This document shows positions 1-64,000 of a stretch of 64,000 nucleotides of DNA, in pieces. The DNA is from Weeksellaceae bacterium TAE3-ERU29 (GTDB taxonomy: Bacteria; Bacteroidota; Bacteroidia; Flavobacteriales; Weeksellaceae). The stretch covers positions 62,001-126,000 of the forward strand of contig JAHUUM010000002.1 in assembly GCA_019218445.1 (NCBI GenBank), read 5' to 3'. The notes under the pieces are model-generated. The model did not search any database. It was not told the origin of the DNA and saw nothing but the letters and a program-made list of their open reading frames with translations. Numbering within the stretch: position 1 is the stretch's first letter; the number at the start of each line of letters is the position of its first letter. Both the position numbers and the translations under genes were made by a program.

Positions 1-2288
1 TTACTGAGGAAGGCAGTAAGGAATCTATTATTGGGGCAAATATATATTTTCCTGAGATTGATAAAGAAACAACATCTAATAATTATGGTTATTACGCTAT
101 GTCTCTGCCTGAAGGAACTTACCATCTTATTTGCTCTTATGTTGGTTTTCAGGATTTTGAAAAAGAGGTAAAACTTGACAAAAACTTAGTTTTAAATATC
201 AGTTTAAGTAACAGTATAAAACTATCTGAGGTAGTAGCTACTGCGGAAAACTCTATTAGACAAAGCAAAACTTCTCGTATGAGTGAGGTTAAAATTCCGA
301 TTACTCAGATAAAACAACTTCCGGGATTACTGGGAGAAAAAGATGTATTAAAAGCATTACAACTTACCCCGGGAGTGCAATCGGGGTCTGAGGGAAATAG
401 TGGATTATATGTGAGAGGTGGCGGACCTGATCAGAATTTACTTATTTTAGACGATGCTCCTGTTTATAATGCTTCTCACCTTTTCGGGTTTTTCTCTATT
501 TTTAATGGAGATGCTATAAAAAACGTAACTTTAACGAAAGGAGGATTCCCAGCACGTTACGGAGGTAGATTATCTTCTGTTTTAGACATGAGTATGAAGG
601 ACGGAAATAAAGAAAAATTTGCAGGAGAAGTAGGAATTGGATTAATTTCATCTCGACTTACATTGGAAGCTCCTATTATTAAAAATAAATCATCTTTTAT
701 TATTTCGGGAAGACGTACTTATGTAGATTTAATCGCTCGTCCGCTTATGGATTCTGATGAAAAAGTCGGATATTATTTCTATGACCTTAATGCTAAAATA
801 AATTATGAAATAGACCAAAATAATAAACTGTATTTAAGCGGATATTTCGGAAAAGATAAATTTAATTCAACTTTTAAAACTGATTACAGCGAGACAAAAG
901 GAGCTCTCCTATGGGGAAATGCTACGGGAACAATTCGCTGGAATAGATTATTTGGTAATCATATATTCTCGAACACCTCATTAATCTTCAGTGATTATAA
1001 TTTCCAAATATCAAATACCGATAAGCATAAAGAAAATTCCAATAATACCGATAAATATATTTTCTACGAAAGTAAATATAAATCAAGTATCAGTGATTTA
1101 GGACTTAAATATGATATGCAATTTAGTTTAATGCCTAATTACACACTACGTACAGGATTAGCTTCTACAATTCATAACTTTAGCCCGAGTGCTATTACTA
1201 CTAAAAATGAATCGGCTTCTTTGTCTAATTACGAGAATTCAGTAGAAAAAATTAAAACAATAGAATCCGGAATATATGCAGAAAATGAACTTAAATTCTT
1301 AGACAAAATCCGAATGAATGTAGGTTTACGTTTCAGTCATTATCATCACGAAGAAAAAACATATATGGGGTTAGAACCACGCTTTTCAGTAGGATATTCC
1401 TTATCAGACGATATGGCAATAAAGGGTTCTTATGCTTCTATGTATCAATATGTACATTTACTTACAAGTTCAGGAATAAGTCTCCCTATGGATTTATGGG
1501 TACCTACAACCAATATTATAAAACCACAACACTCTCAGCAAGTTGCCATTGGTTTTACTAAAGATTGGATAGAAAGAAAAATTGCATTTTCTATAGAAGG
1601 TTATTACAAAAAAATGAATAGCATAATCGGCTATGCTCCCGGTGCTAATTTCCTTTTAAATAGCACAGATCCAAGTAATGCCAGTCAAGATTATTCTTGG
1701 GAAGAAAACATTATACAAGGGCAAGGTTGGTCTTATGGGGTAGAATTGTTTGCTCATAAAAAAGTTGGAAAACTTTCAGGGTGGTTAGGTTATACACTAT
1801 CTTGGACTCAGCACCAGTTTGATGAGGATAATGGAGGTGAAAAGTATTTTGCCCGATATGATAGAAGACATGACTTCTCTTTTGTCGGAATTTATAATAT
1901 TACTGATAATATTACGCTCTCCGGAACTTGGGTGTACGGCACAGGGAATGCGATAAGCCTACCTAATGCTACTTATATCTCAGAGAATGATCCTATTGGA
2001 GATTTTCATCAAAACATCTATTCTTATGGTAAGAAAAATGATTTTAGAATGAGAGCTTATCATCGCTTAGATTTAGCTATTCAGTTTAATAAAATTACAA
2101 AACGAAATAATAAACGTACTTGGGAGATAGGATTATACAATGCATATTCTCGAAAAAATCCATTTTTCTATCAAATTGTAGAAAAAGAAAGACAGAGAGC
2201 GGATGGTACTTTTTACAGAGAAAATGTTTTAACTCAGTATTCTGTATTTCCTATTATTCCGTCTATTAGTTATACTTTAAAATTTTAA
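1..2288 (+). CDS. TonB-dependent receptor, 5' end cut by window edge
   Basis: Outer-membrane receptor for TonB-driven uptake. The reading frame is open from base 3 back to the window edge, so the ATG at 99 is internal and the signal peptide and true start lie outside. The first visible residues form a carboxypeptidase-regulatory-like beta domain (ending around PEGTYHLICSYVGFQDF). A plug domain follows (LQLTPGVQSG, YVRGGGPDQNLLILDDAPVY, GGFPARYGGRLSSVLD), then a long beta-barrel ending in SISYTLKF with the terminal Phe usual for outer-membrane barrels. A DUF4249 lipoprotein gene starts 4 bases after the stop, the arrangement typical of Flavobacteriia receptor/lipoprotein pairs, so the two are probably co-transcribed and act as one uptake unit. 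The substrate is not evident. Confidence 0.93.
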   Translation, partial: TEEGSKESIIGANIYFPEIDKETTSNNYGYYAMSLPEGTYHLICSYVGFQDFEKEVKLDKNLVLNISLSNSIKLSEVVATAENSIRQSKTSRMSEVKIPITQIKQLPGLLGEKDVLKALQLTPGVQSGSEGNSGLYVRGGGPDQNLLILDDAPVYNASHLFGFFSIFNGDAIKNVTLTKGGFPARYGGRLSSVLDMSMKDGNKEKFAGEVGIGLISSRLTLEAPIIKNKSSFIISGRRTYVDLIARPLMDSDEKVGYYFYDLNAKINYEIDQNNKLYLSGYFGKDKFNSTFKTDYSETKGALLWGNATGTIRWNRLFGNHIFSNTSLIFSDYNFQISNTDKHKENSNNTDKYIFYESKYKSSISDLGLKYDMQFSLMPNYTLRTGLASTIHNFSPSAITTKNESASLSNYENSVEKIKTIESGIYAENELKFLDKIRMNVGLRFSHYHHEEKTYMGLEPRFSVGYSLSDDMAIKGSYASMYQYVHLLTSSGISLPMDLWVPTTNIIKPQHSQQVAIGFTKDWIERKIAFSIEGYYKKMNSIIGYAPGANFLLNSTDPSNASQDYSWEENIIQGQGWSYGVELFAHKKVGKLSGWLGYTLSWTQHQFDEDNGGEKYFARYDRRHDFSFVGIYNITDNITLSGTWVYGTGNAISLPNATYISENDPIGDFHQNIYSYGKKNDFRMRAYHRLDLAIQFNKITKRNNKRTWEIGLYNAYSRKNPFFYQIVEKERQRADGTFYRENVLTQYSVFPIIPSISYTLKF

Positions 2289-2292
2289 TATC

Positions 2293-3138
2293 ATGAAAAA
2301 TATAATTACTACATTTATTATAATTTTTTCTTTTCTATTTTTCGTTAGTTGTGACGAGGATTTTTTCAAAAAAGAAATTGACCCGCCTCATTTGGCTACA
2401 ACTCCACAATGTGTTGTCCAGAGTTATTTATCTCCGGATAATGAGGAACTTTCAGTATCATTGCATTGGTCTAATCCTATATTTAAGACAGAGACAGAAA
2501 TTTTAGAAAATAAGGTAATAAAAAACGCAAGCGTTAAATTATTTAATTCCTCAGGAAAATCAGTACAGTTGTTTTTAGATGACTCACGCCAAAAGTACGT
2601 TGCTGACAAACAAGATTTTACTATAAACGAAAAAGAAAATTATAAACTTGAAGTGGAAATCCCTAATACACAGAAAGTAACGGCTAATTGTGAAATTCCG
2701 AAGAAAATCCAGTCAGAGATACAGAATATAAGAGTATTAGAAACAAGTGATGGAGGAGGAAATGCGTATCAAGTGATTTTTGAATTTGATGATATTCCAA
2801 ATGAAAAAAATTATTATTTAGCTAAAATAGAAGCTCAAGGAGGCTTTGGAAATAATACATTAAAAGTACAGCCATTTACAGATTTTAATCAAGATGGTAA
2901 GAAAATTTTGGTGCGTTCTCAAAAAATACCCGGAAATATTTATAGTCACTCCCGTATTAAGGTTGATTTATTTTCAGTAGATAAATCTTTTTATGATTAC
3001 AAAAGAACTGTTTTGCAACAAGAGGAAAGTGTAGATTTAGGTTCATTTGCAGAGCCTGTATTTATTATTTCTAATATTAATAATGGTTTAGGTGTCTTTG
3101 GAGGTTATACTAAAACCTCTAAGACTAAAGAGCTTTAA
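2293..3138 (+). CDS. DUF4249 family lipoprotein, partner of the upstream TonB receptor
   Basis: The 281-residue protein begins with a lipoprotein signal peptide (hydrophobic run, then FVSC, Cys at about residue 20), so it should be lipid-anchored in the outer membrane. The rest is predicted beta-rich and fits DUF4249, a family found next to TonB receptors in Bacteroidota. Length is slightly short for the family. It starts 4 bases after the receptor stop, supporting one operon and a role as an accessory surface or periplasmic lipoprotein in uptake. Family assignment rests on context plus the overall pattern rather than a catalytic motif. No function beyond this can be read from the sequence. 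Confidence 0.8.
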   Translation: MKNIITTFIIIFSFLFFVSCDEDFFKKEIDPPHLATTPQCVVQSYLSPDNEELSVSLHWSNPIFKTETEILENKVIKNASVKLFNSSGKSVQLFLDDSRQKYVADKQDFTINEKENYKLEVEIPNTQKVTANCEIPKKIQSEIQNIRVLETSDGGGNAYQVIFEFDDIPNEKNYYLAKIEAQGGFGNNTLKVQPFTDFNQDGKKILVRSQKIPGNIYSHSRIKVDLFSVDKSFYDYKRTVLQQEESVDLGSFAEPVFIISNINNGLGVFGGYTKTSKTKEL

Positions 3139-3176
3139 TTTATAGTTTTTTAAATAGTTTTAAAACCAATTTATTT

Positions 3177-3207
3177 TTTGCCTTTCTTTAAATAAATAGT
3201 ACTTTTG
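3177..3207 (+). promoter_or_regulatory. Bacteroidota-type promoter for the FtsE-like gene
   Basis: TTTG at 3177-3180 and TACTTTTG at 3200-3207, separated by 19 bases, match the -33/-7 promoter form of Bacteroidota. The start codon at 3229 lies 21 bases downstream. This separates the FtsE-like gene from the receptor operon. Confidence 0.7.
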
Positions 3208-3228
3208 TTTTAATTAAAAAATGAAATC

Positions 3229-3939
3229 ATGTTAGAAAACGAGCCTATTATATCACTTAAAAATGCAGATATTTATCAAAGAGATTTCTTGGTACTTAAT
3301 AGTATAGATGTTTCTCTAAAAGCAGGAGAGTTTGCTTATTTAATAGGAAAAACAGGAAGTGGGAAAAGTAGTTTACTAAAGGTTTTATACGGAGATTTGC
3401 CTTTACAAAACGGAGAAGGAGAAGTTGCCGGTTTTGATTTAGGGAGTTTAACTACAAGAAAGATTCCTCATTTAAGAAGAAAATTAGGAATTGTATTTCA
3501 GGACTTTCAATTATTAACAGATAGAAATATTGAACAAAACTTAAAGTTCGTTTTAAAAGCAACTGGTTGGAAAGATAAAATAGCAATAAATAATAGAATA
3601 GATGAGGTATTGGAAATGGTAGGAATGACTACCAAAAAACATAAAATGCCACATGAGATTTCAGGGGGAGAGCAACAGCGTATTGCGATTGCACGAGCAT
3701 TGCTTAATCATCCGGAATTAATTTTAGCAGATGAGCCAACAGGAAATTTAGACCCTGCGACTTCTGTAGAAATTATGAATTTAATTAGACAAATCTCTGA
3801 AGAAAAAAACATGGCAGTGTTAATGGCTACACATGATTATGCTTTAATTAAAAAATTCCCGGCAAAAACACTTCGCTGTGAAAACGGAAAAGTAATAGAG
3901 TCTGATTCTAAAACTCTTTTTGTAGGGCAAGAACATTAA
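3229..3939 (+). CDS. ftsE: FtsE-like ABC transporter ATP-binding protein
   Basis: Cytoplasmic ABC ATPase of 236 residues. All motifs are present: Walker A GKTGSGKSS (40-48), Q-loop Gln91 in VFQDFQ, signature SGGEQQ (145-150), Walker B LILADEPTGNLDP (from 164) and H-loop His202 in MATHD. The FQDFQLL and TGNLDP wording and the short length match FtsE, which with the membrane protein FtsX controls septal peptidoglycan hydrolysis in cell division. No ftsX lies beside it here; separation of ftsE from ftsX is common in Bacteroidota. A LolD-like role is the main alternative. It has its own promoter and ends in a terminator shared with convergent dapA. Confidence 0.85.
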   Translation: MLENEPIISLKNADIYQRDFLVLNSIDVSLKAGEFAYLIGKTGSGKSSLLKVLYGDLPLQNGEGEVAGFDLGSLTTRKIPHLRRKLGIVFQDFQLLTDRNIEQNLKFVLKATGWKDKIAINNRIDEVLEMVGMTTKKHKMPHEISGGEQQRIAIARALLNHPELILADEPTGNLDPATSVEIMNLIRQISEEKNMAVLMATHDYALIKKFPAKTLRCENGKVIESDSKTLFVGQEH

Positions 3940-3963
3940 TAGAATAGTAAGATATTTAAAACA

Positions 3964-3998
3964 AAAAAAGATTGGAATGTTTAAATCCAATCTTTTTT
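3964..3998. terminator. Bidirectional terminator between the FtsE-like gene and dapA
   Basis: AAAAAAGATTGGA and TCCAATCTTTTTT form a 13-bp stem with a short AT-rich loop. T-runs flank it on both strands, as expected between convergent genes. Confidence 0.8.
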
Positions 3999-4017
3999 GT
4001 TTTGAATAATTTAGAAA

Positions 4018-4884
4018 TTATAAATAATTAGAAATTTCTTTAGTAAGTGCTTCACTGGCCTGTACTAAAGGTAACCGAGTTCTACGATTACAGATATTCA
4101 TATTTTCTAATAAAGCTTTTATACCTGCAGGATTTCCTTCTTTATAGATTGCACGAATTAACGGTAATAATTTATATTGAATTTCATAGGCTTTTTCTAC
4201 TTCTTTATTTAAAGCCAATTGAATCATAGTAGAATATTCTTCTACACCTTGTCCTATAACAGAAATTACTCCTAAGCCTCCTGCGAGAGTTATAGGTAAT
4301 GCGTATTCATCATCCCCCGATAGCACCATAAAATCCTTTGGTTTAGCTTGTAAAAGTGTAGTGGATTGACTATAGTTAGAGGTAGCCTCTTTAATTGCTA
4401 CTATATTTTTAAAATCATTTGCAAGTCTCAAAGTAGTTTGCGGTTCTATATTGCCTCCTGTTCTTCCTGGAACGTTATATAAAATAATATCTTTATCAGT
4501 AGATTCTGCGATTGCTTTAAAATGTTGATAAATACCCTCTTGAGTTGGTCTGTTGTAATAAGGAGAAACAGAAAGTATAGCTGTGAAATCAGACAAATCA
4601 GTATTTTGAATTTGTTCAATTATAGCATGAGTATTATTGCCTCCTATTCCCAAAACCATCGGAAGACAATTTTTATTTATTTCTTTTATATGTTTAATTG
4701 CCTTCTCTTTTTCCTCTTTAGTAAGTGTAACAGATTCTGCTGTAGTACCCATTAATACAAGATAATCTACACCAATATTAACAGTATGATTAACCAAATT
4801 TGTTAATCCGTTGAGATCGATATCCCCATTTTCAGAGAAAGGAGTAATTAAAGCTACTCCAGTGCCAATTAAATTTTTATTCAT
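4018..4884 (-). CDS. dapA: 4-hydroxy-tetrahydrodipicolinate synthase
   Basis: Condenses pyruvate with aspartate semialdehyde, the first committed step of lysine and meso-diaminopimelate synthesis; cytoplasmic TIM barrel. With the start at 4884 the protein is 288 residues, the family's usual length. An upstream in-frame ATG would add 19 unlikely hydrophobic residues. Counting from this start, the Schiff-base Lys165 sits in VAIKEATSN, Tyr136 in LYNVPGR, and the Thr pair at 47-48 in MGTTAES. A -7 box at 4912-4919 fits this start. It is a single-gene unit converging on the FtsE-like gene. Function is assigned with high confidence; the broader DHDPS/NAL aldolase superfamily is the only alternative. 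Confidence 0.93.
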   Translation of the reverse strand: MNKNLIGTGVALITPFSENGDIDLNGLTNLVNHTVNIGVDYLVLMGTTAESVTLTKEEKEKAIKHIKEINKNCLPMVLGIGGNNTHAIIEQIQNTDLSDFTAILSVSPYYNRPTQEGIYQHFKAIAESTDKDIILYNVPGRTGGNIEPQTTLRLANDFKNIVAIKEATSNYSQSTTLLQAKPKDFMVLSGDDEYALPITLAGGLGVISVIGQGVEEYSTMIQLALNKEVEKAYEIQYKLLPLIRAIYKEGNPAGIKALLENMNICNRRTRLPLVQASEALTKEISNYL

Positions 4885-4911
4885 TTTCGATTCATTTATC
4901 ATCAGAGTAAA

Positions 4912-4919
4912 CAAAATTA
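4912..4919 (-). promoter_or_regulatory. -7 box of the dapA promoter
   Basis: On the minus strand this reads TAATTTTG (TAnnTTTG form), 27 bases before the chosen dapA start. A possible TTG -33 element lies about 21 bases further upstream (4941-4943). Confidence 0.5.
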
Positions 4920-5103
4920 CAATTATTTTAGACAAAAACACAATCTTAGAATAAAAATCTACTAAAAAATATTTTATTGGTTTTTTATTCTATTTTATAT
5001 TTAAAAATTATTACAAAACAATAGTTTATTTATTAATTATAAGCAATAAAATCTCTTTTAAAATGAATAGACAAATTAATTTTGAGAAAAAAATCAGATC
5101 TTT

Positions 5104-5134
5104 TTTGTAAATTAAAAAATCATTATTATATTTG
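5104..5134 (+). promoter_or_regulatory. Promoter of the tRNA cluster
   Basis: TTTG at 5104-5107 and TATATTTG at 5127-5134 are 19 bases apart, a consensus Bacteroidota promoter 34 bases before the first tRNA. Confidence 0.75.
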
Positions 5135-5168
5135 CATCCGCTTTACAGCAATAAAGTTGCTAAAAGTA

Positions 5169-5252
5169 GGAGAGGTGCCGGAGTGGTAACGGAGCAGATT
5201 GCTAATCTGTCGGCGGGTAACCGTCGCCTGGGTTCGAGTCCCAGTCTCTCCG
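5169..5252 (+). tRNA. tRNA-Ser (GCT)
   Basis: Cloverleaf of 84 nt. The acceptor stem is GGAGAGG/TCTCTCC, the anticodon loop TTGCTAA carries GCT, and there is a long variable arm typical of class II serine tRNAs and a GGTTCGAGTCC T-arm. CCA is not encoded. It reads AGC/AGU codons. Confidence 0.95.
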
Positions 5253-5269
5253 CAAAAAGAGTAAGCTTT

Positions 5270-5344
5270 CGGGGTGTAGCGTAGCCCGGTCATCGCGCCT
5301 GGTTTGGGACCAGGAGGTCGCAGGTTCGAATCCTGCCACCCCGA
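5270..5344 (+). tRNA. tRNA-Pro (TGG), copy 1
   Basis: Acceptor CGGGGTG/CACCCCG, anticodon stem CCTGG/CCAGG with loop TTTGGGA (anticodon TGG), and T-arm GCAGGTTCGAATCCTGC. CCA is not encoded. It is identical to the second copy at 5497-5571. Confidence 0.95.
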
Positions 5345-5361
5345 CGAAAGTATAAAAGGAT

Positions 5362-5435
5362 GGTCGCGTAGCTCAGTTGGATAGAGCAATTGCCTTCTAA
5401 GCAATCGGTCGCAGGTTCGAATCCTGCCGCGATCA
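5362..5435 (+). tRNA. tRNA-Arg (TCT)
   Basis: Acceptor GGTCGCG/CGCGATC, D-arm TAGCTCAGTTGG, anticodon stem ATTGC/GCAAT with loop CTTCTAA (anticodon TCT), and a standard T-arm. It decodes AGA, the favoured Arg codon in this AT-rich DNA. Confidence 0.95.
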
Positions 5436-5440
5436 CAAGA

Positions 5441-5467
5441 AAGTCACTGAGTGTAAGTGACTTTTTT
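5441..5467 (+). terminator. Terminator after tRNA-Arg, inside the tRNA cluster
   Basis: AAGTCACT and AGTGACTT form an 8-bp stem followed by a T-run. It separates the first three tRNAs from the second tRNA-Pro copy, so that copy needs readthrough or its own promoter. No consensus promoter is visible in 5468-5496. Confidence 0.7.
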
Positions 5468-5496
5468 AGCTTATTATTTTTATTGTTAAGGTTGTT

Positions 5497-5571
5497 CGGG
5501 GTGTAGCGTAGCCCGGTCATCGCGCCTGGTTTGGGACCAGGAGGTCGCAGGTTCGAATCCTGCCACCCCGA
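5497..5571 (+). tRNA. tRNA-Pro (TGG), copy 2
   Basis: Exact copy of the 75-nt tRNA-Pro at 5270-5344, with the same TGG anticodon. It lies behind a terminator and is followed by its own terminator hairpin, which points to local duplication. Confidence 0.95.
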
Positions 5572-5584
5572 CTTTTTCAAAACA

Positions 5585-5614
5585 AAAAAGCTCTCCGGAA
5601 ACGGGGAGCTTTTT
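5585..5614 (+). terminator. Terminator after the second tRNA-Pro
   Basis: AAAAAGCTCTCCG and CGGGGAGCTTTTT pair over 13 bp (one G-T) around a GAAA tetraloop. T-runs on both strands mean it may also serve the lipoprotein gene arriving from the right. Confidence 0.85.
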
Positions 5615-5642
5615 GTGTGTAAAATCTATTTTGTTTGGATAA

Positions 5643-6101
5643 TTATTTTTTACCTATGGTATAAGAGACTTGAATATTGTCATTTTTAGTAATCTCTCCT
5701 TTGTTTATAAGAATTCCGTAAAGATAAATTTGAAATTTTTCTTGTTCTGTTGATGATATTTTAGAGTGTAAATCTAAAATAAAATTGTGATTATTTTTAC
5801 AATCAGAATATAATTTATAACTATCTTGATTATAAGGTGTAAACACGAGAATTAAATCATTTTTATTGAAATCAATATTAAAAGTACAATCAGTATTTGA
5901 ACCGATTAAATCTTTTAAATCTTTTTCATTAGTTATAATAAATGCTTTCTCTAATTTATTGGACGATGATAATTGAATATTATCACAGAGGTAAGTTTTA
6001 TTTTCAGAAGAGATTAATTTATAATCACAAGTATCATCTGAGTCATTACAACTACTACATATCAGTAACAAAAAACTAATTAAAATACTGTATAATTTCA
6101 T
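5643..6101 (-). CDS. Small putative lipoprotein, function unknown
   Basis: The 152-residue protein has a lipoprotein signal peptide ending LLICSSC (Cys at about residue 18), then an acidic linker and a predicted beta-rich domain. Cys residues at the N-terminal side of the mature part (CDYKL, LCDNIQL) and later (TDCTF, DCKNN) could form disulfides. The layout faintly resembles PrcB-type C-terminal domains, as does the gene at 27110, but no motif is decisive. It is monocistronic, with a -7 box at 6128-6135 and a terminator shared with the tRNA cluster. Function cannot be assigned. Confidence 0.75.
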   Translation of the reverse strand: MKLYSILISFLLLICSSCNDSDDTCDYKLISSENKTYLCDNIQLSSSNKLEKAFIITNEKDLKDLIGSNTDCTFNIDFNKNDLILVFTPYNQDSYKLYSDCKNNHNFILDLHSKISSTEQEKFQIYLYGILINKGEITKNDNIQVSYTIGKK

Positions 6102-6127
6102 AACTATAAATTTAAGTTTTGTACCAA

Positions 6128-6135
6128 CAAATTTA
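6128..6135 (-). promoter_or_regulatory. -7 box upstream of the small lipoprotein gene
   Basis: Reads TAAATTTG on the minus strand, 26 bases before the ATG at 6101. The -33 element is not clear. Confidence 0.4.
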
Positions 6136-6292
6136 AATAAATAAAGTATGATTCTAATAGTAGAAATAGTTAATTGTTTCTTTGCTTTGAAATTTTAATA
6201 TACAAAATCAGGTTAGAAACCTTAGAAAGATAGAAAAAATCAGATAACACTACCCCCCTACTTTAAGCATTGACAACTTTAAACCTATAAAA

Positions 6293-6329
6293 AATTGGAA
6301 TAAAAAAATAATTTTTCTCTATTCCAATT
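6293..6329 (-). terminator. Terminator downstream of the RlpA-like gene
   Basis: A perfect 10-bp inverted repeat (AATTGGAATA/TATTCCAATT) encloses an AT-rich loop. On the minus strand it is followed by a T-run. It lies 42 bases past the RlpA-like stop. Confidence 0.65.
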
Positions 6330-6370
6330 AACTTTATAAGTAATAAAAAATCTCTAATAGTCTTTTAAAG

Positions 6371-6745
6371 CTATAAGACTTCATACTTTACCGTGATAAC
6401 TCCTCTATTCTGTGCAGCAATTTCATAAAAAGCAGCTTTACTTAAATCAAATTTTCTACCTTTTACATAAGGGCCTCTATCGTTAATTGTAACTATTACA
6501 GATTTTTTTGTTTTAAGGTTTGTTATTCTAACTTTAGTACCAAAAGGTAATGTTTTATGTGCAGCGGTATATTCATTCATATTATATTTTTCTCCGCTTG
6601 CAGTTAGTTTCCCATGGAATCTTTTTCCATACCAAGAGACTTTTGCTTTTTTGTCTCCATCTCCGTTACCGTTATTATAATTACCGGCTAAAGAGAAATT
6701 GAATCCAATAAATAATAATAGTGTAAAAATAAATCTTTTTTTCAT
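6371..6745 (-). CDS. RlpA-like double-psi beta-barrel protein (septal ring lytic transglycosylase family)
   Basis: Secreted 124-residue protein with a signal peptide (MKKRF start, cleavage after FSLA) and one DPBB domain of the RlpA family, which cleaves naked glycan strands of peptidoglycan. Diagnostic stretches are SWYGKRFHGKLTASGE (37-52), TAAHKTLPFGTKVRITNL (60-77) and the catalytic-region INDRGPYVKGRKFDLS (87-102). The SPOR domain of full-length RlpA is absent, so this is the short form common in Bacteroidota. The start is set at 6745 because a longer in-frame extension would bury the signal peptide, and a -7 box lies at 6776-6783. Septal localisation therefore cannot be assumed. Confidence 0.88.
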   Translation of the reverse strand: MKKRFIFTLLLFIGFNFSLAGNYNNGNGDGDKKAKVSWYGKRFHGKLTASGEKYNMNEYTAAHKTLPFGTKVRITNLKTKKSVIVTINDRGPYVKGRKFDLSKAAFYEIAAQNRGVITVKYEVL

Positions 6746-6775
6746 GATTTTCTTTTTTTCTATGTTTTTCGTGTG

Positions 6776-6783
6776 CAAATGTA
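6776..6783 (-). promoter_or_regulatory. -7 box of the RlpA-like gene
   Basis: Reads TACATTTG on the minus strand, 30 bases before the ATG at 6745. It supports the short start. Confidence 0.5.
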
Positions 6784-6987
6784 TAATGAACTTTTTATTA
6801 AACACTATAACTGTTCTAAAGTGTTGATTTATTTCCTTTTTCACCATTCTTATATGTAGATGAATAAAGAGATCCACAGCAGTAGTTAAACTATAGTTAA
6901 ATTAATTAATGTATGTTAATTACATCTCATCTACCTATATTACAGTTAATAAAATTTTTAAATTATAACATTTTTAATAAAAACTGT

Positions 6988-6995
6988 TATATTTG
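6988..6995 (+). promoter_or_regulatory. -7 box of the 7016 lipoprotein gene
   Basis: TATATTTG, 20 bases before the start codon at 7016. The upstream element is degenerate. Confidence 0.5.
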
Positions 6996-7015
6996 TAGAA
7001 ATAAAGAAATATTAT

Positions 7016-8200
7016 ATGAATTTAAAAAATTACTTAGTAAAAGGCTTGTTTTGCCTTAGTTTATCTATTTTCACAATCTCTTGTTCTAATGATGACAATG
7101 GGAAACAGGATAATGATAACCAAAAGAAAGTAGAGGTAATGTCCCCTAAAGAGGCTAAAGTTTTTGTAGAAAATAACTTGAGTAACTTTAGTACTTGTAT
7201 CGAGAGATATGAATCTGGTGCTTTTGGAGATTTCTTTTATAATTATATAATAAATGAAGATAGAGTTCAGCAAAGTAGTGCCCCATATAATTGGATTGTA
7301 CCCCAGGATGGAAAATCAGAATGGATAAATGATGTAATCAATAAATGGAAAGACCAGTATGGAAGCTTCCTTGATGCCGATAAGCCATTCAATTTAGCAG
7401 CCAAAACAGGCGTTTATACGTGGAACAGTAAAACTCATAAGTTTATAAAAGAAACTAAAGGAAGTGCTTTCGTTTTAATTTTCCCTTCAGATAGAAGTGA
7501 AACAGATTTAGATTTAAAATTAGAAATAAAAAAATATGTAGACGCTCAAGTTTCTTTTGAAGGAGAAAAAACCTATTATCCTATGAACTTAGACTTTTCT
7601 TTCTATAAAAAAGATGTAAAAATAATAAGTGGAATTGCTAAAGATATTAAATTTGAGGTGCATGATAATTTTTCTATGCCAATTTCTGGAGATATTGTAT
7701 TGTATACAAATCCTGTAACTCATACTATCAATTTAACCAGAGAGACTCCAACCGTATTTAATTTATCAGAAGTTTTTACTCAAGAAGGAGGGTGCAAAAC
7801 AGCAATAAACGCTAAAGTTCATTTTATAAACAGTGACTATGGTAATTTTTCTGATTTGAAAAAAGATGTAAATTTTGCAGACTTAAAAATCTCTCATAAT
7901 GAAATGGTTATTAAGATTAATATTAATATAAAAGAATTATCAAGATTGAATAAAGATTTTGATGATTTAAATGAAAATGAATTCAAGAGTGTTATAAAGG
8001 CTGAACTATTTAAAAATAATGCTAAAGCAGGAGATTTAATGCTTTTTAATTTATTAAAAGGTGAAAATAATAAAGAAAAAGAAATAACACTTGTCTTGTC
8101 AGATGGATCTACACAAGATTTGATGCCTAGTTTTAAAGATGAGGTGAAAAAATTAGAAAAAATATTAAAACGATTTATAGATAATGATGACGAAAAATAA
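7016..8200 (+). CDS. Putative surface or periplasmic lipoprotein, unknown function
   Basis: The 394-residue protein has a lipoprotein signal (hydrophobic run then FTISC, Cys at about residue 23) followed by the Asp/Asn/Gly/Lys-rich linker SNDDNGKQDNDNQKK. That linker type often precedes surface-exposed lipoproteins in Flavobacteriia. The body is soluble-looking with predicted mixed alpha/beta and no recognised domain or catalytic motif. The gene overlaps the next one, a small outer-membrane barrel, by 17 bases, implying coupled translation and a shared envelope role. Function is unknown. Confidence 0.8.
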   Translation: MNLKNYLVKGLFCLSLSIFTISCSNDDNGKQDNDNQKKVEVMSPKEAKVFVENNLSNFSTCIERYESGAFGDFFYNYIINEDRVQQSSAPYNWIVPQDGKSEWINDVINKWKDQYGSFLDADKPFNLAAKTGVYTWNSKTHKFIKETKGSAFVLIFPSDRSETDLDLKLEIKKYVDAQVSFEGEKTYYPMNLDFSFYKKDVKIISGIAKDIKFEVHDNFSMPISGDIVLYTNPVTHTINLTRETPTVFNLSEVFTQEGGCKTAINAKVHFINSDYGNFSDLKKDVNFADLKISHNEMVIKININIKELSRLNKDFDDLNENEFKSVIKAELFKNNAKAGDLMLFNLLKGENNKEKEITLVLSDGSTQDLMPSFKDEVKKLEKILKRFIDNDDEK

Positions 8201-8768
8201 ATTAACGTTATTTATTTTAGTTTGTTTATTATTTCAAAACATTGCTCTTTCCCAAAAGAGCAATGTTTTGCTTTATGAACAATCAACGAGTAAAAACCAG
8301 ATTGGTATAGGCATTAATAGGTTTATTAACTCACTATTTCCTTCAGATAATAATTCTTTTTTATTAGAGTATAGATATACAAAAAAGGAAAATTTGCATT
8401 ATAGAGCAGGAGCAAATTATAACTATACCTCCGGAGATGATACAAACCTTAATTTAGGTCTAAAAGTAGGAATAGATAAAACTTTTTTACAAAGCAATAA
8501 CTGGTTTTTCTATTATGGAATGGATATAGGAGGAAGTTATAATTTTTATAAAAGAACAGAAAAACATATAGGAGATGTTTTTATAGCTCCATTTTTAGGG
8601 ATAATGTATAAATTCAATAAAAACTTTTCCGTAAGTACAGAGCCCAATATTTATTATAAAACTAATTTTATAATAGACAACGGTACTTTTGAAACTGATA
8701 ATAAAAAAGTATGGGGACAAAGTGGTTTAGGAAAAATAGGCTATCTTCAATTAAACTTTCATTTTTAA
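8184..8768 (+). CDS. Small outer-membrane beta-barrel protein
   Basis: The 194-residue protein has an N-terminal signal peptide (MTKNKLTLFILVCLLFQNIA, cleavage near LSQ). Alternating aromatic/hydrophobic strands follow (EYRYTKKENLHYRAGANYNY, LNLGLKVGIDKTF, FFYYGMDIGGSYNF), and it ends YLQLNFHF, the terminal Phe signature of outer-membrane barrels. About eight strands fit an OmpW/OMP_b-brl-like fold. It overlaps the upstream lipoprotein gene by 17 bases in another frame and almost abuts the convergent GNAT gene. It may be the membrane anchor or channel partner of the lipoprotein; this is inference from the overlap. Confidence 0.8.
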   Translation: MMTKNKLTLFILVCLLFQNIALSQKSNVLLYEQSTSKNQIGIGINRFINSLFPSDNNSFLLEYRYTKKENLHYRAGANYNYTSGDDTNLNLGLKVGIDKTFLQSNNWFFYYGMDIGGSYNFYKRTEKHIGDVFIAPFLGIMYKFNKNFSVSTEPNIYYKTNFIIDNGTFETDNKKVWGQSGLGKIGYLQLNFHF

Positions 8769-8774
8769 AAGAAG

Positions 8775-9293
8775 TTAGCGATATACGATTTCCTTAATTT
8801 CTCTTTTTAAAACCTTTAAATTTTCAGGGATTTTATTTCCCATTAAATATAAATTTAAAGGTTTTTTATTTTCGCTATAAGCAGGCTGAATATAATCTTT
8901 GTCTAAAATTATAAAGCCATTTCGTTTATAAAAATTAATTCTTCGTTCAGCAGTTATATTAAAAAAATCAGGTTCAGATTCTAAAATAACAATCGGAAAT
9001 TTGTCTAATAAATAAGATAAAAGTTTACCTCCAATTGCTTTACCTCTAAATTTAGGAAATACTTCAAAATGTTCTACAAAAACAGCAGAACTCAGTTGCC
9101 ATATAATTATATATCCAAACTTCTCTTTATCATCTTCTATACTATTAATATAAACTGCTGGATTCTCCAATAACTCCCAAAATTGAAACTCATTTCTTCG
9201 TTCATCTTCAGGAAAAGCATTACAATATGCTTTATAAATCATATGTAACTCTTCTTTATGAGAGTTATTTAAAGATTTTAGATAAATATCCAT
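8775..9293 (-). CDS. GNAT-family N-acetyltransferase
   Basis: A 172-residue cytoplasmic acyl-CoA transferase. The GNAT acetyl-CoA loop is visible in VEHFEVFPKFRGKAIGGKLL (Arg/Gln-x-x-Gly-x-Gly/Ala type), and the late motif RRINFYKRNGFIIL is the usual beta5-beta6 segment. The substrate cannot be read from sequence. The gene sits behind a promoter followed by a strong terminator-like hairpin in its leader (9309-9333), suggesting attenuation. It converges with the barrel gene with only 6 bases between stops. Confidence 0.85.
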   Translation of the reverse strand: MDIYLKSLNNSHKEELHMIYKAYCNAFPEDERRNEFQFWELLENPAVYINSIEDDKEKFGYIIIWQLSSAVFVEHFEVFPKFRGKAIGGKLLSYLLDKFPIVILESEPDFFNITAERRINFYKRNGFIILDKDYIQPAYSENKKPLNLYLMGNKIPENLKVLKREIKEIVYR

Positions 9294-9308
9294 AAATAAA
9301 AATTAAAA

Positions 9309-9333
9309 AAAGCGACCCGAAAAGGGCCACTTT
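9309..9333 (-). terminator. Intrinsic terminator inside the leader of the GNAT gene
   Basis: On the minus strand AAAGTGGCCC-TTTTC-GGGTCGCTTT makes a 10-bp stem (two G-U pairs) followed by seven T. It lies between the -7 box at 9389-9396 and the GNAT start at 9293, so most transcripts should end before the gene unless the stem is prevented from forming. Alternatively it ends a small RNA of about 80 nt. Confidence 0.7.
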
Positions 9334-9340
9334 AAATGTT

Positions 9341-9396
9341 TTCACAACGGAATAATCCTTATTGTGAATTGCTTTTAATGTTCTATAGCAAATATA
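9341..9396 (-). promoter_or_regulatory. Promoter and leader hairpin upstream of the GNAT terminator
   Basis: A -7 box TATATTTG (9389-9396, minus) is followed by a second hairpin, TTCACAA/TTGTGAA (9341-9368), upstream of the terminator. Promoter, hairpin and terminator in about 90 bases is the layout of an attenuator, riboswitch or sRNA. No known riboswitch core is recognised. Confidence 0.5.
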
Positions 9397-9626
9397 CAAA
9401 AAAAATTAATAAGTAAATGTTATTCAAAAAACTTTTTATGCAAATAATTTGACAATATTTTCTAAATTTCCTATTATCTCAGTTTATGTATAGTATTCTA
9501 TAGCATATCAAACCAATAAAAAACCTTCCAGTCATTCCCTTTTGGAAATGGCTTTAAAGCATTTTTATTCATCGCTTCTTTATTAATTAAGTAATCAAAC
9601 TTATTACAAATTAAAAATATTTCAAC

Positions 9627-9658
9627 TTGTATTTATTACAAATTTTCGCTTATATTTG
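9627..9658 (+). promoter_or_regulatory. Promoter of the radical-SAM gene pair
   Basis: TTG at 9627-9629 and TATATTTG at 9651-9658, spaced 21 bases, with the start codon 25 bases downstream. The rest of 9397-9626 is AT-rich with nothing recognised. Confidence 0.6.
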
Positions 9659-9682
9659 GCTACATTGATGGAGTGAGATATA

Positions 9683-10942
9683 ATGAATTTTGAGCGAATT
9701 AAAGAAAAACTGGAAATCCTTGCAGATGCCGCTAAATACGATGTTTCGTGTTCGTCCAGCGGAGGAAAGCGTAAGAATAATAACGGAGGTTTGGGCGACA
9801 GCCATGCCTCAGGCATTTGCCATAGCTTTACGCAAGACGGCAGATGTATTTCTCTATTAAAAATACTGCTCACAAATCATTGTATTTTTGATTGTGCTTA
9901 TTGTGTTTCACGCAGAAGTAACGATATTAAAAGAGCCGCTTTCACCGTAGATGAGGTGGTGGATTTAACCATCAATTTTTACCGAAGAAATTATATTGAA
10001 GGACTTTTCCTGAGTTCCGGAATTTTTAAAAATGCCGATACCACTATGGAGCGATTGGTTCGTGTGGCTAAAAAATTACGAACAGACCATAAATTCAACG
10101 GCTATATTCATTTAAAAACCATTCCCGGAGCGAGTGATGAGTTGATACAGGAAGCCGGATTGTATGCGGATAGACTTTCGATTAATTTGGAAATCCCAAC
10201 AGAAAGCGGACTTAAACTTTTAGCTCCCGAGAAATCTCATAAAGAATTGGTAAAACCGATTAGTTTTATACAAAACAGCCTAAAAGTTTATAAAGAGGAA
10301 CGGAAAATTTTTAAAAGCACCCCTAAATTTGCTCCGGCGGGACAATCTACTCAGATGATTGTAGGGGCAACGCAAGAAACCGATTTAAAAATTATAAACG
10401 TTGCTAATTATTTTTATAAAAAGTTTGATATGCGACGAGTCTATTATTCCGGATATGTACCTGTTTTGGAAGATAATAGATTGCCTTCCATACATGAGCA
10501 AGTTCCCGTTCAGCGAGAACATAGATTGTATCAAGCAGATTGGTTGATGCGTTTTTACGAATTTGATGCCAATGAAATATTAGATGCTCAAAATCCATTT
10601 TTGGATTTGGAAATAGACCCTAAAATGGCTTGGGCAATACGACACAGAGAATTATTCCCCGTGAATATAAATACCGCTCCTAAAAAAATGCTTTTAAGGA
10701 TTCCAGGAATCGGTGTAAAATCGGTTTCTAAAATATTGAAAGCAAGAAGGTTTCAGAGATTAAACTTGGAACATCTTAAAAAAATGGGCGTGGCAACCAA
10801 CCGAGCTAAATATTTTATAGAATATAATGCTCCCAATGTTTTTACTAAATTTATAGAGCAAAACAACTTTAGAGAAATCATTTTGAACTCAACTCACTCT
10901 AAATGGGAAAGTCCGTTTAGTACGCAATTATCTCTATTTTAA
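9683..10942 (+). CDS. Putative DNA modification/repair radical SAM protein (TIGR03916-like)
   Basis: The 419-residue protein is of the rSAM_link_UDG type. An N-terminal segment (YDVSCSSSGGKR, GICHSFTQDGR) precedes the radical-SAM cluster motif CIFDCAYC (CxxxCxxC, about residues 72-79) that binds a 4Fe-4S cluster and SAM. A TIM-barrel core follows, and near the C-terminus a helix-hairpin-helix (LLRIPGIGVKSVSKILKARR) that would contact DNA. The next gene, a DUF4130-type protein, starts 2 bases after its stop. This pairing is known as a predicted but untested DNA-repair unit linked to uracil-DNA-glycosylase-like proteins. Codon use is somewhat more GC-rich than in the flanks, hinting at transfer. 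Confidence 0.88.
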   Translation: MNFERIKEKLEILADAAKYDVSCSSSGGKRKNNNGGLGDSHASGICHSFTQDGRCISLLKILLTNHCIFDCAYCVSRRSNDIKRAAFTVDEVVDLTINFYRRNYIEGLFLSSGIFKNADTTMERLVRVAKKLRTDHKFNGYIHLKTIPGASDELIQEAGLYADRLSINLEIPTESGLKLLAPEKSHKELVKPISFIQNSLKVYKEERKIFKSTPKFAPAGQSTQMIVGATQETDLKIINVANYFYKKFDMRRVYYSGYVPVLEDNRLPSIHEQVPVQREHRLYQADWLMRFYEFDANEILDAQNPFLDLEIDPKMAWAIRHRELFPVNINTAPKKMLLRIPGIGVKSVSKILKARRFQRLNLEHLKKMGVATNRAKYFIEYNAPNVFTKFIEQNNFREIILNSTHSKWESPFSTQLSLF

Positions 10943-10944
10943 AG

Positions 10945-11709
10945 ATGACAAATTTAGTTTACGACGGTACATTTGAAGGGTTAATGACAGCGATTTTTGA
11001 AGTGTTTGAATATCGTTTTTCTGATGTGGAAATTACTCCTGAATATTCGTTTAAACAAGAAAATTTATTTGCAGAAGTTCATAAGGTTATAACCAATCAA
11101 GAAAAATCAGAACGGGTTTTAAAAAAATTGAAAGAGGGTATCGGGAAAGAAGGTTTAAATAAACTTTTACTGATTTATCTTTCTGAAAATGAAAGGTTGG
11201 AGCGAATTATACTTACCATTGTTCGTCAATCCGTAAAGTTCAAAAATGAAAATGTCTTTAACAACTTAGCTGACGAAACCATTATAGAAGCCTCTAAAAT
11301 ATGTAAGTCAGTAGGACGAGAAATCCACAGAATGTACGCTTTTGTAAGATTTGAGAAATTAGAAGATGGTGTGTTTTTCTCTAAAATAGAACCTGATTTT
11401 AATGTATTACCTCTCATCAAAAATCATTTCAAAAATAGATACAAAGACCAAAAATGGCTGATTTATGATGTGAAAAGAAACTATGCTTTATTCTATGATT
11501 TAAAAAATTGCGAAATCCTTTATCCGTCTGATAATTTTAATCTTAATAACCTTGATGTTCTTTTGCATGAAGAAGAAAAAAACTATCAGAAACTATGGCA
11601 ACGTTATTTCATAAAAACAGGAATAGAAGAACGTAAAAATACAAAGTTACACGTGCGTTTTCTACCCAAACGTTATTGGAAATACCTTACCGAGAAACAA
11701 CGGAATTAA
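10945..11709 (+). CDS. DUF4130-type putative DNA repair protein, partner of the radical SAM protein
   Basis: The 254-residue protein is of the TIGR03915/DUF4130 type. Recognisable are the opening LVYDGTFEGLMTAIFEVFEY and the C-terminal FLPKRYWKYLTEKQ, both typical of the family that always neighbours or is fused to the radical-SAM or UDG-like partner. The start is 2 bases after the upstream stop, so the pair is translationally linked. In other bacteria this module can be fused to a UDG-like domain; here that domain is absent. Biochemical activity is unknown, and a DNA-repair role is inferred from the association. Confidence 0.85.
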   Translation: MTNLVYDGTFEGLMTAIFEVFEYRFSDVEITPEYSFKQENLFAEVHKVITNQEKSERVLKKLKEGIGKEGLNKLLLIYLSENERLERIILTIVRQSVKFKNENVFNNLADETIIEASKICKSVGREIHRMYAFVRFEKLEDGVFFSKIEPDFNVLPLIKNHFKNRYKDQKWLIYDVKRNYALFYDLKNCEILYPSDNFNLNNLDVLLHEEEKNYQKLWQRYFIKTGIEERKNTKLHVRFLPKRYWKYLTEKQRN

Positions 11710-11715
11710 AAATAG

Positions 11716-12024
11716 TTACTCCCTTATCATTTTATAGAGACTTGGGTGAGGCTTCAATCCTTCTACCGGCGGAACTCCTAATTCTTTTCGCATTTTGGTT
11801 GTGGCCTTCATAAAACCCTCAGGGGATTCCCAAACAGCAATGTTAACTAACTGAAATGTAGCGTCGTCTTTTAACGATTGATGTAATTTTGTAGAAACAT
11901 ATCCCGGTTGTTGTTTTAAGAAATCGCGACAAGCCTCCCAATATTGTATAGAAGCGTCCAATTTCCCTGCGGGAACTTCAAATGGATTTATTAAAGTAAC
12001 TTGTTTGTTTTCTGATGTTTTCAT
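11716..12024 (-). CDS. Antibiotic biosynthesis monooxygenase (ABM) domain protein
   Basis: A 102-residue single ABM/dimeric alpha-beta-barrel protein. The recognisable pattern is an N-terminal strand (VTLINPFEVPAGK), a helix with WEACRDFLKQQPGYVSTKLHQS, and LVNIAVWESPEGFMKATT. Such proteins are cofactor-free oxygenases or heme-degrading or stress proteins; nothing here shows the substrate. It is the last gene of a minus-strand set with YceI (14 bases upstream) and a broken membrane-protein gene, probably one operon. It converges on the radical-SAM pair with 6 bases between stops. Confidence 0.8.
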   Translation of the reverse strand: MKTSENKQVTLINPFEVPAGKLDASIQYWEACRDFLKQQPGYVSTKLHQSLKDDATFQLVNIAVWESPEGFMKATTKMRKELGVPPVEGLKPHPSLYKMIRE

Positions 12025-12038
12025 ATTAATTATTTTTA

Positions 12039-12497
12039 TTATTTAACTTTACAGTCGAAAGAAACGTGAACTGTTTTTGAGACAACAAAAGTGGGTAATT
12101 TACCTAATTTGTAATCCAATCGGTTTACTTTTAAGTCGCCTGTAATTCTTTCGTTTTTGTATTCAAAAGGCAATTCCACTTCGCGAGTTGTTCCCGCCAT
12201 GCTCAATTCGCCTTTGGCTACAAATTGTCCGTTTTTTTGCGTTATGTTGTTGCTTTTAAACTGAATTTCAGGGTATTTTGCTTCGTTAAAGAAATCATCT
12301 TGCAATAAATGTTCATCGCGTTTTGCACTTTCGATATCCATATTTTTGATAGGAATATTCACATTGATTTCTGAGATATTTCCTTCATTTTCATTGATAT
12401 ATCCGTTTACTTCCGACAAAGTTCCTTTTACGGTAATTACTAATAATTTACCTACTTTAAAGGTAACTTTCGAGTTTTTTGTATCTATTTGTTTCAT
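12039..12497 (-). CDS. YceI-family lipocalin-like protein, cytoplasmic form
   Basis: A 152-residue YceI-like protein, whose family fold is a beta-barrel binding isoprenoid-type lipids. The pattern DTKNSKVTFKVGKLLV, FNEAKYPEIQFKSNNI, KGELSMAGTTREVELPF and a closing HVSFDCKVK fits the family. There is no signal peptide, unlike most periplasmic YceI proteins, so it is probably cytoplasmic. It sits 10 bases after the broken membrane-protein frame and 14 bases before the ABM gene, consistent with one operon started from the promoter at 13004. Confidence 0.85.
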   Translation of the reverse strand: MKQIDTKNSKVTFKVGKLLVITVKGTLSEVNGYINENEGNISEINVNIPIKNMDIESAKRDEHLLQDDFFNEAKYPEIQFKSNNITQKNGQFVAKGELSMAGTTREVELPFEYKNERITGDLKVNRLDYKLGKLPTFVVSKTVHVSFDCKVK

Positions 12498-12507
12498 TTT
12501 TATCTAT

Positions 12508-12981
12508 TTATTGAGTTACTAATCCTTGTTTTTTTATACGAAAACTATCTCGTATCATCAATGAAAATATTGAAATATTGATAATTCCAAAACAAAATTC
12601 TGTGATTTGAAGTGTCATAAAAGTCGTATCAAGTTGATGATTTTTAGCTCTCAGGTACAAAAGCACCGCCAATGTCATCAGTCCGATTCCGTTCAAAGCA
12701 ATCCATTTTATACGGCTGTTTTTAGCTTTTAGAATTTCAGAATTTGATAATTTCATCATTTTTTTACCTGTTATCGTTACCGTTGGCATAAAAATCAACA
12801 TCAAAGGTATGGCGAAAAGAATGAATGTTTTGACCGATAAAATTGTGTCCGGATTTCCCGTAATTTCTGCGTATAAAGAGATTAAAAAGAAAGTTGAAAT
12901 GGTACTAACGGCTAAAATTTCTGCAATTCGTTAAAGGGTAAAAAGTCTTTTGAGGGAAGCCCCCATTTTGGGTGTATTCAT
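12508..12981 (-). pseudogene. Four-helix membrane protein gene with an in-frame TAA at codon 17
   Basis: The frame runs from ATG at 12981 to the stop at 12508 and would give 157 residues, but codon 17 is TAA (12931-12933). Reading on in the same frame gives four membrane segments (AEILAVSTISTFFLISLYAE, FILFAIPLMLIFMPTVTI, WIALNGIGLMTLAVLLYL, FCFGIINISIFSLMI). A -7 box at 13004-13011 fits the 12981 start. The longest intact piece, from 12804, lacks the first helix and most of the second. The family is not recognised. A recent nonsense mutation, stop readthrough or a sequence error are the options. Confidence 0.65.
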
Positions 12982-13003
12982 ATTTTATAATTGTTTAACA
13001 GTG

Positions 13004-13011
13004 CAAAAGTA
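13004..13011 (-). promoter_or_regulatory. -7 box of the membrane protein-yceI-ABM unit
   Basis: Reads TACTTTTG on the minus strand, 22 bases before the ATG at 12981. It lies just downstream of the AraC stop, so regulator and targets have separate promoters. Confidence 0.55.
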
Positions 13012-13019
13012 CCGCTAAA

Positions 13020-13823
13020 TCAACTACTAAAATAGTAAAAATCGGAAAGTCCGTTTTCTTTTTTTAAAAACTTGGGAGTTTTTCCCGTTGCAGATTTGAT
13101 AGTTTTGATGAAATGCGTTTGGTCAAAATAATGATTATTGTACGAAATTGAAGTAAGATTTTCGTCTGAATTTTTAATATCAGATAATGATTTGTTGAGC
13201 TTAACTAATTGAATATAAGCCTTAGGCGAACAACCGATATTGTGATTAAAATGATTTTGCAATGTTCTTGAACTGACTTCTAAAGTTTTAGCAATTTCCG
13301 AGATTTTGATATTTCCATTGGCTCTTTCTATCATTTCCACCGCTTTTGTAACGATAGGCAAATCTCGGCTTTTCATATTTTGGATTAAAAGATTTTCAAA
13401 AAGTTCGAATTGCTCGGTTTCGTATGTGAGTTGTTTTATTTTCTGTAAGAATGTATCCGTTCCTTTTTTGAAAAAGTGTGGTAATTCAATGACAAAAGGC
13501 AAATCCCGAACGGATTTCTCAGTAAAATAAGCGAGTGCATAGGGTTTTAAATGCATACCCATAATCTTGATTTTCTGTTGATTGGGTTTTACCGTAATTT
13601 TCTGTTCGATAATTCGAGAGGCAATAAAATTAACCGATTTGTCCGCCTCTGTAACCCAAAACGGATTCTCGAAAAAATAACCTATCGTTACTCTCGGATA
13701 CGGGATAATGTCTTCCTCCAACTTCTGATAAACCTCAAAAGGAATGTCAATATAAAAGAAGAAATCTACAATTTTTAGTAGGTTTTTATCTGTGGTGCGG
13801 TATATTGTGAAATCATGGGGCAC
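13020..13823 (-). CDS. AraC-family transcriptional regulator
   Basis: The 267-residue protein has an N-terminal ligand/cupin-like half (opening MPHDFTIYRTTDKNLLKIV) and a C-terminal pair of helix-turn-helix motifs: KISEIAKTLEVSSRTLQNHF and LTSISYNNHYFDQTHFIKTI, closing GKTPKFLKKE, as in AraC/XylS proteins. It is transcribed in the same direction as, and immediately upstream of, the membrane protein-YceI-ABM set, its likely target. The effector is unknown. A -7 box lies at 13880-13887. Confidence 0.88.
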   Translation of the reverse strand: MPHDFTIYRTTDKNLLKIVDFFFYIDIPFEVYQKLEEDIIPYPRVTIGYFFENPFWVTEADKSVNFIASRIIEQKITVKPNQQKIKIMGMHLKPYALAYFTEKSVRDLPFVIELPHFFKKGTDTFLQKIKQLTYETEQFELFENLLIQNMKSRDLPIVTKAVEMIERANGNIKISEIAKTLEVSSRTLQNHFNHNIGCSPKAYIQLVKLNKSLSDIKNSDENLTSISYNNHYFDQTHFIKTIKSATGKTPKFLKKENGLSDFYYFSS

Positions 13824-13879
13824 TTTATTGAATATTTCTTTCCAATTGTTTGTGTTGTAGATTCAACTATTCTAATCCT

Positions 13880-13887
13880 CAAAGATA
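13880..13887 (-). promoter_or_regulatory. -7 box of the AraC-family gene
   Basis: Reads TATCTTTG on the minus strand, 57 bases upstream of the ATG at 13823. Confidence 0.45.
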
Positions 13888-13964
13888 CACAAAATAAGTG
13901 AAATTGTTGAGGGTAGGGTTTGAAGTTTTTTGTTATTGAATGTATGCCTTATTGGTAGAAGTGT

Positions 13965-14390
13965 TTATTTTTCGCTCTGTTTTTTGAGTTCAGCATTCAT
14001 TTTTTCAAATCCTTTTTTTGTGTTGTTCAAATTGAAAAAACGAACTAAAATACCTTTGAAAATTTCACTTTGTTTGAAAGTTGTCGTCCCGTTTTTATTA
14101 TCTATAAGTTCAAAATTATGAGTGCCGTCAAAAAGTCCATTGATTATAAATTTTCCTTTCCACTTTAGTATTTTACCTTCTTTATATTCCAAAACTCTTG
14201 GATTAAATTTCATTTTCGACGAGTTTTCAGGTTGAATAACTACTTTTAATTTCTCGCCAATTTTTAAATTCCCTTCCAACTTTTTGATAAAAGGATTCCA
14301 ATTTGGATATTCACTTAGATTGGTTAAAATCTTCCAAACTTTCTCAGGATTTGTATCTATCGTAACTTCTGTTTTTATTTCCTTTGTCAT
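13965..14390 (-). CDS. SRPBCC-family (START/Bet v1-like) protein
   Basis: A 141-residue single-domain helix-grip protein, a fold that binds hydrophobic ligands. It opens with the family's TEVTIDTNPEKVWKILTNL, then YPNWNPFIKKLEG, and has a long C-terminal helix (GFEKMNAELKKQSEK). It belongs to the polyketide-cyclase/SRPBCC type; the ligand is not predictable. It lies 56 bases downstream of the Crp-type regulator on the same strand, so co-transcription is likely. Confidence 0.85.
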   Translation of the reverse strand: MTKEIKTEVTIDTNPEKVWKILTNLSEYPNWNPFIKKLEGNLKIGEKLKVVIQPENSSKMKFNPRVLEYKEGKILKWKGKFIINGLFDGTHNFELIDNKNGTTTFKQSEIFKGILVRFFNLNNTKKGFEKMNAELKKQSEK

Positions 14391-14446
14391 TTTATTTTAT
14401 TTTTTACAAAGGACGATAGATTTTCTTTCTTTGCTCTTGACAAAAG

Positions 14447-15025
14447 TCAAGAATTTTCGATTTGTCGTTTTCGTATGCGACTAAAAGTTTCTGCCGACAT
14501 TCCTAAAACTGACGCAATATATTGTAAGGGAACTTGATTAAAAAGTTCTCGATTTTGTTCAAAATATAAATTATATCTTTCTTCTGCATTCATTGATAAA
14601 TGAGAAAAAACTCTATCTTCAAGCATTGCAAAACACTTGGCGATAAACTGTGTTTCTATTTCTTTCCATTTGGGTAATTCTTTGCTCAATTGTAAGTAGT
14701 TTTTCTTGTCAATAGTTAGTAATTCAACATCTGTTAATGCTTGAATGTGTAATCGACTGGGTTGGTCAAAAAAGAAACTGTGTATCTCTGTTATGAAGTA
14801 GTTAGGTACTGAAATCCATTGTGTTATTTCTTTCCCGTCAGCAAGTCTGTAAATTCTAAATATTCCGGATTTTATTAAACTGAGTTTATTACAATACTTT
14901 CCAGGTTGCATAAAGAAGTTATTTTTGGATATTTTTTCTTCATAAAAATATGAATGAATAATTTCTATTTCTTCATTTGTTAATGCTCCGAAATTTTCTT
15001 TTATAATCTCTTTAAATTCTTTCAT
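14447..15025 (-). CDS. Crp/Fnr-family transcriptional regulator
   Basis: About 192 residues from the ATG at 15025; an in-frame ATG at 15064 would add 13 atypical residues. An N-terminal cyclic-nucleotide-binding-like beta-roll (FFMQPGKYCNKLSLIKSGIF, ADGKEITQWIS) leads through a dimer helix to a C-terminal HTH (LQYIASVLGMSAETFSRIRK). The Arg and Glu needed for cAMP binding are not evident, so another signal is likely. The SRPBCC gene follows closely and may be a target. Confidence 0.85.
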   Translation of the reverse strand: MKEFKEIIKENFGALTNEEIEIIHSYFYEEKISKNNFFMQPGKYCNKLSLIKSGIFRIYRLADGKEITQWISVPNYFITEIHSFFFDQPSRLHIQALTDVELLTIDKKNYLQLSKELPKWKEIETQFIAKCFAMLEDRVFSHLSMNAEERYNLYFEQNRELFNQVPLQYIASVLGMSAETFSRIRKRQIENS

Positions 15026-15219
15026 GGTTGTGATTATATTTACTGTAAGTGATTGAGTGTACATTTCAATTGCGAAATAAAAGTACGGATTTTTTAGTAA
15101 AAGGCAAATGAGTTAATTAAAGGAAGGAATTTTCGGCACAAAAATTCCAACCGCAATTGAATATACACATTGTGTGCGTAGAAGTCTACTCAATAAGTTT
15201 AAAATCTTTTTACAGCATT

Positions 15220-15561
15220 CAATGATCATTTATAATCAATGATATTTGATACTTCTCAAGATGAAATTTCTATTTGTTATCAACTTGAATGATTGCTTTC
15301 TTGAAATCTGAGTGATAGAATTTGGCTGGTATATTTTTTCACTTATTTTAAAAACCTTTCGTGATAAATGGCTTTTTGATAATAAATACTATATTCAAGT
15401 CTAATTTTCGTTTGTTCCGGATTATTATTTTCTAACTTAGAATAAAACTTAAGTTCGTCCCCTATTTTAACTTTTGTAGTCTATATTTCAAAGTATAGAA
15501 TCTTAACTTCATCAATATAACCGAATCCAATGGAAGTTGTATAGAATGCACTTTTGTTCAT
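15220..15561 (-). pseudogene. Decayed gene, resembling the C-terminal part of an AlkD-type DNA alkylation repair protein
   Basis: No intact ORF exists, but the minus strand shows three consecutive protein-like pieces. From 15561 comes MNKSAFYTTSIGFGYIDE up to TAG at 15481-15483, then the same frame gives VKIGDELKFYSKLENNN and IRLEYSIYYQKA up to TAA at 15343-15345. After a -1 shift at an A-run follows ISEKIYQPNSITQISRKQSF up to TGA at 15236-15238. I recognise this order from memory as the beta-rich C-terminal extension of flavobacterial DNA alkylation repair proteins. The N-terminal HEAT-repeat part is gone. The rest of 15026-15219 shows nothing else. Confidence 0.5.
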
Positions 15562-15564
15562 TTT

Positions 15565-16338
15565 TTAATCCAAAGTTTGAATACCTCCACCATTTACAAA
15601 TAGCGTTTGTCCGCTTACCCATTCCGAAATCGGTGAGGCAAAATATAGCATTGCTCCCGCAATATCGTCGGGTGTTCCTAATCGTTTGATAGGTGTGTGA
15701 GCCAACATTTTTTCCTCAATTTCGGGCGTTAAAACGGTTTCTAAAGCGTGAGTTCGTGTTGCTCCCGAACCTACGGCATTGATTCTTACTTCAGAACCAA
15801 AATCATAAGCTAAGTTGGCTACCATGTGATTAACTGATGCTTTAGACGCTCCATATCCGCTCATATTCGGGCTTTTGTTGATACTTGACATAGAAGTGGT
15901 TATCACGATTGAGCCGTAACCCGCTTTTTTCATATGAGGCACACACAACTGCGATAAACGCCACGCACTGAATACATTTAGTTCAAAATCTCGTTTGAAA
16001 TCTTCTACCGAAATTTTAAAAGGATTTTCACGTCCGCCACCGCCACCACCGGCATTATTGATAAGGATATGAATAGCTCCCAATTCTTTTACCGTAGTTT
16101 CGACTAAGTTTACAAGGTCGTTGTCTTTTAGAATATTACACTCTACGGCTAAGGCTTTTACACCTTCTTTCTCGATTTCTTGGGCTGTCTTTTGAGCGTC
16201 TTCCAAACTTAAATCTGCAATAACGATGTCCGCACCCGCTTGTGCCAATCGTAAGGCAGTAGCTTTTCCGATTCCGTTGGCTCCACCTGTTACAATGGCT
16301 ACTTTATTTTTTAAATTGAATAGTTCTTTGAAGTTCAT
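15565..16338 (-). CDS. Short-chain dehydrogenase, 7-alpha-hydroxysteroid dehydrogenase-like
   Basis: A 257-residue cytoplasmic NAD(P)-dependent SDR from the ATG at 16338; a longer in-frame start would add 13 residues. It carries the cofactor loop TGGANGIG, the NNAGGGGGG motif, the catalytic Ser in TTSMSS and the Tyr-Lys pair in SGYGASKAS. The wording of the later part (LTPEIEEKMLAHTPIKRLG, WVSGQTLFVNGGG) closely follows E. coli HdhA, which oxidises the 7-alpha-hydroxyl of bile acids. That hints at a host-associated life, but steroid activity is an inference and a generic SDR is possible. It abuts the decayed repair-gene remnant. Confidence 0.82.
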   Translation of the reverse strand: MNFKELFNLKNKVAIVTGGANGIGKATALRLAQAGADIVIADLSLEDAQKTAQEIEKEGVKALAVECNILKDNDLVNLVETTVKELGAIHILINNAGGGGGGRENPFKISVEDFKRDFELNVFSAWRLSQLCVPHMKKAGYGSIVITTSMSSINKSPNMSGYGASKASVNHMVANLAYDFGSEVRINAVGSGATRTHALETVLTPEIEEKMLAHTPIKRLGTPDDIAGAMLYFASPISEWVSGQTLFVNGGGIQTLD

Positions 16339-16540
16339 GATGTTAGGTTTTATAAATAATAGATTTCTTTGTATCAAAGATAATTAAAAAAAGAGGGAAA
16401 TCATAGGAAGTTTATATTGGATTTGAATTGTATGTCTTATTGTTAGATTAAATAGTTGGTTGAATTGGTTTTGTGATAGTTTCTTATTTTAATTCATTTA
16501 TTGTGTGATATGAGTGGTGTTTTACTCAAATACTTTTCAT

Positions 16541-19063
16541 TTACTGCCTTTGTTTTATATTATTTATTTCCTCTATTAGTATCGGTGACAAATCTAATGT
16601 TTCAATATCAATTTCCATTATCCATTGTAAAGCTTCTTCTTTTGTTAAATCACTATTTGGAATCAATTCCGATAATGATATTGATGTTTGTCTACTTAAA
16701 CCTAATGATAAAAATGATACTTGGGTCTCTTCGTAGACACCAAACTCTAACCATAGACCTAAATCGGGAATATTTTCTAAGAACTCAAATTCTTCTCTCT
16801 GGGTTAAAAAATATTTCAGAATATCAATATAACAAGAAGATTCTTTAACAAATCTGAATCTTGCGAAGTTTTCTACCTCTGACATGACATCTCTGCATAT
16901 ACTATCAATAGATTTTTTCTTTTCCTTTTTTTTATAGTATTTTACAGAATCCAAAATTAATTTTGACAAGGGATATCCTTTTATCCAATTCAGAATCAAA
17001 ATAGAACGATATGCATTAAGTTGAGGAGGAAATAATGCAAGTGTTTTTCCAATCCTACCGATTAAACTAATATATTCTTTATAGCTATTTTCATCCTCTG
17101 GATATACAGGAATAAGATTTCGTATATCTTTATTATATTCTTCAAAATATTCAAGAAGTTCTTGCTGTGCTATTGGCGAAATACCAGGGTTATTTTCAAT
17201 AATTGCTTTGGGAATTCTAATGCGTTTAGCAATTTCTTTAAATAAAGGCTCTAGTTGTTTTTCTATAAACTTACTTTTATCTAGTTTATTATTTAGAAAC
17301 TTTGTATAATAATAATTAAAAGCAAATTCAAAATTTTGCTTTACTTCTGCTATCTTTCTTGGAGAGTTATCTTTTATATATTCAATAAAATCACTCTGCT
17401 CATTTCTATTTAAATCATCTAATGCCTTTGTAATTGACTGTTTTTTCTTATTGGGGTTGGGTTTTATTTCCCACAAATGAGGTTCAATACAAAAAATATT
17501 ACCCGAAAATTCTTTCCCCCAACGTCCTGCTCTACCTGCTAAATTCCAAAAATCACTTTCATTTAAAGGGTTATCTTTTCCTCTTTTTGGATTTCTTATA
17601 AAAATAGATTTCGCCGGTAAGTTCATTCCTTCTAACAAAGTCGATGTACACACCAAATAGTCAATATCACCCTCGATAAACAATTTTTCAATTTCCTCTC
17701 TAATTAAAAGGGGTAAGTTTCCATAATGAATAGAAACATTATTTTTTAAAGTCTTACCTAATATATAATCCTTATGAATATAGTTTTTCACTACTTTAAT
17801 AAGTTCATCAATTTTAGTTGACGGATTTTTTATATTCTCTTCTTTGTAAATAGAAGAGAGAACCTTTGCATATTTTTCAGCTTCTGCCGCACCATTTGCA
17901 TAAATGATATTAGCTTTTTTGTCAAATCCAAGTTGCCAAGCTATGAAACCAACTTTTTTAGATTCATTAACAGGTCTTCTGCTTTTTGGTAATTCAATAT
18001 AGCCAAGATGGTATGAATCCTTTTTTGTTACTAAATCTAAATTCCATTTTAAGGTATTCCTTTTCTCTTGTGATATATATATTAAGTTTTGATTTACTGA
18101 TACAAACTCTGTATTGACTACATCCTTTTTATTTTGACTTTTAATTATATCAAGTAATAATTCAGGATTAATAGTAAAAGGACTTGAAAAAAAAATTTCC
18201 ACATTAGGATTAACCATAAGTATCTCTTCCAGCTTTCTTTCCAAAAGAATACCTCGATTTCCATTGTCTATTTTATGAGCTTCATCTACCAAAATAAATT
18301 CACATCTAAAACCTGGATTATCTAAATATAATCTATGTAATCTTTCTTGAGTTAATATATATACGTTATGTTTTGATGTTGCTAGTCTAGGCACTGCAGT
18401 TATAGTAATGTTTTTTAACTGATGTCCTTCAATAAACTGATTAATATCTTTTTCTACCTGACTGATTAAAGATCTTGTAGGAACAATATAAATTATATTC
18501 TTTTTAGATTTTATTTTTTCTAGAAGAAGTTGATACAATACAAATGATTTACCCGCAGATGTTGGTGCAGAAATACTTAATGACGTATTTAATAATGATT
18601 TATCATAAACATTTTTCTGAAATCTATTTACAGATATAATATTCTCATTAATATTAATTGAGTTAAATATTTTAGCTTGATTTATTTCGAATTTTAATCT
18701 TAAAGGAAGACGATTTATAAGATCTTTACTGATTAAATCTCTTTTTATTGCGAGTTCATAAGCCGGAATATTAGTTAGTTTAATTAGTATAAAAATGGCA
18801 GCACCTTTTTGTTCATCACTACTATCCTCTAAAAGAAGTACAGTCTGGGCAATACGCAGGGACGCTTCTAAGTGCTCTGGATTTTCAGATTGACAAAGAA
18901 TACTACATATACCTAATAGATTGTCCCAATTAATTTCTTCCAGAAGTATTTTTTTATCAGAATTCCAAATTAATTTTTCTATCGTAAGAGATACAGATAA
19001 AATCAGAACTTTTTTATATTGTTCTTGAAAACTAGTTAAGTTAAATATCCTTTCTGCTAACAT
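16541..19063 (-). CDS. hamB: HamB, helicase of a Hachiman anti-phage system
   Basis: An 840-residue superfamily 2 helicase of the Ski2-like kind. Motifs are Walker A APTSAGKS (166-173), DEAH at 260-263 (ILVDEAHKID), motif III FFSSPFT, motif V STLLEGMNLP and motif VI NLAGRAGRWG (507-516), followed by a helical C-terminal part. The ATG overlaps the hamA stop (TAATG), giving tight translational coupling. In Hachiman, HamB senses aberrant DNA and restrains the HamA nuclease until infection. A lone DNA-repair helicase is ruled out by the coupled DUF1837 partner. No terminator is seen between its stop and the SDR gene. Confidence 0.9.
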   Translation of the reverse strand: MLAERIFNLTSFQEQYKKVLILSVSLTIEKLIWNSDKKILLEEINWDNLLGICSILCQSENPEHLEASLRIAQTVLLLEDSSDEQKGAAIFILIKLTNIPAYELAIKRDLISKDLINRLPLRLKFEINQAKIFNSININENIISVNRFQKNVYDKSLLNTSLSISAPTSAGKSFVLYQLLLEKIKSKKNIIYIVPTRSLISQVEKDINQFIEGHQLKNITITAVPRLATSKHNVYILTQERLHRLYLDNPGFRCEFILVDEAHKIDNGNRGILLERKLEEILMVNPNVEIFFSSPFTINPELLLDIIKSQNKKDVVNTEFVSVNQNLIYISQEKRNTLKWNLDLVTKKDSYHLGYIELPKSRRPVNESKKVGFIAWQLGFDKKANIIYANGAAEAEKYAKVLSSIYKEENIKNPSTKIDELIKVVKNYIHKDYILGKTLKNNVSIHYGNLPLLIREEIEKLFIEGDIDYLVCTSTLLEGMNLPAKSIFIRNPKRGKDNPLNESDFWNLAGRAGRWGKEFSGNIFCIEPHLWEIKPNPNKKKQSITKALDDLNRNEQSDFIEYIKDNSPRKIAEVKQNFEFAFNYYYTKFLNNKLDKSKFIEKQLEPLFKEIAKRIRIPKAIIENNPGISPIAQQELLEYFEEYNKDIRNLIPVYPEDENSYKEYISLIGRIGKTLALFPPQLNAYRSILILNWIKGYPLSKLILDSVKYYKKKEKKKSIDSICRDVMSEVENFARFRFVKESSCYIDILKYFLTQREEFEFLENIPDLGLWLEFGVYEETQVSFLSLGLSRQTSISLSELIPNSDLTKEEALQWIMEIDIETLDLSPILIEEINNIKQRQ

Positions 19064-20010
19064 TACTTTATTAATTCTAAAAATTCTTCTCGCATTTCCT
19101 CTACAGATTCAAAAGGCATTAAGAATATGTTTATTTCAAAACTCTTAAGTTCAGGATGATTATCCAATTGAGTTTTAACCGATTTTTTCCAACGACGGAG
19201 CTCATTTTTAAATTCCTCTAATAGAGTATTTGTAGTCTTTTTTCTTGGTTTTTTAGGATAATTTCTCACATCAAAACCTATAAAACAGATGCCTTTAAAA
19301 TTCAATTTATTCGAAAAATCACTATTTAAATCAAAGTAATTTACAAGAAAATCTTCTAATTTTTTATCATTTATATTTTCATCAATATTAGATGTAATAA
19401 GTTGTAAATCTCTATTTTGAGTAGAGTCATAGCTAATAGGGTCAGTGAGAAATGGTGTTATGCTATTAAAGCAATTAGATAGTGCACTTGTTATGGTCTT
19501 CTCCATTTTAGACTCACCCCAATATAAATCTAAAGTATCATCAGACTCATTATAGTTAAAATGAATACCATCAGCTCCTTGATAATGGAGATTTCCAGAT
19601 GTTTTTAAAGTCATCTTACTAATAATTTGAGGAAGTTTCAAAATATCTTCTGTCAATATATATAGAAGCATTTCTCCCAGTTCCCCTGTTTTTTCTAAAC
19701 TTGTAAAAAGTTTATTAGCTTTTTTTTCTAATTCTATGATTTTAAATGATGAATTATTTTTGTTTAGATATTCTTTTGCTTCTTGTAGCTCTTTTCTAGG
19801 AATTGAGTAATCCACTATCTTCATTGCAACATACTTAAGTAAATCACTTTTTCTCGGATTCCCATTACCATCTAGTTTGATAAAATAAAAATGAGCTAAG
19901 GTTTCTGTTAATTCAAACTTAAAATCTTTTTCTATTAGTTCAATTCGTGAATGAAGTTCATTATCATTTTTTATTATTAGATCTTTAATTGCTTGTGTTA
20001 TCCAGTTCAT
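19063..20010 (-). CDS. hamA: HamA, DUF1837 nuclease effector of a Hachiman anti-phage system
   Basis: A 315-residue HamA-type protein. The DUF1837 core shows TGELGEMLLY (108-117), QGADGIHF with Asp148 and YWGESKMEK with Glu166-x-Lys168, the D...ExK arrangement of a PD-(D/E)xK-type nuclease. In characterised Hachiman systems HamA is the DNase effector that degrades DNA and aborts phage growth once released by HamB. The gene precedes hamB and overlaps it by one base. The promoter lies at 20048-20055 inside a repeat also found upstream of the 21249 gene. Length and order match two-gene Hachiman loci. Confidence 0.9.
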   Translation of the reverse strand: MNWITQAIKDLIIKNDNELHSRIELIEKDFKFELTETLAHFYFIKLDGNGNPRKSDLLKYVAMKIVDYSIPRKELQEAKEYLNKNNSSFKIIELEKKANKLFTSLEKTGELGEMLLYILTEDILKLPQIISKMTLKTSGNLHYQGADGIHFNYNESDDTLDLYWGESKMEKTITSALSNCFNSITPFLTDPISYDSTQNRDLQLITSNIDENINDKKLEDFLVNYFDLNSDFSNKLNFKGICFIGFDVRNYPKKPRKKTTNTLLEEFKNELRRWKKSVKTQLDNHPELKSFEINIFLMPFESVEEMREEFLELIK

Positions 20011-20040
20011 TCTTTAATAGGTATTGAGTAAAATTGCAGT

Positions 20041-20095
20041 TAACACACAAATATACCCAATTCCCTATCAACCAACAAGTAAAATCATAAAAAAC
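20041..20095 (-). repeat. Promoter-bearing repeat upstream of hamA (copy 1)
   Basis: About 55 bases beginning TAACACACAAATATACCCAA, closely matching 21795-21849 in the same orientation. On the minus strand it contains TATATTTG (20048-20055) with TTG about 17-20 bases upstream, so it is the hamA promoter. The conserved part extends upstream of the -35 area. Confidence 0.65.
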
Positions 20096-20100
20096 TTACT

Positions 20101-21207
20101 CTACTCAACCTCAAATATTTTATCTGTTTGCTTTTTGCTAAGAAATTTCGGAGTATTTTTCATTATGAAATTTCTTAATTTAATAACCAAATTATTTTCA
20201 ATATGAGCTAATTTACCGAGTGTCCAACTGGTTTTTACAATATAATGAGCCTTCTTTTTTCGGTTGGTTTCATATTCTTTAAAAGTATTTTCAATAGAAA
20301 TTCCTTTGTCGAGAATTTGCCCAATGGCATAAGCATCTTCAATGGCTTGACAAGCGCCTTGCCCCAAATTTGGTGTAGTTGCGTGAACAGCATCTCCAAT
20401 CAAACATACATTTTTGCTTTGCCACTTTTTGATAGGTTTCAAATCAAGGATTTCACTCGTAATGATTTGTTCTTTAGAAGTTTTTGAAATTATTTTTAGA
20501 ATATCGGCATGAAAATTTTTAAAAATTTCCGGAAGGTTTTCTATTTCGACAGGCATATTAGTCAAAGCGTACCAATACACTTTATTTTTACTAATCTTCA
20601 CAAAACCAAATCGTTTTCCTTTTCCCCAAGCCTCGTGATAGTTTTCGGGTAAATTCATTTCACAAATGCCTCTCCAACAATATTGATGTGCATTTCGTAT
20701 GGTATTCTCGTTAAATAACTGATTGCGAACTACCGATTTTATTCCGTCTGCTCCGATTACAATTTTGCATTCTGCGGTAGTTTTGTCTTCAAAAGTCAAT
20801 TTAAACAACTCCGTTTTTTCAATTTTTGAAAGTCGTTTGGATAGTTTTATGTGTTCAAATCCAACTTCGTTTACCAATATTCTTTGTAATTCTCCTCTGT
20901 GAATGGCAATATTTGAAACACCATATTTTTGTTCATATTCAGAAAGATTGACGACTGAAATTGGGTTGAATTGCTCATCTGTTATTTTCATCACTGAAAT
21001 ACGATTTCCAGCCTTTTCGATTTTATCTTTTAATCCTAATTTATCAAAAATCTGCATGGCATTACTCGCTAAAATAATTCCAGCTCCTACGGGTTTTATT
21101 TCTGATGAACTTTCATAAAGGATAACATCGAGTCCCCTTTTCTGCAAAGTTAAAGCGGTAGTTAACCCTCCAATTCCTGCGCCTATGATGTGTATGGTTT
21201 CTGACAT
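20101..21207 (-). CDS. FAD-dependent aromatic-ring monooxygenase (PHBH fold)
   Basis: A 368-residue class A flavoprotein monooxygenase. It has the Rossmann motif IIGAGIGGLTTALTL at the N-terminus, GADGIKSVVR (DG motif) near 155, and CLIGDAVHATTPNLGQGACQ (GD motif) near 280. A short hydrophobic-helical C-terminus follows. It resembles urate-hydroxylase and zeaxanthin-epoxidase-like members; I considered TetX, but the spacing and GD-motif wording differ. The substrate is unknown. It lies between the two copies of a promoter repeat and could have arrived with the neighbouring defence genes. Confidence 0.87.
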   Translation of the reverse strand: MSETIHIIGAGIGGLTTALTLQKRGLDVILYESSSEIKPVGAGIILASNAMQIFDKLGLKDKIEKAGNRISVMKITDEQFNPISVVNLSEYEQKYGVSNIAIHRGELQRILVNEVGFEHIKLSKRLSKIEKTELFKLTFEDKTTAECKIVIGADGIKSVVRNQLFNENTIRNAHQYCWRGICEMNLPENYHEAWGKGKRFGFVKISKNKVYWYALTNMPVEIENLPEIFKNFHADILKIISKTSKEQIITSEILDLKPIKKWQSKNVCLIGDAVHATTPNLGQGACQAIEDAYAIGQILDKGISIENTFKEYETNRKKKAHYIVKTSWTLGKLAHIENNLVIKLRNFIMKNTPKFLSKKQTDKIFEVE

Positions 21208-21248
21208 TTATTGTACAATTATACACGATTATGGTGTTGTTTTTACAT

Positions 21249-21800
21249 TCAGAATATCCATTTAAGAACAGTTGCAAATCCAATTATAATCAGAATCACA
21301 ATTGATATAAAAATTCCGAAGAATACATACCCGCCTAATTTATCTTTAAAAGTCTGTTTGTGTTTAGATGCTTTTTTCCGCTTATTATTTTTCGGGGTAA
21401 ATTTTAGAACATAACCAGTTTTCTTTTTACTATCAGTTTCTAATTCAGTCAATTTATTTTGAGCAAATTCTGAAAGTTTGGATTTATCTCCACGAAACTT
21501 GATTTCTTGTAAAATTTGATATCCGGAATAATTTACTGATTTTTCATAAATCTCAACACATTTTTTGATTCGCTCATCTGTAGGTTCAGTCAAAATCCAA
21601 TATTTTCCGGCAGAGTCCAAAAATCCACTTTCGTAATATAATTCAGCGAGTTTATTCCACAATTGAATTTCATTTGGGTTTTCCTGAATTAAATTCCGCA
21701 ACCTATCAGATGCTTTAGACTTTAAACCGTTTTCAATTTCAAAATCTATTTTTTCTAACTTTTCTTTCAAATTCAAAATATTCTTTTTAATAGATAACAC
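21249..21800 (-). CDS. DUF6584-like protein with a C-terminal membrane anchor
   Basis: About 183 residues. The N-terminal half has helical TPR-like character (SKASDRLRNLIQENPNEIQL, WNKLAELYYESGFLDSAGKY) with the RDRL/AxxYW pattern of DUF6584. A basic linker (KNNKRKKASKHK) then leads to a single membrane helix (VFFGIFISIVILIIIGFATV) at the extreme C-terminus, so the soluble part faces the cytoplasm. The start is uncertain: GTG at 21800 abuts the -7 box at 21802-21809, so a TTG a few codons inside may be the real start. Function is unknown. Confidence 0.65.
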   Translation of the reverse strand: MLSIKKNILNLKEKLEKIDFEIENGLKSKASDRLRNLIQENPNEIQLWNKLAELYYESGFLDSAGKYWILTEPTDERIKKCVEIYEKSVNYSGYQILQEIKFRGDKSKLSEFAQNKLTELETDSKKKTGYVLKFTPKNNKRKKASKHKQTFKDKLGGYVFFGIFISIVILIIIGFATVLKWIF

Positions 21801-21849
21801 CCAAATATACGCAATTTCCTATTAACCAATCAATAAAATGATGAAAAAA
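21795..21849 (-). repeat. Promoter-bearing repeat upstream of the DUF6584-like gene (copy 2)
   Basis: Near-copy of 20041-20095 in the same orientation, beginning TAACACCCAAATATACGCAA. It contains TATATTTG on the minus strand at 21802-21809. The shared stretch continues through an AATAAAATGATGAAAAAA-type tail. Confidence 0.65.
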
Positions 21850-21912
21850 GAGAAGTCATAATAGTATCAGGTGTATTTATTTATCTAACTTTAAATTCTC
21901 TATAGGTAATTA

Positions 21913-22740
21913 CTATTTCATTCTTAAACCTCCTTCTTGATTAACCAATCTAAAAATCTTCATTGATTTCCCGAATTTTGGCAGAAGAAATACCAGTTGA
22001 AATAATAGATTTCTTTTATTGCACTCTTCCATAAAATAGCGTTCATCTACAAATTTAAATCCTGTCTGCCAAGCGTCTGTTTCTTTGCCTGAATTGATTC
22101 CCCATTGAAAAGGAGCATTATAGCCTTTCATATCGGGATGTCTTTTTTGGTTTTTTACCATATAAGGAGACATCGCCTCTATGATGAATTCAACATATTC
22201 AAAGCCTTTAGCTACTTGTTTCAGCAATTTAATGATATCTTCTTCTTTGAAATAGCAAAATAATCCCTCGGCAGTTAGCAATACCGGGTGGTCTTTAGGA
22301 ATTTCATCTATCCAAGAAAAATCCAACACCGATTTTTCTATAAAATGGTAGCGTTCATTTTCTTTAAAGAAATGTTTACGGATTTCTATCGTTTCAGGGA
22401 AATCCAAATCGTACCAACGAAGTTTACCGTTATCCAACCGATGATAACGAGTGTCCAAACCACAAGCGATATCAACCACTGTACCTTGTGGAAATCGTTG
22501 TAAAAAATGATTCGTATAATCATCAAAAACAAGGGTACGCTGTCCTGTTCCAATTCTTGTCATCAAGGATATTTCTTTAGGATTGTCCAGTTTACAACCT
22601 AAAGTTTTGGCAATTTCAATACTTTTATCATCGTGGATAATTCCTTTTTTATCCAAACTTTCATAGGCTCTTGCCTTTAATGAAATCAATAAGGTTTTGG
22701 GCACTCCTTTGAGTTTATTTGAGGTAATTTGTTCTTTCAT
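21913..22740 (-). CDS. Class I SAM-dependent O-methyltransferase, LCM/PpmP type
   Basis: A 275-residue protein of the leucine carboxyl methyltransferase-like family (PF04072). The SAM-binding motif I is VVDIACGLDTRYHRL, motif II is WYDLDFPETIEIRK, and LLTAEGLFCYFKEEDI is the family's post-motif. Bacterial members methylate polyketide or small acidic substrates; the target is unknown here. It is monocistronic, with no promoter of clear consensus between it and the divergent glutathione peroxidase gene. Confidence 0.85.
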   Translation of the reverse strand: MKEQITSNKLKGVPKTLLISLKARAYESLDKKGIIHDDKSIEIAKTLGCKLDNPKEISLMTRIGTGQRTLVFDDYTNHFLQRFPQGTVVDIACGLDTRYHRLDNGKLRWYDLDFPETIEIRKHFFKENERYHFIEKSVLDFSWIDEIPKDHPVLLTAEGLFCYFKEEDIIKLLKQVAKGFEYVEFIIEAMSPYMVKNQKRHPDMKGYNAPFQWGINSGKETDAWQTGFKFVDERYFMEECNKRNLLFQLVFLLPKFGKSMKIFRLVNQEGGLRMK

Positions 22741-22924
22741 AATTTAATGATTTTAGTGGTTATGATAATTAGTGAAATTCATTTCAAATTTAGTTATTCC
22801 TTATTGAAAAAGGAAAGACTTTATTTTACTATTTATTAAAAATGAGCTTGTTCATTAACAAAGCAACTAAATTCTTTAACTAACTCAGCTTATAAAATTT
22901 ATTAGTTCATATTCAATAATACAT

Positions 22925-22932
22925 TATATTTG
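22925..22932 (+). promoter_or_regulatory. -7 box of the glutathione peroxidase gene
   Basis: TATATTTG, with TTAG 19 bases upstream (22902-22905) as a weak -33 element. It lies 23 bases before the start codon. Confidence 0.55.
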
Positions 22933-22955
22933 CGGTTAACATTTAAAAATTAATT

Positions 22956-23561
22956 ATGAAAAAAATATTATTAACCATTGTAATAGGAGCTTCATTAAAT
23001 GCTTGTACTTTTTTGAAATCTTCTAAAGAACCTGAAAAAGAAACTACTGCTAAAATGGAAAGTTTACCACAAGAACAAAAAAGTACAATTTATGATTTTG
23101 TAGTAAAAGATATAGACGGAAATGACTTTAATTTAGCTGATTTAAAAGGTAAAAAAGTAATGATTGTAAATACAGCATCTGAATGCGGATTTACGCCTCA
23201 GTACGAAGATTTAGAAGAGCTTTACAATAAATACAAAGACCAAAATTTTACAATTATAGGTTTCCCGGCTAATAATTTTAAAGGACAAGAACCGGGGTCT
23301 AACGAAGAAATTAAAAAGTTTTGTACTTCTAAATTCAATGTTACTTTCCCAATGATGAGTAAAATTTCTGTAAAGGGAGAAGACCAAGCACCATTGTATG
23401 AATTCTTAACAAAAAAGTCTAAAAATGGAGTTCTAGACAGCGAAGTTGAATGGAATTTCCAAAAATATTTAATAAATGAAGACGGAACTTTAGCAAAAGT
23501 TTACTACTCAAAAGTGAAACCAACAGATAGCGAAATCACTGATTGGATTATAGGTTCTTAA
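22956..23561 (+). CDS. Glutathione-peroxidase-family thiol peroxidase, lipid-anchored
   Basis: The 201-residue protein has a lipoprotein signal (lipobox LNAC, Cys17) and a GPx domain. The catalytic Cys77 is in NTASECGFTPQY, a Gln is in FPANNFKGQEPGS, and the Trp-Asn pair is in VEWNFQKYLI, so the full peroxidase tetrad is present. It reduces hydroperoxides; bacterial enzymes of this type usually take electrons from thioredoxin rather than glutathione. Lipid anchoring places it in the envelope, where it would protect membrane lipids. It has its own promoter and a terminator at 23580-23610. Confidence 0.92.
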   Translation: MKKILLTIVIGASLNACTFLKSSKEPEKETTAKMESLPQEQKSTIYDFVVKDIDGNDFNLADLKGKKVMIVNTASECGFTPQYEDLEELYNKYKDQNFTIIGFPANNFKGQEPGSNEEIKKFCTSKFNVTFPMMSKISVKGEDQAPLYEFLTKKSKNGVLDSEVEWNFQKYLINEDGTLAKVYYSKVKPTDSEITDWIIGS

Positions 23562-23579
23562 TTACATAAATATTCAAAA

Positions 23580-23610
23580 TAAAAGCCGAAGAAATCTTCG
23601 GCTTTTTTTA
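23580..23610 (+). terminator. Terminator after the glutathione peroxidase gene
   Basis: AAAAGCCGAAGA and TCTTCGGCTTTT form a 12-bp stem with a 2-base AA gap (loop borrowed from the inner pairs), followed by a T-run. Confidence 0.85.
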
Positions 23611-23666
23611 TTTTAGGAATTATTAACTTTGGAAAATATTTTTCCCGTAATTAAATTATAATCTTT

Positions 23667-24155
23667 ATGCAATTAGAACACTCTGAAATAATAAATAAAA
23701 AGCATAATTATAAGATGACTCTAATTTTGGACAATATCCAATCTCCTCAAAATATAGGTTTAATAATTCGTACAGCAGAAGCTATGGGTATTGAACGAGT
23801 TGTAGTGATTTCAGAAATAATCAATGAATTTACACCTAAAATAAAAAGGCTTACTCGGAGTACAGAAAATTTTATTAAAATTGACTTTCACAATGATTTA
23901 AAATCAGTTATTAATGAACTAAAATCAGACAATTATAAGATTTATGCGTTAGAAAAGACATCGTCCAGTGTTAATTGTAAAAACTTTAAATATGAATTTC
24001 CTTGTGCCATTATTTGCGGAAATGAAAAATCAGGAGTATCTGAACCTGCATTAAATTCAAGTGAACAACACCTACATATAGATATGTACGGAAAAAATAC
24101 TTCTTTAAATGTAGCCATAGCTACCGCAATGTTATTGATAAATATTGTTGATTAA
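23667..24155 (+). CDS. SpoU/TrmH-family RNA 2'-O-methyltransferase
   Basis: A 162-residue SPOUT enzyme, probably a 2'-O-ribose methyltransferase of tRNA or rRNA. The three motifs are in order: NIGLIIRTAEAMG (about 30-42), CAIICGNEKSGVS (about 112-124) and HIDMYGKNTSLNVAIATAML (about 136-155), which forms the SAM-binding trefoil knot. The short length without an N-terminal extension fits TrmH/TrmL-like members. The target nucleotide is not predictable. It lies upstream of dnaX with its own spacing, so they are probably separate transcripts. Confidence 0.88.
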   Translation: MQLEHSEIINKKHNYKMTLILDNIQSPQNIGLIIRTAEAMGIERVVVISEIINEFTPKIKRLTRSTENFIKIDFHNDLKSVINELKSDNYKIYALEKTSSSVNCKNFKYEFPCAIICGNEKSGVSEPALNSSEQHLHIDMYGKNTSLNVAIATAMLLINIVD

Positions 24156-24200
24156 TGAACATGAATCAATATTTAATTATAAAAAAATAATTAAAAAACT

Positions 24201-24208
24201 TATCTTTG
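24201..24208 (+). promoter_or_regulatory. -7 box immediately upstream of dnaX
   Basis: TATCTTTG ends 7 bases before the dnaX ATG at 24216. If used, the transcript would start within a few bases of the start codon, giving a nearly leaderless mRNA. No good -33 element is seen. Confidence 0.4.
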
Positions 24209-24215
24209 TAGAACG

Positions 24216-25927
24216 ATGAGTAATTATGTAGTTTCAGCGAGAAAATATCGTCCGCAAAAATTTGATGAAGTAGTAGGGCAAGAATCAATAGCAACCACTT
24301 TGGAACATGCTATTTCTTCTGAGCATTTACCTCAGGCATTGCTTTTTTGTGGTCCGCGTGGTGTAGGGAAGACTACTTGTGCACGTATTTTAGCACGTAG
24401 AATTAACGAAAATGCCACAGAAACTCCTAATGAAGATACAGATTATTCATTTAATATTTTTGAGCTTGACGCCGCTTCTAACAACTCGGTAGACGATATT
24501 AGAAACTTGGTAGACCAAGTAAGATTTCCACCACAAGTCGGGAAATATAAAGTCTATATTATAGATGAGGTGCATATGCTTTCTAATCAAGCATTTAATG
24601 CTTTTTTAAAGACATTGGAAGAACCACCGGCTCACGCTATATTTATATTGGCTACGACAGAAAAACATAAGATTATACCTACAATTCTTTCTCGTTGCCA
24701 GATTTATGATTTCAAGCGAATTCAAATAAGTGACATTAAAAATCATTTGGCTAAGATTGCTGAAAAAGAAGGTGTTTCTTATGAGGATGACGCTTTACAC
24801 TTAATAGCCCAAAAAGCAGATGGTGCATTGAGAGATGCTTTGTCTATTTTTGATAGATTGGTTACTTTCGGGAAAGGGAATTTAGTTTTAAGTGAAGTAG
24901 CTGAAATTCTGAATGTTTTAGATTACGATACATATTTTAAAATTACAGACGCTTGTTTAGCGAATGATATTCCATTAGTTTTAAATTTGTTTGATGAAGT
25001 TCTACAAAAAGGCTTTGACGGACAAATGTTTATTTCCGGATTGGGCGGACATTTCAGGGATTTATTAATTGCTCAAAATGAACAAACTTTAAGTTTATTA
25101 GACGTTGGAGATAATACAAAAGCAAAATATTTAGAACAGGCTAAACAATGCTCAGCTAAATTATTGATTGATGCTATTGAAATCTGTAATACAACAGATA
25201 TAAATTATAAAGCAAGTAAAAATCAGAGATTAACAGTGGAAATTGCATTAATGCAATTGTCCTCTTTATCTTCTCCTGATGGTATTTCTAAAAAAAAAAG
25301 TTTAGAATCTTAGCTTCAGCATTCTATTCTAACATAGAGAATCCACAAAAAAAGAGCGTAAATAAAAACACTCCTAAACAAAATACTACACAGACTTCTG
25401 TTCATGATAATACTGAGGAAAAAGAAGAATCTCATATTGTAGAAAGACCGAAAGATTCTTTATTTAGCATTCAAAAAGAATTAGCTAAAGTTGAGAAAGA
25501 AAAAGAAAATAAGGAAGATGAAGAGCCTGAAACCGGTTTACCAAAAGATACATTTGATAAACATGATTTTAATGTTTTCTGGAATAATTATCTACAAAAA
25601 TTAAGTAAAGTAGATATTCCGGTATACAATGTTTTTCAAACTGCGAATTGGGAAATAATAGATTCGGAAAATGTAGAACTTACTTTTGATTCGGAATCTA
25701 TGGCAATTGAGTTCGAAAACGTAAAAGATAATTTTGTTACGGAATTACGCCAAGCCGTAAATAATTTTTATGTGAAAGTAGATAAGAAAATTAGCGTTTC
25801 TAAAAATACTAAACAACATATAAAAACTCGTAAAGATATTTTTGAAGATTTAATAAAAATCAATCCTTCGGTAGAAACTTTACGACAAGTTTTCCAATTA
25901 AATATTGAGGATGAACCTAAGGATTAA
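24216..25927 (+). CDS. dnaX: DNA polymerase III gamma/tau subunit, read through a -1 frameshift at an A10 run
   Basis: Clamp-loader ATPase. The first frame (24216-25313, 365 residues) has Walker A GPRGVGKT (46-53), Walker B IIDEVHML, the LSRC sensor region and the domain III collar, then stops at TAG 25311-25313. The zinc-binding cysteines usual after Walker A are missing, as in other flavobacterial DnaX. The tau part continues in the -1 frame to 25927: acidic/charged linker, then a C-terminal domain (FNVFWNNYLQKLSK, FEDLIKINPSVETLRQVFQL). A single -1 slip in the run at 25290-25299 joins them into one protein. The short form would be gamma and the long form tau. A natural slippage mechanism or an indel are both possible. 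Confidence 0.88.
25290..25326 (+). other. Slippery A10 run and downstream hairpin in dnaX
   Basis: Ten A's (25290-25299) are read as AAA AAA AAA A in the first frame. Slipping back one base gives AAG TTT AGA in the tau frame, and the zero-frame stop TAG follows 11 bases later. TAGAAT (25303-25308) can pair with ATTCTA (25321-25326), a weak 6-bp stem just past the run. Run length and position resemble the transcriptional-slippage dnaX of Thermus more than the E. coli ribosomal signal. Confidence 0.6.
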
Positions 25928-25944
25928 TTTATAAAATTATTCTC

Positions 25945-27105
25945 TTAACTATTCGTCCGTGCAATTGCTTTTATTTCTATTTCTTTTAAAGAATTTACTA
26001 AATAATCTATTTCTTCTTTTGTGTTATATTTGCTTAAAGAAATTCTGAGAGGCGTTGTTTTATCAATAATTTCATCGTTTAATAAAACATGCATTACTTC
26101 GGAAACTTTAGCTGCCCCTGAACTACAAGCACTTCCTTGCGACACCGCAATCCCTTTTAAATCCAACTCGAAACCGATAAGACTATCTTTAAACGGCAAC
26201 AAAATATTTATAATTGTATAAAGACTTTTTTCTCTATCGGTACATTTTCCATTAAAGACAATATTTGGAAAAGTTCCTTTTAATTTAGTAATTGTATAAT
26301 CTTTTAATTCTTGAATATATTTTTGATCAGTTTCATAATCTTCATTTGCAATTTCAAAGGCTTTTCCCATTCCCACAATCCCAGTAAGGTTCTCTGTTCC
26401 GGAACGTAAATTTCTTTCTTGTCCGCCACCTGTGATTTGAGCTTTTAAACCTGTTCCTTTCTTTATATAAGCAAAGCCTACTCCACTCGGTCCATGATAT
26501 TTATGTGCACTACTACTTGCAAAATCTACCGGTAATTCATTTAAATTTATAGGAAAATGCCCTAAAGTCTGCACCATATCTGAATGATAATAAGCATTGT
26601 AAGTTTTTGCCAATTCCCCAATTTTATGAATATCGTAAATATTTCCAATTTCATTATTGGCATGCATAAGTGTAATTAGAGTTTTAGAATCATCAGACTT
26701 TAAAATTTCTTCTAAATGATTGTAATCTAAATCTCCATCAGGTAAAATATTTACCAATTCAAGTTTAATTTCTCTATCGGTACAAATCGTTCTTACGGTT
26801 TCTGCCACGCATTTATGCTCCATAGGAGAAGTGATAATCCTTTTAACTCCTAAATAATCAACACATGAACGAATAATTAAATTATTAGCTTCTGTTCCGC
26901 ACGAAGTAAAAATAATCTCTCCCGAAGTTACTTTAGTATATTTAGAAATAATCTTTCTCGCATTTTCTATTAGCCCTTTAGTTTGCCTACCAAATGAATG
27001 TGTAGAAGATGGATTTCCAAAGCTATTCTTCATAGCAAAAACCATACTTTCAATTACGGATTCATGTGGTTTGGTTGTTGCTGCATTATCAAAATATACT
27101 TTCAT
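25945..27105 (-). CDS. Cysteine desulfurase, NifS/IscS type
   Basis: A 386-residue PLP enzyme that takes sulfur from cysteine for Fe-S cluster or tRNA thiolation. PLP Lys202 is in SSAHKYHGPSGVGF, the catalytic Cys327 in VSQGSACSSGA, and His97 in PMEHKCV, all as in group I (NifS/IscS-like) enzymes. Length is normal. No iscU or suf genes are adjacent, so the sulfur acceptor is unknown. A PrcB-like lipoprotein gene starts 4 bases upstream of it on the same strand, so the two could be co-transcribed. Confidence 0.92.
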   Translation of the reverse strand: MKVYFDNAATTKPHESVIESMVFAMKNSFGNPSSTHSFGRQTKGLIENARKIISKYTKVTSGEIIFTSCGTEANNLIIRSCVDYLGVKRIITSPMEHKCVAETVRTICTDREIKLELVNILPDGDLDYNHLEEILKSDDSKTLITLMHANNEIGNIYDIHKIGELAKTYNAYYHSDMVQTLGHFPINLNELPVDFASSSAHKYHGPSGVGFAYIKKGTGLKAQITGGGQERNLRSGTENLTGIVGMGKAFEIANEDYETDQKYIQELKDYTITKLKGTFPNIVFNGKCTDREKSLYTIINILLPFKDSLIGFELDLKGIAVSQGSACSSGAAKVSEVMHVLLNDEIIDKTTPLRISLSKYNTKEEIDYLVNSLKEIEIKAIARTNS

Positions 27106-27109
27106 TTTC

Positions 27110-27601
27110 TTACGAATTTGTAAATTTTAAATCAAAATTAGTTTTCTTTTTTAATTTATCAATAACAATAAACATATATTCATTTACAATTGCCATTGTT
27201 ACAGGTTGAGAAAAATCAACAGGGGGAACTATTAAATTAATTGTACAAGTATCATTCTTATAAATAACATTTTTCACTTTTTTAGGTGGAACCCCATGAC
27301 TTGAGCGATTAAAATCTATTAAAATCACAGATTTTTCATTAAAATCAATCGTAGGTAATTCAGGTTGCGGAGAAACTGTAGAATTTCGATTTGCCCAAAG
27401 AATGGAAAATTCGTCTTGATTATTAATAAGTTCTATTTTTTCTTCTCCCGCTCCTCCGTGAGATGAATATTTCAATACTTTAAAATTCAATGTATCTTTT
27501 ACCATATAATTATTTTTATACGGAGTAGCACTTAAGTTTTGTTTATTACAAGATAATAAAAAAACGACGGCAATTATGCTAAAAAAAATTGTCTTATTCA
27601 T
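27110..27601 (-). CDS. Small lipoprotein, possibly PrcB-like
   Basis: The 163-residue protein, from ATG at 27601 (an earlier in-frame ATG adds six residues), has a lipoprotein signal ending FLLSC. The mature part is beta-rich. The block EFSILWANRNSTVSPQPELP, DFNEKSVILIDFNRSSHG, VNEYMFIVIDK resembles the order of the PrcB-type C-terminal domain, but no decisive motif is seen, so this is a hint only. The stop is 4 bases before the desulfurase start. Function is unknown. Confidence 0.7.
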   Translation of the reverse strand: MNKTIFFSIIAVVFLLSCNKQNLSATPYKNNYMVKDTLNFKVLKYSSHGGAGEEKIELINNQDEFSILWANRNSTVSPQPELPTIDFNEKSVILIDFNRSSHGVPPKKVKNVIYKNDTCTINLIVPPVDFSQPVTMAIVNEYMFIVIDKLKKKTNFDLKFTNS

Positions 27602-27654
27602 ATTTCTTTTTTTGAACAAGACAATTTATAAATATTATTTTAATAAAAAAACTT

Positions 27655-27999
27655 TTAGTCTCCTATTCCTAAAATCGAGTTGAAGAAAGAAGTAATAATC
27701 GATAAAATTATACTAAACAACATTGCCCACCAGAAGCCGTCTACCTTAAATCCGCTTACTAACCAACCACATAATAAAATAATTACTGCATTAATAACTA
27801 AAGCAAAAAGCCCAAAGGTTAATACCGTTAAAGGAAAACTGAAAAAACTCAAAACAGGTTTTATAAATGCATTTAAAATCCCTAAAACAATTGCAAAAAT
27901 AATGGCAGTAGTAAAAGTGGTAATATGTACACCATTTAGATTTTTTCCTAAAAAGAAGGCAACAACTGCCGTAACTAATAAATTGATAATAAGATTCAT
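27655..27999 (-). CDS. Phage_holin_4_2-family membrane protein
   Basis: A 114-residue protein with about four membrane helices (LIINLLVTAVVAFFLG, FTTAIIFAIVLGILNAFI, VLTFGLFALVINAVIILLCG, WWAMLFSIILSIITSFFNSI). The AxILGxLNAFIKPVLSFFSFPLTVLTFG wording is typical of PF04020. Despite the name, most members are chromosomal housekeeping membrane proteins of unknown role. The ATG overlaps the stop of the upstream SUFU-type gene by 4 bases (ATGA), so they are co-translated. Confidence 0.85.
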   Translation of the reverse strand: MNLIINLLVTAVVAFFLGKNLNGVHITTFTTAIIFAIVLGILNAFIKPVLSFFSFPLTVLTFGLFALVINAVIILLCGWLVSGFKVDGFWWAMLFSIILSIITSFFNSILGIGD

Positions 28000-28685
28000 A
28001 TAACTGATTTTCTATTTAAGTCTGTAATTAATAATGGATTATTTGTCCTCAATTTTTGTTCCAATTCTTTAAGCCTTTCTAAATTTGGTTCTTCTAATAA
28101 AAACTCTAATTCTTTAGACGTTATTCCTACTATTTGTAAAAATTGAACATTCCCGTGGAGTGTTTCTATGGTTTCCAAAATCGGGTCTTCTACAAATATT
28201 AATCCTGTAATATCTGTATCGCATTCTAATCGTATTGGTCCGTTTACGGGTAAAAATTGATTGGGCATAAACCAATGCTGTGTTTGGTTTACAAACTGAG
28301 CCAAGTTATTCATAACTTGTGTTGCCCAAATTGGGTCACCAAAAGTTTTATTTTTATTATCCTCGTCTTGTTCAAAAGGAAGTACTCTAAAAGTAAGTTC
28401 AAATCCCCATTTGCTAAATTTCTGACCAAAAGCCTTCTCGTTAAAGTATAACTCACTTAATCCATAAGAAATTAAATGTCTGTGTTTTATAGGCTCTTCT
28501 ACATCAAAAATACTTACGCCTTGTAAATTATTTTGATTAGCATCATAAAACTCATCTTCTTCCTGAATCGGATAATGGCGAAAATCCATTTTTGGATAAA
28601 ACTCTTTAAGGTAAGCATCTATGGCAGAACGTCCCGGAGCATCGGCATTATCTTTATACTTTTTTATGTATTCCTCTTTAGTCAT
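27996..28685 (-). CDS. Suppressor-of-fused (SUFU) domain protein
   Basis: A 229-residue protein, from ATG at 28685. The SUFU pattern is clear: DPIWATQVMNNLAQFV, TQHWFMPNQFLPVNGPIRL, ITGLIFVEDPIL and FLQIVGITSKELEFL. Bacterial SUFU proteins are often immunity proteins or regulators of toxin systems, but no toxin is adjacent here. A -7 box at 28702-28709 supports the 28685 start; a longer in-frame ATG at 28724 lies upstream of it. It overlaps the next gene by 4 bases, giving a two-gene operon. Confidence 0.87.
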   Translation of the reverse strand: MTKEEYIKKYKDNADAPGRSAIDAYLKEFYPKMDFRHYPIQEEDEFYDANQNNLQGVSIFDVEEPIKHRHLISYGLSELYFNEKAFGQKFSKWGFELTFRVLPFEQDEDNKNKTFGDPIWATQVMNNLAQFVNQTQHWFMPNQFLPVNGPIRLECDTDITGLIFVEDPILETIETLHGNVQFLQIVGITSKELEFLLEEPNLERLKELEQKLRTNNPLLITDLNRKSVI

Positions 28686-28701
28686 GTTTTTTATTTGAAT
28701 G

Positions 28702-28709
28702 CAAAAGTA
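28702..28709 (-). promoter_or_regulatory. -7 box of the SUFU-holin-like operon
   Basis: Reads TACTTTTG on the minus strand, 16 bases before the ATG at 28685. The remaining 28710-28931 is AT-rich with nothing recognised. Confidence 0.55.
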
Positions 28710-28931
28710 ACATTTCTTACTCATTATTTTTATAATCGTTCCTTACATTTATCATAATAAGGTAAAAGCCTTTAATGACAAATTCAGAAAAATGAAAGGA
28801 ATGTGAACATCTATTAATAAATATCTTAATTCTTTTTTGAGAGAATATTCTTATCTAATATATTTTTGTTAATTAGTTAGCTGTGAATGTGTTGGAATTT
28901 TGATTTATTTAGAACAACTAATTTATTTTAA

Positions 28932-29340
28932 TTAATATTATGATTATATAAATATTTTTTATTTCCTTTGTAAAGGAATTAATTAAGGATAAAAATATAG
29001 CTATGAAAAAATACGTGTTTTTCTTATTCCTATGGATTAGCGGAATAAATGTCTTTGCTCAGCAGCATATTACAGGAAAAGTAATAAATAGCTCAACACA
29101 GACACCTATTGAGTTTGTAAATGTTTTACTTTATCAAAATGATAGTATTCCCGTCTCATAAACTATCACAGATGAATCTGGTGATTTCAATTTATCTGCT
29201 GAAAAAGGAGATTATATTTTAAAAATAGAACAGTTTGGAGAAACTTTTCTAAGTAAAGATATCTCTCTTGACAAAGATTTAGATTTAGGAGTATTACCCG
29301 TAGAGCAATCTTTCACTTTACAAGAAATTGTGATTGAAGC
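28932..29340 (+). repeat. 5' module repeat, copy 1 (leader, signal peptide and N-terminal domain)
   Basis: About 409 bases that are nearly the same as 31379-31781. They cover about 70 bases of leader from TTAATATTATGATT, the ATG, the signal peptide and the carboxypeptidase-regulatory-like domain, and end at GTGATTGAAGC. After that the sequences differ completely. Confidence 0.85.
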
Positions 29341-31354
29341 TAAAAGAAGAATCATTAAGCAAGTTGGTGACAAACTTCAATTCGATGTAGAAAATTCTCC
29401 TTTCGCTGAGGGGAATAATGGATTAGACATTTTAAAAAGGAGTCCTAAACTGACTGTTACATCTTCAGGAGGAGTTATGCTGAAAAATAAATCAGTTGAA
29501 GTGCTTATCAATGGTAGAAAGATGAATATGTCAGCTGATGAACTCGGTACTTATCTTCAGTCATTGACTTCGGAAGATATTAAACTTGTTGAAATACAAG
29601 AGGTTGCCTCGTCTGACCAAGAGGCTTCATCACAAGGAGGAGTAGTTAATATTATTCTAAAAAACATTCCTAAAGGATTTCGTGCGATTGCCAAATCGTC
29701 TTATCTGCATAGAAAGAGTGACTTTGGAACATACAAAGGCAGTCTTAATTTGAATTATGGAACAGAACAATGGAATTTATATTCAGACTTTTCTTACGCT
29801 AAGAACAGAGATTTAGGAGAGTCAGAAGGAACTTTCTTGTATAAAAAAGGAAATACGAATAATAGCAACGGAGATTTTATACAAGATAACAATAATTTAG
29901 GTATCCGTTTAGGGACTATATATTATTTGAATGATAAAAATACTTTTGGGATTGAGGGGTATTTCAGTACCAGTCAATTTGAAATTGACTCTAAAGAAGC
30001 TATGAAAATAGTTAGTCCGGCTACGAATATCCAAAGTCAAAACCAATCATTGTTAAGTTTACCAAGTGATTTGTGGTACACTACTTTTAACTATACCTTA
30101 AAAACCGATGAGAAAGGCAGTTCTTTAAAATTGATTGCCGATATAGGAGAGAATCAAGGAAAATCTCAAAACAAAGTATCTTCGGTTTATAACTCTAATT
30201 CATCTCTTAATTCAAATAATCTATTTACTTCAGAATCTCGCTCTAAGTATTACACAGTTCAGTTAGATGGTGTTCAAAAATGGGATAATAATTGGGAATG
30301 GAATGCAGGAACTAAGTTTAGTTCTGTTAGTCGAGATAATTTTTTAAATGTTAATCTTTTGCAGTCTAATCAATGGATAGAGGATATGAGTAAAAAACAA
30401 GATTTTGATAATCAAGAGCAAATTTTGGCAGGGTACACTACTTTGGCTAAAGTCATGGGAAAACATTTCCTTAAAGTAGGTGTCCGATTGGAGAATACTA
30501 AAATTGAAGGTATCAATAACATAAATCAACAAAAAGTTGAGCAAGAATATACTAAGTGGTTTCCAACCCTTTATTACAGATATGATTTTGAAAACCAAAA
30601 AAGTGTTTCAGTAAGCTATCGAAAAAGTATTTCCCGTCCGTCATTTAGAGATTTAAATCCGTTTGTATTTAAGCAAAATGATTTTTTGTATCAAATAGGG
30701 AATCCTAATTTACAGCCTTTTTATAAAGACCTTGTAAATGTTGAAGTCTCATTTAAAAATAATAGTTTATCATTTTATACGGCTTACACTAAGGACTTGA
30801 TAACCAATGTTTATTATACTGATAAAAACTATATTAACTATTACCAACCACAGAATTTCGGTAATTACAGAGAGTGGGGAGCAGACTATTCTTATGCAAA
30901 TTATATCACAAAATGGTTATACACAAGTGCAGTTGCCGGAGTTTTTCATAATAGTTTCCAATCGGGTGATGGAGTAGATAAGTCAGGAACTTCGTTTTAT
31001 GCTATCATGTATAATTACATACCACTTCCTAATAATTGGGCGTTAGAGTTTTATAATTCTTATAATCATACCCGAGTAAGCAAAAACTTAAAGGCTTATG
31101 AAAAGTATTATATGGACATTAGTGTTAGAAAGAAATTCTTTAATGATAAACTCCTATTGGTAGCGAGTATTGATGACGTGTTTAATACACTTAGAGATAG
31201 AAATATCTCCTATTTTAAGGATTTTGAGTTTGAATTCTATCAAAAACGACTTACACGTGGTTTCTCTCTTAGTTTGACATACACTTTTGATAATCATAAA
31301 AAGGTAAATGATAAAAAAGTTCAATCCGAAAACGAGAGTAGAGGAAGACTTTAA
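29003..31354 (+). pseudogene. OMP_b-brl_3-type TonB-dependent receptor with in-frame TAA at codon 53
   Basis: From ATG at 29003: signal peptide (MKKYVFFLFL ... VFAQ), then a CarboxypepD_reg-like domain (ITGKVINSSTQTPIEFVNVL). TAA at 29159-29161 interrupts it where the next gene has GGA. The same frame stays open to 31354 with plug (ILKRSPKLTVTSSGGVML, SQGGVVNIILKNIPKG) and barrel ending FSLSLTYTFDN. Only a GTG at 29330 could restart, without a signal peptide, so the barrel could not be exported. This is probably a young pseudogene; readthrough or a sequencing error is possible. Confidence 0.8.
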
Positions 31355-31378
31355 ATAAAAAACTAAAATAAATTTAAG

Positions 31379-31781
31379 TTAATATTATAATTAAATATTT
31401 TTATTTCCTTTGAAAGAGAATTAATCATATGTAAAAATATAACCATGAAAAAATATGTGTTTCTCTTATTCCTGTCGGTTAATGGAATAAATGTTTTTGC
31501 TCAACAGCATATCACAGGAAAAGTAATAAACAGTTCAACACAGACACCTATTGAGTTTGTAAATGTTTTACTTTTTCAAAATGATAGCATTCCTGTCACA
31601 GGAACTATCACAGATGAGTTAGGTAATTTCAATTTATCTGCTGAAAAAGGAGATTATATTTTAAAAATAGAACAGTTTGGAGAAACGTTTCTAAGTAAAA
31701 ACATTTCTCTGCTAAAGATTTATATTTAGGAGTATTACCCGTAGAGCAATCCTTAGCATTAAAAGAAATTGTGATTGAGGC
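31379..31781 (+). repeat. 5' module repeat, copy 2
   Basis: Near-copy of 28932-29340, ending GTGATTGAGGC. It lacks one base inside the signal-domain region (around 31701-31710), which breaks the reading frame. Confidence 0.85.
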
Positions 31782-33744
31782 GTCATTAAAAAAGCAGTAT
31801 GCAGATAGAGCCGTTTATTCTTTTGACAAAGAAACCTTAGAAAAAGCCCGTTATGCAAAAGATTTATTGGTTTCATTACCTGAATTACAGTTAGACCCTA
31901 TATCTCAAGCAGTAAATAGCACCAGAGGGGGTAAAGTTTTATTTCTTGTTAATGGAATAGAAGCAACAGATAATCAAATTAAAAGTATTGCTCCTACTTA
32001 TGTGAAAAGAGTAATATATTACGATATTCCTCCTACACGATGGGCAAATCGAGCAGACATAGTGGTTAATATTATCACACAAAATCCCGAAGTGGGATAT
32101 TCCTATGGTGCAGAGGCGTTCTCAGCTTTTACCACAGGTTTTGTAAATGGTTCTGCTTATGCAGACTACACCAAAGGAAATAATAATTTTGGTTTGGAGT
32201 ATAAGATAAATGTAAGAAACTATAATAATCGTCAGAATGAAAATTCTTATACTTATGAATTAAACAATAAAAAATATCATATTCTTAATCATCAAAAGGA
32301 CCACTTTGGCTATACTAATCAAGACATGGCACTTCGTTATACACGAGCAGTAAATGATGATTATACTTTTCAAACAAAATTTACAATTACACCTTTTAGT
32401 AGTTTTTCTGATGGGGAAGGTAAGAGCCTTTTTCAGGAGGATAATGCTAAAACAAATCATCAATCTATACAAAAAAATGACTCTAAGTATACCAATCCAA
32501 CTTTAGACATTTATTATTCTAAGAATCTCGGAGAAAGAGATGAGTTAATTTTTAATATTATTGGTTCTCATTATAAAACTCAATCAACTCGCCTCAAGCG
32601 TGAATGGAATATTGCAACAAATGCAAATGTATTTAATGACAATATGAATTTAGAAACTACACAAACAGGTATTGTAGGGGAGATTTCTCACACACATAAG
32701 TTTGAAAAAGGACAACTAAACTCAGGTTACTTTGTGCAAAACACAGCTATTTCCAATAACTTAAAGAATCTTTTAGGAGATTCGCAATATGATGTAAACT
32801 ATTTTGAGCAATATTTTTATACCGAATACTCTTCTAAATGGAAGAATTTGAATTATCGTTTGAGTATGGGATTAACGAATATAAATAATAAAAGTGCCGT
32901 TGAAACAACTAATTATTGGACACCTAATCCTAAAATCGTTTTATCTTACTCTTTAATGAAAAATCATACACTAAGGCTTTATTCTCAATATAATACTAAT
33001 AACCCCAGCGGAGCAGAATTAAGTCCTAATGTAATTCAAGTTGCCCCTAATTTAGTATCAAGCGGGAATCCTTATTTAAAACCTTCAAATAAATGGTCAA
33101 ATGATTTAATTTATTCGTATTACAATAAGTATTTTGATGTAAATATGGCTGCTTTTTATGAGTACACTAATAACCCAATCATTAGTTTATATACTTATAA
33201 TTCTACACAAAATTATTATGATTTAAAAAGTGTAAATAGCAAACACTACAAACAATACGGGCTTAATTTTATTGGAAGAGTAAAACCGTTTGGAAATAAC
33301 TTATTATCTATAAAAGCTATTGTAGCTCCTATCTATCAGTCTATTTTACTACCTAACAATAATGAATTGAAAAATATGCAGTGGAGCAATATTTTTACTA
33401 TTAATTCTGAATATAAGAATTTTAACCTCCAATATCAATTTAATATCCCTACGTACTCCTTGGAAGGGTTATTTTTATCTACGAATGAAAATAAAAGCCA
33501 CTTATTTGTAGGGTATAAAAAAGATAGTTGGTATTTCTCAGCAGGAATGTATTGGATAGGAATGCCGTCAAAATACGATACAAAGACAATAGAAGGAAGT
33601 TTAGTTAATTACACTTCTCATACAGAAATATTTAATAATAAAAACATGTTTGTTATCGGGTTGAGTTATGATTTTTCAAGTGGTAAGAAATTACAAATGA
33701 ACAAAAAATTGAATAATCGTCCGGCAGATGCAGTTATGTTTTAA
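31445..33744 (+). pseudogene. Second OMP_b-brl_3-type receptor, broken by a 1-base deletion
   Basis: ATG at 31445 starts the same signal peptide and N-terminal domain as the upstream gene, but the frame ends at 31727-31729. Compared with copy 1, one base is missing near 31701-31710 (copy 1 CTCTTGACAAAG, copy 2 CTCTGCTAAAG). The -1 frame then runs to 33744 with a different plug (LLVSLPELQLDPISQ, ADIVVNIITQNPEVGY) and barrel (GLSYDFSSGKKLQ). A GTG restart at 31771 would lack a signal peptide. So both tandem receptors are broken in the same module by different lesions. Confidence 0.8.
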
Positions 33745-33866
33745 AAGAATAGAAAGATAGTTTTTAATATCAGAAAACGAAAATTTAGATTAACACTCAT
33801 TTGACTATATAAATAAAAAACTTTAATATTGTAAATAGATATTCAGTACTAATCAACAGTATAACC

Positions 33867-34523
33867 ATGGCAGAAAAAAAGAAAAGAAAAACGACTTCAG
33901 GTCCAATTCGGGATAAATCTCGAACCATGACAAAAATGATAAATGCAGTAGGTAAAGTTTTACAGAAAAAAGGATACGAGAACCTAAATGCTGCAACTAT
34001 TGCAAGAGCTGCCGGTGTTGACAAAAAATTAGTATGGACATATTTTGGTAGTGTTGATAATCTAATAGAGGAATACATAAATTTAAAAGCTTTTTGGACT
34101 CTTGGAGTTCCTAATTCGGTAATTACTAAAATTATTGAAAGTCCGGATAAAGTGGGAGAAGAGGAAACTGCGGAGCTTTTAGATGAATATTTTGATACGT
34201 TTAATCAGAACATAGCTTTACAAAAAGTTGTGCATTGGGAAATGGGGCAATCTACCAAACTTTTACGAAAGGTAGCAGACAAAAGAGAAATGGTAGGAGA
34301 GCAATTGTTTTCTTTGGTTGATGGTAAGTTTAAAAACTCAGAGGTTGATATAAGAGCCACTATCGCTTTATTATTGGGAGGTATTTACTATCTTAATTTA
34401 CATGCTAACACCAATGGAAGCACAGTCTGTGGAATAGATATTAACGAAGATGAAGACAAAGAACGAATCAAAAAAGCTATGGAAAAGATTATCAAAAATG
34501 CCTTTGATGATATAAAAGATTAA
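33867..34523 (+). CDS. TetR-family transcriptional regulator
   Basis: A 218-residue protein with a TetR HTH near residues 20-70 (KMINAVGKVLQKKGYENLNA, TIARAAGVDKKLVWTYFGSV). It has a basic N-terminal tail (AEKKKRKTTSG) and a helical ligand-binding C-terminal half. It lies on the same strand right after the two receptor genes, 122 bases downstream, and is the obvious candidate regulator of that locus or of something similar. The inducer is unknown. Confidence 0.87.
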   Translation: MAEKKKRKTTSGPIRDKSRTMTKMINAVGKVLQKKGYENLNAATIARAAGVDKKLVWTYFGSVDNLIEEYINLKAFWTLGVPNSVITKIIESPDKVGEEETAELLDEYFDTFNQNIALQKVVHWEMGQSTKLLRKVADKREMVGEQLFSLVDGKFKNSEVDIRATIALLLGGIYYLNLHANTNGSTVCGIDINEDEDKERIKKAMEKIIKNAFDDIKD

Positions 34524-34565
34524 TATCTATGTTACTATACGCACAAACATATAACATTTATTTTA

Positions 34566-34597
34566 TTTGAATAGAAATTGATTATTCCTTACATTTG
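34566..34597 (+). promoter_or_regulatory. Promoter of the DUF1080 gene
   Basis: TTTG at 34566-34569 and TACATTTG at 34590-34597, spaced 20 bases. The start codon at 34616 is 18 bases downstream, which argues against the upstream TTG at 34595. Confidence 0.65.
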
Positions 34598-34615
34598 ATA
34601 CAAAATAATTTAATT

Positions 34616-35290
34616 ATGATCACGAAAAATCGTTTATTATCAGTTTCTGTTTTATTATTATTAATCTTACAAACTTCCTGTTCTCATAAGATTACAAAAT
34701 TATTTAATCAAAAAGACTTAGACGGTTGGTATGCCTATCGCTCAGATTCTGTAAAGTATGATAATGGCTTAGATTTATTCAAAGTAGAAGACGGAGTGAT
34801 TAAACTTTACGGAGAAAAGTCGGGATATTTAATGAGTAAAGAATCATTCAAGAATTTTAAACTAACTGTAGAGTTTAAATGGAATGAAGACCCAAGTTTA
34901 CCAAGAAGAATTGACGAAAAAAATAGTGGGGTAATGTATTTAGTGCCGGAAGATGCACCGGATATGTTTTGGCCAAAAGGAATTCAATTCCAAGTAAAAG
35001 AAGGCTCTACCGGAGATTTCATTTTATTACAGGATGTAACTTTAAATATAAACGGAAAACGTACAACCGCAGGAAAAAGCGTTGTAATGCAGCGTATTGC
35101 AACTGCTGAAAAACCGGCAGGAGAGTGGAATACACTTGTAATTACTGTAAATAATGGTGTTATAAAACAAGAATTAAACGGTGTTTTGGTAAACGAAGCA
35201 AAAGACCCGTCAGTTAAAGAGGGAAGAATTTTACTTCAGTATGAAGGTTATCCAATCGACTTTAGAAAAGTGGAAGTTGAGAAACTGTAA
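34616..35290 (+). CDS. DUF1080 (3-keto-disaccharide hydrolase-like) lipoprotein
   Basis: A 224-residue lipoprotein. A signal peptide ends LQTSCSH, then a DUF1080 beta-sandwich begins (LFNQKDLDGWYAYR) and continues (FKVEDGVIKLYGEKSGYLMS, FKLTVEFKWNED, GVMYLVPEDAPDMFWPKG). The family includes glycoside hydrolases acting on keto-sugars and concanavalin-like binding proteins. Anchored at the envelope, it may act on host or dietary glycans. The next gene starts 9 bases after its stop, likely the same operon. Confidence 0.85.
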   Translation: MITKNRLLSVSVLLLLILQTSCSHKITKLFNQKDLDGWYAYRSDSVKYDNGLDLFKVEDGVIKLYGEKSGYLMSKESFKNFKLTVEFKWNEDPSLPRRIDEKNSGVMYLVPEDAPDMFWPKGIQFQVKEGSTGDFILLQDVTLNINGKRTTAGKSVVMQRIATAEKPAGEWNTLVITVNNGVIKQELNGVLVNEAKDPSVKEGRILLQYEGYPIDFRKVEVEKL

Positions 35291-35299
35291 AAATTAAAC

Positions 35300-36256
35300 A
35301 TGAGAAAAAATATAGTTTTACTTTTTTTATTTTTTAGTCATATAATTTTTGCTCAGGAAGTTATAAGTTTAAAAGATAAATATTTATTGAATTTAATAGA
35401 TGTATTAAAATGTAAGACAGATATTCTGAAAATGGAAGAATATGTGGATTATGATTTGTATTTGAGGACAATGAATATATTGAATACTGGGTCTAAGTCT
35501 ATTGATTTTGAACAGTTCAAAAAAGCTGAAGAAAAAAGGATTACATTATTAGAGAAAGGAAATTATATTTTAACAAATGATAATAATGAAAGAGAAAATT
35601 TTTATGTGGAAAAATTTCAGTTTGAAATAGGTACTAATCATAATTTTGTCGGGAAAGCTCTGGTTGAATGGACACAATATGGACGTAAAGTTACCTCTAT
35701 TATATATTTTAAGAATGGAAAAGTTTCTAAAATAGAACATAAATCTCCATATGAAAATTTTGCTGTATTTCAGATTCAGGATTCGGTATGTACTACGACA
35801 TTTTTTAAGAATAATATTCTTGAAGCAAAACAAATAAGTAAAATAGGGAAAGGAAAACTTGAAAGATTAGGCTTTTATGAAAATGGAAATGTGTATAAAA
35901 AACACGATTATATAAACCGTATCGAACAATTTTTTAGAGAAGATGGTATAATTGCAGAATCTATAAATGTAGATACAAAAGAAACAATTAATTATGATTC
36001 CGAAGGAAAGAAAACCTCTCATGTTTATTTTCAAGGAAGTCAGGAGGTTTCAGAGTATTTTGATGATAATGAAGAGATTGAAAGAAAGGTAATTGTAGAT
36101 TCTGATAAAAATATACGAACTCATTATTATTATAAAAAGGGGGAAATAGATACCTATGAAATAGAAGATAAATGGGGTAATATAAAAGTATATGACAGAA
36201 ATAATAAATTTATAGAAGATAAACAAATTCCTCGTGTATATGCACCCGGACCATAA
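35300..36256 (+). CDS. Secreted hypothetical protein with MORN-like/YwqK-type repeats
   Basis: A 318-residue protein with a signal peptide (MRKNIVLLFLFFSHIIFAQ). The C-terminal half has repeats with aromatic/Gly/Asn rhythm (LGFYENGNVYKKHDY, YDSEGKKTSHVYF, HYYYKKGEIDTYE, WGNIKVYDRNNKFIED) like the MORN-related YwqK repeats of Bacteroidota. These proteins are usually periplasmic or surface, and no function is known. It is probably co-transcribed with the DUF1080 gene. Confidence 0.7.
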   Translation: MRKNIVLLFLFFSHIIFAQEVISLKDKYLLNLIDVLKCKTDILKMEEYVDYDLYLRTMNILNTGSKSIDFEQFKKAEEKRITLLEKGNYILTNDNNERENFYVEKFQFEIGTNHNFVGKALVEWTQYGRKVTSIIYFKNGKVSKIEHKSPYENFAVFQIQDSVCTTTFFKNNILEAKQISKIGKGKLERLGFYENGNVYKKHDYINRIEQFFREDGIIAESINVDTKETINYDSEGKKTSHVYFQGSQEVSEYFDDNEEIERKVIVDSDKNIRTHYYYKKGEIDTYEIEDKWGNIKVYDRNNKFIEDKQIPRVYAPGP

Positions 36257-36304
36257 TTTTTTATTTAGGTAATGAGAAAATTAATACTTCAAAATTTCTG
36301 AATA

Positions 36305-36454
36305 ATGAAAAATGTTTTACTATTACTTAGCTTTGTTGCCTCTAATTTATCTTACTCTCAAATAGTTATAAATAAATATAAAAAATTAGAATTAAATAAT
36401 TTCCAAATTGAACTCTCAATACTTCAAAAATATTTCTTTATGGGCGGATTCTAA
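36305..36454 (+). pseudogene. Short signal-peptide ORF, probably a truncated secreted-protein gene
   Basis: A 49-codon ORF that opens with a good signal peptide (MKNVLLLLSFVASNLSYSQ) followed by IVINKYKKLELNNFQ, then ends. Its last 39 bases overlap the 3' end of convergent birA. The signal-peptide context after the 35300 gene suggests the beginning of a second secreted protein whose body is lost. A real short peptide or chance are alternatives. Confidence 0.35.
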
Positions 36455-37150
36455 TTCGCCCATATTTTCTATCTCTATAATAGCATTTCCTTTTTCGTTT
36501 ACACCTTTTAAAATTCCGTTGTGGATTTTACCATTCCATTCGTAAGACGCAACTTTATTTTTCATGAATAAAACCTCATTGTAAAGTTTTTGTATTTCAG
36601 AGTACCTCTCCTCCTCTATTAAATAAAATCTTTCCTGAAACTTATTTATTATTTTCTCTAATAAATCAAATAAAGAAATATTAAAATCAGGATTATTTAA
36701 AATTAAAGAAGTTGCTTTTAAATTCCCAAAATCAGTTTGTAAGACATTTAACCCAATACCTATTACAGAAAAGTCTACTTTATTATTTTTTATTCTGTTT
36801 TCGATTAAAATTCCGCCTACTTTTTTATGGTTTAAGATTAAATCATTCGGCCATTTTAATTGCACGGAAAACTGCCAATCTGTCAAACACTCATACATCA
36901 CTCTCGCTACCCACATACTTAGAGAAGATAAACATTCCAAAGGTAACTCCCTCAATAAAAAACTAAATGTTAAATTCTGATTATCATTAGATTGCCAAGT
37001 GCTCCCATTATATCCTTTCCCTGCCGTTTGGTTACCGCAATAAACAACAGTCCATGCCTGTTCTATACTTTCTGCCAATTGGTACAACTTTTGATTTGTA
37101 GAGGGCAACGTAGAAAAGTAAATATATTTTACAAAATGTAATTTATTCAT
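36416..37150 (-). CDS. birA: Biotin-[acetyl-CoA-carboxylase] ligase
   Basis: About 244 residues from the ATG at 37150; in-frame starts further upstream would overlap rsfS. It attaches biotin to the carboxyl carrier protein of acetyl-CoA carboxylase, through biotinoyl-AMP. Motifs are TLPSTNQ, NQTAGKGYNGSTWQS (the RGR-loop position reads GKGYNG), LKWPNDLILNHKKVGGILIE with the KWPND and VGGIL elements, and GIGLNV. There is no N-terminal HTH, so it is a ligase only and not a repressor. It is divergent from rsfS with 64 bases between. Confidence 0.9.
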   Translation of the reverse strand: MNKLHFVKYIYFSTLPSTNQKLYQLAESIEQAWTVVYCGNQTAGKGYNGSTWQSNDNQNLTFSFLLRELPLECLSSLSMWVARVMYECLTDWQFSVQLKWPNDLILNHKKVGGILIENRIKNNKVDFSVIGIGLNVLQTDFGNLKATSLILNNPDFNISLFDLLEKIINKFQERFYLIEEERYSEIQKLYNEVLFMKNKVASYEWNGKIHNGILKGVNEKGNAIIEIENMGELESAHKEIFLKY

Positions 37151-37214
37151 GGCTTGAATGATTGTGTTTTGTACTAATTGTTTTATTTTTGCAATTCTAA
37201 ATAAAAATATTTGA

Positions 37215-37568
37215 ATGACAGATAATTCATCAGAAAAAATTTTAAATTCCATAAAAAATGGAATCGAAGATGTAAAGGGAGAGGACATAGTAATTTTAGA
37301 CCTAAAAGAGATTGATAATTCCGTATGCGATTATTTTGTAGTATGCAGTGGAAACTCAAATACGCAAGTCGCAGCTATAGCAAATTCCGTAGAAAGAACC
37401 GTAAGAAAAGAAATCAGCGAAAGACCTATTAATACAGAAGGGAAAGACAATGCCAAGTGGGTATTGATAGATTATGCTTCTGTAGTGGTTCACGTGTTTC
37501 AGAAACCGGTTAGAGAGTATTATAACATAGAGGGTATGTGGGGAGACGCTAAGGAAATAAATGTTTAA
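37215..37568 (+). CDS. rsfS: Ribosomal silencing factor RsfS
   Basis: A 117-residue RsfS/Iojap protein that binds L14 (uL14) of the large subunit and blocks 70S assembly in slow growth. The family signature is clear: VILDLKEIDNSVCDYFVVCS, NTQVAAIANSVERTVRKE and WVLIDYASVVVHVFQKPVRE, ending EGMWGDAKEI. ftsH starts 16 bases after its stop, an arrangement common in Bacteroidota, so one operon is likely. Confidence 0.93.
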   Translation: MTDNSSEKILNSIKNGIEDVKGEDIVILDLKEIDNSVCDYFVVCSGNSNTQVAAIANSVERTVRKEISERPINTEGKDNAKWVLIDYASVVVHVFQKPVREYYNIEGMWGDAKEINV

Positions 37569-37584
37569 CTTAAATAATTAAAGT

Positions 37585-39597
37585 TTGAAACCGGAAAATA
37601 ATAATAACAAAAATAATAATAAACCTTCATTTAATTTAAATTGGGTTTATACTGCCATAGCTATATTTTTGGCAGGTTGGTTTTTCTTCATGAGCGATAG
37701 TATTAATAGTAATAGAAAGAAAATTCAATCTAACCAATTTTTTGAATATGTGGAGAAAGGCTATGTAAAAAAGTATATTTATAATAAAGACTCAGATATA
37801 GTAGATGTCTACTTAACTGATGCAGCTTTAAATACTCCAGAATTTAAGGGATTAAAGCAAACCTCAGGATTTTTTGGAGAATCCCCTAATATGACTTTCA
37901 AAGTTCTATCTAAGGAAAACTTTCAGAGAAAAATAGATGAACTTCCTAAAGAATATACCGAGAACCTAAAAAGCGAAATAGACGAAGAAAGCCCTATTAT
38001 GAGTTTTATAATCCAAATAGGGATTTGGATATTATTAATAGGTCTTTTATGGACATTCTTATTTAGAAGAATGGGTGCCGGAGGCGGTGGCCCCGGAGGA
38101 CAAATCTTCAATATCGGGAAATCTAAAGCAAAATTATACGACCAAAACGAAAAGGTAAAAATATCTTTTAAAGATGTTGCGGGATTAGAAGGTGCAAAAG
38201 AAGAAGTTGAAGAAATTGTAGAATTCCTTAAAACGCCGGAAAAATACACTAATTTAGGAGGTAAAATTCCTAAAGGAGCATTATTAATAGGACCTCCGGG
38301 TACAGGAAAAACCTTATTGGCTAAAGCTGTTGCCGGAGAAGCACAAGTTCCGTTTTTCTCTTTATCAGGTTCTGATTTCGTTGAAATGTTTGTAGGTGTA
38401 GGGGCTTCTCGTGTAAGAGATTTATTCAAAAAAGCGAAAGAAAAATCACCTTCAATAATATTTATAGATGAGATTGATGCCATAGGTAGAGCTCGTGGTA
38501 AAAACGCAATGACAGGTGGAAACGATGAGAGAGAGAATACTCTAAATCAACTTTTGACAGAAATGGACGGATTTAGTACAGATACAAATGTAATTGTATT
38601 GGCGGCGACTAACCGTGCAGATATTTTAGATAAAGCCTTAATGCGTGCCGGTCGTTTTGATAGACGAATTTATGTTGATTTACCTGAAGTTCACGAACGT
38701 CAAGAAATATTTAAAGTTCATACAAGAAATTTAAAAATCAAAGATACATTAGATTTAGAATTTTTAGCAAAACAAACTCCGGGATTCAGTGGTGCAGATA
38801 TTGCTAACCTTTGTAATGAGGCTGCTTTAATTGCTGCCAGAAAAGGAAAAGCTGCCATTGAACGACAAGATTTCTTAGACGCAGTAGATAGAATTATTGG
38901 CGGTTTAGAGAAGAAAGGAAAAATCATAAAACCAAAAGAAAAAAGACGTATTGCTTTTCACGAAGCAGGACACGCAACTGTAAGTTGGTTATTAGAGCAC
39001 GCTTCACCTTTAGTTAAAGTTACGATTGTACCACGAGGGCGTTCCTTGGGTGCAGCTTGGTATTTACCTGAAGAAAGACAAATTACAACACCAGATCAAT
39101 TAAAAGATGAAATGTGTGCTTTATTAGGTGGGCGTGCAGCAGAAGAAGTAACTTTTGGTGATTACTCAACAGGAGCTCAAAACGATTTAGAACGTGCCTT
39201 TAAACAAGCAAATGCAATGGTTTCTATTTATGGTTTAAGCGAGAAAGTGGGACATATTTCTTACTACGACAGTACAGGACAGTCTGATTATTCTTTCAGT
39301 AAACCTTATTCTGAAAAAACTGCAGAGTTGATTGACTCTGAAATTAAAGCATTAATAGATGAACAATATAAACGTTGTATAGATTTATTAAGCCATAATA
39401 AAGACAAACTTGGTCAATTAGCCAGTATTTTATTAGAAAAAGAAGTTATCTTTAGAGACGATTTAGAGAGAATCTTCGGGAAAAGAGTTTTTGAAGAAGA
39501 GGATGAAAGCATTAGAAAGATTAGTGAAGCTCAAAAAAGAGAACTTCCTAAAGATAATGAAGATTTAAATAATCCTAACCCTAATTTAGAAAGTTAG
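37585..39597 (+). CDS. ftsH: ATP-dependent zinc metalloprotease FtsH
   Basis: A 670-residue inner-membrane AAA+ protease, hexameric, degrading misfolded and regulatory membrane proteins. The start is TTG at 37585: a TAA lies three bases before it, no ATG precedes the first membrane helix (about 20-36), and later ATGs would remove it. Helix 2 is about 138-158. Then come Walker A GPPGTGKT (about 236-243), Walker B IIFIDEIDA, the second region of homology TNRADILDKALMRAGRFDRR, and zinc motif HEAGH at 459-463. A charged Asn-rich tail ends it. It is followed by a terminator at 39622-39656. Confidence 0.96.
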   Translation: MKPENNNNKNNNKPSFNLNWVYTAIAIFLAGWFFFMSDSINSNRKKIQSNQFFEYVEKGYVKKYIYNKDSDIVDVYLTDAALNTPEFKGLKQTSGFFGESPNMTFKVLSKENFQRKIDELPKEYTENLKSEIDEESPIMSFIIQIGIWILLIGLLWTFLFRRMGAGGGGPGGQIFNIGKSKAKLYDQNEKVKISFKDVAGLEGAKEEVEEIVEFLKTPEKYTNLGGKIPKGALLIGPPGTGKTLLAKAVAGEAQVPFFSLSGSDFVEMFVGVGASRVRDLFKKAKEKSPSIIFIDEIDAIGRARGKNAMTGGNDERENTLNQLLTEMDGFSTDTNVIVLAATNRADILDKALMRAGRFDRRIYVDLPEVHERQEIFKVHTRNLKIKDTLDLEFLAKQTPGFSGADIANLCNEAALIAARKGKAAIERQDFLDAVDRIIGGLEKKGKIIKPKEKRRIAFHEAGHATVSWLLEHASPLVKVTIVPRGRSLGAAWYLPEERQITTPDQLKDEMCALLGGRAAEEVTFGDYSTGAQNDLERAFKQANAMVSIYGLSEKVGHISYYDSTGQSDYSFSKPYSEKTAELIDSEIKALIDEQYKRCIDLLSHNKDKLGQLASILLEKEVIFRDDLERIFGKRVFEEEDESIRKISEAQKRELPKDNEDLNNPNPNLES

Positions 39598-39621
39598 AAT
39601 TAATATTAAATAAAGAATATG

Positions 39622-39656
39622 AAAGCCGTTTTTTAATAAAATGGCTTTTATTTTTC
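39622..39656 (+). terminator. Terminator after ftsH
   Basis: AAAGCCGTTTT and AAAATGGCTTT form an 11-bp stem (one G-T pair) with a T-rich tail. Confidence 0.7.
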
Positions 39657-39691
39657 AATAAAATCATTACTTTCATTAAAAATAAATAAGT

Positions 39692-40549
39692 ATGAAACTT
39701 TTTAGTTATTTATCAGAGCAATTATCTTTTGAATTAAAATCATCAAGCTCTTTATCCGGAGGCGATATTTCCGATACACACAAATTACAAACTTCTTTAG
39801 GTGATTTAGTTGTAAAACGAAATAATGCCGATTTAAATCTTATGCTAAAAAGAGAAGCAGAAGGATTACAGTTGCTACGGGAAAACAGCGACTTTATTCG
39901 TATTCCCAATGTTCTTTTACAAGGAGTTTTTGAGAAAGATAGTTTTTTAGTAATAGAATATATTCAACCCGGAAATCCAAAGCAGAATAGCCATATCAAT
40001 TTTGGAAAAGCCTTAGCACAGCTTCATTCTAATACACAAGAAAAATGGGGTATGGAAGGAACAAACTACATAGGTTCTTTGCCACAAGAAAACCAATTGC
40101 ATAACACATGGGAAGAATTGTATTGGCAAGAACGGATATTTCCTCAATTAAAGAGAGCCTTAGGTAACGGATATTTAAAACAAGAAGATATTCCCAAAGA
40201 AACTAATGCCCTATCATTATTTAAAGAAGTCTTTTCCCCTCATGCTCCTGCCCTATTGCACGGTGATTTATGGAATGGAAACTACTTTTTTGATACAGAA
40301 GGAAAACCGGTCTTAATCGATCCATCGGTGTATTACGGACACCCAATGATGGATATTGGTATGGCTCATTTATTTGGTGGCTTTAGCACAGAGTTTTTTG
40401 AGGCTTATTATTCTGAAAATCCAATCACTGGAAATAAAACCGAACAAATAGAATTAGCACAATTATACTATTTATTAGTACATTTGAATTTATTTGGAAC
40501 GAGTTATTTAGGCTCGGTAAAAAATATATTAGAAAAGTATTTTTATTAA
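39692..40549 (+). CDS. Fructosamine kinase family protein
   Basis: A 285-residue protein of the fructosamine-3-kinase/APH-like fold. It phosphorylates sugar-amine adducts on proteins, starting repair of glycation. The kinase core is visible in LLHGDLWNGNYFFDTEGKPV (catalytic Asp in HGDLWNGN) and LIDPSVYYGHPMMDIGM (metal-binding Asp in IDPS). An N-terminal ATP-loop SSLSGGDISDTHKLQT is present. The DUF262 gene starts 14 bases after its stop, but the pairing has no obvious functional link. Confidence 0.9.
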   Translation: MKLFSYLSEQLSFELKSSSSLSGGDISDTHKLQTSLGDLVVKRNNADLNLMLKREAEGLQLLRENSDFIRIPNVLLQGVFEKDSFLVIEYIQPGNPKQNSHINFGKALAQLHSNTQEKWGMEGTNYIGSLPQENQLHNTWEELYWQERIFPQLKRALGNGYLKQEDIPKETNALSLFKEVFSPHAPALLHGDLWNGNYFFDTEGKPVLIDPSVYYGHPMMDIGMAHLFGGFSTEFFEAYYSENPITGNKTEQIELAQLYYLLVHLNLFGTSYLGSVKNILEKYFY

Positions 40550-40563
40550 TAAATTAATGAAAA

Positions 40564-42789
40564 ATGAAAAATGTAGAAAAAGCAGATAGAATCCATTTAG
40601 GAAGTCTTATAGATAGTTTAGAAAAAGGACAATATGTAATTCCTGATTTTCAACGTGATTTTGAATGGGAACCTTGGGATGTATTAGAACTGATACGTTC
40701 TATTTTTATGGATTATTATATAGGTACACTTTTATTATGGAAAGGGAATAAAGAAAATTTTGACGTATTAAGTTGTGAAGCAATTTATGGATTCAACAGT
40801 AATTTAGACCCACAACATATTGTTTTAGACGGTCAACAAAGATTAACAGCTATTCATTATGCTTTTTTCGCACCTAATGAACCCTTTCCTAAACGCTCTA
40901 AACCTGTTATTTATTTAATTAACATTCGAGATTTATTAGAAGAAGATTATGAGAACTTTATTTACTATGATTACTTAACCAATAAAAATAAAGTTTTTTT
41001 AGAAAATAAAAATTTACAATTTGAGAACCATATTTTTCCATTAGGAGAAATGAAAGGTGGTACTTGGGGTACCAGCGATTGGATTAAAGAATATAGAGAT
41101 TATTGGCAAGATAAAGCTGATGAAGCTGAGTCAGAAAAAGAAAAAAAAGAGTTTTTAAAATATGTCGAAGGTGCTCGTGTATTCCGAGACATCATAAAAG
41201 AGCTATTAAATGATTTTTACATTAGTTATATAGAATTAGACCATCAGATTGAAGTAGCTAAAGTTTGTGATATTTTCACTAAGATAAATTCAAAAGGAGT
41301 AAGGTTAGATATATTTGATTTACTCAATGCTATATTAAGACCTAAAGAGATTTTTTTAAAACAAATGTGGCGAGATGCCGAAGAATTATTATCTTTCACA
41401 GACACTAAAAAAATGAAGATATATGTTCTTCAAGTTATGTCTGTATTGGAACAATCATACTGCTCCTCTAAATATCTTTATTATCTCGTTCCTAATTCTC
41501 AAAAAACAATTCGTAAAGCTGATGGTAGTAAAGAACAGATTACCTTAATTGAAAATACAGAAAAATTTAATGAACGTTGGTATCAATCTGTAAAAGCATT
41601 AAAAAATGCTATAGAAAGTCTTAAAAATCCAAGAGATTTTGGTGCTGTAAAAGCAACTTTTGTTCCTTATCCATCTATTATACCTGCATTTGCAGCAATA
41701 AAAGAATATGTAAATGAAACAAAACCAAATAATATTTTAGATATAAACAAAAAAATAAGAAAATGGTATTGGGCATCTATCTTTACAAATCGTTATAGCA
41801 GTTCAGTAGAATCAACTACAGCAAAAGACTTTATGAGTTTAAAAAAGTGGTTCAAAGATGAAAATGAAACGCCGGAAGTAATAGAAGAGTTCATTAATAA
41901 CTTTAAACATTTAGATTTAAAAAATGATAATCCTAAAGGATCTGCTATTTATAATGCAATATTCAATCTCTTAGTAATAAATGAGGCAAGAGACTGGAAT
42001 AATTTTGAACTTCCTGAATATAACGAATTAGATGATCACCATATTGTTCCTTATTCTATATTTAAAGACGAAGGAGGTAAAGCAATTAATAGTATTCTTA
42101 ATAGAACTCCCATTTCTGATGTAACAAACAGACATATTATTAATAATAGAATGCCGAGCGATTACATTCAAGAAATGTTTAATAATAATGACAAAAATGA
42201 AGTTTATAAAGTTTTTGAATCACATTTAATTAGTCGTCATGCAATAGATATTCTTTTGAGAAAACCCTTCACAAAAACTGATTTTGATGAGTTTTTAGAA
42301 GAGAGAAAAAGAACCATTTTAGAAGCAATACAAACACAATTAATCAATGATAAAATCAGCATACCCATACATTTAAAACATCTAAATGAAGAAATAGAAG
42401 AAATAGAACTGGCTATAAGAGAAAAAATAGTTTCTATCATAGGAAAAGATATGGAAAATTATAAATTATATATTCCTCAACATATCCAAGATAAAGTAAA
42501 TAGAAGAATAGAATCTGATATTAAGAAAAAAGCTACCGCTAAAATTGAAGATTACAATAACTTTAATAAACGTATTGAATTCTTTGACCTGACTGAATAC
42601 TTAGATGTTATTACTTCTAAAAATAACTGGGATAAATTCTCTAACCTTTTTAAAGATAAAAATAATTTAAACCATCGATTCGATCAACTACGAACTTTAC
42701 GAAATGGGATAAGACACTCCAGAAGTATATCTGAGATTGAACAAATGGATGGAGAAGTTGCTATAAAATGGTTTAAATCTATTTTATAA
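40564..42789 (+). CDS. DUF262-HNH-HEPN fusion, probable anti-phage nuclease
   Basis: 741 residues with three parts. N-terminal DUF262: IPDFQRDFEW (26-35) and VLDGQQRLTAI (87-97), the NTPase/ParB-like motifs of GmrS-type restriction proteins. Middle DUF1524-like HNH: ELDDHHIVPYSIF with DHH around 491-493 and NRTPISDVTNRHI further on. The C-terminal domain ends LRTLRNGIRHSRSISE, which carries the RxxxxH motif of HEPN RNases at 713-718, as in Swt1-like HEPN ends. DUF262-HNH proteins restrict modified phage DNA; the HEPN end is an added nuclease or toxin. It stands alone between housekeeping genes. Confidence 0.85.
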   Translation: MKNVEKADRIHLGSLIDSLEKGQYVIPDFQRDFEWEPWDVLELIRSIFMDYYIGTLLLWKGNKENFDVLSCEAIYGFNSNLDPQHIVLDGQQRLTAIHYAFFAPNEPFPKRSKPVIYLINIRDLLEEDYENFIYYDYLTNKNKVFLENKNLQFENHIFPLGEMKGGTWGTSDWIKEYRDYWQDKADEAESEKEKKEFLKYVEGARVFRDIIKELLNDFYISYIELDHQIEVAKVCDIFTKINSKGVRLDIFDLLNAILRPKEIFLKQMWRDAEELLSFTDTKKMKIYVLQVMSVLEQSYCSSKYLYYLVPNSQKTIRKADGSKEQITLIENTEKFNERWYQSVKALKNAIESLKNPRDFGAVKATFVPYPSIIPAFAAIKEYVNETKPNNILDINKKIRKWYWASIFTNRYSSSVESTTAKDFMSLKKWFKDENETPEVIEEFINNFKHLDLKNDNPKGSAIYNAIFNLLVINEARDWNNFELPEYNELDDHHIVPYSIFKDEGGKAINSILNRTPISDVTNRHIINNRMPSDYIQEMFNNNDKNEVYKVFESHLISRHAIDILLRKPFTKTDFDEFLEERKRTILEAIQTQLINDKISIPIHLKHLNEEIEEIELAIREKIVSIIGKDMENYKLYIPQHIQDKVNRRIESDIKKKATAKIEDYNNFNKRIEFFDLTEYLDVITSKNNWDKFSNLFKDKNNLNHRFDQLRTLRNGIRHSRSISEIEQMDGEVAIKWFKSIL

Positions 42790-42901
42790 TTACTCCACTG
42801 TGTATTTTAAATTATATTGACTTTTACATAATTTCTATTTTAAGTCCAAAAACCATTTTGATTTAGAATAAAACATACATATATTTATTCTGCAACACCC
42901 C

Positions 42902-43011
42902 TTTCCACATACTCCTTTTCTAATTATTCAAAGGACTTTCCCCTATAAGGGAATATTTAGTAATATAAAATCCTCTCTTAAGAAAGCCTGTGAGAGCAGA
43001 GTATGTGGAAA
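42902..43011. repeat. 13-bp inverted repeat enclosing nested hairpins
   Basis: TTTCCACATACTC (42902-42914) and its exact reverse complement (42999-43011) bracket 84 bases that contain a TTCCC/GGGAA hairpin. There is no gene or transposase inside. It could be a large structured RNA, a MITE-like remnant or a strong terminator for the DUF262 gene. Confidence 0.5.
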
Positions 43012-43060
43012 AGAGGAGATTTTACTTTTCGGTTGTGTGTTGAAGGACTTAGTTTGAGGT

Positions 43061-43155
43061 TAGATGAATTGCGTTAGGGATTGTAGTGAAAATCCTTTTT
43101 GAGAGGTACGAGCAAAAAGATTGTAACGGAAAGCCCGACCCGATAGGGGACGCCC
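43061..43155. other. GC-richer conserved-looking intergenic element
   Basis: Higher GC than its surroundings, with stems GGATT/AATCC and CCC-GATA-GGG. The string GAGCAAAAAGATTGTAACGG followed by AAAGCCCGACC is one I remember between genes of many Flavobacteriia, so it is probably a dispersed repeat or RNA element; no search was run. Remaining bases 43156-43298 show nothing. Confidence 0.4.
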
Positions 43156-43298
43156 TAAATAATTTCTATCTAAAAAGTGTAAATGTTTTTCCTAAAAGTA
43201 TATATTTAGACGTATAGCTTGTTAAAAAACAGCATAATGAACAACGAGTAATAGCTACAATTCTTTATCCTGTTAAACAAACTTTTGAGTAGTTTAAA

Positions 43299-45746
43299 TT
43301 AATAAGGGTCTACATCAAAATCAATGCGAGTAGAACGAAAGGCTTTTACAACATGAAGTTTTTCCAAAGCCTCAAAAAGTAAAGCCTTTACTTTTGCAGA
43401 ATTTTGTCCTTGTTTTATTTTTATAAGTGTTTTAAACCTATATTGATTATTTAATCTTGAAATAAACGGGGCTTCAGGACCTAATAAAGTTTTATCATCA
43501 AAGAAAGCTCGTAGCATTTGCGTATAATAATTTGCGGTTTTCTCGGCAATTTCCTTTTTATGATGTCTAAAAGTTATTTCAATCAGTTTTGTATATGGCG
43601 GATATAAATGCTCAAAACGGTCGTACAAAATTTCGGTTGCTGTTTTCTTGTAATCGAATAAAGTGGCATTTTGCAAAATTGGATTCTCTGCATTAAAAGC
43701 CTGAATTAAAACTTTTCCACGTTCTTTTCTTCGTCCTGCTCGTCCCGCTACTTGCACAATCCTTTGGAAAGCTCTTTCATGAGCTCTAAAATCAGGGAAA
43801 TTTAATAAGCTGTCGGCTCTTATGATTCCCACTAAATTAACATCGTCAAAATCTAATCCTTTGGTTACCATTTGAGTCCCTACAAGTAAATCTATTTCAT
43901 GATTCTGAAAAGCAGTGATTAATTTCTCAAAAGCAAATTTTCTCCGCATACTGTCCACGTCCATTCGGGCAATATTTTTATCGGGAAACATGGCCGAAAA
44001 TTCATCTTCTATCTGCTCTGTTCCTAAGCCTACAGTTTTTAATTCCGTAGAATTACATTGATAGCATTTATGCGGTTTTGCCTGAGTATGTCCGCAATAA
44101 TGGCATTTAAGTTCGTGTGTTAACTTATGGTAAGTTAAAGCCACATCGCAATTCGAGCAAAATGGTGTATGTCCACAAGTTTCACATTCTAAAATGGGTG
44201 AATAACCTCGTCTGTTTTGGAAAATAATAACTTGTTTCTGAGCCTTAAACGTACTTCTAATTTCTTCCTCTAATCGGTTAGAGATATTTCCTAAAATTCG
44301 TTTTTGTTTGTAAGCCTTTTTTAAATCAATTATTTCCATTTCAGGCATTTGCACATTGCCGTAGCGTTCGGTTAAACTTACATAACCAATCTTGTTTTCT
44401 TGTGCTAAATGATACATTTCCAGCGAAGGTGTAGCTGACCCCATTAATACTTTTGCGTTATTCATTTTCGCCCAAACCATTGCTGAATCCCGAGCGTGAT
44501 AAAATGGTTTTGTATCATTTTGTTTTAAAGAAGTTTCATGCTCTTCATCAACTATAATTAAACCTAAATTCTGAATAGGTAAAAACAAAGATGACCTTGC
44601 CCCAATGATTATTTTGTATTCATTATTTAAAGTTTTTTGCCAAAGTTCAACTCTTTCATTCTGGTTGAATTTTGAATGATAAACGCCTACTTTATCACCG
44701 AAATATTTTTGAATTCTTTGCGTAAGTTGAGTTGTGAGTGCTATCTCAGGCAAAAGATAAAGCACATTTTTATTTTTGGCTAAAGCCTTTTCAATCAGTT
44801 TTATATAAATTTCTGTTTTCCCCGATGACGTTACGCCATGTAAAAGTACATTGTCTTTTTCCTTAAAAAGCGAAAGAATTTCATTAAAAGCTCTGTTTTG
44901 TTCTTGGCTTAATTCTTTAATTCGTTTTAATTCTTCATCATAAGTATCAATTCGTTCAGTTTTATTTTCGTAGATTTCAACTAAACCTTTTTCTTCTAAA
45001 TTTCTTAATTGAGCATGAGTTCCGCCATAAGTTTTTAAAAAGTCCGAAACTTTTATAGGCGAAGTATTTTGCTTTTGTAAAGTGAATAATTGTAAAAATA
45101 ATTCACGCTGTTTGGGTGCTCTGCTGATTTCGTTTAATAAAGCACTTAAATTCTCTGATTTTAAATCAATATTTACTCGAATATAATTATCGATTTTTGG
45201 AGTATATTTCTCGATTAATTTTTCATCAAGAGTAACTAAACCATAATTCATTAATTCTTTTAATAATGGAATTGCCGATTTTTTTTCTACGATTTCAGCA
45301 CACTCATCAACAGAGAGTAACTCCCTGTGTTGCAAGGCTTCCCAAATAATGTAAGCATCGTCGGAAACTTCCATTTCAGGTAAAATATCTTTCCCTTTGA
45401 TTGCTTTTACAAAAGTATCACTATCCAGCCTCAGAGCCGACGGGAAAACGTTTTTATAAACATCTCCCAGCGAACACATATAATATTTCGCTATCCATTC
45501 CCAAAATTTAATTTGCTGACTTTCGACTAAAGGAGTTTCGTCTAAAATTGCATGAATTGGTTTGGTTTTATATAATTCAGGTTGATTATTATGCAATGAA
45601 TAGACAATACCGGTGTATAATTTTCGCTGACCAAAAGGAACAGAAACACGTTGCCCTACTTTTATATACGGTGCAATATCCTCAGTCACAGTATAACTGA
45701 ACGTTCCCTGTAATGGTAAAGGTAAAATAATTTCGGCAAATTGCAT
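43299..45746 (-). CDS. priA: Primosomal protein N' (replication restart helicase PriA)
   Basis: An 815-residue protein. The N-terminal DNA-binding domain (FAEIILPLPLQGTFSYTV, VGQRVSVPFGQRKLYTGIV) is followed by helicase motifs: Walker A GVTSSGKTEIY, DEEH in LIIVDEEHETS, GSATPSLE, and motif VI VAGRAGR. Zinc ligands are CETCGHTPFCSNC and CHYCGHTQAKPHKCYQC between the two lobes, as in PriA. It reloads the replisome at stalled forks. The start is at 45746 on the minus strand. It is independent of the cassette to its right, from which a repeat with a bidirectional hairpin separates it. Confidence 0.95.
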   Translation of the reverse strand: MQFAEIILPLPLQGTFSYTVTEDIAPYIKVGQRVSVPFGQRKLYTGIVYSLHNNQPELYKTKPIHAILDETPLVESQQIKFWEWIAKYYMCSLGDVYKNVFPSALRLDSDTFVKAIKGKDILPEMEVSDDAYIIWEALQHRELLSVDECAEIVEKKSAIPLLKELMNYGLVTLDEKLIEKYTPKIDNYIRVNIDLKSENLSALLNEISRAPKQRELFLQLFTLQKQNTSPIKVSDFLKTYGGTHAQLRNLEEKGLVEIYENKTERIDTYDEELKRIKELSQEQNRAFNEILSLFKEKDNVLLHGVTSSGKTEIYIKLIEKALAKNKNVLYLLPEIALTTQLTQRIQKYFGDKVGVYHSKFNQNERVELWQKTLNNEYKIIIGARSSLFLPIQNLGLIIVDEEHETSLKQNDTKPFYHARDSAMVWAKMNNAKVLMGSATPSLEMYHLAQENKIGYVSLTERYGNVQMPEMEIIDLKKAYKQKRILGNISNRLEEEIRSTFKAQKQVIIFQNRRGYSPILECETCGHTPFCSNCDVALTYHKLTHELKCHYCGHTQAKPHKCYQCNSTELKTVGLGTEQIEDEFSAMFPDKNIARMDVDSMRRKFAFEKLITAFQNHEIDLLVGTQMVTKGLDFDDVNLVGIIRADSLLNFPDFRAHERAFQRIVQVAGRAGRRKERGKVLIQAFNAENPILQNATLFDYKKTATEILYDRFEHLYPPYTKLIEITFRHHKKEIAEKTANYYTQMLRAFFDDKTLLGPEAPFISRLNNQYRFKTLIKIKQGQNSAKVKALLFEALEKLHVVKAFRSTRIDFDVDPY

Positions 45747-45825
45747 ATTTAAACTTATTTAAGCCAAAAATAAGGATTAAATAAGGAATTACAAGAGGGA
45801 ATAATATTTTACTTCTTAAAAAAAA

Positions 45826-45909
45826 AGCCATCTCAAAATTTATTGAAACGGCTTTTTTTATTGATTTTTGTTTGTTACTCTCCACAGGAATGGCTTCAAA
45901 TATTAAAAG
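45826..45909. repeat. Direct repeat A, left edge of the 46-52 kb cassette, with terminator hairpin
   Basis: A hairpin (AGCCATCTCAA ... TTGAAACGGCT, two mismatches) with T-runs on both strands, then a shared stretch ending GGAATGGCTTCAAATATTAA. It matches 52354-52441 over about 85 bases in the same orientation. The hairpin can end both the cassette operon and readthrough to its right. Confidence 0.7.
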
Positions 45910-45949
45910 AGGTTTGTGGATGTTAGGACACATTTAAAAAAAAATATTA

Positions 45950-46174
45950 TTACCCTATCTTCGTAACTTCTAAAGTTATGTTACTTAACATAGACGGAAC
46001 TTTTGAAATATCTATTCCATAAGTCCTTATAAACGCATCATTTATTGCTTCTTTTCCTTTTTGGAATGATAAGGGACTTCCTCCATCATACATAAATACC
46101 ACACTCATCCCTTTTTCTAACCTAATTTGGTTAATTACTTTTGACGTTCTTACAGTCGCTCTGTATTGTGCCAT
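45950..46174 (-). CDS. Small DUF6140-like protein, last gene of the cassette operon
   Basis: A 74-residue cytoplasmic protein. The layout RATVRTSKVINQIRLEKGMS, VVFMYDGGSPLSF, INDAFIRTYGIDISK, LSNITLEVTKIG matches what I remember of DUF6140, a short Bacteroidota family without known function. It starts 21 bases after the 767-residue protein's stop. Because it closes the same operon as the AAA+ ATPase set, it is likely part of that system. Confidence 0.6.
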   Translation of the reverse strand: MAQYRATVRTSKVINQIRLEKGMSVVFMYDGGSPLSFQKGKEAINDAFIRTYGIDISKVPSMLSNITLEVTKIG

Positions 46175-46195
46175 AATTACTTGTTTTTAAAATTA

Positions 46196-48499
46196 TTATT
46201 TGTTATTTATTTTTTCTATTTCTATAATTCTTTCTTCACTTATTCCTAACGAATTAGCTAAACGATTTAATATTCTACGTTCTTTTTCACTAACGAGACC
46301 ATCAGACACAAATTCTCTAAATCCTTCTAAGTATTCTTTTTCTTCTGCGGTCAGTCTTATACTACTTTCTAATTCTTTTGCTCTTTCTTCGGTAATATTG
46401 AACCGCTTTCTATATCTTTCCAATATCATTCTTTCCTTTTCATCAATAATACCGTCATCTTCTAACATAAATTTAACCTCCTTTAAATAACATTCTTCAT
46501 TTTTATTTGAAGAGTCTATAACTTCTATTTCTGGTATATCTTGTAATGGTATCTCTAGATTAGTAACATCTATTGTATTATTATCATAAAACTCCCCCAT
46601 AGGTTTAAAGGTTACACTTACTTTCCATTCAGATTCTTTATTGTTTTTTACTTGAGTTTCCATTTTTTGCTCTGCTCCTCCTTTTATAGAAGTAAATAGA
46701 ACACTCAACTCTGCGTTAATCTCTGTTATTTCTGAATTTGATAAAATCTGATTTTTTTTAGAAGAAAAATATTCATTATGGTTTAATAAATCTCCATCTA
46801 AACGCTGTTGTACTAATCTTTGCCAACCAGATTCATTAGGTAACCAAACTAAATTATCAGGAACAAATGGCTTTTTAGTCGGATTAAATGTTTGATGCCT
46901 TCCTATCTTTAAATTACTTTTTTGCAAAGAATCATTTATTCTATCATTTTCAAAATTACCTTTAATATTTGTCAAACCTATATTAATATCATCTGCTCTA
47001 ACTTTTTTATTCAAATGATTATGAGTTTCATTGTCCTCTCCTTTTATACTCTCAATAGAAATAGAAGTAGCTCCTAAACATTGTAACAAATAGCAATACT
47101 CATTTATTCTATCATTAAATAACTCATAATCATAATTATCTATGGGTAAATAACTATCTTTTTTAAATGGGTGACAAACATATGTATGGTTATTTTTAGG
47201 GTGAGTTATAGGAAAATGCACTTGAGGTAAATTAGCTCTATTTACAAGTGTTAAATGAGAAGATTTAAAAAGTTTATCTGTATCTGAAACTACAATAAGC
47301 TGTCTATCTTGAAAATCTATTTCTTTAAAACTAGCAATATAGTCATTATAATGAGTCTTTTTTAATCTATCTAATGAAAATACATCACTTGTATTTCCAC
47401 TTCCTTTTTTTAACTCCTTTAATTCATCATAAGCGAGTGCAACTTCATATAAATTCCCTTCATCTTTATTAATTTCTGCTTGTGCTTGTAAATAATATGA
47501 CATAAATTCTACGTACTCTGGTGTATATTTAAAGAAAGGCTCTAATGCATAGCCTATTTCTTTATCTTGATTACCTAATAACATCATTTCATCTAATTCT
47601 GCCATTTCAGGATCTTGTTCTATCAGATATCTTTCTAAACTAATTTTAGATTCTTTTAGCTGTTCAAATAACTCTAATGCTATATCTCTACGATTAGTCT
47701 TTAAAGCTGATTTTATACCATAAAAGATATAAGTAATATAAAAATCTTTTTCTAAATCTTTACTTTCAACATCTACGGAATCTGCTAATTGATAAGCCTC
47801 TTCATATTTTTCCCTATCTATTAAATCTTTTATCTGACTAAGAAGGTTATCTCCCCACTCTTTATCTCTACTTGAGTTTTCTTTAAAATTTTCAGCTATC
47901 TCACTAAAAAAGGGCACCAAATTATTAATAAAATAACTTCTGCTGTATTGGAATGAACGAGCAAAAAATAGAATTGGAATATTTACATAATTCCTTTCAT
48001 CTAAAAGATAAAAAGCACAGCCATCTATTTTTTCTTTTATTCCTTTATCCTCTGTGAAATATTCATAAGTAGGATCTTTATCTATGATAAGAGAATTTCC
48101 TTTATCTATATTAGAGGCTATATCATTTACATATTCAATATGTCCTAGATTATCCCAAGTTATAAAAAATAAAATATCTTCTTCTTTATCCCAACCATCT
48201 GTTTCTACCGTTGTATGAAAAACTATTCCTTCTTTCAAAACACAACAAGAATAATGAAAGATTCTTGTAGAAGTAAAAAAATCGCCCTTTATTGTATAGT
48301 TTCTACGAAATAAAACATAAATTGTTTCTTCTTCCTCTATACCAATCAAATTCCTAAAGGACAACTCTTCTCCTTTAGACATGGTTTGATTATTACTTTT
48401 CTTTAGTTGCCCATCTAAATTTACATAGATATCACCTTCAGATAAAGTAGTTTTATCTATACCATATTTTCTTATTGCTTCTCGTATTATATTTTCCAT
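46196..48499 (-). CDS. 767-residue cassette protein with two C-terminal helical EF-hand/TerB-like repeats
   Basis: No known family is recognised in the body. The N-terminal third is soluble alpha/beta, and the middle has TPR-like helices. Later there is a segment with ISIESIKGEDNETHNHLNKK and KPFVPDNLVWLPNESGWQRL. The C-terminus has two similar repeats, FMLEDDGIIDEKERMILERY and FVSDGLVSEKERRILNRLAN, each followed by (G)I(S/T)EERxxExE, resembling TerB or SHOCT-like adaptor helices. It has its own promoter 48576-48602, besides the upstream operon. It is likely a core, perhaps scaffold, protein of the cassette. Confidence 0.6.
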   Translation of the reverse strand: MENIIREAIRKYGIDKTTLSEGDIYVNLDGQLKKSNNQTMSKGEELSFRNLIGIEEEETIYVLFRRNYTIKGDFFTSTRIFHYSCCVLKEGIVFHTTVETDGWDKEEDILFFITWDNLGHIEYVNDIASNIDKGNSLIIDKDPTYEYFTEDKGIKEKIDGCAFYLLDERNYVNIPILFFARSFQYSRSYFINNLVPFFSEIAENFKENSSRDKEWGDNLLSQIKDLIDREKYEEAYQLADSVDVESKDLEKDFYITYIFYGIKSALKTNRRDIALELFEQLKESKISLERYLIEQDPEMAELDEMMLLGNQDKEIGYALEPFFKYTPEYVEFMSYYLQAQAEINKDEGNLYEVALAYDELKELKKGSGNTSDVFSLDRLKKTHYNDYIASFKEIDFQDRQLIVVSDTDKLFKSSHLTLVNRANLPQVHFPITHPKNNHTYVCHPFKKDSYLPIDNYDYELFNDRINEYCYLLQCLGATSISIESIKGEDNETHNHLNKKVRADDINIGLTNIKGNFENDRINDSLQKSNLKIGRHQTFNPTKKPFVPDNLVWLPNESGWQRLVQQRLDGDLLNHNEYFSSKKNQILSNSEITEINAELSVLFTSIKGGAEQKMETQVKNNKESEWKVSVTFKPMGEFYDNNTIDVTNLEIPLQDIPEIEVIDSSNKNEECYLKEVKFMLEDDGIIDEKERMILERYRKRFNITEERAKELESSIRLTAEEKEYLEGFREFVSDGLVSEKERRILNRLANSLGISEERIIEIEKINNK

Positions 48500-48575
48500 A
48501 AAAATTAGTTTTTATAAAATTAGGAATTATTCTTCACGTAGGATTTGTCTCACTTATATTTTAATATGAAAGTCA

Positions 48576-48602
48576 CAAAGATAAATATTTTATTATAAGC
48601 AA
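48576..48602 (-). promoter_or_regulatory. Internal promoter before the 767-residue protein gene
   Basis: Minus strand TATCTTTG (48576-48583), with TTG 16 bases upstream (48600-48602). It lies in the 144-base gap between the AAA+ gene and the 767-residue gene, so the last two genes may be separately controlled. Confidence 0.5.
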
Positions 48603-48643
48603 TTAAAATATTAATTTTTCAAGCATTACCCTATCTATTTTTA

Positions 48644-49879
48644 CTATACCTTTTCTGATTTCTCTTTCTCCAAGTTTTCTTTTATCTTGGATTGTATTTT
48701 CTCTTTAAATTCTTTACTGATTTTACCTTTACCTCTCTCTTCTTCTAATTTTTGTAATTTATCTTTTGTACTTTCAAAACCTTTTGTAAATGCAGAAGAT
48801 TTCACTCTATCTTTATCCTCTTTTACTGCGATTGTAAGGCTTTCTAAAACCGCATTTTTTATATCTCTACCCGAAAAACCCTCGGATATTTCTGCTAATT
48901 CCTTACAAAGGTTATCTTTATCTACCTCTTCAGAAAACGGAACTCCTGACGGAATGGTAGAAAAAATTATCTTCTCCCTTACCTCCTTAGTCGGCAAATC
49001 AAAATGAATATGTTTTAATATTCTCGATTCAAAGGCTTTATCATAGTTTTTCACTAAGTTAGTTGCAAATATCACAACCCCTTCAAAATCTTCTAACAAA
49101 ATCAACATTTGACTTCTAAGCGAGTTCACTGCTTGGTCTGAGCTATTAGATACGTTTTCTATTCTCTTTCCCAAAAAAGAATCTGCTTCATCAAAAAACA
49201 AAACAGCTTTTTCTTCTTCTGCTACTCGAAAAGCTTTAAATAAATTTTTAGGGGCATCTCCCACATATTTAGACTCTATTTCTGCATAATTTACTGCCAA
49301 AATATTTTGCCCCAATTCATTTGCTATTGCTTGAGAAACCATAGTTTTCCCCGTACCCGGAGGACCATAAAAGTTTAAAATAAGTTTTGGTTTTGCATCT
49401 ACCTCAGAAAAGCCCCAATAGTCATAAATATGTTTTTGATACTCTATTAATGTCAAAGACAGCTCTATCTCTTCTTTTACTTCTTTAGGTAAAATTACCC
49501 TATCTAAGCTATATTTGGGTTTTTGTGCCTTAAATATAGTTTCTCCATTTTTAGCCTTCTTTTCTTTTCCCAAACTTAACTCAAAGTCATCTTTATCTTC
49601 TTTATTTTGAAAAATATAAATAGAAGGAAAATCTTTTAAAACCTCTTTATTATCTCTAAATATTATTTGTTTTCTAAAGTCTAATGTATCTTTTACCTCC
49701 TCAAAATTTTGTATTTTATTCTGAACAAAAAAACTTGAACTATTTGTCAGTTTTATCTCTGTACTATCTTCAGGTAATTTTTTAGAAAGGCTTACAAAAT
49801 AATGTAAGCCCTCACTTTTTTCTTCAACTATTTCTATAATCTTATTTATAAGATTTTGAGTATTTTCTGAATAACTCAT
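48644..49879 (-). CDS. AAA+ ATPase of the cassette, FIGNL/Spastin-like
   Basis: A 411-residue AAA+ protein. Its N-terminal 120 residues are unique. Then come Walker A GPPGTGKT (172-179), Walker B VLFFDEAD (226-233), sensor 1 FATN (271-274), arginine-finger region FESRILKHIHFDLP, and a C-terminal helical lid with a Lys/Glu-rich coil (KEKIQSKIKENLEKEKSEK). This is the classical-clade type that threads or remodels substrates. There are no protease motifs. It overlaps the upstream 119-residue gene by 4 bases, so they are coupled. It probably acts on the small tail-bearing proteins. Confidence 0.85.
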   Translation of the reverse strand: MSYSENTQNLINKIIEIVEEKSEGLHYFVSLSKKLPEDSTEIKLTNSSSFFVQNKIQNFEEVKDTLDFRKQIIFRDNKEVLKDFPSIYIFQNKEDKDDFELSLGKEKKAKNGETIFKAQKPKYSLDRVILPKEVKEEIELSLTLIEYQKHIYDYWGFSEVDAKPKLILNFYGPPGTGKTMVSQAIANELGQNILAVNYAEIESKYVGDAPKNLFKAFRVAEEEKAVLFFDEADSFLGKRIENVSNSSDQAVNSLRSQMLILLEDFEGVVIFATNLVKNYDKAFESRILKHIHFDLPTKEVREKIIFSTIPSGVPFSEEVDKDNLCKELAEISEGFSGRDIKNAVLESLTIAVKEDKDRVKSSAFTKGFESTKDKLQKLEEERGKGKISKEFKEKIQSKIKENLEKEKSEKV

Positions 49880-50235
49880 ATAACTAATACTTTTTCTCTA
49901 TTTAAACTTATATCTAACTCAGGGTCTATTTCATCATAATCAATTCTTATTGTTGAATGTATTTTACGTCCTGTCTCATCTGATAAAATACCATAAGTTT
50001 CTTTTCCCTGTCTTAACAAAGCATATGTATCGTAAGTTTCTTCTTCTTTCTTAAACAAACTGTACTTATTAAAATTTCCTTGTTCTCTATTTTTTTTCAC
50101 TAGCTCTCCTAAATTCTCTTTTATAGCTTGCTTTCCTGTTTCTCTTGTAAGATATTCCACAAAAGAGACAACTAATTTCCCTATGGCTACCCCCGCAGCA
50201 TATAGAGCATATCCAGGTATTAGATACTTCCACAT
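49876..50235 (-). CDS. Small cassette protein with N-terminal membrane segment, tail diverged
   Basis: A 119-residue protein. A hydrophobic N-terminus (LIPGYALYAAGVAIGKLVVS) gives one probable membrane segment, and a charged region follows. The C-terminal half (TYGILSDETGRKIHSTIRID) and the end NREKVLVI align loosely with the tails of the three genes upstream, which end FGDKxML-type. It is translationally coupled to the AAA+ gene (4-base overlap) and begins 4 bases after the 125-residue gene. Function is unknown. Confidence 0.7.
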   Translation of the reverse strand: MWKYLIPGYALYAAGVAIGKLVVSFVEYLTRETGKQAIKENLGELVKKNREQGNFNKYSLFKKEEETYDTYALLRQGKETYGILSDETGRKIHSTIRIDYDEIDPELDISLNREKVLVI

Positions 50236-50238
50236 AAT

Positions 50239-50616
50239 TTATTCAAGTATAAGCATATCTTTATCCCCAAAAGCATCTAAAAGATTTGTTTCTAAGGTAT
50301 TCGCTTTCACTATTAAAGTATTGTCTGTTAATATCTCTCGTGTTTGCTCGTTATAATATGTTAGAACATAATACGGGAAATCATTATATAACCTAAATGC
50401 TTCTCCATTTGTATTATCAACCTTTAACACTATGGCTTTTAAGTTTGTTGTTGGTTTTTCTTGTCGCTGAAAATAATCTTTTATATAACGAAGTGTTAAC
50501 TTATCAACTTCTTCTTTCTTTATCTCTTCCTGACTATTTTTATAATAATAGTACACTGCTCCGGCAACAATTGCTACACCGATTAAGCCTAAAATAATTT
50601 TACTTGTATTTTCCAT
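50239..50616 (-). CDS. Small cassette protein, single membrane segment, FGDKDML tail
   Basis: A 125-residue protein. A membrane segment (IILGLIGVAIVAGAVYYYY) leads to a helical linker, then a beta-type domain (VLTYYNEQTREILTDNTLIV) and the tail LLDAFGDKDMLILE. The tail and preceding domain match the 133-residue neighbour (TYYDEDTQEIL; EKFGDKEMLIIE), so these are paralogues with different N-termini. Its DNA-level tail is also conserved. Topology probably leaves the tail in the cytoplasm, where the AAA+ ATPase can reach it. Confidence 0.75.
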   Translation of the reverse strand: MENTSKIILGLIGVAIVAGAVYYYYKNSQEEIKKEEVDKLTLRYIKDYFQRQEKPTTNLKAIVLKVDNTNGEAFRLYNDFPYYVLTYYNEQTREILTDNTLIVKANTLETNLLDAFGDKDMLILE

Positions 50617-50629
50617 CTCTTTTTTATTT

Positions 50630-51031
50630 TTATTCTATTATTAACATTTCTTTGTCTCCAAATTTTTCTTGGGTTTCACTATCCAATGACTCGTATTCAT
50701 TTACTTCTGTATATTCTTCTAAAATTTCCTGTGTATCCTCATCATAATATGTATTTATAACGACTCCTTTACTATTACTACTCAACCCTAAATCTAATGT
50801 CTTATGATTTCCTGTAGCTATATAATTTTTCACCAATAATGAGATACCTTTTGCATTAGGTTTTTTCTGCATTACTTTATCATGTATTCCTCGAAACCAA
50901 TTTGCTAAATTCTTGAAAAAACTAAATATCGCAACAAATACCTTTTTAAGTTTATCCCATACCGCTAACAAGGACACCAAAATAACATTTGTTTCCTTTT
51001 TAAATGCTGACTTTAAATAATCAAATACCAT
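50630..51031 (-). CDS. Small cassette protein with amphipathic or hydrophobic helix, FGDKEML tail
   Basis: A 133-residue protein. A hydrophobic/aromatic helix (NVILVSLLAVWDKLKKVFVA, then IFSFFKNLANWF) suggests membrane association. The central and C-terminal domain carries VVINTYYDEDTQEILEEYTE and ends EKFGDKEMLIIE, matching the neighbour at 50239. It begins 8 bases after the stop of the 144-residue gene. No enzymatic motif is seen. Confidence 0.75.
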   Translation of the reverse strand: MVFDYLKSAFKKETNVILVSLLAVWDKLKKVFVAIFSFFKNLANWFRGIHDKVMQKKPNAKGISLLVKNYIATGNHKTLDLGLSSNSKGVVINTYYDEDTQEILEEYTEVNEYESLDSETQEKFGDKEMLIIE

Positions 51032-51039
51032 ATTTTTTT

Positions 51040-51474
51040 TTATAAATTAATTAATAACATATTTTTATCTCCAAATGCTTCTTTTAAGTCAGCAGACTTC
51101 ATATCACAACGTAAACAGAAAACTCTATCTGCAATTACTGCTTTTTTATCTCTGTTTAAATACTGCATAAACAACTCTAATTTATCATTTTCATTTCTAC
51201 CCAAATCTAAAAGAGCTACAAAATGAGCCTCCTCTATTCTATTCTCTCTAATGATTTCTTTTAGATTTTGAATGTCTAATTTCTCTATGGAAATCATAAC
51301 ACAAGGTTTATAAGTCTTTTTTTCAACAAACTCAGTTGCCTTGTTTATCGCTTTTTCTGCTCTTTCTAATCCTTCTTTTAGATTTTCACCGTGCTCTTCT
51401 AAAAAAGCTGTAATTTGTTTTAAATTATCTCCTTTAAAAACATTTTGAAGATTTTCTACAATTACTTTATTCAT
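51040..51474 (-). CDS. First small cassette protein, soluble, FGDKNML tail
   Basis: A 144-residue protein with no membrane segment. The N-terminal coiled or helical half (NLKQITAFLEEHGENLKEGL, RAEKAINKATEFVEKK) precedes an alpha/beta region (VALLDLGRNENDKLELFMQY) and the tail LKEAFGDKNMLLINL. This tail matches those of the next two genes despite different upstream sequence. It is the first gene after the cassette promoter, with a -7 box at 51520-51527. Confidence 0.75.
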   Translation of the reverse strand: MNKVIVENLQNVFKGDNLKQITAFLEEHGENLKEGLERAEKAINKATEFVEKKTYKPCVMISIEKLDIQNLKEIIRENRIEEAHFVALLDLGRNENDKLELFMQYLNRDKKAVIADRVFCLRCDMKSADLKEAFGDKNMLLINL

Positions 51475-51519
51475 AATTTTTAATTTATTTTATTATCTTA
51501 TTTATTATAATTAACACTG

Positions 51520-51527
51520 CAAATATA
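51520..51527 (-). promoter_or_regulatory. -7 box of the cassette operon
   Basis: Reads TATATTTG on the minus strand, 45 bases before the first gene. A palindrome-like ACGC-CAAA-GCGT lies at about 51538-51549 and may be an operator for the divergent XRE regulator. The rest of 51550-51939 is AT-rich with no gene recognised. Confidence 0.5.
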
Positions 51528-51939
51528 ATTTCACACTACGCCAAAGCGTGTCTTTCAAAAAAAAATCTGTAAATTTTTTTTACAAATAAGCTTTATTAAA
51601 CTTTTTAGATAATTTAGGAATATATATATTTGCTGTAAACCATGTGATAATGTTCCTTTTCTAAACACAGAAATTATTTACCAAGGAACAATATTTATAT
51701 CTCAATTAATATAAATTTTTATATGAACGTAGTTAAATATTAATAAAATCACCCTTTAAAGGATTATTATGACAACCTAAGTCGCTCAACTTAAAAATAC
51801 ATAAAAAATGAATAAATTTATTATCTACTTTCATCATAATTTATATTTTTTAACATCAATAATCAATTATTTAAGAAATTTAATTTCCCAAAGATGAGGA
51901 ATACCTAATATTTAAGCTTAAACAAAAACGAATATTTTA

Positions 51940-51981
51940 ATACATAAAATGAATAAAACAATACATAAAATGAATAAAGTA
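51940..51981 (+). repeat. 21-bp tandem duplication over the XRE start, with a third copy upstream
   Basis: ATACATAAAATGAATAAAACA is followed at once by ATACATAAAATGAATAAAGTA, so the start region and its ATG are doubled in frame (ATG at 51949 and 51970). A related copy, ATACATAAAAAATGAATAAA, lies at 51798-51817. The repeat could be an operator for the regulator. Confidence 0.65.
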
Positions 51982-52329
51982 GGTTTTAATATTAGAAAAA
52001 TAAGAGAAAAAAAAGGCTATTCCCAAGAATATATGGCTCAAGAACTGGAAATTAGCCAAGCTACGTATGCTCGTATAGAAAATCAAGCTACACGACTTAC
52101 TGTTGAACGACTTTATCAGATAGCTGAAATTTTAAATACAGATATAGCAGAATTTTTTAATGCAAGCCAACTTACTATTCAACATCAAGAAAATCAACAA
52201 GGCTCATACGGAAATGGATATGTTCAGAATTTACATGTTGAAAATAAAGAAGTGTATGAGAAATTAATAGAAACTTTAGAAAGCCAAGTAAATTATTTAA
52301 AAGAAAGATTAAAACTCTACGAGAATTAA
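51949..52329 (+). CDS. XRE-family HTH regulator, divergent from the cassette operon
   Basis: A 126-residue protein. It has an HTH_3 domain (IRKIREKKGYSQEYMAQELE, then ISQATYARIENQATRLTVER) and a C-terminal coiled coil (EVYEKLIETLESQVNYLKER). Start choice is ambiguous: ATG 51949 or ATG 51970, both inside a 21-bp duplication; the second gives MNKVGFN and a more typical length. It lies about 470 bases from the operon it probably controls, in the opposite direction. It is followed by hairpin repeat B at 52354. Confidence 0.88.
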   Translation: MNKTIHKMNKVGFNIRKIREKKGYSQEYMAQELEISQATYARIENQATRLTVERLYQIAEILNTDIAEFFNASQLTIQHQENQQGSYGNGYVQNLHVENKEVYEKLIETLESQVNYLKERLKLYEN

Positions 52330-52353
52330 TAAATTAAAATTCTATAAATAAGT

Positions 52354-52441
52354 AGCCGTTTCAATGAGTTTTGAAACGGCTTTTTTATTGTTAATTTTTA
52401 CTCGTACCTCTCCTCCACAAGAATGGTTTCAAATATTAAAA
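52354..52441. repeat. Direct repeat B, right edge of the cassette, with terminator hairpin
   Basis: AGCCGTTTCAA and TTGAAACGGCT (52354-52381) form a perfect 11-bp stem followed by T-runs. The rest matches repeat A through GAATGGTTTCAAATATTAAA. It terminates the XRE gene. A third hairpin of this family is at 59774-59825. Confidence 0.7.
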
Positions 52442-52481
52442 TCTCAGAGAGATTATAGATTTTGAAATACTTACTTATTTT

Positions 52482-53426
52482 CTAGAAAATAAAACTCTTC
52501 TTAGCCTCTTCATACTCCTTCATTAAATCAGTTATCACCTCTTTTACAGGCTTTATATTATTTATAGAAGCTGCACATTGCCCTATCTCTAACATTCCCT
52601 CATCCATGTCACCTTCAAACATTCCTTTTTTAGCTCTACCTCTACCCACCAAAGCGGTTAAATCATCTTTATTAATATGATCTGAATAAGCTGTTTGAAT
52701 TTGATTAAAGAATTTATTTTTCATTAAACGTACTGAGCCTATTTCTTTAAGTGTTAAAAGTGTATCACCTTCATTAGCATTCAATATTGCATTTTTGAAA
52801 TTATCATGGGCAGAAGCTTCTTCTGTAGCTACAAACCGAGTCCCTATTTGAACACCATCTGCCCCTAAAACCATAGCGGCGAGCATTTGTCTACCTGTAG
52901 CAATTCCACCGGCAGCAAGTAAAGGGATTTCTATATTCTTTTTTACTTCCGGAACCAAACAAAAAGTTGTCGTTTCTTCACTGCCATTATGTCCTCCTGC
53001 TTCAAAACCTTCTGCCACTACGGCATCTACTCCAGCTTTTTGTGCTTTCAATGCAAATTTTACACTGGAAACCACATGAGCCACCTTAATTCCTTCTTTT
53101 TTGAGAGTCTCCGTCCATTTAGCAGGACTCCCTGCAGAAGTAAAAACAATAGGTACTCTTAGCTCTATAATGCTTTGGATATGTTCCTCTATATTAGGAT
53201 ATAACAACGGTAAATTAACACCAAAAGGGTTATCTGTCGCTTTTTTACATTTAATAATATGCTCTCTCAAAACGTCAGGGTACATACTCCCTGCACCCAG
53301 AAGCCCTATTCCTCCGGCATTAGAAACAGCAGAAGCTAAACGCCAGCCACTCACCCACACCATACCCCCTTGAACTACAGGATATTGAATTCCAAACAGC
53401 TTACAAATTTTATTTTCTGAATACAT
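52482..53426 (-). CDS. NAD(P)H-dependent flavin oxidoreductase (nitronate monooxygenase / FabK-like)
   Basis: A 314-residue FMN TIM-barrel enzyme from the ATG at 53426; an earlier in-frame ATG at 53468 lies upstream of the promoter. Family hallmarks are FGIQYPVVQGGMVWVSGWRL, SNAGGIGLLGAGSMYP, AEGFEAGGHNGSEETTTFCL, LLAAGGIATGRQMLAAMVLG and ADGVQIGTRFVATEE. Members are nitronate monooxygenases or FabK enoyl-ACP reductases; sequence alone does not settle which. No fatty-acid gene is adjacent. Confidence 0.9.
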   Translation of the reverse strand: MYSENKICKLFGIQYPVVQGGMVWVSGWRLASAVSNAGGIGLLGAGSMYPDVLREHIIKCKKATDNPFGVNLPLLYPNIEEHIQSIIELRVPIVFTSAGSPAKWTETLKKEGIKVAHVVSSVKFALKAQKAGVDAVVAEGFEAGGHNGSEETTTFCLVPEVKKNIEIPLLAAGGIATGRQMLAAMVLGADGVQIGTRFVATEEASAHDNFKNAILNANEGDTLLTLKEIGSVRLMKNKFFNQIQTAYSDHINKDDLTALVGRGRAKKGMFEGDMDEGMLEIGQCAASINNIKPVKEVITDLMKEYEEAKKSFIF

Positions 53427-53439
53427 TTTTACTTTTGTT

Positions 53440-53469
53440 CGAAGATAGTAATTTTTTTTATTTGGCAAA
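53440..53469 (-). promoter_or_regulatory. Promoter of the flavin oxidoreductase gene
   Basis: On the minus strand TTTG (53466-53469) and TATCTTCG (53440-53447) are 18 bases apart. This places transcription start just before the ATG at 53426 and rules out the longer start. Confidence 0.6.
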
Positions 53470-53496
53470 TTTTTTGTTTAATTAAGCACAGATGTT

Positions 53497-53527
53497 TTTG
53501 AAAATCAATTAAACATCTATACTTTTG
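53497..53527 (+). promoter_or_regulatory. Promoter of the DUF2795 gene
   Basis: TTTG (53497-53500) and TACTTTTG (53520-53527), spaced 19 bases. It excludes the in-frame start at 53525. Confidence 0.7.
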
Positions 53528-53548
53528 CAAAAATTAATAGAACATAGT

Positions 53549-53770
53549 ATGTATTGGACATTAGAATTAGCATCATATTTAAGTGACGCTCCCTGGCCGG
53601 CAACTAAGGACGAGCTAATAGATTACGCTATTAGAACCGGAGCACCATTAGAGGTAGTTGAAAACCTACAATCTATAGAAGATGAAGGAGATCAGTATGA
53701 ATCTATCCAAGAAATTTGGGCAGATTATCCCACAGATGATGATTTCCTTTGGAACGAAGACGAATATTAA
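53549..53770 (+). CDS. DUF2795 domain protein
   Basis: A 73-residue small protein. MYWTLELASYLSDAPWPATK and DELIDYAIRTGAPLEVVENL form the single DUF2795 three-helix domain, then an acidic tail (DYPTDDDFLWNEDEY). The family is widespread in Bacteroidota without known function. The start at 53549 follows the promoter; the earlier in-frame codon lies in the promoter itself. A terminator follows. Confidence 0.85.
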   Translation: MYWTLELASYLSDAPWPATKDELIDYAIRTGAPLEVVENLQSIEDEGDQYESIQEIWADYPTDDDFLWNEDEY

Positions 53771-53778
53771 TTAAAAGT

Positions 53779-53812
53779 AACCCTCAAATATTTGTGAGGG
53801 TTTAACTTTTTT
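53779..53812 (+). terminator. Terminator after the DUF2795 gene
   Basis: AACCCTCA and TGAGGGTT form an 8-bp stem around AATATTTG, followed by a T-run. Confidence 0.7.
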
Positions 53813-53865
53813 ATAAAAACAATTAAACAAAAGGTGTTTTTACACCAATATATCCTAACTACATT

Positions 53866-56800
53866 ATGGGTTTTTTAGATAAAATATTAAAAAGTTTCTT
53901 AGGAAACAAAAACGAAAAAGACGTTAAAGAATTAAGAGGAGTTGTTGATAAAGTTTTAGAAGAAGAGAAGAAATTAGAATCTCTTTCTATAGATGATCTT
54001 AGAAACAAAACTGCTGAATTTAAAGCGAAAATTAAAGAAGCAACTAAAACGCAAGATGATAAAATTGCTGAATTAAAAGACAAAGTAGAAAATCTTGAAA
54101 ATATAGATGAAAAAGATGACATTTTCTCTGAAATAGATACTCTTAATCAAGAAAAATACGAAATAGAAGAAAAGGTTTTAGAAGAAATTTTACCACAAGC
54201 TTTTGCTGTAGTAAAAGAAACTGCTAAACGCTTTTTCCATAATGAATCTTTAGAAGTTACAGCTACTTCTTTTGATAGAGAGCTTTCCGGAGAGAAAGAT
54301 TATGTAAAATTAATTGGAGAAGATAAAGCTATTTGGTCTACCTCTTGGGATGCTGCAGGAAAACCTGTTAGCTGGGACATGATACATTATGATGTTCAGT
54401 TAATCGGAGGGACAGTTCTACACCAAGGTAAAATTGCCGAAATGCAAACAGGGGAAGGTAAGACTTTAGTAGCTACACTTCCACTTTATTTAAATGCTTT
54501 AACAGGAAGAGGAGTACACGTAATTACAGTAAATAATTACTTAGCAAAACGTGACTCGGCTTGGATTGGTCCATTAATGGAATTTCACGGATTAAGTGTA
54601 GACTGTATTGATAACCACCAGCCAAACTCAGAAGGAAGAATTGCCGCATATAAAAAAGACATTATTTACGGAACAAATAACGAATTTGGTTTTGATTATT
54701 TAAGAGATAACATGGCAACTTCTACAGACCGCTTAGTTCAACAAGAGCTAAATTATGCGGTAATAGATGAGGTTGATTCCGTTTTAATTGATGATGCTCG
54801 TACACCATTAATTATTTCAGGTCCCGTTCCGCAAGGCGACAGACAAGAGTACGATTTACTAAAACCAAATATTGATAAAATAGTAAAAGCTCAAAAACAA
54901 GAGCTTTCCACAGCTTTAAACGAAGCCAAAAGACTTTGGAAAGAAGGAGATAAAAAAGCTGCCGGATTTGAGACTATGAAAGTCTACAGAGGTTTGCCTA
55001 AATATAAACCATTAATCAAATTCCTATCAGAAGAAGGGACTCGTACTCAGTTACAAAAAACTGAAGGTATATATATGCAAGATAATAATCGTGAAATGTG
55101 GCAAATTGACCAGCATTTATATTTTACGATTGATGAAAAAAATAATCAAATAAATCTTACCGATAAAGGAATTGAGTTTTTAACTCAAGGTTCAGATGAT
55201 CCGGAATTCTTTATTCTACCTGAAATCGGAGAAGAAATAGCAGAAATAGAGCAATTAAACTTACCCGAAGAAGAAGAACACGCAAGAAAAGAAGTTTTCT
55301 TTAGAGATTACGCTATAAAATCTGAACGTATTCATACTTTAAATCAATTATTAAAAGCTTACACTCTTTTTGAAAAAGATGTTGAATATATCGTAGTTGA
55401 AGGGCAAGTAAAAATAGTGGATGAGCAAACAGGTCGTGTAATGGACGGAAGACGTTATTCAGACGGATTACACCAAGCATTAGAAGCTAAAGAAGATGTA
55501 AAAATTGAGGCTGCTACTCAAACTTTTGCTACTATTACACTACAGAATTATTTCCGTATGTATAACAAGCTTTCGGGGATGACAGGTACTGCAGAAACAG
55601 AAGCAGGAGAATTCTGGGAAATTTATAAATTAGATGTTGTTGCTATCCCTACAAACAGACCTATTGCCAGAGATGATAGACAAGATTTAATTTATAAAAC
55701 CAATAGAGAAAAATTCAATGCAGTAATAGATGAAATCGTTCACCTATCTCAAGATGAAAAAAGACCTGTATTGGTGGGAACAACTTCAGTAGAGGTTTCT
55801 GAGTTATTATCCAGAGCATTACAACTAAGAAAAATTGAACATAACGTGTTAAATGCTAAGCTACACAAGCAAGAGGCAGACGTTGTAGCTCAAGCAGGAC
55901 AACCGGGTAAAATTACTATTGCTACTAACATGGCCGGTCGTGGTACCGATATTAAAATAAGCGATGAAGTAAAAGAAGCAGGAGGTTTAGCCATTATAGG
56001 TACAGAACGCCATGATTCTCGTCGTGTAGACAGACAGTTAAGAGGTCGTGCCGGTCGTCAAGGAGACGTAGGTAGTTCTCAGTTCTTTGTTTCTCTGGAA
56101 GACAGTTTAATGCGTTTATTCGGTTCAGAGAGAATTTCTAAATTGATGGATAGAATGGGACACAAAGAGGGTGACGTTTTACAACACTCTATGGTTTCTA
56201 AATCTATTGAAAGAGCTCAGAAAAAAGTTGAAGAAAATAACTTCGGTATTCGTAAACGCTTATTAGAGTATGATGATGTAATGAACAAACAACGTGAAGT
56301 TATTTACAAACGTCGTAAAAATGCATTAAACGGTGAGCGATTAGATACTGATATCGCAAATATGATTTACGATACTACGGTGGGTATCATCACTGAGCAT
56401 AGAGCTACCGGGGATTTTAAAAACTTTGAATTAGATTTAATAACTCATTTCACTATGGATTCTCCTGTAGAAGAAAATGAATTTAAAAATGGAAATATTC
56501 AGAGTTTAATAGAAACCGTATATCATGCAGCCATAAAAGATTACAAGATGAAAGTAGATCTTACCGCTGAAAAAGCATATCCTGTAATTGCAAATGTATA
56601 CGAAAATAATTCTCATAATTTTCAAAGAATTCAAGTTCCATTTACTGATGGAGTTAGAAATTTAATGGTAGTTTCGGATTTAGAAAAAGCATATAATTCT
56701 AAAGGAAAACAATTAATAAAAGATTTTGAGAAAAATGTTACTTTAGCTTTAATTGATGAGCATTGGAAAGAGCATTTGAGAGACATGGATGACTTGAGAC

Positions 56801-57225
56801 GCTCTGTACAAAACGTAACTTATGAGCAAAAAGATCCATTAGTCGTTTATAAAGAAGAATCTTTTTATATGTTCCGAGATATGATAGATACCATTAACCG
56901 AGAAGTAGTTTCTTTCCTATTTAAAGGAGAATTACCTACACCGGATCCTGAACAAATTCAAAGGGCCAGACAACAGAGAGAAGAACAAGTTCAAACAACC
57001 AGAGGCAGAGATTTAAGTTCTGATCAGCAAACTCAACAAGAAGTAGCAGATCAAAACCAAACTCCGGATTGGCAAAACCAACAACTAACGCCGCGTTACG
57101 TTATGAAAATCGGTAGAAATGAAATTGTCAAAATAAGAAATGTGGAAACTGGCATGATAGAGGAAATGAAATATAAAAAAGCTGAGCCTCTTATAGAATC
57201 CGGCGAATGGGTTTTAGATAAATAA
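53866..57225 (+). CDS. secA: Preprotein translocase ATPase SecA
   Basis: The 1119-residue motor of the Sec pathway. Walker A MQTGEGKT, the DEAD-box-type motif VIDEVDSVLIDDARTPL, and motif VI ERHDSRRVDRQLRGRAGRQG are present. The preprotein cross-linking region and helical scaffold follow. It is longer than E. coli SecA because of an N-terminal coiled extension (about 60-110) and extra insertions usual in Bacteroidota. The C-terminus ends WVLDK in a short conserved tail (GRNEIVKIRNVETGMIEEMK) with no CxCx8C(H/C) zinc motif, so SecB/lipid contact by that motif is absent. A terminator follows at 57241. Confidence 0.97.
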   Translation: MGFLDKILKSFLGNKNEKDVKELRGVVDKVLEEEKKLESLSIDDLRNKTAEFKAKIKEATKTQDDKIAELKDKVENLENIDEKDDIFSEIDTLNQEKYEIEEKVLEEILPQAFAVVKETAKRFFHNESLEVTATSFDRELSGEKDYVKLIGEDKAIWSTSWDAAGKPVSWDMIHYDVQLIGGTVLHQGKIAEMQTGEGKTLVATLPLYLNALTGRGVHVITVNNYLAKRDSAWIGPLMEFHGLSVDCIDNHQPNSEGRIAAYKKDIIYGTNNEFGFDYLRDNMATSTDRLVQQELNYAVIDEVDSVLIDDARTPLIISGPVPQGDRQEYDLLKPNIDKIVKAQKQELSTALNEAKRLWKEGDKKAAGFETMKVYRGLPKYKPLIKFLSEEGTRTQLQKTEGIYMQDNNREMWQIDQHLYFTIDEKNNQINLTDKGIEFLTQGSDDPEFFILPEIGEEIAEIEQLNLPEEEEHARKEVFFRDYAIKSERIHTLNQLLKAYTLFEKDVEYIVVEGQVKIVDEQTGRVMDGRRYSDGLHQALEAKEDVKIEAATQTFATITLQNYFRMYNKLSGMTGTAETEAGEFWEIYKLDVVAIPTNRPIARDDRQDLIYKTNREKFNAVIDEIVHLSQDEKRPVLVGTTSVEVSELLSRALQLRKIEHNVLNAKLHKQEADVVAQAGQPGKITIATNMAGRGTDIKISDEVKEAGGLAIIGTERHDSRRVDRQLRGRAGRQGDVGSSQFFVSLEDSLMRLFGSERISKLMDRMGHKEGDVLQHSMVSKSIERAQKKVEENNFGIRKRLLEYDDVMNKQREVIYKRRKNALNGERLDTDIANMIYDTTVGIITEHRATGDFKNFELDLITHFTMDSPVEENEFKNGNIQSLIETVYHAAIKDYKMKVDLTAEKAYPVIANVYENNSHNFQRIQVPFTDGVRNLMVVSDLEKAYNSKGKQLIKDFEKNVTLALIDEHWKEHLRDMDDLRRSVQNVTYEQKDPLVVYKEESFYMFRDMIDTINREVVSFLFKGELPTPDPEQIQRARQQREEQVQTTRGRDLSSDQQTQQEVADQNQTPDWQNQQLTPRYVMKIGRNEIVKIRNVETGMIEEMKYKKAEPLIESGEWVLDK

Positions 57226-57240
57226 CAAAATAAATAACTT

Positions 57241-57269
57241 AAAAGCCTTGCAGTAACTGCAAGGCTTTT
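57241..57269 (+). terminator. Terminator after secA
   Basis: AAAAGCCTTGCAG and CTGCAAGGCTTTT form a perfect 13-bp stem with a TAA loop. Confidence 0.88.
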
Positions 57270-57315
57270 AACTTTCCATTAACTATTATTAAAGGCTTTA
57301 ATATTTTTTTATTCC

Positions 57316-57323
57316 TAACTTTG
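57316..57323 (+). promoter_or_regulatory. -7 box of the cydAB promoter
   Basis: TAACTTTG, 28 bases before the cydA ATG at 57352. The -33 element is degenerate (TTTA). Confidence 0.5.
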
Positions 57324-57351
57324 AAACGCAATTTAACATATTAATATAGTT

Positions 57352-58680
57352 ATGGAAGATTTATTGTATCACCGATTACAATTTGCTTTTACTATTACAT
57401 TTCATTATTTATTTCCCCAGTTAACAATGGGGCTTTCTTTATTAATCGTGTATTTTAAAGGTAAATATGTAAAAACCGATAATATTATATATAATGATGC
57501 TGCTAAATTTTGGATGAAGATTTTTGCAGTAAATTTTGCAATGGGAGTTGTGACCGGAATTCCCATGGAATTTCAATTTGGGACAAACTGGGCTAAGTTT
57601 TCTGAACTTACAGGAAATGTAATAGGACAAACTTTAGCCATGGAAGGTATGTTTTCTTTCTTTTTAGAATCTTCTTTTATTGGATTATTCTTATTCGGAG
57701 AAAAACTTATTGGAAAAAGATTACACTTTATCACGGGGCTTTTAGTATTTATTGGTTCTTGGTTAAGCGGTTTATTTATTATAGCCACAAATGCTTGGAT
57801 GCAACATCCGGTGGGATATGAAATTTTAGAAAATGGAAAATTTGTACTTACTAATTTCTGGGAGTTATTCTCTAACCCTTGGTTATGGCCGGTATATATT
57901 CACAATCAATTAGCCTCATTAGTTACCTCTTCATTTGTGGTTGCAGGAATAGGTGCATTTTATGTTTTAAGTAAAAAACATATAGAATTTGGTAGAATCT
58001 TCTTAAAAACAGGCATTTGGTTTGGTTTAGCATCATCTATATTAGTAGCTTTTCCATTTGGTGATGCAGCAGCAAAAAATGTGGCAGAACATCAACCTAT
58101 CACTTTTGCCGCAATGGAAGGTATTTTTGAATCTACAGAAGGAGGTGCTCCTATTGCAATAATAGGGCAACCTAATATAAAAGAAAAAAGGTTGGATAAC
58201 GCTATAGAAATTCCAAATATTCTCTCATTTTTAACTTACCGCAGTTTTACTGAATCTGTTACAGGTTTAAATGAATTTGAAGAAGAATATTATCCTACCA
58301 ATATTGCTATGTTATATTATTCATACCATATAATGGTAGGACTGGGAACTATTTTTATAGGAATAATGTTAATATCTGCATTCATGTTAATTAAAAAGAA
58401 AATCTATAAAACCAACTGGTTATTATGGGCGATAATGTTAGCTATGCCTTTTCCTTATATCGCAAATTTAGCAGGTTGGTACACAGCAGAATTAGGAAGG
58501 CAACCATGGCTTGTACACAATTTATTAAAAACAGTAGACGGAGCTTCTTCTACAGTAAGTGCAGGTAATGCCTTATTTACTTTACTTGGTTTTGTGGGAT
58601 TATATTTATTATTAGGTCTTTTATTCATACTTATTTTTATAAAAGTTGTGAATCAAGGTCCTCAAACTCAAAATGATTAA
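57352..58680 (+). CDS. cydA: Cytochrome bd quinol oxidase subunit I
   Basis: A 442-residue polytopic inner-membrane protein. It carries the heme ligands and quinol site: the b595 His in ITFHYLFPQLTMG near residue 20, WMQHPVGYEI, the QFGTNW helix, and GRQPWLVHNLL towards the end. The Q-loop is short compared with E. coli. Cytochrome bd has very high oxygen affinity and serves microaerobic respiration and defence against NO and peroxide. cydB begins 2 bases after its stop, so this is an operon. cydX is not seen. Confidence 0.96.
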   Translation: MEDLLYHRLQFAFTITFHYLFPQLTMGLSLLIVYFKGKYVKTDNIIYNDAAKFWMKIFAVNFAMGVVTGIPMEFQFGTNWAKFSELTGNVIGQTLAMEGMFSFFLESSFIGLFLFGEKLIGKRLHFITGLLVFIGSWLSGLFIIATNAWMQHPVGYEILENGKFVLTNFWELFSNPWLWPVYIHNQLASLVTSSFVVAGIGAFYVLSKKHIEFGRIFLKTGIWFGLASSILVAFPFGDAAAKNVAEHQPITFAAMEGIFESTEGGAPIAIIGQPNIKEKRLDNAIEIPNILSFLTYRSFTESVTGLNEFEEEYYPTNIAMLYYSYHIMVGLGTIFIGIMLISAFMLIKKKIYKTNWLLWAIMLAMPFPYIANLAGWYTAELGRQPWLVHNLLKTVDGASSTVSAGNALFTLLGFVGLYLLLGLLFILIFIKVVNQGPQTQND

Positions 58681-58682
58681 TT

Positions 58683-59753
58683 ATGGAAATAGTATGGTAT
58701 ATCATCATAATGGGAATGCTTGTTACCTATTTCGTTCTTGACGGATATGATTTTGGAGCAGGTGTCGTTCAATTATTCTTTTCTAAATCACACAAAGAAA
58801 AGGAAACTGTATATAAAGTTATTGGCCCTTTTTGGGATGCAAATGAGGTTTGGTTAATCGCCGGAGGAGGTACACTACTTTGTGCTTTTCCTTTAGTATA
58901 TGCATCTGCTTTCAGTGGTTTTTATCTGCCTTTAATAATGGTACTTTGGTTATTAATTTTCAGAGGAATAAGCATGGAATTAAGGCACCAAGTACACAGT
59001 GATTTATGGTATGCTGTCTGGGACAAAGCTTTTGGATTATCAAGTATGCTTTTAGCTTTATTCTTTGGAGTAGCATTGGGTAACGTTGTAAGAGGAGTAA
59101 ATTTAGGGATGGTAGAAAATGGAAAGCTGACGCAAGAAGCAAACTATTTCTTTTTACCCTTATGGAACGAATCATTCAGCCCTACAAATGTATTCCCGGG
59201 AGTATTAGATTGGTTTACAGTAATTATAGGAATTATTTCTGTAATTGCATTATGTATACACGGAGCAAACTGGATTATTTTAAAAAGTAATTCTCCATTC
59301 AAATTAAGGTTAAAGAAAATTGTTCCTAAATTAACAATCGTCTTATCAATCTTTATTATAATTTCTATTGCTTTATGGGCTAATGTAAATCCGAATGCAT
59401 TTGAAAATTATATTGAACATCCTATCTTTTTTCTTTTCCCAATTATAACTTTAGTTGGTTTATTTGGTTTATTTGGGGTGAATAAATATAAAAAAGACGG
59501 TAAAGGATTCTTTTTCTCTACTTTATTTATAGTAGGCGGAATCACTTCTTCTGTAGTTTCAATATTTCCAAGTCTACTGCCCTCTACAAATAACATTAAT
59601 GAATCTTTGACAATCTATAATGCCGCCGCTACCGATTATGGATTGTTAACTGCTATTAAATGGTGGAGTATTGCTGTGGTATTAGTTATTTTTTATTTTA
59701 TTGTTCAACATTATATCTTTAAAGGAAAAATCGATCATTTAGATTATGATTAA
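58683..59753 (+). CDS. cydB: Cytochrome bd quinol oxidase subunit II
   Basis: A 356-residue polytopic membrane protein. Family marks are YFVLDGYDFGAGVVQLFF, VYKVIGPFWDANEVWLIAGG, GFYLPLIMVLWLLIFRGISM and the later ADYGLLTAIKWW-type region (AATDYGLLTAIKWWSIAV). It forms the heterodimer with CydA. It starts 2 bases after the cydA stop and ends before a 23-bp perfect hairpin terminator at 59774-59825, so the unit is cydAB only. Confidence 0.95.
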   Translation: MEIVWYIIIMGMLVTYFVLDGYDFGAGVVQLFFSKSHKEKETVYKVIGPFWDANEVWLIAGGGTLLCAFPLVYASAFSGFYLPLIMVLWLLIFRGISMELRHQVHSDLWYAVWDKAFGLSSMLLALFFGVALGNVVRGVNLGMVENGKLTQEANYFFLPLWNESFSPTNVFPGVLDWFTVIIGIISVIALCIHGANWIILKSNSPFKLRLKKIVPKLTIVLSIFIIISIALWANVNPNAFENYIEHPIFFLFPIITLVGLFGLFGVNKYKKDGKGFFFSTLFIVGGITSSVVSIFPSLLPSTNNINESLTIYNAAATDYGLLTAIKWWSIAVVLVIFYFIVQHYIFKGKIDHLDYD

Positions 59754-59773
59754 TCCCCTTTAATAATTTACCC

Positions 59774-59825
59774 ACTAAAAGAAGAAGCCGTTTCAAAATT
59801 TATTGAAACGGCTTCTTCTTTTAGT
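59774..59825. terminator. Strong bidirectional hairpin, 23-bp perfect stem
   Basis: 59774-59796 and 59803-59825 are exact reverse complements around a 6-base loop (AATTTA). The core GCCGTTTCAAAATTTATTGA is shared with the hairpins at 45826 and 52354. It separates the convergent cydB and M48 peptidase genes. Confidence 0.85.
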
Positions 59826-59879
59826 CAATTAATTTTGTACCCAAACCTATAATATTTTTTAGAACGGGACAAAATTCTT

Positions 59880-60692
59880 TTAATTAAGACTTACTGATTT
59901 CCCTGTAGCTTTATTATAAATCTCAATAGCTTCAGGTAATTGTGCATTTAACTGAGCAATTCGTCTTCCCGGATTTGGGTGAGTAGATAAAAATTCAGGT
60001 GGTCTTCTTGAGTTTTTAGTTTGAGCCTCCATTCTTTCCCAGAATTTAGGAGCTTCACGTGGATCATAACCTGCCATTGCCATTAAAGTTAAACCTATTT
60101 TATCTGCCTCTAATTCTGCTTTTCTGGAATATGCCAAAATTCCTACTTGTGCTCCTACAGGATACAATGAATTAAAAACATTTCTATATCTGTTATCTTT
60201 TATCGCAACATTTCCTGCTATTTGTAATCCTTGTGCCACTAAAGCTTGAGACATTCTTTGTGCACTGTGTTCTGCCAAAGCATGAGTAATCTCGTGCCCC
60301 ATAACTACCGCTACTCCATCTTCATTTTTACAAACAGGCATAATTCCTGTATAAAAAGCCACTTTACCACCCGGCATACACCATGCGTTTAATTGGTCAT
60401 TTTCTATTAAATTATATTCCCATTTATAACCATCTAAAAAGTTCAATTGATTTTGAGCTTGTAAATAACGTTCTACTGCTCCTTGTATATTTTTCCCTAC
60501 GGTTTTTACCATCATGGTTTGTTTTGCATTTTTAGAAAGTTTCTGCTCTTTCAAAACTTGATTGTATTGTTGAAAAGCCATCGGGAATAATTGTGCATTA
60601 CTCACAAGTATCAACGGACGCTTTCCGGTTATAGGATTTGTGCTACAAGCCACTATAAGCAACATTAATAATGTAAAAGCTATTTTTTTCAT
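59880..60692 (-). CDS. M48-family metalloprotease lipoprotein
   Basis: The 270-residue protein has a lipoprotein signal (LLIVAC, Cys16) and a zinc-protease domain. HEITH with His133, Glu134 and His137 in MGHEITHALAEHSAQRMS; third ligand Glu in SRKAELEADKIGLTLMA. Related to LoiP/YcaL-type outer-membrane proteases of M48C, which take part in quality control of envelope proteins. Length is normal. It is a single gene, with the hairpin at 59774 as its terminator and another at 60763 upstream. Confidence 0.92.
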   Translation of the reverse strand: MKKIAFTLLMLLIVACSTNPITGKRPLILVSNAQLFPMAFQQYNQVLKEQKLSKNAKQTMMVKTVGKNIQGAVERYLQAQNQLNFLDGYKWEYNLIENDQLNAWCMPGGKVAFYTGIMPVCKNEDGVAVVMGHEITHALAEHSAQRMSQALVAQGLQIAGNVAIKDNRYRNVFNSLYPVGAQVGILAYSRKAELEADKIGLTLMAMAGYDPREAPKFWERMEAQTKNSRRPPEFLSTHPNPGRRIAQLNAQLPEAIEIYNKATGKSVSLN

Positions 60693-60762
60693 ATTGTTAA
60701 TTTTATTTAAAACTTCAAATTCAATTATTATTCCAAAATTAAAATAAGCCTTTTATAAAACA

Positions 60763-60792
60763 AAGAAATCCGCTGAGAACAACGGATTTCTT
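60763..60792 (-). terminator. Terminator after the SPFH gene
   Basis: AAGAAATCCG and CGGATTTCTT form a perfect 10-bp stem with a 10-base loop, followed by a T-rich stretch on the minus strand. Confidence 0.75.
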
Positions 60793-60812
60793 AAATTATT
60801 TTTAGTTAAAAT

Positions 60813-61787
60813 TTACCTTAAGCCTCTCTCTAAGTCTTCTTTTGTTTTCTTCTTCATCTCCTCTCCTATTATATTAGCTGCAGAAAAAGAAGCTACCATA
60901 TTGTTCAACATATCTCCGGCGGCACTTGGTGAATTTGGTAACAAAATCAGGTTAGATTTATTAGTTGTTCCCATGGCAGTTAATGTATCATAGTGTTGAG
61001 TTACAACGATCAAAGCAGAGGCTTCCTGAGAATTTATACCTACTTTGTTTAAGACATTTACAGATTCCTCTAATCCTTTTGCAATTTCTCTACGTTGATC
61101 TGCAATACCTTGTCCTTGCAATCTCTTACTTTCTGCTTCAGCTTTTGCTTTTTCTACAATTAATATACGCTGAGCATCCCCTTCATATTGAGCTGCAACC
61201 TTTTCCCTTTCAGATGCGTTAATTCTGTTCATTGCATGTTTTACTTGCTCATCAGGGTCAATATCTGTAACCAATGTTTTTATAATATCATAACCATAAT
61301 CGTTCATTGCCTCTTGCAATTCTGCTTTTACAGCAATTGCAATATCATCTTTTTTCTCAAAAACATCATCCAATCTAAGTTTTGGAACTTCTGCACGCAC
61401 CACATCAAAAATGTAAGATGTAATCTGTGCTTGTGGATTATCTAATTTATAAAAGGCATCATACACCTTATCTTTTATCACTAAATATTGTGTAGATACT
61501 TTTAATTTCACGAAAACATCATCTTTTGTTTTAGTTTCTACTACAACATCTAACTGCTGAATTTTCAATGAAATTCTTCCTGCAATTTGGTCTATAAAAG
61601 GGATTTTTAAATTAAATCCTGAGCTTCTAACACTATGAAATTTCCCTAATCTCTCTACAACAACAGCAGTTTGTTGCTTTACAATAAACCATAATCCGAA
61701 AAAACTTAGGATAATAATTCCTAATATAATAAACATTCCGGCTGAGCCTAAGAGGAAATCAAGTCCCTCGATAAATTTTATTTCCAT
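60813..61787 (-). CDS. SPFH-domain (stomatin/QmcA-like) membrane protein
   Basis: A 324-residue protein. It has one N-terminal membrane segment (LGSAGMFIILGIIILSFFGL), then an SPFH domain (AVVVERLGKFHSVRSSGFNL, FIDQIAGRISLKIQQLDV) and a helical region rich in Ala/Lys/Glu (ASEREKVAAQYEGDAQRILI, VEKAKAEAESKRLQGQG). This forms the band-7 coiled coil. Such proteins make oligomeric rings that organise membrane microdomains and hold proteases such as FtsH. It begins 16 bases after the SufT-like gene stop, in one operon with it and formate-THF ligase. Confidence 0.92.
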   Translation of the reverse strand: MEIKFIEGLDFLLGSAGMFIILGIIILSFFGLWFIVKQQTAVVVERLGKFHSVRSSGFNLKIPFIDQIAGRISLKIQQLDVVVETKTKDDVFVKLKVSTQYLVIKDKVYDAFYKLDNPQAQITSYIFDVVRAEVPKLRLDDVFEKKDDIAIAVKAELQEAMNDYGYDIIKTLVTDIDPDEQVKHAMNRINASEREKVAAQYEGDAQRILIVEKAKAEAESKRLQGQGIADQRREIAKGLEESVNVLNKVGINSQEASALIVVTQHYDTLTAMGTTNKSNLILLPNSPSAAGDMLNNMVASFSAANIIGEEMKKKTKEDLERGLR

Positions 61788-61803
61788 AATTAATTTTCTA
61801 TTT

Positions 61804-62130
61804 TTATAACATTCCTAATTCAAACTTAGCTTCCTCGCTCATTAAATCTTGTGACCAAGGCGGATCAAAAGTTATTTGTACTGTTGCCTTTTCTATGCCT
61901 TCAATCCCTCCGATTTTCTCCTCTACCTCTGCCGGCAAAGATTCAGCTACCGGACAATTAGGCGTGGTAAGCGTCATTAAAATTTTAGCTTCTCCCGCTG
62001 TACTTACGTGAGCATCGTAAATTAATCCTAACTCATATATATCTACAGGAATTTCAGGGTCAAAGATATTTTTAAATACTTTTACCATTTCCTCTCCTAA
62101 ATCCCTAATTTGTTCGTTTGTTAATTCCAT
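61804..62130 (-). CDS. SufT-like DUF59 (MIP18) Fe-S assembly protein
   Basis: A 108-residue MIP18/DUF59 protein. FDPEIPVDIYELGLIYD and ILMTLTTPNCPVAESLPAEV, with the conserved Cys in PNCPVAES, plus ITFDPPWSQDLMSEEAKFEL at the end, match SufT-type proteins. They help mature Fe-S proteins. The gene lies between formate-THF ligase and the SPFH gene on the same strand; the cysteine desulfurase at 25945 is elsewhere. The operon neighbours do not clarify the client. Confidence 0.9.
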   Translation of the reverse strand: MELTNEQIRDLGEEMVKVFKNIFDPEIPVDIYELGLIYDAHVSTAGEAKILMTLTTPNCPVAESLPAEVEEKIGGIEGIEKATVQITFDPPWSQDLMSEEAKFELGML

Positions 62131-62184
62131 TCTAAATCTTCAATTATTTATTTGCTAATATACAAAGTTTGAAGTTAAAAATTA

Positions 62185-63858
62185 TCAACTTAAACCTGTA
62201 ATTACTCCATTATCATCAATATCCATACCTTCGGCTGCCGGAACAGACGGTAATCCAGGCATACGCATCGCATCTCCTAACATCGGGATAATAAATCCTG
62301 CACCTGCGGCTATTTCAAACTCTCTTACAGTAACTGTAAAATTAGTTGGTCTTCCCAGTTTTTTATCATCATCGGATAAAGATTTCGGCGTTTTCACCAT
62401 ACAAACCGGTAATTTATCAAATCCGTTTTTAATAAGTTCTTTTATTTGTCGTTTAGCCTTTGGTAAATATTTCACTGATTTTGCTCCATAAATCTCAGTT
62501 GCGATTGTATTTATTTTATTTTCTATTTCTTCACTATTATTATATAAAGACTTAAACGGAGTTGTATTCTCATCGGCAATCTCGGCAACAGCTTTTGCTA
62601 AATCTTTCATTCCTTCGCCACCTTCTGCAAAACCTTTTGCAACAATAGCTTTTACATCTTTTTTAGCACATTCTTCAATTATATAATTGAGTTCCTCTTT
62701 GCTGTCATTCGGGAAACTGTTAATTGCAACTACCGGAGTAATTCCAAATTTCTGAACATTTTCTATATGTTTTTCTAAGTTTGGGTATCCTGCTTTTAAT
62801 TTATCTAAATCAGGTGTTTGTAATTCATCTTTCTTTGCTCCTCCGTGATGGCGTAAAGCTCTTACCGTAGCTACAACCACCCCAACAGACGGACTTAACC
62901 CTGCCGAAGTACATTTAATATTTAAGAATTTTTCTGCCCCTAAATCAGCTCCGAACCCTGCTTCTGTAACTACATAATCAGATAATGAAAGTCCCATTTT
63001 AGTCGCGATTACAGTATTTGTTCCTTGAGCAATAGAGGCAAAAGGTCCTCCATGAATAATTGCAGGATTACCTTCTAAAGTCTGAACTAAATTCGGTTTT
63101 ATGGCATCTTTCAATAAAATTGCCATTGCTCCGACTACTTTTAGGTCTTTTGCAAAAACAGGTTTCCCGTCAAAAGTATCGGCTACGTAAATATTACCTA
63201 AGCGTTCTTTTAAATCAGAGAAGTTTTCAGATAAGCAAAGAATTGCCATAATCTCTGATGCCGGTGTAATATTAAATCCATCTTGACGAACTACTCCGTT
63301 GTTATTTCCAACGCCTATAATTATTTCTCTTAAAGTCCTATCGTTCATATCCATTACACGTTTCCAAGTAATGGTTTTCGGGTCGATATTTAAAGAACGT
63401 TTTTTGCTATTTAAATTATTGTCTAATGCTGCTGAAAGTAAGTTATTTGCTTTTTCTATGGCAGAAAAATCACCTGTAAAGTGTAGATTTATATCTTCCA
63501 TCGGGATTACTTGAGCATAACCTCCGCCGGCTGCTCCTCCTTTTATCCCGAATACAGGACCTAAAGAAGGCTCTCTTAAAACAGCAATGGCTTGTTTGCC
63601 GATTTTATTTAATCCGTCAACCAAGCCAATAGAAGTTGTAGTTTTCCCTTCTCCTGCGGGAGTTGGAGTAATCGCAGTCACCAGAATGAGTTTGTTTTGT
63701 TTTATCTTCTCGGGATTAATTAAACTCAAAGGTAATTTTGCTTTATACTTTCCGTACATTTCTAAATCATCTGCCGGAATGTTTAATTTATCTGCAATTT
63801 TCTGAATATGTTGAATTTTTGCATTATTTGCAATTTCAATATCTGTAGGAAATGACAT
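62185..63858 (-). CDS. fhs: Formate-tetrahydrofolate ligase
   Basis: A 557-residue cytoplasmic enzyme that makes 10-formyl-THF from formate, ATP and THF, feeding purine and one-carbon synthesis. The P-loop is TPTPAGEGKTTTSIGL (about 65-80), followed by LREPSLGPVFGIKGGAAGGG and HFTGDFSAIEKANNLLSAAL. C-terminally it has GFIIPMLGDAMRMPGLPSVP, the family's Leu/Pro-rich end. Length matches the family. It heads an apparent operon with the SufT-like and SPFH genes. Confidence 0.97.
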   Translation of the reverse strand: MSFPTDIEIANNAKIQHIQKIADKLNIPADDLEMYGKYKAKLPLSLINPEKIKQNKLILVTAITPTPAGEGKTTTSIGLVDGLNKIGKQAIAVLREPSLGPVFGIKGGAAGGGYAQVIPMEDINLHFTGDFSAIEKANNLLSAALDNNLNSKKRSLNIDPKTITWKRVMDMNDRTLREIIIGVGNNNGVVRQDGFNITPASEIMAILCLSENFSDLKERLGNIYVADTFDGKPVFAKDLKVVGAMAILLKDAIKPNLVQTLEGNPAIIHGGPFASIAQGTNTVIATKMGLSLSDYVVTEAGFGADLGAEKFLNIKCTSAGLSPSVGVVVATVRALRHHGGAKKDELQTPDLDKLKAGYPNLEKHIENVQKFGITPVVAINSFPNDSKEELNYIIEECAKKDVKAIVAKGFAEGGEGMKDLAKAVAEIADENTTPFKSLYNNSEEIENKINTIATEIYGAKSVKYLPKAKRQIKELIKNGFDKLPVCMVKTPKSLSDDDKKLGRPTNFTVTVREFEIAAGAGFIIPMLGDAMRMPGLPSVPAAEGMDIDDNGVITGLS

Positions 63859-63923
63859 AATTATACTATTTTAAATTACTGCCACTAATTTAATAAAAAA
63901 TAGTATTTAAATCTAATTAAAGA

Positions 63924-64000
63924 TTACTTTAATTCTATAAATTCCTCTATACTTAAATCATAACCGCCAATAGCTTTTTTACCACTCGGGTTTTGAGTGA
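63924..64000 (-). CDS. C-terminal end of a gene cut by the window edge
   Basis: The minus strand reads ...TQNPSGKKAIGGYDLSIEEF and IELK, then TAA at 63924-63926. Only 24 codons are visible, so the family cannot be named. The stop is 65 bases upstream of the fhs start, and the gene would run into the same operon direction. Confidence 0.5.
   Translation of the reverse strand, partial: TQNPSGKKAIGGYDLSIEEFIELK

Follow-up and report, generated by a model that had tools for sequence, protein, structure and literature searches.

How are four small genes and an AAA+ ATPase gene, found side by side in Weeksellaceae bacterium TAE3-ERU29, related in function, and what is the significance of the nearly identical C-terminal ends of three of the small proteins? 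The window, i.e. the whole stretch of DNA that was analysed, is 64,000 nucleotides long. On its minus strand the four small genes (p1 to p4) are followed by the ATPase gene, which p4 overlaps by 4 bases (ATGA). The features of the region are as follows.

51040 to 51474, minus strand: p1, 144 amino acids, helical N-terminal part, tail EAFGDKNMLLINL at 51043-51081
50630 to 51031, minus strand: p2, 133 amino acids, tail EKFGDKEMLIIE at 50633-50668
50239 to 50616, minus strand: p3, 125 amino acids, hydrophobic N-terminal helix, tail DAFGDKDMLILE at 50242-50277
49876 to 50235, minus strand: p4, 119 amino acids, divergent C-terminus NREKVLVI at 49879-49902
48644 to 49879, minus strand: AAA+ ATPase, 411 amino acids (PF00004, 8e-28; AAA_lid_3, 8.2e-8)
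46196 to 48499, minus strand: 767-residue protein with a weakly TerB-like C-terminus, outside the conserved core
45950 to 46174, minus strand: DUF6140 protein (PF19637, 6.2e-14; 52.2 bits, cut-off 27)
51949 to 52329, plus strand: divergent XRE-type regulator (HTH_3, 6.3e-16)
45813 to 45908, no strand assigned: dispersed repeat of ~100 bp, left-hand boundary of the region, 75% identical to 52340-52441
52340 to 52441, no strand assigned: right copy of the repeat, pairing with the copy at 45813-45908

This layout, read directly from the DNA, agrees in coordinates and gene order with an earlier sequence-only reading, which had also described the three tails, the differing end of p4, the divergent regulator and the DUF6140-like protein. 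The ~100-bp repeat has 50 reported matches in the genome, counting itself and both strands. Judged by eye, p1 has no apparent membrane segment, the N-terminal part of p2 is amphipathic or hydrophobic and the N-terminus of p4 is hydrophobic. Counterparts of p1 are 36% and 45% identical to it. Scans of the window's p1 to p4 in Pfam, NCBIfam, PADLOC and PHROGs gave no convincing match; Pfam alone was scanned for three of the five Planktothrix small proteins, two from locus L109 and one each from L097, L100 and L142.

Is the likeness among the small proteins confined to the tail? The tail is indeed shared, but the similarity extends past it, over a common C-terminal domain of ~75 residues in p1, p2 and p3. 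When the whole genome is searched with a p2/p3 profile from three genomes, p1 comes up at E 1.4e-5, and a profile of the last 78 residues of p2 and p3 finds it at 7.4e-7 among 8124 open reading frames of the collected loci. Between paralogues (33 pairs; p1, p2 and p3 of three genomes), 48% of positions are identical over the final 15 columns of the alignment, versus 17% over the remainder. At the level of sequence, p1 to p3 carry a common C-terminal domain with a conserved tail, and p4 is a possible fourth family member: its profile reaches the Tannerella p2 only at E 0.02, and its structure prediction (pLDDT 38) is unusable. In the AF2 model of p3 (pLDDT 75.7), the predicted elements are helix 14-27, strand 33-40, helix 42-51, strands 59-66, 82-89 and 94-108, helix 110-116 and strand 121-124, and the tail makes up the final helix and strand of the folded C-terminal domain. 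Does this domain resemble a known fold? Foldseek with the p3 model found no solved structure at E ≤ 0.001, a search of PDB sequences with the p2/p3 profile found no match, and the best result of a VIA fold search was weak (Z 2.8 over 67 residues, rmsd 3.8). The lack of a clear fold match does not imply a new fold.

The ATPase displays a Walker A motif (GPPGTGKT), a Walker B motif (FFDEAD), a pore-loop-like ESKYVGD, a lid and an N-terminal extension. Only AAA and the AAA lid pass the Pfam cut-offs, and no protease domain was found on the protein. Among solved relatives of the ATPase family profile the VCP/Cdc48 type is best (5vc7, VCP-like, 2.5e-66). A tree was made with six near-duplicate loci omitted and ATPases below 245 bits excluded, save chosen outgroups. 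In it the ATPases with domain-bearing neighbours form one clade, with a FastTree local support of 0.88 when Planktothrix and L100 are included and 0.989 for the other five. L100 lies within this clade, and its small upstream genes are recognized by no profile. The Planktothrix ATPase has the pore loop IESPLLG, without the aromatic pore-loop residue. The motif script missed or misplaced the pore loop in L096, L098, L099, L106, L111, L113 and L145; the L096 motif comes from a separate analysis.

Do the small proteins and the ATPase travel together? A Tannerella MAG (L096) keeps the core p1-p2-p3-p4-ATPase in the same order, with an ATPase 57% identical to that of the window and a syntenic 164-residue gene as counterpart in the fourth position. 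In the congener G002 the core is present, rearranged and at a different genomic site; its fourth-position gene is a 63-residue form without the tail. Distant versions were found in a genome of the same class, on a contig of a viral collection and on a Planktothrix plasmid. Overall, domain-bearing small proteins stand beside an ATPase of the clade in the window, G002, Tannerella, G979 (L135), L142 (where the small protein was found only at E 0.017, a weak match) and Planktothrix (L107). A Planktothrix small-protein profile reaches the L135 protein at 4e-6, the Tannerella p2 at 1.1e-4 and the G002 p2 at 1.4e-4, and window-side profiles reach the Planktothrix proteins modestly (E 0.006-0.04). The C-terminal domain also terminates an Hsp70-TPR protein that adjoins the Planktothrix ATPase.

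The tails had been proposed as a profile to be searched across Bacteroidota. With the p2/p3 profile, G002 is the sole other match among 39 other relatives' genomes, and the phylum sample gave none in its 394 further genomes, where up to 10 candidates were scored for each. Among the 8124 open reading frames, a biased set consisting mostly of loci retrieved through the ATPase, every match at E < 0.1 belongs to an ATPase-linked cassette. These matches include no L135 or L142 protein; the profile misses distant members, and thus an occurrence only beside the ATPase holds for close relatives alone. Genome searches covered a partial sample per group, with the best 3, 4, 5 or 10 candidates scored per genome, and neighbours, as far as listed, were examined for 14 of 53 viral loci. 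Scans of viral contigs gave nothing useful with the small-protein alignments and three weak matches with the first ATPase alignment. A plasmid search with p3 found no match, that with a Planktothrix small protein found its own plasmid only, and E. coli genomes searched with the ATPase DNA yielded nothing useful. Two genes, presumably priA and one for a nitronate monooxygenase, are more than 200 kb apart in the three congeners, so that an empty-site comparison did not succeed. The neighbours of the cassette vary from site to site, and the best reading is that it is horizontally mobile.

How far does the system extend? The proposal of an undescribed multi-protein system stands for the small proteins and the ATPase; the 767-residue and DUF6140 proteins were rejected as core genes, as neither was found in the similar cassettes of G002 and Tannerella. 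The 767-residue protein was found in none of 294 other genomes of the class (best three candidates per genome), and a scan of genome contigs with it gave nothing useful. Its gene starts 144 bp beyond the ATPase gene, and a -7-box-like sequence at 48583 is weak evidence, as there are 59 such boxes on the same strand of the window. Of the helical repeats ascribed to its C-terminus, what was found is a sub-threshold TerB match (18.1 bits, Pfam cut-off 24.4) and, over residues 663-758, a weak match to PDC-S48 of PADLOC (3.7e-5). The DUF6140 gene also occurs in G003, a genome without a cassette match, and is probably a passenger.

Several known systems were compared. The Vps4/CdvC-ESCRT-III machinery likewise combines an AAA ATPase with a set of small paralogues, and membrane remodelling serves as a working analogy. 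However, the partners in the window have an alpha/beta C-terminal domain, no MIT or Snf7 domain appears in Pfam at E ≤ 1, and the CdvC model gives 98.3 bits against a cut-off of 650. Cdc48/VCP-like and other classical AAA ATPases share the AAA core, lid and pore-loop-like motif, whereas the window ATPase has a single AAA domain, its own N-extension and dedicated small partners in a bacterial cassette. It is not an FtsH, as no zinc-protease domain follows the AAA domain (FtsH model 74.1 bits, cut-off 600). Zorya was rejected, PADLOC giving no ZorA or ZorB match in the cassette, and so was encapsulin-type cargo loading, with no shell family in Pfam among the region's eight proteins. In the Zorya-like loci that carry a sister ATPase, the partner genes code for a 414-443 residue protein, a MotA-like and a MotB-like protein in place of the small paralogues. 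The ATPases of L003-L007, loci presumably of the extracellular contractile injection type, share the AAA core; they form a separate branch of the tree, their loci have no small-paralogue match, and they were not taken as members. A search of paper listings and abstracts, outside bioRxiv and most subscription journals, found no description of the cassette.

What might the cassette do? The ATPase motor probably remodels the small proteins. The paralogues would be a built-in partner set, each joining a different N-terminal part (soluble helices, an amphipathic helix or a membrane helix) to the common alpha/beta domain, whose most conserved surface would be the terminal helix and strand, i.e. the tail. 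Through this domain the paralogues may co-assemble at the membrane, and the same domain may present them to the ATPase, whose pore loop would grip them and pull apart, extract or reset the assembly. That a mobile AAA+ module remodels membrane-anchored paralogues via their C-terminal domain is given an even chance. A wider version can be put forward tentatively: an undescribed prokaryotic machine, moving horizontally, whose dedicated AAA+ unfoldase would act on membrane-anchored paralogues that assemble with one another and share a single new C-terminal domain as their address. It would serve membrane surveillance or phage defence and match Vps4/ESCRT in function, though its parts are unrelated. 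A role in stress or defence is only suggested by context.

Could p2, p3 and p4 instead be membrane-disrupting effectors of abortive defence, kept inactive while assembled via the C-terminal domain and armed or disarmed by the ATPase on infection? Their hydrophobic or amphipathic N-termini are consistent with this, and related ATPases occur on plasmid, phage or viral-collection records. In L113 a sister ATPase, 40.6% identical, sits in a Zorya-like locus of MotA/MotB and helicase genes (ZorB, 1.6e-21); L098, L099, L111 and L145 have similar MotA/MotB loci, judged by eye, and in L098 a dynamin-like gene that matches LeoA/LeoBC lies in the same operon as the ATPase. In the window itself a GmrSD-type gene ends ~3 kb from the region. 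Context is not function, however, and PADLOC models match none of the window's small proteins. Guarded effectors are a rather unlikely alternative.

Or does the ATPase read the tail itself as a short tag, a degron or a sorting signal? It is much more conserved than the remaining domain, lies at the C-terminus or within three residues of it, and its similarity within a genome ranks 2 of 36 permutations. Against this, homology spans ~75 residues, no protease or shell gene was recognized in the region, and the p3 model folds the tail into a domain helix and strand; the free tag of the sequence-only reading was not upheld, and a tag of this kind is unlikely. Less likely still, the domain may serve only for assembly of the small proteins, with the ATPase substrate elsewhere. 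Some related ATPases are seen without domain-bearing partners, and the fold of the ATPase thus does not require them, but the coupling of the genes and an ATPase clade that tracks domain-bearing neighbours argue otherwise. A divergent IetAS-type defence system is highly improbable: among PADLOC models the ATPase of the cassette is closest to IetA (4.6e-32), which resembles it in size and AAA+ core, but in NCBIfam it reaches 93.4 bits with the IetA equivalog, whose cut-off is 510, and where IetAS has a serine-protease partner the region has several small paralogues, with no subtilisin-type (IetS) match among its eight proteins in Pfam or NCBIfam.

The window's small proteins lie outside the families of the four libraries searched, and yet the domain and the ATPase stay together in a number of Bacteroidota as well as on a plasmid of a cyanobacterium. 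On the wider version given above, the C-terminal domain could be joined to N-terminal parts of very diverse kinds, even to an Hsp70-TPR chaperone. If it is the handle for the ATPase, it would constitute a portable address that recruits arbitrary N-terminal modules to an unfoldase, and the five genes would make up a new membrane-remodelling or immune machine.

The four small protein genes p1 to p4 form a minus-strand run coupled to a gene for a 411-residue AAA+ ATPase. Coordinates bear out this arrangement, as read earlier from the sequence alone, and the near-identical C-terminal ends (the tail) of p1, p2 and p3 are equally real.

Small-protein and ATPase genes of the window
51040-51474, minus strand, p1, small protein gene
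50630-51031, minus strand, p2, small protein gene
50239-50616, minus strand, p3, small protein gene
49876-50235, minus strand, p4, small protein gene
48644-49879, minus strand, AAA+ ATPase, PF00004 at 8e-28

Spacings from p1 to p4 are 8, 13 and 3 bases, and the p4 and ATPase genes overlap by 4 bases. None of p1-p4 has a convincing match in Pfam, NCBIfam, PADLOC or PHROGs, where matches are weak or sub-threshold. The ATPase is an ordinary AAA protein: it has a lid, Walker A and B motifs and the sequence ESKYVGD, which resembles a pore loop, and shows no protease domain above the Pfam cut-off. A dispersed repeat of ~100 bp, palindromic in part, bounds the cassette region as two direct copies (45813-45908 and 52340-52441); 50 matches to it are reported genome-wide, counting itself and both strands. 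A GmrSD-type protein (40564-42789; PF03235, 6.4e-32) that also matches HEPN, below threshold, ends ~3 kb from the region.

Is the tail a free-standing recognition or sorting signal, as the sequence-only reading proposed? It is instead the end of a domain, as profiles and a structural model indicate. A p2 and p3 profile from three genomes matches p1 at 1.4e-5 in a whole-genome search, and a profile of the last 78 residues of p2 and p3 does so at 7.4e-7 among 8124 open reading frames of the collected loci. The AF2 model of p3, built on 8 aligned sequences from the window and Tannerella, has a mean pLDDT of 75.7 and a pTM of 0.73. Its N-terminal hydrophobic helix (14-27) is of low confidence (block means 58-59, residues 11-30) and is followed by strand 33-40, helix 42-51, strands 59-66, 82-89 and 94-108, helix 110-116 and strand 121-124; in this predicted fold, the final helix and strand of the C-terminal domain make up the tail. 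Between paralogues, the last 15 columns are 48% identical vs 17% for the remainder (33 pairs), a sequence pattern compatible with a common contact surface. Tails are more alike within than between genomes, yet only at rank 2 of 36 permutations. The p4 profile reaches Tannerella p2 at E 0.02, no better, and structure prediction of p4 gave no usable model; p4 is a possible family member.

In a Tannerella MAG (L096) the window's gene order, p1-p2-p3-p4-ATPase, is kept, the small proteins ending in KAFGNKNMLLINL, KQFGNKEMLVLE, EAFGGKDMLILE and KYLIV. The congener G002 has a rearranged version: p1 comes first, then a p3-like gene, p2, a tail-less gene of 63 aa, another p3-like gene and finally the ATPase. 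Genes of 107 aa and 384 aa stand upstream, and the whole set lies between what we take to be infC and rpmI. Also ahead of the G002 cassette is a small protein of membrane type whose SHOCT match is at the cut-off (L031, 9855-10178); a short hydrophobic ORF separates it from p1. Congeners G001 and G003 give no small-protein profile matches. Downstream of the ATPase the window has a 767-aa gene and DUF6140, Tannerella has genes for a Csx27-like membrane protein (PADLOC, 1.1e-38) and for a Fic protein (5e-12), and G002 has ribosomal genes. These differences define the small proteins and ATPase as the core, and imply that the core has moved. The proposed multi-protein system thus holds for the small proteins and ATPase, which recur together, and the 767-aa and DUF6140 proteins fall outside it.

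Judged from sequence, the cassette spans phyla, from Bacteroidota to a Planktothrix agardhii plasmid (L107). There, five small genes precede an ATPase with 39% identity over the matched part, and ahead of them is a protein of 699 aa that combines an Hsp70 part (2e-18) with TPRs and ends in LSDSFQNKDLLIFE. A profile of four of the five small proteins matches a protein of G979 (L135, a same-class genome) at 4e-6, Tannerella p2 at 1.1e-4, G002 p2 at 1.4e-4 and the first small protein of the viral-collection contig L142 at 0.017, no better; the window-side profile reaches three Planktothrix proteins at 0.006-0.04. Ahead of the ATPase, the short G979 contig carries a single small gene of this membrane type plus a second open frame, at most 262 residues long, and L142 has two small membrane-type genes; their first small proteins are 38% identical.

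An ATPase of the cassette's clade occurs in 2 of 320 family genomes, with nine weaker matches (9.4e-40 to 6.5e-34). Strong matches among 395 class genomes are the window's own and G979; the other 19 (~1e-46 to 1e-50) lie in the score range of a separate branch, which we take to be of extracellular contractile injection-like type. The 395 phylum genomes yield 43 matches past 1e-33: the window's own, 13 at 5.8e-83 to 2.8e-71, and 29 weaker. No small paralogues adjoining the ATPase were seen in 12 of the 13; in the remaining one, G717, whose contig seems identical to L099, the neighbours are MotA/MotB-like by eye. The small-protein profile matches 2 of 40 relatives (own genome and G002) and 1 of 395 phylum genomes (own). 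The 767-aa protein is found in 1 of 295 class genomes, its own, and DUF6140 in 4 of 59 relatives, own included, G003 among them though without a cassette match.

The six domain-bearing loci all group in one clade of the ATPase tree (support 0.88), together with a Thermoguttaceae MAG (L100); there, three small genes lie upstream of the ATPase, and none of the small-protein profiles recognises them. Residues before Walker A number 136-182 in this clade vs 75-94 in the small-membrane-protein group, which makes the N-terminal extension a candidate part for partner binding; with 89-138 in MotA/MotB-type relatives, the association is not exclusive.

Sister ATPases occur in a recurrent operon of ATPase, a 414-443 aa protein with an amphipathic N-terminus, MotA-like and MotB-like genes (L113:760-10008 by PADLOC; L145:7893-12747, L111:4761-8731, L098:8673-12718 and L099:3281-8205 by eye, no MotB-like gene being seen in L111). 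L113 has matches to ZorA (5.3e-8) and ZorB (1.6e-21), and the preceding helicase matches PADLOC candidate PDC-M27C; the operon looks like a Zorya-like system plus an added AAA+ ATPase. In Fibrobacter intestinalis (L098, 2116-12718), a dynamin-like protein (Dynamin_N 2e-16, LeoA 1.2e-11) lies upstream of the sister-type set. Other branches, on plasmids, a MAG and a viral-collection contig, have one to three adjoining small genes, partly membrane-type (L097:5963-7660, L108:4947-7368, L109:2866-5145, L106:3514-5945, L146:5061-6352); their ends (e.g. VDLTEELQLKLA) are unlike the tail, so kinship with p1-p4 is at most possible. A version of the ATPase without such small neighbours recurs in same-phylum genomes (L076-L087); in several of these, its N-terminus is of a CPIH type and may bind zinc.

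A defence role for the cassette is plausible, because ATPase relatives are found on plasmids and phages, in the L113 Zorya-like MotA/MotB and helicase locus and in the L098 dynamin-like locus. AAA+ motors with dedicated partners are a known kind of machine; the gene set and C-terminal domain look new, and no description of the cassette was found in the portions of the open-licence literature consulted. The best-supported reading is a putative remodelling motor encoded together with the membrane-anchored partners that serve it, which the ATPase would address via their common C-terminal domain.
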